IMG/VR virus record: IMGVR_UViG_3300046616_000111
Coordinates: 1-24,932 of that record
Direction: 5' to 3' (one strand)
DNA: 24,932 bases
Source: a virus
Below the pieces are notes generated by a model. That model worked only from the letters and a program-made list of their open reading frames with translations, did not search any database and was not told the origin of the DNA. Made by a program: the position numbers and the translations under genes. Shown here piece after piece: positions 1-24,932 of this stretch. The number at the start of each line of letters is the position of its first letter. Within the stretch, counting starts at the first letter, position 1.

Positions 1-126
1 CTCTGCGTCGTTGTTGAAGAATTCCGACAACTGGAAGAGTTCTACTTCCGTGAAGCTTACTGAGACACGCCGTTCATCCTGCACCATTTCTTCGCCCTTC
101 GTTCGTCCTTTTTCTGCTGGATCCAT
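1..126 (-). CDS. Partial hypothetical protein, cut by left window edge
   Basis: Leftward reading frame that stays open to the window edge, so only the first 42 codons are visible and the C-terminus is missing. It begins MDPAEKGRTKGEE and continues with an alternating hydrophobic/charged stretch (SVSFTEVELFQLSEFF) that could form a strand followed by a helix. I chose ATG at 126; a GTG two codons upstream (132) is equally possible, and neither has a strong Shine-Dalgarno site. It lies 25 bp after the stop of the preceding leftward gene and is probably the fifth gene of that operon. I do not recognise the family. Confidence 0.55.
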   Translation of the reverse strand, partial: MDPAEKGRTKGEEMVQDERRVSVSFTEVELFQLSEFFNNDAE

Positions 127-151
127 ATCCACAGGCTTACTACGAGGAAAG

Positions 152-340
152 TCACGGGTGCGCCCTACGGTAGAAGGAGGGCCCAAATTCCAGAAGGGCC
201 CTTGTTCGATTGTACTCATCTTGCTCCTCAGTGTTGAGTCGATTATCCCGTTGGATAGCTACACTCAATCGATACTCTCGATTACGTGTCGACTTATTGG
301 CATAACCGAACCCTGCACGTACATGTGCAAGGGTAGTCAT
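152..340 (-). CDS. Hypothetical small basic protein (62 aa)
   Basis: A 62-residue protein starting MTTLAHVRAGFGYANKS and rich in Arg, Asn and Glu. The frame is open much further upstream (to 571), but the ATG at 340 overlaps the stop of the previous gene as ATGA, the typical arrangement for translational coupling. The longer version would overlap most of the neighbouring zinc-ribbon gene, so the short start is preferred. There is no membrane segment, cysteine cluster or recognisable motif. It is the fourth gene of the leftward operon and its function is unknown. Confidence 0.6.
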   Translation of the reverse strand: MTTLAHVRAGFGYANKSTRNREYRLSVAIQRDNRLNTEEQDEYNRTRALLEFGPSFYRRAHP

Positions 341-693
341 TTCTGACTCTTGCAGGTCGTGCACAGTTTCGGGTAGCGCCCACGGGTCCCATTCCGAATA
401 ACCGGACCAGAACAGTGTTCGCATTTCCTCTGGGGTGAGGACACGTTCGGGACTACCGATATGGGCGAGGATAGTGTCGGAGCCGTCACCACCGGGGAGG
501 AGTCCACCTGAGGCAAACGAACTGTGCTCACTTGGCTGCTCTTCGTCTTGCAATCGCATCCGTCCGCACAAAGGCAGTCGAGGGTTTGGGGGTTAAAACA
601 ACACGGCCCCCAGCATTGGCAATAGTCCAAACCGCCGACTATTCGCTTGAGGTGTAGATCACCTGCGAGGAGTTCGTGTTCAGGCTTCGTCAC
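337..693 (-). CDS. Cysteine-rich putative zinc-ribbon protein (118 aa)
   Basis: A protein with twelve cysteines in 118 residues. The N-terminal half has eight (C25, C27, C31, C32, C40, C42, C46, C48), in pairs CxC, CC, CxC, CxC. A Ser/Pro/Val-rich linker of about 40 residues follows. The C-terminus has a CxxC-x16-CxxC zinc-ribbon pattern (C91, C94, C111, C114) with many basic residues. I chose GTG at 693, inside the end of the upstream gene (14-nt overlap), because GAGGGT lies seven bases before it; an in-frame ATG at 738 would overlap further and has no such site. The paired cysteines suggest bound metal, probably zinc, and the basic ribbon suggests nucleic-acid or protein binding. That is inference; I do not recognise the family. 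Confidence 0.65.
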   Translation of the reverse strand: MTKPEHELLAGDLHLKRIVGGLDYCQCWGPCCFNPQTLDCLCADGCDCKTKSSQVSTVRLPQVDSSPVVTAPTLSSPISVVPNVSSPQRKCEHCSGPVIRNGTRGRYPKLCTTCKSQK

Positions 694-1009
694 GGAACAG
701 ACCCTCAAAAGTAACACTGTCTTCGAGACCCAGAGCACGTCGGTTCTCTTGGGTCAGATAGTTTACGACCTCCTTCACGGTGGCGTAAGGACCGAACCAC
801 GAGACACCGCTTCGACAGTCCCAACCTGTGTAGTCGTGCCACGCAGAGAACGAGTAGAAGGTATTGAAGCGAGAGTCTCGAATAACTCCACAGAAGGAGG
901 CTTCCTCGTCTCCATCTGTCCAATCCATGATGATGTCCTGGTATTCCTTAGGCACATCCAAGTAGCTGATAATTTCAGCCCAGTCGCTCTCGGAAATTTC
1001 GACGCTCAC
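680..1009 (-). CDS. Conserved-looking hypothetical phage protein with WHDYTGWDC motif (109 aa)
   Basis: An acidic 109-residue protein. The middle is rich in aromatics, with the motif SAWHDYTGWDC (roughly residues 56-66) followed by SWFGPYATVKEV and LTQENRRALG. The dense W/Y/H/C core looks like a compact globular domain of the type found as an uncharacterised small protein in actinobacterial phages; that link is recollection, not a search result. I chose GTG at 1009 because GAGG lies six bases before it; another GTG at 1021 is in frame with a weaker site. Its end overlaps the next leftward gene by 14 nt. Function unknown. Confidence 0.65.
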   Translation of the reverse strand: MSVEISESDWAEIISYLDVPKEYQDIIMDWTDGDEEASFCGVIRDSRFNTFYSFSAWHDYTGWDCRSGVSWFGPYATVKEVVNYLTQENRRALGLEDSVTFEGLFRDEA

Positions 1010-1035
1010 GTCAGGCCTCACTCTCGCTGGTAGAA

Positions 1036-1245
1036 TTAGGAAAACAAAGTCGCCTGTCGGGGATGCTTATCCACTAATGGCTTGAGATCGTCTCGATCTA
1101 CGGTCCATACCTCACCGTCATCGAAATGTACATCAACCATCTCTGGAGTGCACGCGCTGGACTTGAAACTCAGGATGGATCCAGTGTCTCGATTCAGGTC
1201 GATTTCGTGATTAGCCGTATACACTACGCGGTCGCCTACGTCCAT
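1036..1245 (-). CDS. Small SH3/KOW-like hypothetical protein (69 aa)
   Basis: A 69-residue protein starting MDVGDRVVYTANHEIDL. The opening 'DVGDRVVY', followed by a charged turn and then 'VDVHFDDGEVWTVDRDDLKPL', resembles small beta-barrels of the SH3/KOW or Hypervirulence-type folds, which often bind nucleic acid or protein; this is a fold impression only. It is the first gene of the leftward operon, starting at ATG 1245, with 35 bp to the first rightward gene. The ribosome site is weak (only GGTG close to the start), and a weak promoter candidate would place transcription start at the ATG itself. It ends 26 bp before the next leftward gene. Confidence 0.65.
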   Translation of the reverse strand: MDVGDRVVYTANHEIDLNRDTGSILSFKSSACTPEMVDVHFDDGEVWTVDRDDLKPLVDKHPRQATLFS

Positions 1246-1251
1246 GGCACC

Positions 1252-1280
1252 AGCGTACCAACACTAAGAGGACTAATCAA
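1252..1280 (-). promoter_or_regulatory. Weak leftward promoter candidate in the divergent gap
   Basis: On the minus strand TTGATT (1280-1275) and TACGCT (1257-1252) are exactly 17 bases apart, giving four and three matches to the -35 and -10 consensus. The -10 box ends six bases before the ATG at 1245, so transcription would begin about at the start codon and give a leaderless mRNA, a form common in actinobacteria. The match is poor and could be chance. No comparable rightward promoter was seen in the gap. Confidence 0.2.
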
Positions 1281-1421
1281 GTGACTGCTGATGACTACTG
1301 CTTAGAGGGCGAACCCCATGCTTGGGACCTTACAGGGGACGAGTGTAAGTGCGGTGACGGCATGTGTCGACTGGAGTGCTCCGAGTGTGGAGCAACAGAC
1401 TACTACTGTGAGGACAACTGA
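1281..1421 (+). CDS. Very small cysteine-rich putative zinc-binding protein (46 aa)
   Basis: A 46-codon gene beginning with GTG and ending TGA. It is preceded by AAGAGGA with eight bases of spacing, an excellent ribosome site. The protein has seven cysteines and a histidine (C7, H13, C22, C24, C29, C33, C36, C43), in the order C-x5-HAW, CxC, C-x3-C, CxxC. The Cys/His spacing suggests one or two bound zinc ions. It is the first gene of the rightward operon, and its stop lies one base before the next start. A longer frame starting at ATG 1318 runs over most of it in another phase but has no ribosome site, so I prefer this gene. Function unknown. Confidence 0.7.
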   Translation: MTADDYCLEGEPHAWDLTGDECKCGDGMCRLECSECGATDYYCEDN

Positions 1422-1422
1422 C

Positions 1423-1587
1423 GTGCTGACCTGCGAAGACTGTGGATGCCTGGTAGATCCAGAAGCTACTGAGATCCACGAGAAGTTCCATGCCGATTTA
1501 GTGAAGAAGAGCGAGCTGACATCGAGCGCCTTGGCCAACCGCCATCGTACTAAGTTCGAGACAGCTATCAACACCCTGGACTGCTAA
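1423..1587 (+). CDS. Small C2H2 zinc-finger protein next to terminase (54 aa)
   Basis: A 54-residue protein starting with GTG at 1423. The spacing C4-x2-C7-x11-H19-x3-H23 closely matches a classical C2H2 zinc finger, which normally binds DNA. The rest is helical and charged (KKSELTSSALANRHRTKFE). I preferred GTG 1423 over an in-frame ATG at 1318 because TGAGGA lies eight bases upstream, the longer start would overlap the 46-aa gene, and the extra residues look like non-coding translation. The stop overlaps AAGGAG, the ribosome site of the large terminase gene nine bases on. No ordinary small terminase gene is visible, so a role in packaging-site recognition is possible but unproven. Confidence 0.65.
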   Translation: MLTCEDCGCLVDPEATEIHEKFHADLVKKSELTSSALANRHRTKFETAINTLDC

Positions 1588-1596
1588 GGAGTAGCC

Positions 1597-3126
1597 GTGT
1601 TACCCGATTGGAAGGCTCGATTAGCTGAGGTAGATCCTCGGCTGCTTGAAACTTCCGAGGGAAGGCGTGCTCTGTGTGAAACAGACCCCCTGATGTTCGC
1701 CCTCGTCTATCTTTCGCACCATCTGAAGGATGACGAGGGTGAAATCACCTTCGGAGAGCATCATTTTAAGTGGTTCGACCATGCAAAGAAGTGGATGGAC
1801 CCGGCCCCCGGCTTCCGAGAGTACCGAGATGCTTACTTAGCGCCACGTGCGAGCGGTAAGAGCACCTTCTGGTTCCTCATTTTGCCACTCTGGTGGGCTG
1901 CATACGGCTATTCCACCTTCTTGGCGGCCTTTGCCGACTCCGGACCGCAGGCCGAACTGCACCTCATGTCGTTCAAGCGTGAGTTAGAGGAAAATCCACT
2001 CCTTCGAGAGGACTTCCCCGAGCTTTGTGCTGCCAAAAAGCGCCAACGCGGCTCTGTTGAGGGTGACTCCAAGGGTATGAGGCTCTGTCAGAACGGCTTC
2101 ATCTTCATGGCCAAGGGTATTGACGCGTCTTCTCTCGGTATGAAGGTCGGTGCGAAGCGTCCAGACACCCTTTTACTCGACGACATTGAGCCAGACGAGG
2201 CAAATTACTCGCTCTACCAGATGGAACAGCGTCTAATCACCATTCAGGACGCCATCATGCCTCTTAACGAGCGCGCACGAGTGGTTTTGTCCGGAACAGT
2301 GACCATGCCGGGTTCTGTTACGCACCAGTTGGTCAAGTATGCGGCTAATTGGGTCGATGAAGAGAACCAGTTCGAGTGGATTGAGACTCAGAACTTCCGT
2401 GTGCACCACCAGTTGCCCATTGAAGAGAATGAAGACGGCACCAGGCGCTCTTTCTGGCCTGCCAAGTGGTCTTTGACTGAGCTGGAGAAGATTGAGCACA
2501 CTCGTTCGTACCAGAAGAACTTCCTGAACAACCCAATGGCGGTTGATTCGGAATACTGGACTATGGACGACTTCACTTATGGTGAGTTGGACCTTTGCAC
2601 GTCCACCATTCTGTCAATTGATGGTGCGGTAACTGCCAAGAAGGATTCTGACTACACTGGAATCGCAATTGTGGGCTTCAGGCCACGTCATAGGGACAGT
2701 TCCGGATTACAGCCACCTTGTTGTGTCGTAAAATACGTCCGTGCCGTAAAAATGCATGGAAACAACTTGCGAAATCTGGTTTTGAGCCTTTTGGAGTCGA
2801 ATCCTGAGGTCCGAGCCATTCTGGTAGAAACAAATCAGGGTGGAGACAAGTGGTTAGAGACATTGCATGGCATGCCCGTGAAGATTTACACAGTGCACAA
2901 CAAGGAGAAGAAGGAAAGCCGAGCTGGGCGACTCCTTAACCTCTACCAGATGCACCCATCACGTGTAATCCACGAGAAGGTATTCCCTCCGCTCGAAGAG
3001 CAGATGATTAACTTCCCGAAGGGTGCAAATGACGACCTTATCGATGCAGTTGGTAATGCCGTCTTGATGTATCAGCGACCTGAAAAGCGGCCAAAGGCCG
3101 GAATCAAGTACCGACAGCCTAGGTAA
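1597..3126 (+). CDS. terL: Terminase large subunit
   Basis: The ATP-driven motor and nuclease that pumps DNA into the prohead and cuts it to length; 509 aa, typical for the family. The ATPase part has a Walker A-like loop APRASGKST (residues 82-90) and a Walker B LLLDDIE (192-198), with E198 as likely catalytic glutamate. A coupling-type motif LSGT lies near 231-234. The RNase-H-like nuclease part has the expected acidic residues: D342 in 'SIDGAV', E411 in 'LVETN', and the D479/D480/D483 group in 'NDDLIDAVGNA'. GTG start, with AAGGAG overlapping the previous stop. The portal gene follows after 11 bp. The assignment rests on motifs and gene order. Confidence 0.95.
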   Translation: MLPDWKARLAEVDPRLLETSEGRRALCETDPLMFALVYLSHHLKDDEGEITFGEHHFKWFDHAKKWMDPAPGFREYRDAYLAPRASGKSTFWFLILPLWWAAYGYSTFLAAFADSGPQAELHLMSFKRELEENPLLREDFPELCAAKKRQRGSVEGDSKGMRLCQNGFIFMAKGIDASSLGMKVGAKRPDTLLLDDIEPDEANYSLYQMEQRLITIQDAIMPLNERARVVLSGTVTMPGSVTHQLVKYAANWVDEENQFEWIETQNFRVHHQLPIEENEDGTRRSFWPAKWSLTELEKIEHTRSYQKNFLNNPMAVDSEYWTMDDFTYGELDLCTSTILSIDGAVTAKKDSDYTGIAIVGFRPRHRDSSGLQPPCCVVKYVRAVKMHGNNLRNLVLSLLESNPEVRAILVETNQGGDKWLETLHGMPVKIYTVHNKEKKESRAGRLLNLYQMHPSRVIHEKVFPPLEEQMINFPKGANDDLIDAVGNAVLMYQRPEKRPKAGIKYRQPR

Positions 3127-3137
3127 GGAGGCAACGA

Positions 3138-4802
3138 ATGACCACTGCCATCAATAATCAGACGTTGGAAGATCTTCGTTGTGGATACTGGGAGCTTGTC
3201 GCTGCTCGTCCGGCGTATGAGCGTGCAGCAGCCTTTTACGAGGGTACTGTGGACGAAGTCTACAGTTCTCCAAAGGTTACCCGATTACTTTCGAAGTTCG
3301 GACTCGATAGCATCGAGTCCTTCAACTTTGCTCACATTCCTGTGGATGCAGTCTCCAACAAGCTCACTCTTCATTCGGTAAACGCTGACGAAGAGGGTAA
3401 TGAAGCTGGAGATGTAACCCAGAATGAGACAGTTAACTCTCTGATCGAAGATCTCTGGGACTATAACGAGCTGGATCAGGAATTACCTAATGTGTTCCGT
3501 AATACCGGTAAATACGGTGACGGTTACATCATGGTATGGCCTGTTGTCGGTGAAGAGCACGATGATTCCGTAACTCCAGGGTTCGATCCCTACGAGTCTG
3601 CTAAGCAACTCGAAATGGGTGACACCATTGTTGAAGATGACGAAATTGGCGTGATTCCAGTCAGCCGTAAGTCCATTGTGGCTGTTGACATTCTCCCGCT
3701 GGATCCTTTTACCACGCGCGTGTTCTACGACACCGAAAACCCTAAGAAGAAGACTTATGCTATCCGGTCTTGGGAAGAGGGTGAAGGTACAAACAAGTAC
3801 GTGCGTGTCAACCTTTACTACGCGGATCGTATTGAGCGTTGGTATCACGTAGGCAAGCCTTCCAAAAGGAAGAACTCTCAGCAGAAGTGGGAGTACTTCA
3901 CTCAGGATGGTAATCCTGCGGTACTCGTCAACCCGTTCGGTGAGGTACCTATTTTCCACTTCCGTACGGACCGTACATACGGTCGTCCGGACCACATCAA
4001 CGCTTATGGACCTCAGCTAGCCATCAACAAGCTGGTGACGTCCCACCTGGCCACTATTGACTACCAGAGCTTTCCCCAGCGTTATGCGCTGCTGGACCCT
4101 ATGGCAGATCAAAGTGGATTCCAGGGTGCAGATTCTGATCCGTTTGCGCCAGAAGACGCGGACAATGATCCAGACGATGACGATAACGAGTCTCAGCTTG
4201 AAGCCGATCCGGCTGTCGTATGGCAGTTGAGCGGCATGAAGGAAGTTGGTCAGTTCTCTGCGGCCGACTCTGATGCTTTCCTTAAGCCTTTCGACCGTTA
4301 TGTAAAGGCTCTGGCTCAGGCCACAGACACACCATTCCACTACTTCGACCGTACCGGCGAGCGTCCTCCAAGTGGGGAGAACATCCGTCAGGTCAATGAA
4401 ATGCTTAACAAGAAGGCGGGCTTCCGTCAGACCGGTTACGGCTCTGAGGTAAAGAAGTTCACCACTTTGGCTCTCACCATGATGGGCCAGGACGTTGAGC
4501 GTATCAACGTCGAGTGGGAACCTCTTGAGAACGTCAGTTCTTATGTGGAGTGGCAGGCGGTAAACGAAAAGATTGCCGCTGGAGTTCCAGTTGAAGTAGC
4601 GCTTATCGAAGCTGGTTATCGACCAGCCGTGGTTATGCAGTGGAAGAAGCAGCGTGAAAAGGACGCTGAAGACGCTATCGCTCAGCAGATTGAGATGGAG
4701 CGTCTCACCAATGCTATGAAGCACGAAGATAAGCCCACCCCAGATGTTCGCTATGCAGAACACAACCAGGCTGCCAAGCCAACCAGTAAGCCTCAGAAGT
4801 AG
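3138..4802 (+). CDS. Portal protein (SPP1 gp6-like family)
   Basis: Forms the dodecameric ring at one capsid vertex through which DNA enters and leaves; docks terminase and then the connector proteins. The 554-aa length and placement straight after the large terminase fit. The central and C-terminal parts have family features: 'YGRPDHINAYGPQLAINKL', the segment around 'PSGENIRQ' (about residue 411), then a long charged helical region (KKQREKDAEDAIAQQIEMERL). A strongly acidic stretch near residues 333-352 (DADNDPDDDDNES) probably lies in a loop. Preceded by AAGGAGG with a suitable spacing. It ends 26 bp before the scaffold gene. Confidence 0.93.
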   Translation: MTTAINNQTLEDLRCGYWELVAARPAYERAAAFYEGTVDEVYSSPKVTRLLSKFGLDSIESFNFAHIPVDAVSNKLTLHSVNADEEGNEAGDVTQNETVNSLIEDLWDYNELDQELPNVFRNTGKYGDGYIMVWPVVGEEHDDSVTPGFDPYESAKQLEMGDTIVEDDEIGVIPVSRKSIVAVDILPLDPFTTRVFYDTENPKKKTYAIRSWEEGEGTNKYVRVNLYYADRIERWYHVGKPSKRKNSQQKWEYFTQDGNPAVLVNPFGEVPIFHFRTDRTYGRPDHINAYGPQLAINKLVTSHLATIDYQSFPQRYALLDPMADQSGFQGADSDPFAPEDADNDPDDDDNESQLEADPAVVWQLSGMKEVGQFSAADSDAFLKPFDRYVKALAQATDTPFHYFDRTGERPPSGENIRQVNEMLNKKAGFRQTGYGSEVKKFTTLALTMMGQDVERINVEWEPLENVSSYVEWQAVNEKIAAGVPVEVALIEAGYRPAVVMQWKKQREKDAEDAIAQQIEMERLTNAMKHEDKPTPDVRYAEHNQAAKPTSKPQK

Positions 4803-4828
4803 GCATCTCAGAAAAGGATGATCGGGAT

Positions 4829-5650
4829 ATGATCAGCAACGAAACAATCACATTCGAGGAATCTCCTCTTACCACACGCCCTGGCATTGTAGTTGGCTAC
4901 CGCACAAATGGAAAGCCCATTTACAATGTAGCTGGTGGCGCAGCCGATCTTGCCGTTACCGATGATGATTCGGATGACGACGATTCTGACGCAGGTGATG
5001 ACGACGACGATTCTGGTGTACATCCAGATGACGCGTGGGTTCCACCTACCAAGGAAGACTGGCTGAAGCTCCAGGCCGACAAGCGTAAGGCCGACAGCGA
5101 ATCCGCTGCGCGTAAGCGTTTCCTCCGTGACAACGGTTTCGACCCCAAGACGGGTCAGCCTATTCAGAAGCCAGCCGTCCAGTTGGACGACGACACTACT
5201 GAAACCACCGTTGCTGATAGCAACACCGATAATAAGCCAGCTTTCGATCGTGAAAAGCTGGAGAAGAGCTTCCAGCGTCAGCTTGAGCGTGAAACGCAGA
5301 AGGCTGAAGGTACTGGACGTAAGGCTGCTTATTCCCTTATCTCTGAGGTGCCAGCAGCACTAGAAACTGCGGGTTGGAATGGTAAGAACCTCGCCCGCAT
5401 GATCAAGCTTCTCGACCTTGATTCTGTCGAAGTCGATGCTGACGGCGTAGATGTCGACGCACTCGATTCCCAGGTCGCTGAGTTGAAGAAGGACTTCCCT
5501 GAATTCTTCAAGCGTGCTCGCATGCGTGAAGCAGCCAAGGAGGTTGCCGATACCGGTGTAGCCGGTGGAGGTAAGAAGCAGGCTCCTGCCTCGGAAGAGG
5601 ATTTGGACTGGAAGACCCGCATGAGGAATCAGATTCTTCAGGGTGGGTGA
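4829..5650 (+). CDS. Scaffolding protein
   Basis: Internal assembly core around which capsid protein polymerises. The 273-aa protein is placed between portal and major capsid, where scaffolds lie. It has a highly acidic segment (about residues 45-68, many Asp/Ser), a charged helical middle (EKLEKSFQRQLERETQKAEG) and a C-terminal 'KTRMRNQIL' ending that may contact capsid protein. No capsid protease (Ser-His or ClpP-like motifs) is seen here or as a separate gene, so this phage probably expels its scaffold or uses a protease encoded elsewhere. ATG at 4829, with AAAGGA about ten bases upstream. A 68-bp gap with only small dyads precedes the capsid gene. Confidence 0.85.
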   Translation: MISNETITFEESPLTTRPGIVVGYRTNGKPIYNVAGGAADLAVTDDDSDDDDSDAGDDDDDSGVHPDDAWVPPTKEDWLKLQADKRKADSESAARKRFLRDNGFDPKTGQPIQKPAVQLDDDTTETTVADSNTDNKPAFDREKLEKSFQRQLERETQKAEGTGRKAAYSLISEVPAALETAGWNGKNLARMIKLLDLDSVEVDADGVDVDALDSQVAELKKDFPEFFKRARMREAAKEVADTGVAGGGKKQAPASEEDLDWKTRMRNQILQGG

Positions 5651-5718
5651 CGGGTTCTAACCCAAGTTATGCCGAGTCAGGCAACCTAATTCACTAACCT
5701 TCAGAAAGGACCAGGCTA

Positions 5719-6681
5719 ATGGCTATTCAGGACAACGGCGGATTAACCTACCTGGATAACTGGATCCCTATTGAGTGGGACTCCGAAGTTATCTCCCGTG
5801 TTATGGCGTCCAGCGCTATCGAAGCGACTGCTCAGCGTCACAGCATGGCCACCTCTACTAAGCGCATCCTGCGTCAGTCTGGCTACACCGTAACTTCTGG
5901 TAGTCAGTACACTCGTGACGACAGCTCTCTTGACTACGTAGTCCTGACCGCTCGTCGTTTCATGGGTCAGTCTGTCCTCGACGAGGACGACCTGTCTGAC
6001 ACTGAGATGATCGTTGATACCATCGCGCAGCGTGCTCTTGACTATGCGATCTCTTACTCCACTAGCTTCGACAATGCCTGCATCGGTGTAACTGCCGCTG
6101 AAGACTCTGGAACTGTAGCTGCTAAGGTTCCGTTCACTTCTATCTACCGTGCGGTACGTAACAACGGCGCTGGATCTGAATCTGGCTATGTAGCTGACAC
6201 TAACTACACAAACATGAGTAGTGCAGCCTCTGCGGCATCCACGTACTACGATGCTCTGTCTTCTGCACTCCAGAAGGTTGAGACTGGAGACTACTGGGAC
6301 GCCAACCAGGCTCTTATCATTGCTAACCCAGCTTTCCGTGACGTTCTGCGTCGGGTAAAGGACAATAACGGTACTCCTGTCTTCGTTCAGGGACAGGGTA
6401 GCGACGCGGGTCAGCCAGACCAGCTCTTTGGTGTAGATATCTTCTGGAGCCGTGGCGCTAAGACTAGCCCAACTATGAGTTCTACTCCAGGTGGAAATGC
6501 ACTCCTGGTATTCGTAGGTGATCGTACGCTTATGAAGTTGGGTGTACGTTCTGGACCTGAGTCTCGCCTCGACACTTCTCGTGCGCATGACACCATTGAC
6601 GACACTGCGGTTAAGTTCCGTACCCGTCGTGGATTCCAGATCGGTCGTATTGCCGGGTTCAGCGTTCTAGAGCGCGTCTAA
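5719..6681 (+). CDS. Major capsid protein (HK97-type fold)
   Basis: The shell protein, present in hundreds of copies. It has 320 aa with the N-terminal pattern 'GGLTYLDNWIPIEWDSEVI', 'ASSAIEATAQRHSM' and a C-terminal 'VKFRTRRGFQIGRIAGFSVL', all typical of HK97-fold capsid proteins in actinobacterial siphophages. There is no long N-terminal delta domain, consistent with a separate scaffold. Strong codon preference (CGT, GGT, AAG, CTC) suggests high expression, and AAAGGA precedes the ATG. A 13-bp perfect hairpin follows the stop. G+C in a 240-nt sample (5941-6180) is about 53%. Confidence 0.92.
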   Translation: MAIQDNGGLTYLDNWIPIEWDSEVISRVMASSAIEATAQRHSMATSTKRILRQSGYTVTSGSQYTRDDSSLDYVVLTARRFMGQSVLDEDDLSDTEMIVDTIAQRALDYAISYSTSFDNACIGVTAAEDSGTVAAKVPFTSIYRAVRNNGAGSESGYVADTNYTNMSSAASAASTYYDALSSALQKVETGDYWDANQALIIANPAFRDVLRRVKDNNGTPVFVQGQGSDAGQPDQLFGVDIFWSRGAKTSPTMSSTPGGNALLVFVGDRTLMKLGVRSGPESRLDTSRAHDTIDDTAVKFRTRRGFQIGRIAGFSVLERV

Positions 6682-6689
6682 TATCCAAT

Positions 6690-6719
6690 GTGTAGAGGCC
6701 TTGTTAAAGGCCTCTACAC
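6690..6719 (+). terminator. 13-bp perfect hairpin after capsid gene
   Basis: Perfect inverted repeat with arms 6690-6702 (GTGTAGAGGCCTT) and 6707-6719 (AAGGCCTCTACAC) and loop GTTA, starting eight bases after the capsid stop. No T-tract follows (CAATATC), so it is not a classical intrinsic terminator. It may partly terminate, pause RNA polymerase, or protect the capsid mRNA from 3' decay. With the hairpin at 6997-7036 it brackets the low-G+C gene between them. Confidence 0.6.
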
Positions 6720-6743
6720 CAATATCTAACAGAGGTATAGATC

Positions 6744-6983
6744 ATGGCGCGATGGGTTAAAACCTTTACACCAGGTGGTTATTCAGGTTTAACCGATGCT
6801 CTTTTCGTAGTAGATCTTGATACGGGATTCGGTATGGGTTTTCAGAAGGTTAACTCTACGTATTATGTCACTTTCAACGGGACGTACTTAGAAGGTGGCT
6901 ATGCTACAGCAAATGATGCATTAGATGCCGTTCTAGAGTTTACCGAAGCTCATACTTTTGTAGGTTTGACAACGTACTCTTAA
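6744..6983 (+). CDS. Low-G+C hypothetical protein between two hairpins (79 aa, moron-like)
   Basis: A 79-residue protein starting MARWVKTFTPGGYSGL. It is rich in aromatic residues and glycine ('FGMGFQKVNSTYYVTFNGTYLEGGY') and ends with a short helix (ANDALDAVLEF), suggesting a small alpha/beta fold. There are no cysteines, signal peptide or membrane segment. AGAGGT lies about seven bases before the ATG. G+C by hand count is 100 of 240 (42%), well below the capsid sample (53%), and codons such as TTA, GTA and GAT are commoner. It lies between two strong hairpins at the capsid/connector junction, the layout of a moron. It could instead be a capsid accessory protein. I do not recognise it. Confidence 0.75.
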   Translation: MARWVKTFTPGGYSGLTDALFVVDLDTGFGMGFQKVNSTYYVTFNGTYLEGGYATANDALDAVLEFTEAHTFVGLTTYS

Positions 6984-6996
6984 ACACCTTAAAACT

Positions 6997-7036
6997 ACCC
7001 TCCCGCCGATGCCGCCCTCACATTCGGCGGGAGGGT
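6997..7036 (+). terminator. 13-bp G+C-rich hairpin after low-G+C gene
   Basis: Perfect inverted repeat with arms 6997-7009 (ACCCTCCCGCCGA) and 7024-7036 (TCGGCGGGAGGGT) and a 14-nt loop, 13 bases after the stop of the 79-aa gene. It is followed by TCTCCATTTCTTC rather than a clean T-run. Probably a transcription terminator or attenuator; the strength of the stem is clear, the effect is inferred. Confidence 0.6.
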
Positions 7037-7065
7037 TCTCCATTTCTTCAGAAAGGCGGTGACTC

Positions 7066-7548
7066 ATGGCCTGGGCAACCGCAGCAGAGACATTTACTTA
7101 CACGGGTATCACCGTAACTGATGCAGAGATCGAGCAGGCACAAGCAATTGTAGAGATCTTCTCGGATACTACAATCGAAGCTTCTGATGCCGGTCTCATC
7201 AGTTCTAAGAATCTTCGCTTTCTCAAAATGGCTGTGGCCTATCAGGCAGCCTGGATCACCGAACACCCGGATCTCTTTACTCACGTAGATGTGAGTACGA
7301 TGCTTCAGGACGGTCTCCAGTTTGTCACAGGGCATGAGAACGCTTTCCTCCTGGCGCCGTTTGCCCGCAGGTCTATTGCACGCCTCTCCTGGAAGCGTAA
7401 CCGCAGTATCAAGGTCAAGCGCAGCAAACGTCAGTCTGCCCGCAGTCTCCGCCGGATTATGTACGGCGGTACTTACTCCAGCGGTTCTGTCGACGGGGGC
7501 GCACACGAGACAACAGATCCGTCCTGGGGTACCTGGGAGAGTGACTGA
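7066..7548 (+). CDS. Head-to-tail adaptor (connector) protein
   Basis: A 160-residue protein whose position as the first connector gene after the capsid fits the adaptor that binds under the portal ring. The N-terminal two-thirds is helical ('AEIEQAQAIVEIFSD', 'NLRFLKMAVAYQAAWITEHP'), as in gp6/gp15-type adaptors. The C-terminus has a basic stretch (SWKRNRSIKVKRSKRQSARSL) followed by a Gly/Ser tail. ATG at 7066, with AAAGGCGG upstream. Its TGA overlaps the next ATG by one base (TGATG), indicating coupling to the stopper gene. Assigned mainly from order, size and helix pattern. Confidence 0.75.
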   Translation: MAWATAAETFTYTGITVTDAEIEQAQAIVEIFSDTTIEASDAGLISSKNLRFLKMAVAYQAAWITEHPDLFTHVDVSTMLQDGLQFVTGHENAFLLAPFARRSIARLSWKRNRSIKVKRSKRQSARSLRRIMYGGTYSSGSVDGGAHETTDPSWGTWESD

Positions 7549-7877
7549 TGTATTCACGCGCCACTACCACGGTATCCATTTTCCGTGGGCAAGGTACAGA
7601 TGACTGGGGCGACACTATTGATAACGACACCCCAGCCGCTACTGGGGTGCTCGCCTCAATTCTTGAGTACAAGATCTACTCTATGTCCGAGGTAACTACT
7701 CAGCCCCACAACTACCGTTATGCCCGTCTTCGAGTGAAGAAGGGTACCGACGTTCGGGCTAATGACCGTATCTATGATGAGCGGTTAAATCAGACCTGGA
7801 CGATCACTAATATCAGTCCTCTTCAGAATCCCGTGCTGGGTCAAGACACACGAATCGACTTGATGTTCGTGGGATAA
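7548..7877 (+). CDS. Head-to-tail stopper-like protein
   Basis: A 109-residue beta-rich protein starting MYSRATTTVSIFRG. It has the small-barrel pattern of phage head closure (stopper) proteins: 'GVLASILEY', then 'ARLRVKKGTDVRANDRIYDERLNQTWTI' and 'QDTRIDLMFV'. Stoppers close the portal channel and form the tail interface. It follows the adaptor with a one-base stop/start overlap. Downstream is a 162-bp non-coding stretch with hairpins before the neck gene, an unusual break between connector genes. Function rests on order and fold impression. Confidence 0.7.
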   Translation: MYSRATTTVSIFRGQGTDDWGDTIDNDTPAATGVLASILEYKIYSMSEVTTQPHNYRYARLRVKKGTDVRANDRIYDERLNQTWTITNISPLQNPVLGQDTRIDLMFVG

Positions 7878-7879
7878 CT

Positions 7880-7908
7880 ACCCTCACGTATAATTCCACA
7901 CGTAGGGT
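7880..7908 (+). other. Bulged hairpin just after the stopper gene
   Basis: ACCCT-c-ACGT (7880-7889) pairs with ACGTAGGGT (7900-7908): nine base pairs with one bulged C and a ten-base loop. The arms partly cover a TATAAT (7889-7894), for which I find no convincing -35 box, and a TTGACA (7908-7913), for which I find no -10 at a usual distance. It is the first structured element of the 7878-8039 non-coding stretch. Its role is unknown. Confidence 0.4.
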
Positions 7909-7968
7909 TGACATGCTTTAACACCCGTAAACGGTGCGCGTAGATACCCCCTTACTCCGTAAAGGAAC

Positions 7969-8027
7969 AGGACCCTGCCGGGACGGCATAATGCTGTCCT
8001 TTCCTATGCGGCAGGGTCCTTTTCTAT
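7969..8027 (+). terminator. Branched rho-independent terminator inside the head-tail operon
   Basis: Outer 12-bp perfect stem with arms 7969-7980 (AGGACCCTGCCG) and 8009-8020 (CGGCAGGGTCCT), followed directly by TTTCTATT. Inside the loop lies a second hairpin, 7981-7999, in which GGACgGCA pairs with TGCtGTCC. The T-rich run leads straight to GGGGAGG (8030-8036) and the ATG of the next gene at 8040. This is the most terminator-like element in the rightward operon. It probably lets part of transcription through and so lowers expression of the downstream neck genes, unless an unseen antitermination or promoter compensates. Confidence 0.7.
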
Positions 8028-8039
8028 TGGGGAGGTGTC

Positions 8040-8420
8040 ATGAGTCGCGTTGTCTGGGAACCTGGTTGGTACAAGCGTATCGACAAAGAGATCGACAACT
8101 TCATGGAAGACCTCGCCAAGGACGTCTTCGAAGTCATGGAGTTGAAGGTACCGGTACGAACCGGATACCTGAAGGCTGATCTCGATTGGGAGTACCACAA
8201 GAGTGACAAGGTTGCTCGAATCGGCGCCAGGACAGCTCCTTATGCCATCTGGGTTGAAGAAGGTACTTACCCTCACCCTATCGACCCCAACACTAAGGAA
8301 ACAGGCAAGCAATACCTTTGGTGGGAGGGTGCGCGTCACCCCGTTAAGCACGTGGAGCATCCAGGTGCGACAGCTACCCACTTCATGAAGGAGAGCCTGT
8401 ATATGGAGCGTCGACCATGA
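8040..8420 (+). CDS. HK97 gp10-like neck / head-tail joining protein
   Basis: A 126-residue protein with the pattern of the gp10-like family: an N-terminal helix (KRIDKEIDNFMEDLAKDVFEVMEL), 'VPVRTGYLKADL' in the middle, then 'TAPYAIWVEEGT' and a C-terminal 'GATATHFMKESL'. The motif 'P.rTG.L..s' followed by 'aPYA..vE.Gt' is highly typical. These proteins lie between stopper and tail terminator and help complete the tail-attachment site. Very strong ribosome site GGGGAGG. Its end overlaps the next gene by four bases (ATGA), so the two are translationally coupled. Confidence 0.85.
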   Translation: MSRVVWEPGWYKRIDKEIDNFMEDLAKDVFEVMELKVPVRTGYLKADLDWEYHKSDKVARIGARTAPYAIWVEEGTYPHPIDPNTKETGKQYLWWEGARHPVKHVEHPGATATHFMKESLYMERRP

Positions 8421-8896
8421 AGCCAGCTAACGCGGAATTAGCCGCCATTGCGTGGCTCAAGACAGTCCCAGGACTTCCGGTCAATCAGATCGGACCTGAA
8501 CTTCCTCAGGACAACACCACATGGGCAGCCTCCGGGTTTGTTCAGCCGATCGTTGTCGGCAAGGGAAGTTCCAGCATCTACTACGGCTACAGGGCACCTG
8601 TGATTATGGTCCACTGCTGGGCAGTGAATCCCGGAAAGCAGACCCCACCCTGGTGGAAGGCTAATGAACTAGCAGAGAACCTCTACGCACATCTTCTCAA
8701 GGAAGACAACGGCGTAGAAAACTTCGATACGAAGACAGGGTACCGACAGGTTCGAGTACTTCAGGCCTGGTGTATCGAAGAACCAAAAAGGATTCCGTGG
8801 GGATTCCCTTCGGGACAGGGATCGTTCGTCGATCCTGGTAATGCGGCTCACTACACGTTGAGCTTCCAAATGGCTTGGGCGGAGCTACCGGAATGA
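8417..8896 (+). CDS. Tail terminator protein
   Basis: A 159-residue protein starting MKPANAELAAIAWLKTVPGL. The pattern of an N-terminal helix, then 'DNTTWAASGFVQPIVVGKGSSSIYYGYRAPVIMVHCWAV', a helix with 'WWKANELAENLYAHLL' and a final strand 'HYTLSFQMAW' matches tail terminator (gpU-like) proteins. These cap the finished tail tube and join it to the head. It starts with an ATGA overlap on the gp10-like gene and ends with an ATGA overlap on the next small gene. Assignment rests on order and secondary-structure pattern. Confidence 0.8.
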   Translation: MKPANAELAAIAWLKTVPGLPVNQIGPELPQDNTTWAASGFVQPIVVGKGSSSIYYGYRAPVIMVHCWAVNPGKQTPPWWKANELAENLYAHLLKEDNGVENFDTKTGYRQVRVLQAWCIEEPKRIPWGFPSGQGSFVDPGNAAHYTLSFQMAWAELPE

Positions 8897-9126
8897 GTAA
8901 TAACCTGTTCTGTTACGTAGGCAGTGTCTCTGGTGAGATTCTCACCTTCAAGGGCAAGGCTCTCGTACACGACAACAAAGCCGAAATGGAATTTCTTGTT
9001 CCCGGCAACCGAGTGGTACCGCTCCCTTCCTATTGGGGCGAGGAGCTGACCTTTCCACTCAAGGATCACCCGGATATGGGTGCTGTTCAGTTCCCACTGG
9101 CCCAAAACATGGACCAGTTCCAATAA
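8893..9126 (+). CDS. Hypothetical small protein between tail terminator and tail tube (77 aa)
   Basis: A 77-residue protein starting MSNNLFCYVGSVSGEILTF. It has alternating hydrophobic residues suggesting a small beta-barrel (KGKALVHDNKAEMEFLVPGNRVVPLP) and ends DMGAVQFPLAQNMDQFQ. I chose ATG 8893 because it overlaps the previous stop as ATGA and is preceded by GGAG; an in-frame ATG at 8875 lies well inside the terminator gene. It ends 24 bp before the major tail gene. Its position suggests a tail accessory role, but I do not recognise the family. Confidence 0.65.
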   Translation: MSNNLFCYVGSVSGEILTFKGKALVHDNKAEMEFLVPGNRVVPLPSYWGEELTFPLKDHPDMGAVQFPLAQNMDQFQ

Positions 9127-9150
9127 CGCTTCGAAAGGAAGTGAATCGCA

Positions 9151-9738
9151 ATGTCTGCAAACGTAGTTAACCTTGTACAGGGTCCCGCTACCCTCTTCAT
9201 CGGTGCCTTCGGTGCCGCTGAGCCTGCTAACGGTTCTGTTAACGCTACTCCTGCTGCTTCTGCCTGGACTGACTTAGGTGGTACCACTGACGGTGCAACC
9301 ATCAGCGTTAACCAGGAGTACAAGGAGCTTGAGGTAGACCAGGTAGTCGACATTCCTGGCCGTCGTCTCACCAAGCGTGACATGTCTGTAAAGACTAACC
9401 TCGCCGAGCCAACCCTTCAGAACCTTCTCTACAGCCTGAACGACGTAAACGGTGGATCTCTTGGTGCCTCTGGTGCCGGATTCTCTGGTTACTACGAGCC
9501 AGCCTTCACCGACTCCGCTACTCAGCCTACCTACCGTGCTCTTCTGGTATGGGGTTGGGCTCCAGGTAGCAGCGGTGCTACTTCTAAGCGTCGTCTCGTA
9601 ATCCTCCGTAAGTGCCTCTCTACCGACAACGTAGAGTTCGCTTATAAAAAGGATGACCAGACTGTGTTCAGTGTGACATGGTCCGTGCATTACGTGGACG
9701 CGGTAACCGCGCCATTCAAGATCGTCGACCAGGCGTGA
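9151..9738 (+). CDS. Major tail (tube) protein
   Basis: Polymerises as stacked rings to form the tail tube. The 195-residue protein has the expected features: N-terminal 'GPATLFIGAFGAAEP', 'WTDLGGTTDGATISVNQEYKEL', 'VDQVVDIPGRRLTKRDMSVKTNLAEPTL', and a C-terminal strand region 'DQTVFSVTWSVHYVDA'. Codon usage is strongly biased (CGT, GTA, GGT, CTC), as in the capsid gene, suggesting high expression. AAAGGAAG precedes the ATG. A 13-bp hairpin follows the stop at 9753, then a promoter candidate before the chaperone genes. Confidence 0.92.
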   Translation: MSANVVNLVQGPATLFIGAFGAAEPANGSVNATPAASAWTDLGGTTDGATISVNQEYKELEVDQVVDIPGRRLTKRDMSVKTNLAEPTLQNLLYSLNDVNGGSLGASGAGFSGYYEPAFTDSATQPTYRALLVWGWAPGSSGATSKRRLVILRKCLSTDNVEFAYKKDDQTVFSVTWSVHYVDAVTAPFKIVDQA

Positions 9739-9752
9739 TCTGACCTACTAAT

Positions 9753-9782
9753 CAACGGCCTCTCCTTCTGGAGGGGCCGTTG
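9753..9782 (+). terminator. 13-bp hairpin after the tail tube gene
   Basis: Arms 9753-9765 (CAACGGCCTCTCC) and 9770-9782 (GGAGGGGCCGTTG) pair with one T·G wobble around the tetraloop TTCT. It begins 15 bases after the tube stop. There is no T-run after it (TGCGTGTC). Together with the similar hairpin after the capsid gene it suggests that mRNA of the two most abundant virion proteins is trimmed or protected here and that distal transcription is reduced. Confidence 0.6.
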
Positions 9783-9785
9783 TGC

Positions 9786-9815
9786 GTGTCACGGGTATTG
9801 TTGTCCTGCTAGAAT
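9786..9815 (+). promoter_or_regulatory. Extended -10 promoter candidate before tail chaperone genes
   Basis: TAGAAT at 9810-9815 (five of six matches to TATAAT) is preceded by TGC, giving an extended -10 motif (TGn). GTGTCA at 9786-9791 lies 18 bases upstream with four of six matches to the -35 box. It sits directly after the tube-gene hairpin and about 40 bases before the chaperone ATG, so it could restart transcription of the tape-measure part of the operon. Confidence 0.35.
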
Positions 9816-9852
9816 AGATAACGTCAATCCAATTTACCGTGAGGGTGAAGAA

Positions 9853-10224
9853 ATGCCGTACCGCAAGGACTTAGACGATAAGATCGACACTCCTGAGGAT
9901 GAGACCATGGACAATTCTGGTCCCGCAGCCTACAAGAGTGCTGAAACCACTTCGGACCGTACTGTTCTTTTCACTATCGACGACGAAGAGTACACCGTTC
10001 CCACCAAGCCTGGTCCGAATGTGACTCTGAAGTTCTTGGATGAACTTCGTCGTACCGGCAACGAGATGTTTGCCGCCCTGAGTCTTTTAGAGTCCATGCT
10101 GGGCAAGGAAAAGTATCAGGAGTTCCTCAACTGGGACGGTATGGAGGACGACGTCCTCACTGACGTGCTGAGCCAGGTCACTACGCTCGCACTCGCCCGC
10201 ACAGAGGACAACGCGGGAAAATAA
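9853..10224 (+). CDS. Tail assembly chaperone, upstream (G-like) product
   Basis: A 123-residue acidic protein, like lambda gpG, thought to hold the tape measure and recruit tube protein during tail assembly. The conserved-type core is 'FTIDDEEYTVPTKPGPNVTLKFLDELRRTG', followed by helices 'MFAALSLLESMLG' and 'DVLTDVLSQVTTLAL'. It lies between tube and tape measure, as always for this family. The frame ends GGA AAA TAA, and the last sense codons are part of the slippery heptamer at 10215, so some ribosomes continue into the next frame to make a longer product. GAGGGTGAAG upstream provides the ribosome site. Confidence 0.9.
   Translation: MPYRKDLDDKIDTPEDETMDNSGPAAYKSAETTSDRTVLFTIDDEEYTVPTKPGPNVTLKFLDELRRTGNEMFAALSLLESMLGKEKYQEFLNWDGMEDDVLTDVLSQVTTLALARTEDNAGK
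10215..10221 (+). other. -1 programmed frameshift site GGGAAAA
   Basis: The heptamer GGGAAAA is phased G GGA AAA, exactly the X XXY YYZ pattern for -1 slippage, immediately before the TAA stop of the upstream chaperone frame. After slipping, reading resumes at 10221 in a frame open to 10607, linking both chaperone frames. A short stem (GAAGC 10227-10231 with GCTTC 10250-10254) lies downstream at a usable distance; it is weak, and whether it or a pseudoknot stimulates slippage cannot be decided by eye. Confidence 0.88.
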
Positions 10225-10607
10225 TCGAAGCGGCTAGTCCATTCCTTTGGCTTCTGGGCTATATGGACGAGATCGAAGCCGACTTTATCGTCTTCTATCG
10301 TATCTACGATATCTATGACGATGACCGTTTGGATGGACCACGTTTTCTCCGCCTGGCCAATCAGTTAGTGATGTACGAGGGCGCTCTACGGCGAAAGTTG
10401 ACCGTAGACGTACAGGAAACTGAAGGGTCAGGCGGAAATACGTCTACCGCAACCACGAATGACAGTGGTTTCACACCTGGACAGACTATGTCGATGAGCG
10501 AGGCTCTAGCCCGCTCGAAGGGCGACGATATGGCTGTTTTAGAGTCTCTTAGCCGTGACAGCCAGAATGCTGGTCTCGGAGATCTGTTCGAGTACGAAAC
10601 CGCCTAG
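10221..10607 (+). CDS. Tail assembly chaperone, frameshift extension (T-like)
   Basis: The downstream half of the chaperone gene, made as a C-terminal extension by -1 frameshifting at GGGAAAA. From 10221 it reads IIEAASPFLWLLGYMDEIEADF and continues for 128 residues, so the fusion with the upstream part is 251 aa. The first ATG inside it (10263) has no ribosome site, and the sequence before that ATG already looks like protein, supporting the fusion over an independent start. The 'DFIVFYRIYDIYDDDRLDGPRFLRLANQL' segment resembles the T domain of such chaperones, which contacts tube protein. The C-terminus is low-complexity (GSGGNTSTATTN). Its TAG lies 28 bases before the tape measure start. Confidence 0.85.
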   Translation: MIEAASPFLWLLGYMDEIEADFIVFYRIYDIYDDDRLDGPRFLRLANQLVMYEGALRRKLTVDVQETEGSGGNTSTATTNDSGFTPGQTMSMSEALARSKGDDMAVLESLSRDSQNAGLGDLFEYETA

Positions 10608-10635
10608 TGGATATCCACCTAGGGAGGAGTAGGAA

Positions 10636-13600
10636 ATGCCAGTAGGGTTCCGCATTGCGTCTGCCTGGGTAGATATCCGCGCCGAAGACAAGGGTCTGCG
10701 TGAGCAGATCAAGGCTGCCGTTGAGAAGGCCGCCAGGGATCAGGATGTAAAGATCCCCCTCAAGATTGACTCCAAGGGTCTGCGCCGTGAGGTGCAGGAT
10801 GCCCTTAAGAATGCTACTAAGGGTCAGAAGCCTACTGTAGCGATCGGTATCAAGAGCACAGGTCTCCGTAAGGAAGTTTCTGATGCTCTCAAGGCTGCTA
10901 CCGATAAGCAGAAGCCTAAGATCAAGCTCGGTATCAACTCCACTGGGTTACGCGCGGAAGTACAGCGTGCTCTTAACGCTGCCACTAAGGACCAGAAGCC
11001 TACTGTCAAGCTGGGCATTTCCGCTATCGGACTCCGAGGTGAGGTTCAGCGAGCCCTGGCCGAAGCTACAGCCGGTCAGAACGGTACCGTGTCTATCAAC
11101 GCCCGTGTGGACACTGACGGGCTGACTAGGGCTCTTGCTGACACTCACCCGACTATCACTCCAAACATTGACGTGCGAGGGCTTCGTCAGAGGATGATGG
11201 CGGCTATCCGTCAGATCAACGTCAACGACAGCGTTCACATCAACCCAAATATTGACGGTGACGCTTTAGCGAATCAGATTCGTTCTCAGATCGCTCGCCT
11301 TCGAGACAAGTACAGGGTCCGTATCGGAGCAGATATCGATACGGATACTTTTGCTGCCCGTCTCCGTGCAGCAGCTCGACAGGTTCCAAGCGATATTGAC
11401 ATTGATCTGAACCCTCGTATCAACCAACTTCAGTTGAGGGCGGCAGTTGGCGCTGCGGCGGCTCGTATCAGGCCACAAATCAATTTCACAGGTGAACTCA
11501 ACACCGCCATGACCCGTGCTCGACTCATGGCGTCGTTGGCTGCTGCCCAGGCTGGCTTACACATCACTGTGCCGGTGCGTGTCGACCAGAACCAGTTCCT
11601 GTTGCTCCGTAACTCCATCGGCAGCATCGAGCAGGGCTTCAGGGCTATTGAGGGACCTACCGGCCGCTGGGCGCACATCATCGCTGCTGCGGCTGTAACC
11701 ATCGGTCCAGCCTTCGCGCTGGCCAACAATGCCATCCGTACCACTGGCGCTTCTCTGGCTGTCATGGTACCTATGCTTACCAGTCTCATTAGCCTTGGTG
11801 CTGCCTTCAAGATCGGTTTCGAGCACGTTGGATCCGTAATCTCGGGTGTCTTCGGTGGATCCAAGACAGCCATCAAGGATCTCGAAAACAACCTGGCTCT
11901 GTTGTCTCCTGAGGCACGCAAGTTCGGTCAGGAGCTTATTCGTCTTCAGCCTGCCTTCTCTCAGCTCCGTATTGATGTGCAGGACCAGTTGTTCAAGAAC
12001 TTCGACCAGACTCTTGACAGCTTCACCAGCACCACGCTGCCTGTATTACGCCGTGGTGTTGCTTCGCAGGCTCAGGTACTTCACGGTATGGCTCAGGGCA
12101 TCGTAGATGTCATGAACAAGGCTTCCCACTTGGGTGAGCTTGACATCATGTTCGGTGGTCTCCGTACCGCCATGCAGCCGATGATTGCCATTCCTGGTCA
12201 GTTCACCAACGCGCTTATCAAGATGTCCATCGCGGCAGCTCCTCTGCTCACCCGTATGACTACGTCATTCGGTGGCTGGGCTCAGAAGATGACCGACAAG
12301 ATGAACACCGCGTTCTATAACGGTACCCTCCAGGCCTCCATCAGCAAGGCCGGAGACACTATTGTCAACTTCTTCCGTCGTATTGCGAACAACCCTGAGT
12401 TCCAGAAGTTCGTAGACCGTGTCAAGGCCAGTGGTCCACAGATTGCAGATGCCTTCGCACACATTGCTGAGGCTCTGATGAAGATCCTCAACTCTCTGGC
12501 GCCTGTTACTGCTATCTTCGTCAAGGTAGCTGATGCTGCGGCTCAGTTCATTAACGCTCTGCCACCAGTTCTGCTGGACGCCTTGATTATCAAGTTCGTG
12601 CTTTTCAAGGCCGCTCTTGCTATTACCGGCTTGGTCAAGGGCCTTGCGATGGCTATGGTGGCTCTGCGCCTGTCCATTGTTGCCCTGACCGCAACTGGCA
12701 ACGTTCGTATGGTGGGTCTGCTCGGTGAGCGTCTCGCCGCTATGGGTATGACCGCTACGGGAATTAGCCGAGTAGCTACCTCTGTAGGTATTCTCGTCCG
12801 TAGTACTGCGTTGCTGGCTGGACTTACTCTTGCCTTCCAGACCCTGGGTGCCAGCTTCGAGGGTATCTTTGGCGACGGTCGAATTCACGCCAACATGGAT
12901 AAGCTGTCTAAGTCTCTGGTTGACTTCTCACGTACCGGAAAGGTGACAGGAGAATCTGCCCGCGTATTCGGTGACGACATGGACAAGATCCGTGACGCCG
13001 CCAAGCAGGTTGGTGACCCTAACGCTTGGGACAGGATCGTCCACGGGTTCAAGCGTGTCGGTGAGGCTATTCACATCAATGGTGATAGCTGGCAGAAGTC
13101 CCAGGACACTATGAAGACTGCCGACGAGGCTCTCGTTGACCTGGCCAAGAATGGCCATGCTGACGCGGCTGCGGCTGTTTTCAAGAAGATGGCTTCGGGT
13201 GCTACCTCGCTGGAGGCTCTGAAGAAGAGTGTTCCGGGATACACCAAGTACGTTAAGGATGCGGCAGCAGCGCAGAAGTTGGCTGCCGTGACTATGGGCG
13301 CCTATGGTGACGCTGCTGTTCGCGTGCAGAATGACCTGAATCTTCAGCGTCAGGCTGCGGACGGTCTGAAGCAGTCCATTGAAGCTCTGAATGATGCACA
13401 TCGTCAGGCTGCGGGCGACCAGATCGCAATGGAAGCTTCTATTGACGATGCGACCGCCACTATCAAGGCCAACATGAAGGCCATTGGGGATAACTCCCAG
13501 GGTCTATCTGTCAACACGGCCAAGGGTCGTGAAAACAGGACTGCTTTGATGCAGCTTGCTCAGTCCACTTCTGCCTATGCGCTGTCCAAGCTCCAGGAGA

Positions 13601-16600
13601 CTGGTTCTTACAGCAAGGCCAACGTCATTTATGAGCGTGGTCGTGAACAATTTATCAAGCTGGCTGAAGCTGCGGGACAGACCCGTGTTCAGGCTGAGGC
13701 ATTAGCCGACCAGTGGCTGAGGATGCCGGACAAGACTGTTGCCTTCAAGGGCGACATGACGGACATCACTCAGAAGCTGCATGACGCCAAGATCAAGATT
13801 GACGGTCTCAAGCAGCAGCGAAAGACCGCTGTTGGTGCGGACAAGACGCGTCTTGATGCAGAAATCAAGGCTGCTCAGGCTGAAATCGATGCTCTCAAGC
13901 AGAAGCGTGCAGTTGCTCTTGATGCCACTACTACCGTATTCGACCAGGACATCAGGAATGCTCAGGCGAAGGTAGATGCTCTCAGGCAGAAGCGTAAGGT
14001 AGCTGTCGGTGCGGATAAGACCAAGCTCGATGCTGCGATTGCTGCTGCCCAGCGAAAGGTAGACGGCCTTAAGCAAAAGAAGGCTACGGTCATTCTCGTC
14101 AAGGATCTTGTATCCCGAGGTGTAGCCAACGCTCAGCAGTTGATTGACGCTATGCACGGTAAGACCGTTAAGATTACCGTGAAGATCAACGGTGTCAAGA
14201 CTGGCGTGGACCCGGACAAGTATTACTCTCAGGGTCCGCACAAGGGTGCCCGTTATGGCGGCATCATCCATCGTGCTAGCGGTGGAATGGTTCAGGCGTA
14301 CTTGGGTGGCGGTGGAGTATCTGGTCCTGGTGGACCTACCGCTGATGCCATTCACGCCATGCTGTCCGACGGTGAATTCGTCATGCGCGCGGCGGCCGTG
14401 AAGAAGTACGGTCTCGGCTTCTTCAACATGATCAACCGTGGCATGTTCCCTAAGTTTGCGGCCGGTGGCGCTGTAACCGGCGCCAGCGTCTCTGGAGGCG
14501 TCTCTGGCGCGTCCGGAGTCAAGGCTGGGGTAACTACCGGTACTTTCACCGTCAAGGACGGCACAGGCAAGCCTGTGGCTTCTGCGGTAGCCAACTTCAA
14601 GGCTCTGAGTACAGCTCTTACCCAGACCTACAACCAGATGCAGACCAAGACTCAGGCGTTCGGTACTCAGTTTGCTCTGAAGTCCAACTCTACCTATGCC
14701 GCTGTCGGTGCCACTACCAATAACTTTAGCAAGGCACAGGTAAGTGCACTCACTGGTGCCAGCAACCAGAGCCAGAATGTCTGGAACTCTTGGAAGGCTG
14801 GCATGACGAATCGTACTTCGTCTGCCTACAAGTCTCTTCAGGGCCAGACTTCCAGCTTCCAGAAGAGTCACTCTTCCAGCACGTCCAAGACCAGTTCCTC
14901 TGCTCAGAGCATCTGGAATTCTTGGAAGTCCGGAATGGTATCCAAGACCCAGTCCACTTACAGCAACCTGAACTCTGCCACTAGCAGTTTCCAGAAGCAG
15001 ACCGTATCCAAGATCGGGGCAGCCCGTGACGGTATGGGTTCTGCATGGGGTGGTTTAGGTGCCAAGTTCAGGCCACCGGTAAGTTACCTGGTTCACACTG
15101 TTATCAACAGTGGAATTGTCGGCTCTATGAACGCCATCATGAGCAAGCTCGGTGGCGGAAAGAGCATCGGTGGAATCAGCGTCGCCGGATTCGCATCCGG
15201 TGGACCTATCTACGGGCCCGGAACCAAGACTTCTGACAGTATCCCTGCGCGTCTGAGTCATGGTGAATACGTAATCCAGGCCAAGGCCGTGGACAAGTTT
15301 GGTGTGGGCTTCCTCAACAGCATCAACCAGGGTGCTCTACCACACGACGGTGGAGGCTTCAAGCCAGGATTCGCCAGTGGCGGTCTGGTCAACATCCGTA
15401 TGGCTCCTGGTTTTGCCACAGGTGGAGCTGTTCCTTCTGCGGACGCTCTGAATAGCATTCTCGGTGACGGTGGAGACGCCGGAGCCAAGAAGATGACCAA
15501 CTACATCATGGACAACTACGTCCTGCCACTTATCGACAGTGGTAGTGGTGGCTCTGCCATGAAGGCTGTACAGCGTGCTGGAGTAGCGCATATCCAGTCC
15601 AACGTTGAGAAGTTCGTTAAGGAGAACTTCGGTGGCGCCGGATCTGCTTCTGCTGGTCTGCGCTGGGCCAAGACTCAGTATGGAAAGCCTTATCAGTGGG
15701 GCGGAAATGGTAATCCTAGCTGGGATTGCAGCGGGTTTATGTCCGCTATTGAGTCCGTTATCCGTGGAGAGAAGCCACACCGTCGTTGGGCCACCGGTTC
15801 ATTCAGTGGAGCTACCGCTCCTTCTGGTTGGAAGCTCAACGCCAGTGCACCATTCAAGATTGGTATCACTAACGCAGGTGTAGGTCACACCGCTGGAACC
15901 ATCGGTAAGGAGAACGTCGAGTCTTCTGGTGGAGCTGGTGTTCACGGTGGCGCGTCCGCGCGTGGCTGGAACAACGCCATGTTCGGAAGCCACTACGGTT
16001 ACGTCGGCCCTAATGCCACCAAGAAGGCATTCGGTGGTCTGATCCGTGGTGTCGGTTCTGGAACATCTGACAGCATCCCCGCATGGCTTTCTCACGGAGA
16101 GTTTGTCATCCGTTCTGCTGCGGTAAAGAAGTTGGGTACAGGTTACCTGAGCGCTCTGAACTCTGGAAACATTCCGGGCTTCGCTGCTGGTGGATTTACT
16201 CTGCCTAACGTAGGCAAGGTCGGTACTGGCGGTATTCAGGATGCAGCGGGAATCAGTGCACTCAAGGGATTTGTGACTCTGTCCCAGGCTTCTATCGACG
16301 CCAACAGTGCCGGTGCCAACATCAAGGATGAGATCCAGACTGCTCTGAAGGCTCAGGATTCTTGGTCTACTCTCAAGACCAACCTGTATGACCTCCAGGC
16401 TATGATCAAGGCTGCCTTCAAGGGTGACGCTGAAACCACAATGCTGGCTCGTCTCAGCACTGTGACCAAGGCTCTTACACCTCTTCAGCAGAACCTGGAC
16501 CTGGTGAACTCCAAGTTGGCCAGTGCTACAGATGCTCTGGACGACCTCAAGGGCAAGTTCACCCAGTTGCACGATTCCGTGGCTAGCAATATCACGGACT

Positions 16601-17340
16601 ACGGCAAGGTCACAAAGATCGGTACCTATGGCACTAGCCCACAGGTACTGCTTGACCAGCTCACTAAGGACAGTGCCACTGCCGACAAGTTCCGAGACAT
16701 GTTGGTACAGCTCAAGGCTAAGGGCGTCGGCGCTGATGTAATTGGTCAGGTTGCTGAAGCGGGCATCTCTGGTGGAGGTCTAGCTACTGCTCAGACTATT
16801 CTCCAGATGACTCCAGAGCAGATTCAGCAGATGAATGCACTTCAGGCTAAGCTTGTTTCTACCGCAGACGCTGCCGGAACTGCCGCCGCCAATGGAATGT
16901 ACCAGGCTGGAATTTCCGCCGCTCAGGGTATCGTAGAGGGTCTGAAGTCTCAGCAGAAGGCTATTGAAGACCAGATGCTCGCCATTGCTGTAGCCATGGA
17001 GAAGGCTATCAAGCAGGCTCTTGGTATCAAGTCGCCGTCGCGCGTCATGATGCAGGTAGCGGACTTCACTGTAGACGGTCTCAGGAATCAGCTTGTGACC
17101 CGTACTCCAGAAGTCGCTAAGGCTATGGATTCCATGGTCTCTGTTCCAGCAACTAGCGCTCCAAATCTCGGAACTGGTACAATTGCTGGTGGACCTAATG
17201 TAACCTACGTAACCATTGAGAATATCAATGTGAACGGTACGTTCTCTCTGGAGACTGCAAAGGATCGCAAGACCTTTGCTAAGACCATTGCGAAGGACGT
17301 CAAGGAAGCAATCCGCCAGGACGATAAGGCTCATAGGTAA
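10636..17340 (+). CDS. Tape measure protein with embedded NlpC/P60-like peptidase domain
   Basis: Sets tail length and is ejected with the DNA; 2,234 aa. Residues 18-157 are five 28-aa repeats built on 'GLR.EV..AL..AT', with weaker copies to about 300. Hydrophobic segments lie near 345-400 and 630-680 (LLDALIIKFVLFKAALAITG), as expected for a protein that enters membrane. Residues 1058-1144 are three 29-aa charged helical repeats (LKQKR...DALKQ). Two 44-aa Ser/Thr-rich repeats start near 1382. The motif 'DSIPA.LSHGEFVI...AV..G.G...IN...PGFA.GG' occurs three times (about 1208-1278, 1519-1585, 1798-1853). Between copies two and three, 'YGKPYQWGG..... DCSGFM' (C1698) and 'VGHTAG' (H1751) mark an NlpC/P60-like cysteine peptidase, probably for local peptidoglycan cleavage during entry. 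The C-terminal 'GIKSPSRVM' is typical of tape measures. Confidence 0.95.
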   Translation: MPVGFRIASAWVDIRAEDKGLREQIKAAVEKAARDQDVKIPLKIDSKGLRREVQDALKNATKGQKPTVAIGIKSTGLRKEVSDALKAATDKQKPKIKLGINSTGLRAEVQRALNAATKDQKPTVKLGISAIGLRGEVQRALAEATAGQNGTVSINARVDTDGLTRALADTHPTITPNIDVRGLRQRMMAAIRQINVNDSVHINPNIDGDALANQIRSQIARLRDKYRVRIGADIDTDTFAARLRAAARQVPSDIDIDLNPRINQLQLRAAVGAAAARIRPQINFTGELNTAMTRARLMASLAAAQAGLHITVPVRVDQNQFLLLRNSIGSIEQGFRAIEGPTGRWAHIIAAAAVTIGPAFALANNAIRTTGASLAVMVPMLTSLISLGAAFKIGFEHVGSVISGVFGGSKTAIKDLENNLALLSPEARKFGQELIRLQPAFSQLRIDVQDQLFKNFDQTLDSFTSTTLPVLRRGVASQAQVLHGMAQGIVDVMNKASHLGELDIMFGGLRTAMQPMIAIPGQFTNALIKMSIAAAPLLTRMTTSFGGWAQKMTDKMNTAFYNGTLQASISKAGDTIVNFFRRIANNPEFQKFVDRVKASGPQIADAFAHIAEALMKILNSLAPVTAIFVKVADAAAQFINALPPVLLDALIIKFVLFKAALAITGLVKGLAMAMVALRLSIVALTATGNVRMVGLLGERLAAMGMTATGISRVATSVGILVRSTALLAGLTLAFQTLGASFEGIFGDGRIHANMDKLSKSLVDFSRTGKVTGESARVFGDDMDKIRDAAKQVGDPNAWDRIVHGFKRVGEAIHINGDSWQKSQDTMKTADEALVDLAKNGHADAAAAVFKKMASGATSLEALKKSVPGYTKYVKDAAAAQKLAAVTMGAYGDAAVRVQNDLNLQRQAADGLKQSIEALNDAHRQAAGDQIAMEASIDDATATIKANMKAIGDNSQGLSVNTAKGRENRTALMQLAQSTSAYALSKLQETGSYSKANVIYERGREQFIKLAEAAGQTRVQAEALADQWLRMPDKTVAFKGDMTDITQKLHDAKIKIDGLKQQRKTAVGADKTRLDAEIKAAQAEIDALKQKRAVALDATTTVFDQDIRNAQAKVDALRQKRKVAVGADKTKLDAAIAAAQRKVDGLKQKKATVILVKDLVSRGVANAQQLIDAMHGKTVKITVKINGVKTGVDPDKYYSQGPHKGARYGGIIHRASGGMVQAYLGGGGVSGPGGPTADAIHAMLSDGEFVMRAAAVKKYGLGFFNMINRGMFPKFAAGGAVTGASVSGGVSGASGVKAGVTTGTFTVKDGTGKPVASAVANFKALSTALTQTYNQMQTKTQAFGTQFALKSNSTYAAVGATTNNFSKAQVSALTGASNQSQNVWNSWKAGMTNRTSSAYKSLQGQTSSFQKSHSSSTSKTSSSAQSIWNSWKSGMVSKTQSTYSNLNSATSSFQKQTVSKIGAARDGMGSAWGGLGAKFRPPVSYLVHTVINSGIVGSMNAIMSKLGGGKSIGGISVAGFASGGPIYGPGTKTSDSIPARLSHGEYVIQAKAVDKFGVGFLNSINQGALPHDGGGFKPGFASGGLVNIRMAPGFATGGAVPSADALNSILGDGGDAGAKKMTNYIMDNYVLPLIDSGSGGSAMKAVQRAGVAHIQSNVEKFVKENFGGAGSASAGLRWAKTQYGKPYQWGGNGNPSWDCSGFMSAIESVIRGEKPHRRWATGSFSGATAPSGWKLNASAPFKIGITNAGVGHTAGTIGKENVESSGGAGVHGGASARGWNNAMFGSHYGYVGPNATKKAFGGLIRGVGSGTSDSIPAWLSHGEFVIRSAAVKKLGTGYLSALNSGNIPGFAAGGFTLPNVGKVGTGGIQDAAGISALKGFVTLSQASIDANSAGANIKDEIQTALKAQDSWSTLKTNLYDLQAMIKAAFKGDAETTMLARLSTVTKALTPLQQNLDLVNSKLASATDALDDLKGKFTQLHDSVASNITDYGKVTKIGTYGTSPQVLLDQLTKDSATADKFRDMLVQLKAKGVGADVIGQVAEAGISGGGLATAQTILQMTPEQIQQMNALQAKLVSTADAAGTAAANGMYQAGISAAQGIVEGLKSQQKAIEDQMLAIAVAMEKAIKQALGIKSPSRVMMQVADFTVDGLRNQLVTRTPEVAKAMDSMVSVPATSAPNLGTGTIAGGPNVTYVTIENINVNGTFSLETAKDRKTFAKTIAKDVKEAIRQDDKAHR
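10687..11106 (+). repeat. Five tandem 84-bp repeats in tape measure 5' end
   Basis: Five in-phase units of exactly 84 bp (28 codons). Each starts near a GGTCTGCG-type sequence coding GLR and ends in a short strand such as VAIGIK or VKLGIN. Units two to four are most alike, for example 'STGLRKEVSDALKAAT' and 'STGLRAEVQRALNAAT'. The middle units probably arose by recent duplication, and the flanking ones have diverged. Confidence 0.8.
13807..14067 (+). repeat. Three tandem 87-bp coiled-coil repeats in tape measure
   Basis: Three units of exactly 87 bp (29 codons), residues 1058-1144, each following L(K/R)Q(K/Q)R..AV, a middle DK(T)(R/K)LDA-type segment, then AQ.(K/E)(V/I)DA. Units one and three are most similar (VGADKTRLDAEI and VGADKTKLDAAI), and the middle one differs (LDATTTVFDQDI). 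They are predicted to form charged helices, probably coiled coil along the tail lumen. Confidence 0.75.
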
Positions 17341-17354
17341 GGGAGGAGGCTCAC

Positions 17355-18569
17355 ATGCCGCATTCTGCATCCGGATACGGTGAAATTCGCATCGGCCGTT
17401 TCTACGTGGTCGAAATGGAGAAGGCAACCGAAACCACGGACGGTAAGTTGAGTGTGACAGGTCAGGAATCTAGTCCTCCCACCACACCGGCCGCTCTAGT
17501 TACCTTCCTGCATGGCCAAGTAGTTGGCATGCAGGAGGGTAAGCTAGTGCCTGTCCAGTTCCGGGACAAGGTCGAGCGAAACGGTTACTACTCCATTGGA
17601 TCGGCGTCTTCTGATCTGACGGACTATCAGAGTGAAGTCGTATTGGCCGACTGGCAGATTGATCTAGTTCGTTCTGGATCTGACTCTGAGGTCGATATTC
17701 AGTCCCGCTTAACTGGGGCCGTACGCCAGAACGACTTTGCTCTTACGGGCACGCGTTGGCACGCACCCGCTATCAATCATTATGCCTACCACACCGGCAC
17801 ATCCATTCCTTCTGGTTCGGTAACTCGTACCAGTGCGGATGGAAGTATCAAGGTGTACTTAGGCGTGCCTTCTGGAGTTCACCCCAAGTGGGGTTGCGAC
17901 GTGCCAGACTATTACGGTGGTCGTGTACGTATCACTGACACTCTGGAAGTAGCAACTGAGAATGAGGTCGAGGGTGTCAATCGCCAGATCTCTGCCAGTG
18001 GTTGGAGTCTTAGCAATGGGCTCATCAACGTAACTCCCTCTACTTCTGCGGGAGTTGTCAATGTGCAGTATTACGATGGTTCAACCTGGCAGAATAACTT
18101 GTGGAAGCTTCAGCGTAACGGTGCCAACCTAGCAGCCTTCGACACAGTAAACATCATCCGTAATGATTTTGAGGAGTGCATTCTTCGACTGACCTCTACC
18201 GTATCCGGTGGTGGCCGTACATCGGTCGATCTCAAACTGAAGCGTGGGTCACGCATCATCGAGGGCTATATGCAGACCAGTGTCTCTACGACGCTCAAAG
18301 TGGCACCTAACAACACCACAGCTTCCACCTCGGGTACGGGGTACCAGGTGGCTACCGCAGGCACACACAGGCCTGCCTGTGGTTCTGCACGTACCTTCAC
18401 CGTAGACAACACCAACGGTGGTATTTCCAGGGCGTCCACTGTTGTTTTCGATTTCTGGATTGGCGTAGTCATCAATGCGGCCTCACCTCAGATAGGAGAT
18501 GCGGTCACAGATCTTCGTGACCAGTACATCGCATCCATGCCTGAACTTACCTATGCAGTGAGGCGATAA
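17355..18569 (+). CDS. Minor tail protein, probable distal tail protein
   Basis: A 404-residue protein directly after the tape measure, the usual place for the distal tail protein that starts the tail tip. The sequence is beta-rich with many Ser/Thr/Gly; recognisable stretches are 'GRFYVVEMEKATE', 'SDLTDYQSEVVLADWQIDLV', 'GTRWHAPAINHYAYHTGTS' and 'INVTPSTSAGVVNVQYYDGSTWQN'. The second half resembles a jelly-roll or lectin-like sandwich, such as might bind carbohydrate. The start has GGGAGGAGG with good spacing, and its TAA lies one base before the GTG of the next gene. I cannot tell by eye which tail-tip subclass it belongs to. Confidence 0.75.
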   Translation: MPHSASGYGEIRIGRFYVVEMEKATETTDGKLSVTGQESSPPTTPAALVTFLHGQVVGMQEGKLVPVQFRDKVERNGYYSIGSASSDLTDYQSEVVLADWQIDLVRSGSDSEVDIQSRLTGAVRQNDFALTGTRWHAPAINHYAYHTGTSIPSGSVTRTSADGSIKVYLGVPSGVHPKWGCDVPDYYGGRVRITDTLEVATENEVEGVNRQISASGWSLSNGLINVTPSTSAGVVNVQYYDGSTWQNNLWKLQRNGANLAAFDTVNIIRNDFEECILRLTSTVSGGGRTSVDLKLKRGSRIIEGYMQTSVSTTLKVAPNNTTASTSGTGYQVATAGTHRPACGSARTFTVDNTNGGISRASTVVFDFWIGVVINAASPQIGDAVTDLRDQYIASMPELTYAVRR

Positions 18570-18570
18570 C

Positions 18571-21500
18571 GTGTCTGTTCAGCAAGTACTTGAAGCATTA
18601 GGCTCTTTCGAGATTGAGCTTCTGGGTAATGTCCCTCGCGAAGTTCTCGATGCTATCGATCACTTCGATCATATCGCGATCATCCCTGGGCGTATGGATG
18701 TACGACAGTATGGAGACAACTGTCTTACCTCGGCCCGTTATGTAGGTGTGGTGCGTCGTAAGAAGGTTGCAGATGACGGACGTACTAACCTGATCGAAGA
18801 CGACATCCGAATCTCCGGTGTCGGTATGGAGTTCTGGTTGGGCGATGATGACGGCAAGGGTGCTGTTATCGAGACTCCCGTCGAGTTCTCCAATACCGGA
18901 TTCACTACGGTTATCAACGCTTTACGACCTTCTACGGTCTCCAACGGGACTATCTATTCTGTGACCGGTGGCTATACCGGACGTCACGTTTACCAGACTC
19001 CTCGTGACGCTATCAAGTATGTCTGCGACACCTTGTCCACTACAAGCATTCCCGTGGGTTACAAGGTGAACAACAACGCCTCTCTGGATGCTGGACCCGA
19101 ATCCAACCTCTTCGTGACCAACCCTACTTGCATTGTCATGCGTAAGGGTTCTACTCAGGGAGAGGACATGTTCATGCGTGCGTTACCTAGCACCGTGGAT
19201 ATGGATATCGACATGGAAGATTTCGCTACCCGTGTCGTAATGCTGGCTGAAGCAGATGGAGAAGATCTGGCTACAGGTTCTGCGGACATCTCTACCGTGG
19301 CGCCTGGCGTCAACATCTACAAGGACTTGTTCGGTAACTCTCTGGCTCTTACCAAGCTGGTCAGTGAGTCTGACACCTTGGAGACCAATGCCGCAACCCG
19401 TGCTGCTCTGGCTCTCCAGGAAGTTCTATACCCTCACCGTACCCTGACCATTTCTACTCAGGACTACGACATCTACGGCTCGTTCGACATTGGTGATTAC
19501 ATCTGGGTGTACGACCCGGATGCCGGTCTGGTTGACACCAACAACGAAGTCTATGTTCGTGGTATCCGTATCAACCCGATGAAGCTTCGTGTTACTGAGA
19601 ATGAGTTCCCAGTTACCGAAAGGTACACCGTAGCTCATCGGGACAAGAATGGTGTCTGGACAGATATCTCTGACTACGTCCATTTCGAGGAAGAGCAGAC
19701 TACCAACGTAACCATCGGTGATTTCGCACGCGACCTTACGTCTACCAGTAACGCGGCATCGGATCGTACGGGAGCGGTGACTCCACCCAACTTCACCATT
19801 CCTGCGGCTCCAACGTGGGTCACAGCCTCGTTCCAGACTACGAACTATGTGGACAGCCTCGGTAACCCGAAGGCGCGTCAAAAGCTCGTATGGAACCAGC
19901 CGCTCAACACTGACGGTTCCGCCATCACAGATGGCGATCACTACGAACTTCAGTACCGACTGAACTCCGGGTCGCAGTATTCTCAGACCTGGTCTGCGGC
20001 CAGCACACTTACCTGGGACCAGATGAATACCTGGGATCAGCCGGTAGACCCGGACGAAACCCCATGGCAGACCATCATTATCGGCTGGGGTGAGAGTACT
20101 ACTCTCATCTTGGAACTCCCGGTAGGAACTGCATTCGAATCCAAGATCCGGGCAGTGGACCGTGGTGGCAATCAGGGAGCTTTCTCTACTCAGACTATTT
20201 GGACCACGTCTGAGGACAACATTCCACCTTCTTCTCCAGCGGCTCCAGCCGTAGCAGGTAACCCTGTGTCTATTCAGGTGGTTCACGAGTTGGGTATGGC
20301 CTCTGGCGGTACCTTCAACTTGGAAAACGACCTAGCCTATCTTGAGGTCCACTACAGCGCCGACAACAACTTCTTCCCAACAGAAGCAAGTCTCGCCGGA
20401 CACCTTCGAGCCAACAAGGGAATGATGCAGGCTCAGGTGCCCGCCGTCGGTACATTCACTGTGCCCGAAATCGCTGACATCTATGTCAAGGTCGTAGCGG
20501 TTGACACAGGAGGAAATAGGTCCAACGCATCGGAAGCTGCGCAGGTAACTGCGGAGCTGATCGACGATGCCCATATCTCCAACTTGACGGTCAGCAAGCT
20601 CCTCGCGGGTGAGCTGAATGCCGACATCATCTTGGCTTCGTCTATCAAGACTGCCACGGACGGACAGCGATTAGAACTCAGTTCCGAGGGTCTTCAGACT
20701 TTCGACGAGAATGGAGATCTGGTCTCTAACCTGTCCTCCAGCCCGTCTTCTTCCGGCGAGTTCATCGGTTTCCGTGACTCTTCGGGAAACGTCGTATCCC
20801 AGATCGATGATATGGGTAACGGTACTTTCCAGCAGGTATTCGCGGGGCAGGCTCTGTATGTCGCGGGAGACGATATCGTTGCCCGCATCAATGCTTTACC
20901 CCGAGGCATCCTGGCTATTACCAAGGCGCCTAGCAACAGTGCTAGTGCTACCACTGCGTCCGACACTCCGGGTGGTGCGGTATGGAACCGTCTAGTTATT
21001 CGCGACTTCGATCCGACTCGACAGTATGAAATTGGTTATCGTTTCCGTGCCGACGTGGGAAGTTTGTTCCCTTCCTACGTAGGAATGAACTGCTACTACG
21101 CGTGGGATCGCAAGGCTACAAACGTGGACAATGACGGTTCGTTTCTTCTGGACCAGTTCGGAGGTCGTATTCAAACGACGTCCGCTACCGACTCTGCATG
21201 GTCGGGTATTCAGGTGTACCAGAACACCAGTCCGGCCGGAACTGACTTGCATTTAGGTTTCTATGTCGTAGCTAATATCGCGGGTATCCAGTATCAGGGC
21301 ACAACCTATGGTCAGGTGTGGCTCAAGGACATTGGACTGGCGATTGATTTCGATACCTTCAACCCTGCCACCGATGGTGGAGGTGCTGATGGAGGAGGTA
21401 CTCCTGTTCAGACCTACACTAAGACCTATACGGCTACTTGGACAGGTAGTTACAACGGCAGCAACAGTCGTACCAACTCTAATGGAAACCTTTACCAGGG

Positions 21501-21918
21501 TCAGTACGACAGTGGTAATGGAAACCAGAGGAGCCTTATCGGATTCGATTCTGCCACTATCCGAAATGACTTGGCTGGAGCTACTATCACCAAGGTAGAA
21601 CTCACGCTCAAGAACAACCACTGGTATAACAACTCCGGAGGTACAGCCGTAGTCGGTACCCACAACAGTGGTGTCTCTTCGGCTCCGTCTATTTGTCCGG
21701 GACTGAATGACAACCGTGGTGTATTCAGTGGATGGCCAAAGCTCGCTACCTGGGCTGTGAATCTGGAGACGACTATTGGCGACGATCTACGTGATGGTGC
21801 AGCCCGAGGTATTTGCCTCGGACCAGGTATCAGTACAAGCCATGAGTACTATGGCTTCTTTGCCGGATATTCGGATTCCACTAATCGTCCACGTTTGACT
21901 ATCACCTACACAAAGTGA
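18571..21918 (+). CDS. Large minor tail protein (tail-tip hub with FN3-like and C-terminal jelly-roll domains)
   Basis: An 1,115-residue tail-tip protein. The first ~375 residues ('LGSFEIELLGNVPREVL', 'HFDHIAIIPGRMDV', 'YTGRHVYQTPRDAIKYVCDTL', 'FDIGDYIWVYDP') look like the gp27/Gp37-like hub domain of actinophage minor tail proteins. FN3-like modules start near 410 ('APTWVTASFQ...QKLVWNQPLNTDG') and 553 ('PPSSPAAPAVAGNPVSIQV'). 'AHISNLTVSKLLAGELNADIILASSI' (around 669-694) is a linker-type motif common in these proteins. A Gly-rich linker (DGGGADGGG) leads to a C-terminal domain from about 946 ('YTATWTGSYNGSNS', 'LIGFDSATIRNDLAGATI'), likely a jelly-roll for receptor contact. GTG start with GAGG upstream. 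Domain calls are pattern impressions. Confidence 0.8.
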   Translation: MSVQQVLEALGSFEIELLGNVPREVLDAIDHFDHIAIIPGRMDVRQYGDNCLTSARYVGVVRRKKVADDGRTNLIEDDIRISGVGMEFWLGDDDGKGAVIETPVEFSNTGFTTVINALRPSTVSNGTIYSVTGGYTGRHVYQTPRDAIKYVCDTLSTTSIPVGYKVNNNASLDAGPESNLFVTNPTCIVMRKGSTQGEDMFMRALPSTVDMDIDMEDFATRVVMLAEADGEDLATGSADISTVAPGVNIYKDLFGNSLALTKLVSESDTLETNAATRAALALQEVLYPHRTLTISTQDYDIYGSFDIGDYIWVYDPDAGLVDTNNEVYVRGIRINPMKLRVTENEFPVTERYTVAHRDKNGVWTDISDYVHFEEEQTTNVTIGDFARDLTSTSNAASDRTGAVTPPNFTIPAAPTWVTASFQTTNYVDSLGNPKARQKLVWNQPLNTDGSAITDGDHYELQYRLNSGSQYSQTWSAASTLTWDQMNTWDQPVDPDETPWQTIIIGWGESTTLILELPVGTAFESKIRAVDRGGNQGAFSTQTIWTTSEDNIPPSSPAAPAVAGNPVSIQVVHELGMASGGTFNLENDLAYLEVHYSADNNFFPTEASLAGHLRANKGMMQAQVPAVGTFTVPEIADIYVKVVAVDTGGNRSNASEAAQVTAELIDDAHISNLTVSKLLAGELNADIILASSIKTATDGQRLELSSEGLQTFDENGDLVSNLSSSPSSSGEFIGFRDSSGNVVSQIDDMGNGTFQQVFAGQALYVAGDDIVARINALPRGILAITKAPSNSASATTASDTPGGAVWNRLVIRDFDPTRQYEIGYRFRADVGSLFPSYVGMNCYYAWDRKATNVDNDGSFLLDQFGGRIQTTSATDSAWSGIQVYQNTSPAGTDLHLGFYVVANIAGIQYQGTTYGQVWLKDIGLAIDFDTFNPATDGGGADGGGTPVQTYTKTYTATWTGSYNGSNSRTNSNGNLYQGQYDSGNGNQRSLIGFDSATIRNDLAGATITKVELTLKNNHWYNNSGGTAVVGTHNSGVSSAPSICPGLNDNRGVFSGWPKLATWAVNLETTIGDDLRDGAARGICLGPGISTSHEYYGFFAGYSDSTNRPRLTITYTK

Positions 21919-21942
21919 TAACTACTGGCTGAGGAGGCCATA

Positions 21943-22974
21943 ATGAGTTCGAACACCACAAGGGTGTCTCTCTACAAGCCAGCCGGTGGAGAGAACGTTA
22001 ACGTCACAACGGACCTGGATAACAACTTCGACAAGATCGACACGAACCTCAATTTCCGTGTCGTGGCCAATGCTACTGCTCGAAATGCAATCAGCCCCTA
22101 CTGGGAGGGGTTGAATGTACGGCAGACGAACGACGGTACCTGCTGGGTCTCTAACGGTTCGGTGCCTATCTCGGCGTCCTGGGATCAGCTCGCTACGGCT
22201 AACACCTACACAACTGCGGTGAACGTGGCTCCGGCCTCTACGGGCTCGGCTGCGGTCATTGTCCGTACAGCGGGCGATGGTGCAGACCGTATCCGTTTCC
22301 GTGCGGACGGCCAGATTATCTTCGGAAATGGTACTGGTGCTCCGGATACGAACTTCTATCGTTCGGCTGCGGACAACCTCAAGACTGATGACAACTTCAC
22401 TGCCAATGGCACCTTGACGGCAGGTGGTGACGTCAATGTCGGAGGTAACCTAACCTTCACAGCGAACTCTGCGGAAAAGAACGCAGACTTGTCGGGTACT
22501 ACTACAGTAAGTAACACCACGTCCGAAAGTGTAATTGCTACCTATACGGTTCCCGCTAACGACATGGTGGTTGGAGCTACGTATAAGTTGACTGCATGGG
22601 GCACTGCAAGTGTAACGGGTACACCTACTTTGACTTGGAAGAATAAGGCGGGAGGTGTGGCGGGTACAGGTAACGCTACCGTTCCTGCTACAGCATCGTC
22701 CGGAGTTACCAACAAGGTGTGGAAGGTTGAAGCACTCTTTGTGTGTCTTACTACGGGTGGTGCTGGTACCTGGCACGGAAACTTAACTGTTCAGGAAGGT
22801 GTGTCTGTAGCGGGTGCTAACCCTGTCGTGGCGGTAACTCGTATGGACGGTAACAGCACGACTTCTATCGATACGACTGCCTCTAAGGACTTAGTGATCA
22901 CATTTACTTGGAGTGCAGCCAGTGCGTCTAACAGTTTGATCTGTCGAGGCTATACCGCAGAGCGTATTGCATGA
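21943..22974 (+). CDS. Minor tail protein / putative tail fibre
   Basis: A 343-residue protein that begins 'LYKPAGGENVNVTTDLDNNFDKID', a highly typical N-terminus of actinophage minor tail (fibre) proteins. Next come 'YWEGLNVRQTNDGTCWVSNGS', a beta-helix-like stretch ('FTANGTLTAGGDVNVGGNLTF') and a C-terminal beta-sandwich ('VIATYTVPANDMVVGATYKLTAWGTASVTG') of the kind that trimerises and binds the receptor. It follows the tail-tip protein after 24 bp with GAGGAGG upstream. Being last in the rightward operon and containing a receptor-type fold, it is the best host-range candidate in the window. Its stop is directly followed by the bidirectional terminator. Confidence 0.8.
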   Translation: MSSNTTRVSLYKPAGGENVNVTTDLDNNFDKIDTNLNFRVVANATARNAISPYWEGLNVRQTNDGTCWVSNGSVPISASWDQLATANTYTTAVNVAPASTGSAAVIVRTAGDGADRIRFRADGQIIFGNGTGAPDTNFYRSAADNLKTDDNFTANGTLTAGGDVNVGGNLTFTANSAEKNADLSGTTTVSNTTSESVIATYTVPANDMVVGATYKLTAWGTASVTGTPTLTWKNKAGGVAGTGNATVPATASSGVTNKVWKVEALFVCLTTGGAGTWHGNLTVQEGVSVAGANPVVAVTRMDGNSTTSIDTTASKDLVITFTWSAASASNSLICRGYTAERIA

Positions 22975-22976
22975 GT

Positions 22977-23005
22977 AAAGGGCCCCTCAAATGAGGGGCC
23001 CTTTT
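22977..23005. terminator. Bidirectional rho-independent terminator
   Basis: A 12-bp perfect stem: AAAGGGCCCCTC (22977-22988), loop AAAT, GAGGGGCCCTTT (22993-23004), then T at 23005. It begins two bases after the tail fibre stop and lies nine bases before the end of the opposing leftward gene. The rightward strand ends in TTTT; on the leftward strand the run is TTTACT. It separates the converging virion and glycosyltransferase operons. Confidence 0.9.
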
Positions 23006-23013
23006 GTGTAGTC

Positions 23014-23361
23014 CTATGGAGTGCTCTCTACTACAGGCAAATACATGCACTTCACTGTTCCGTGAAGTCGAACATTAGTGGGATGACCTAGGGTGGAATA
23101 CGTGAGTATTGCCCACAGTACCCCAGTGTTGTTGTAGAAGTTATCGATGTAGTTTCCCTCAGTATCCAAAGGCATTGGGGCTACCCAAGCATACAGATCT
23201 GAGGTGTTTCCCGAAGCTGGAGTGAAAGCATTACTCCAGAGGTACATGTCCTCCGGAGCATCTCCATCGAGCTGGAACGCTGCGATGTCTACCATCGAAA
23301 GGGTATCTTCGAGTACGAAGGTCTCGTCTACCTCGAAGGTTTTTACATAGGCGTCTGCCAT
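23014..23361 (-). CDS. Hypothetical protein with hairpin-controlled ribosome site (115 aa)
   Basis: A 115-residue acidic protein starting MADAYVKTFEVDETFVLED. The sequence is beta-rich and aromatic ('EDMYLWSNAFTPASGNTSDLYAWVAPMPL', 'NYIDNFYNNTGVLWAILTYST') and ends 'HGTVKCMYLPVVESTP', like a small jelly-roll or virion accessory domain; I do not recognise it. The ribosome site GGGAGGA (23376-23370, eight bases before the ATG) lies in the 3' arm of a long hairpin. It is the last gene of the leftward operon, separated by 57 bp from the gene before, and ends just before the bidirectional terminator. It may be translated only when the hairpin opens. Confidence 0.75.
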   Translation of the reverse strand: MADAYVKTFEVDETFVLEDTLSMVDIAAFQLDGDAPEDMYLWSNAFTPASGNTSDLYAWVAPMPLDTEGNYIDNFYNNTGVLWAILTYSTLGHPTNVRLHGTVKCMYLPVVESTP

Positions 23362-23364
23362 GAC

Positions 23365-23411
23365 AAAAATCCTCCCGTTAACTGCCGGTAACTTGCAGTG
23401 TAACAGGAGGA
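23365..23411 (-). promoter_or_regulatory. Hairpin that buries the ribosome site and is followed by T5 (terminator/attenuator-like)
   Basis: On the minus strand the 5' arm (23411-23395: TCCTCCTGTTACACTGC) pairs with the 3' arm (23385-23370: GCAGTTAACGGGAGGA) around a nine-base loop: 15 Watson-Crick pairs, a T·G wobble and a single bulged C. The Shine-Dalgarno GGGAGGA is the outer part of the 3' arm. TTTTT (23369-23365) follows at once, and the ATG comes three bases later. The element can therefore act as an intrinsic terminator for the four upstream genes, as a block to translation of the last gene, or both. Sequence pairing is certain; its effect in vivo is not. Confidence 0.75.
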
Positions 23412-23418
23412 CTTCATC

Positions 23419-23646
23419 TTACAGACCCTCGACTCGGATGACCTGCACTCGTCCGACGTTAATCGGATTGGGCGAAAGGGACTGTAAGTAATTCCTTACG
23501 AACCCCAGGATCTGAGCTTCGGTAGCTCCGGAAAGAGCTGCGGATCCCTTAGCGATCTCTACCTTGATGTAGAGATTCTGGCTATCGTCACTGGGGCCCG
23601 AACTTGTGATCTCGTAAACGGTGGACACGATTTGCTGAGTTGGCAT
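23419..23646 (-). CDS. Hypothetical small protein (75 aa)
   Basis: A 75-residue protein starting MPTQQIVSTVYEITS. It has alternating strands ('QNLYIKVEIAKGSAAL') and a helix ('ATEAQILGFVRNYLQSL'), ending with 'INVGRVQVIRVEGL', a compact alpha/beta pattern without cysteines or membrane segments. I chose ATG 23646 because AGGAGA, overlapping the preceding stop, lies five bases upstream; an in-frame ATG at 23682 would overlap the previous gene. It lies in the leftward operon between the SAP-like gene and the hairpin-controlled gene. Function unknown; a virion accessory role is possible given the neighbours. Confidence 0.65.
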   Translation of the reverse strand: MPTQQIVSTVYEITSSGPSDDSQNLYIKVEIAKGSAALSGATEAQILGFVRNYLQSLSPNPINVGRVQVIRVEGL

Positions 23647-23654
23647 GGTCTCTC

Positions 23655-24119
23655 CTATCGAACGTTGACTCCATAGACCCACTTGAAGGCGTTAGTGCGG
23701 CTGTGGACACGATAAGGAGGACCGTAAGGTTCCAGTTGCATTGCCAGAGCACAACCCACTACCTGACGGAGATTGGTTTCATGCTCCCAAGTCTCCAGGG
23801 TGTAGCCACGGTCGAACTCCTTGAGAAAGACGCCATCCTCTACCCACTCGGCACCTGGTGCGCGCACCAGAGGCTCTACAGGGCGTTCTGCGGACGTCTC
23901 AGGCTCAGGCTGGGGCTCGGGCTCTGTGTCGGCCTCAACGTCCGTTAGGACGCCGTCTGGGACGGGTGCGGCCTCATCCCCATAGTAGTCCTTGATGTCC
24001 TGAGCTGTGTCGTACTCCTTCAGCTCTTTGATCATGTCGGCCTTGGCCCGATGGACCTTCAACCCACGCTCTTCGCAGAGAACCTTAAGCTCTACTGCCT
24101 TTAATTCACCGTAGTTCAT
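23655..24119 (-). CDS. SAP/HeH-like N-terminal domain protein with acidic linker (154 aa)
   Basis: A 154-residue protein. The N-terminus (about 5-36, 'LKAVELKVLCEERGLKVHR' then 'KADMIKELKEYD') has the helix-extended-loop-helix pattern of SAP or HeH/LEM-like motifs, which often bind DNA or are found in phage head and tail accessory proteins. A Pro/Glu-rich acidic linker (EADTEPEPQPEPETSAE) follows. The C-terminal part (roughly 85-154, 'GAEWVEDGVFLKEFDRGYTL', 'RTNAFKWVYGVNVR') looks like a separate small domain. Its ATG overlaps the glycosyltransferase stop as ATGA. It is followed after eight bases by the next small gene. Function unknown; fold impression only. Confidence 0.7.
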   Translation of the reverse strand: MNYGELKAVELKVLCEERGLKVHRAKADMIKELKEYDTAQDIKDYYGDEAAPVPDGVLTDVEADTEPEPQPEPETSAERPVEPLVRAPGAEWVEDGVFLKEFDRGYTLETWEHETNLRQVVGCALAMQLEPYGPPYRVHSRTNAFKWVYGVNVR

Positions 24120-24703
24120 CGTGCATCACCTTGTGTGGGTAGTCCCGAAGTATTGAGGCCGTGCGCATTCCAGAGCCAGGTTCGCTGCGGAACATGGACA
24201 ATTTCAGCGCCCTTGGCAATGCATTCTACAGTGAACTGGTAATCCTCGCCATAGCGTTGTCCATCCACCAGTTTACCAGGTTCTACGTCCCGGAAACCGA
24301 CCTCTTGAGCCAATTCAGTCCGGACTAGCGTTGTGATGGTGGTCTGGGTTGGATTCTCGGGATCGAAGACCTTTCCGAAATGAGGAAGAGGGTCGTATCG
24401 AAATCCGATTGGGTCGTACCAGGTGAAGAGGTAATCCGCTCCAGTCTCCTGAGCAGCGCGTACCAGAATTTCCAGGTGCTGTTTCTTGAGTTGATCATCG
24501 CTATCTAAGAATGCTGTCCACGGCGTACTTACCTTCTGAAGCCCTCGGTTACGTGTAACCGCTGCACCTTCACGATGCTTGTCGACTTCAATGATTATAC
24601 CCGCAGGCGGATAGCTCTGCATTAGGATCGAACCAGTCGCTCGCTTGGTCATTCCATTTGATAAACGCGCGGGGTGTGTTGGCACTACGAAAGTCACATC
24701 CAT
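24116..24703 (-). CDS. GT-A glycosyltransferase (GT2-like)
   Basis: A 195-residue protein that probably transfers a sugar from a nucleotide donor to an unknown acceptor in the host cytoplasm. N-terminal 'MDVTFVVPTHPAR' is the donor-binding strand. 'GAAVTRNRGLQKVSTPWTAFLDSDDQL' carries the metal-binding DxD motif at residues 67-69 (D-S-D-D), and 'GEDYQFT' (about 152-158) is the usual acceptor-side acidic motif. It is shorter than many GT2 enzymes but holds the core. ATG at 24703 with AGGAAGG upstream. It overlaps the preceding glycosyltransferase by 10 bp. Being next to tail fibre genes on the opposite strand suggests modification of virion proteins or host surface, but neither is shown. Confidence 0.9.
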   Translation of the reverse strand: MDVTFVVPTHPARLSNGMTKRATGSILMQSYPPAGIIIEVDKHREGAAVTRNRGLQKVSTPWTAFLDSDDQLKKQHLEILVRAAQETGADYLFTWYDPIGFRYDPLPHFGKVFDPENPTQTTITTLVRTELAQEVGFRDVEPGKLVDGQRYGEDYQFTVECIAKGAEIVHVPQRTWLWNAHGLNTSGLPTQGDAR

Positions 24704-24932
24704 AGCTGCCCTTCCTGTGACCTATGCCCCCATAGATGAACGGCGAATGCGTCCTTCTGCCGTCCCTTTTCGATGAGTTCGCTGAAGTTGTCCGACCCGT
24801 ACGGGATCTCTTCATGGTGTACGGGATAGAAAGTGTCCTTCGAGTGGACCTGTACTGCGTAGTTACCCGCACGCCAGATTCGTGTAAGGTGCTGGGGTCC
24901 GGTGGCGACTTCCATTCCTACATTGCCGTACT
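24694..24932 (-). CDS. Partial glycosyltransferase, C-terminal part (GT32-like), cut by right window edge
   Basis: The frame is open to the window edge, so the N-terminus with the DxD motif is outside. The visible ~78 codons contain 'ATGPQHLTRIW', 'DTFYPVHHEEIP' and near the end 'DAFAVHLWGHRSQ'. GP..LT, FYP and HLW are typical of the C-terminal half of GT32/alpha-1,4-glycosyltransferase-type enzymes. An internal ATG at 24915 is unlikely to be the start, since it would leave no catalytic domain and has no clear ribosome site. It overlaps the next glycosyltransferase gene by 10 bp, so the two are translated together. Family call is by motif only. Confidence 0.75.
   Translation of the reverse strand, partial: YGNVGMEVATGPQHLTRIWRAGNYAVQVHSKDTFYPVHHEEIPYGSDNFSELIEKGRQKDAFAVHLWGHRSQEGQLWM

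Follow-up and report, generated by a model that had tools for sequence, protein, structure and literature searches.

The last two genes of a leftward gene run in this phage are separated by a hairpin that carries the ribosome site of the final gene, encoding 115 aa, in its 3' arm and a promoter-like element in its 5' arm. The reading we favor, at somewhat less than even confidence, is that the hairpin is the intrinsic terminator of the glycosyltransferase, SAP-like and 75-aa genes, and that the last gene has a promoter of its own overlapping this terminator. RNA polymerase arriving from upstream would complete the hairpin and stop at a tract of five U residues; in any RNA that reads through, the ribosome site would be locked in the stem, leaving the 115-aa gene silent on those transcripts. 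The gene would be transcribed instead from a promoter of the extended -10 type lying in the 5' arm, with a start near 23390 in the loop. RNA begun there, being devoid of the 5' arm, would escape both the terminator and the lock and would end at a convergent terminator at 22977-23004. The 115-aa gene would in this way form an insulated, separately transcribed cassette. A fuller version of this proposal holds that the same ~42 nt serve as operon terminator, as translational lock on read-through RNA and, through the 5' arm, as the next gene's promoter, that the two transcription units are completely insulated, and that a relative retains the plan of a terminator with an embedded promoter, its unrelated stem sequence notwithstanding. 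We consider this a possibility, though a rather unlikely one.

The window, that is, the whole stretch of 24,932 nt analyzed here, is IMG/VR record IMGVR_UViG_3300046616_000111, a 24.9-kb contig of an uncultured actinobacterial virus. Its closest cultured relatives are Streptomyces phages, for example Zuko and KimJongPhill (capsid about 43% identical). The leftward run comprises the glycosyltransferase gene, the gene for an SAP-like 154-aa protein, and the 75-aa and 115-aa genes, and meets rightward tail genes at 22977-23004. In the order of leftward transcription, the features of the region are:

24116-24703, minus strand: family 2 glycosyltransferase gene, upstream within the leftward run.
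23655-24119, minus strand: gene for the 154-aa protein, also upstream within the run; its SAP-domain match is weak, under the Pfam cut-off.
23419-23646, minus strand: 75-aa gene, with its stop codon 7 nt ahead of the stem.
23370-23411, minus strand: hairpin of 16 pairs (15 Watson-Crick and one U-G), with a bulged C at 23400 and a 9-nt loop.
23411-23395, minus strand: 5' arm, made of UCCUCCUGUUA (23411-23401), the bulged C (23400) and ACUGC (23399-23395).
23397-23405, minus strand: extended -10-like element TGtTACACT, in the 5' arm; predicted start at about 23390, in the loop.
23394-23386, minus strand: loop, AAGUUACCG.
23385-23370, minus strand: 3' arm, made of GCAGU (23385-23381) and UAACGGGAGGA (23380-23370).
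23370-23376, minus strand: GGGAGGA, Shine-Dalgarno sequence of the 115-aa gene, within the 3' arm and 8 nt ahead of the ATG.
23365-23369, minus strand: U5 tract (terminator tail), abutting the stem and followed by GUC and the AUG.
23014-23361, minus strand: 115-aa gene, the final leftward gene, with its AUG at 23361-23359.
22977-23004, both strands: perfect convergent hairpin (d scores +55 and +41), a predicted bidirectional terminator for the 115-aa gene on one side and the rightward 343-aa tail gene on the other.

An earlier note on this DNA had described a hairpin of 15 bp plus a wobble pair with a T5 tail at 23365-23411, and had read GGGAGGA in its 3' arm as the ribosome site of the 115-aa gene. 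Coordinates and description proved exact, the motif being found at 23376-23370. Calculated with fixed parameters, like all folding energies given here, the stem-loop by itself has a free energy of -22.8 kcal/mol, and its terminator d score is +24.7. The minus-strand segment 23345-23430 folds at -41.2 kcal/mol, compared with -21.6 +/- 2.9 for shuffled sequences (z -6.8), and none of 200 shuffles equaled it. The U tail is present on the leftward strand only, the plus strand being without one, which identifies the hairpin as a leftward element. A stable stem followed directly by a U tract on the transcribed strand is the anatomy of an intrinsic terminator; our terminator scan did not call it because the scan's loop limit is 8 and the loop measures 9 nt. 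The proposal that the structure ends the glycosyltransferase operon is thus borne out as regards anatomy (d score and U5), and from that anatomy we infer termination itself. Intrinsic terminators of the lambda tR2 type similarly have a stem and U tract a few nucleotides past a stop codon (PMC4824070). The window differs from tR2 in that the next gene's ribosome site shares the stem.

GGGAGGA is the sole plausible ribosome site for the 115-aa gene. The predicted cost of opening GGAGGA at 28 C is 18-19.5 kcal/mol. Other gene starts of the window that were examined need 0.9-13.7 kcal/mol, so that this is the most strongly buried among them. When the upstream sequence was resampled, the cost fell from 18.3 to 5.1 +/- 2.5 kcal/mol, with no value as high in 500 trials. 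On long transcripts, therefore, the Shine-Dalgarno sequence is predicted to be sequestered in a stable helix, as it is in gene e of phage T4. The ORF behind it has coding statistics resembling those of its neighbors (0.15 per codon, against -0.74 +/- 0.17 when shuffled). Its product has no match in Pfam or PHROG; a single-sequence structure model is beta-rich (pLDDT 59) and has no significant match in the PDB.

The promoter-like element TGtTACACT lies 16 nt past the stop codon of the 75-aa gene. A related contig, IMGVR_UViG_3300003322_000196 (hereafter L002), has TGcTATAAT 15 nt past the same stop codon, directly ahead of the 5' arm of its own hairpin, and the start predicted from it, at about 3256, falls within that arm. 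Sites as good as that of the window occupy 0.00032 of positions, a rough figure since the weights of the scoring matrix are approximate. The chance of finding such a site within 7 positions of its place in L002 is about 0.2%, a post hoc estimate since the similarity was noticed before testing. As a -10 hexamer TACACT is only moderate, and a good -35 is absent. A second candidate -10, TAAGAT at the stop codon (start at about 23409), scores below TGtTACACT and was set aside. Nor is the T4-type late promoter TATAAATA present, the element reading TGTTACACT. In an RNA that starts in the loop, opening the ribosome site would cost 5-6.6 rather than about 18 kcal/mol, inside the range of the other genes. 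With its 5' end inside the hairpin, this RNA would run past the terminator and leave the 115-aa start exposed. RNA from the start predicted in L002 would have a shorter stem, set apart from the U tract. The suggestion that a transcript beginning within the 5' arm would turn the gene on has thereby gained a plausible, computationally predicted start point, position-matched in L002; its companion idea of a regulated switch has not fared as well (see below).

An extended -10-like sequence also follows a hairpin elsewhere in the window. This hairpin, after the tail-tube gene, lies at 9753-9782 in the window and at 5720-5751 in the related contig L012; its arms have changed and the pairing is retained. 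The -10-like sequences behind it are TGCTAGAAT (9807-9815) and TGATAGAAT (5775-5783), respectively.

L002 is the only syntenic relative found for the junction. Viral contigs were scanned with five proteins (the 115-aa, 75-aa, SAP-like, glycosyltransferase and 343-aa proteins). No relative with the junction appeared among the genome contigs scanned, the phages collection had no match to the 75-aa protein or to the DNA of 22900-24932, and an exact-pattern search for the ribosome site and tail gave no match. Partial matches to the hairpin DNA in the phages collection, at E values of 3-10, were treated as chance. Identity between L002 and the window is 84% for the 75-aa gene, 83% for the glycosyltransferase and 56% for the convergent tail gene. 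At the equivalent place L002 has a terminator-type hairpin, GACAUAGCCCC UGAGCU GGGGCUAUGUC UUUUU, with a score of +39. Its stem is unrelated in sequence to that of the window, and the arms cannot be aligned pair by pair. The ribosome site of its last gene, ACGGAGGAAG, is just past the stem and outside it, with an opening cost of about 2 kcal/mol. Between these two phages, then, comparison of the sequences indicates that the junction keeps a terminator-type hairpin and that only the window hides its ribosome site there. The search for compensatory changes called for in the earlier note needs alignable arms, which these two stems do not offer; the type of hairpin recurs, and neither the stem sequence nor the sequestration does. 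The convergent hairpin at 22977-23004 also has a counterpart in L002, at about 3630-3657, near-perfect, likewise placed where the rightward tail gene and the last leftward gene converge, and with arms that differ between the phages.

The last gene of L002 has no detectable similarity to the 115-aa gene, and this difference at a conserved junction fits the expectation for an exchangeable cassette. Five further contigs of about 51-135 kb (L004-L008) carry a glycosyltransferase 66-72% identical to that of the window, with a convergent tail gene of like type opposite it. They lack the 75-aa gene and have at most one short ORF between the glycosyltransferase and tail genes; with the intervening genes replaced, the spot appears exchangeable. 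In moron-type cassettes of phages, one gene occupies an exchangeable spot and brings both a promoter and a terminator of its own. The 115-aa gene is like them in being a single gene, with its own predicted promoter and terminator, in such a spot; it departs from them in that the predicted promoter and the upstream terminator overlap.

The chief competing idea is that the hairpin is opened by ribosomes completing translation of the 75-aa gene. The 115-aa gene would then be read from the 75-aa RNA, and its output would follow that of the 75-aa protein: a ribosome at the 75-aa stop codon would cover UCCUCC in the 5' arm, preventing the terminator from forming and freeing the next ribosome site. 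The stop codon is indeed only 7 nt from the stem, and covering 12-14 nt past it brings the opening cost from 18.5 down to about 6.7 kcal/mol. In the tR2 model, intrinsic terminators near stop codons are repressed by a ribosome sitting at the stop codon, and an Escherichia coli ribosome at a stop 8-9 bp from tR2 nearly fully repressed termination (PMC4824070). The geometry, however, is not conserved, the spacer in L002 being about 22 nt and its ribosome site unhidden, and other hairpins of the phage lie 5-14 nt past stop codons with no hidden start. Given both facts, distance alone decides nothing, and we regard translation-coupled opening as unlikely, though not greatly so. One could also envision an ordinary terminator with an incidental overlap, the ribosome site falling within a purine-rich 3' arm because the next start is close, and the 115-aa gene being expressed weakly by read-through, or hardly at all. 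Of the window's six strong intergenic hairpins, three have GGAGG or GGGAGG in the 3' arm, and in two of these, at 7024-7036 and 9770-9782, it is no ribosome site; the ribosome site of L002 is just outside the terminator. With GGAGG so common in 3' arms, a ribosome site in such an arm needs only a nearby start codon, and the lower part of the stem may have been co-opted for this role instead of having been shaped for it. Incidental overlap nevertheless leaves the position-matched promoter-like element unexplained, and has to accommodate both the exceptional burial of the 115-aa start and a clearly coding gene, which needs some means of expression. We find it quite unlikely.

The earlier note had gone further, envisaging a combined attenuator and translational switch. 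A regulated RNA switch, whether attenuator, thermometer or protein-bound operator, would sense a signal and toggle termination and translation together. Both functions are energetically coupled in one stem, and the 5' arm can pair with GAGG just upstream before the 3' arm is made. At about -7 kcal/mol, however, this pairing is far weaker than the stem at -22.8 kcal/mol, and no strong antiterminator was found. No Rfam 15 family (riboswitch, attenuator) matches the hairpin region at gathering score, and no part of the stem is conserved in L002. Folding at several temperatures, as the note had advised, left the ribosome site closed, with an opening cost of 14.6 kcal/mol at 45 C and 12.5 kcal/mol at 55 C, which rules out an RNA thermometer. 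The exposed ribosome site of L002 and the occurrence of GGAGG in other 3' arms where it is no ribosome site likewise leave the switch unsupported, and we judge it very improbable. With the last gene insulated and transcribed separately, the anatomy is accounted for and no switching signal is needed. In favor of a terminator overlapped by the last gene's promoter we count the stability of the fold relative to shuffled sequences, the terminator score, the leftward-only U5, the L002 hairpin, the position-matched -10-like element, the similar -10-like elements behind the tail-tube hairpin, the lower opening cost predicted for RNA begun in the loop, and the exchange of the last gene between the two phages. 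Against it stand the poor -35 and moderate -10, a junction known from two phages only, and the 5-6 kcal/mol still required to open the ribosome site in RNA from about 23390. The nearness of the stop codon also means that the terminator may work poorly during translation of the 75-aa gene.

These properties invite comparison with genes e, soc, 49 and I-TevI of T4 and mobE of phage Aeh1. In these genes, a 3' arm hides the ribosome site on long upstream transcripts, as predicted for the window; for gene e and I-TevI, the position of a late promoter deprives late RNA of the 5' arm of the hairpin that holds the ribosome site, and this RNA is translated (PMC3014915, PMC2988022). The window has a candidate for a promoter so placed. 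The differences are that the window stem also has an intrinsic-terminator tail, that its promoter resembles an extended -10 rather than the T4 late type, both promoter and translational effect being predicted, and that the hiding is absent from L002. The arrangement in L002 is that of seg43(25) of Aeromonas phage 25, where a ribosome site directly follows the base of a very stable hairpin; unlike L002, seg43(25) has no terminator role described in the excerpt available (PMC2988022). The parts resemble known phage tricks, and by this analogy the terminator is most likely the addition to the gene e/I-TevI logic. If our preferred reading is true, a compact phage genome has abutted two transcription units with no spare bases: with a promoter inside the upstream terminator, the gene's own transcript would be immune, and foreign transcripts would be both stopped and untranslatable. 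The T4 gene e principle would then extend to actinobacterial phages, and a simple insulator design would be on offer.

Other noncoding elements of the window deserve mention. A 160-nt non-coding leader precedes an HK97-gp10-like gene at 7878-8039, at 3862-4020 in L012, near 6557 in L017 and near 2927 (minus strand) in L018; of these four contigs, L017 is nearly identical to L012. The first 90 nt are 92% identical between the window and L012, against 79-81% for the flanking genes. The leader contains a conserved TATAAT, the sequence TTGACATGC(T/C)TTAACACCC and a two-codon ORF (ATG CTT TAA or ATG CCT TAA); next come a terminator-like hairpin enclosing a second hairpin and, directly after it, the ribosome site GGGGAGG (GAGGAGG in L018). 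Neither the window copy nor that of L012 matches Rfam, and the leader, judged from its sequence, is a candidate leader RNA or attenuator. Strong hairpins with no clear U tract follow the major capsid gene (6690-6719) and the 79-aa gene (6997-7036); L012 lacks the 79-aa gene together with the first of these hairpins and keeps the second, at about 2980-3020.
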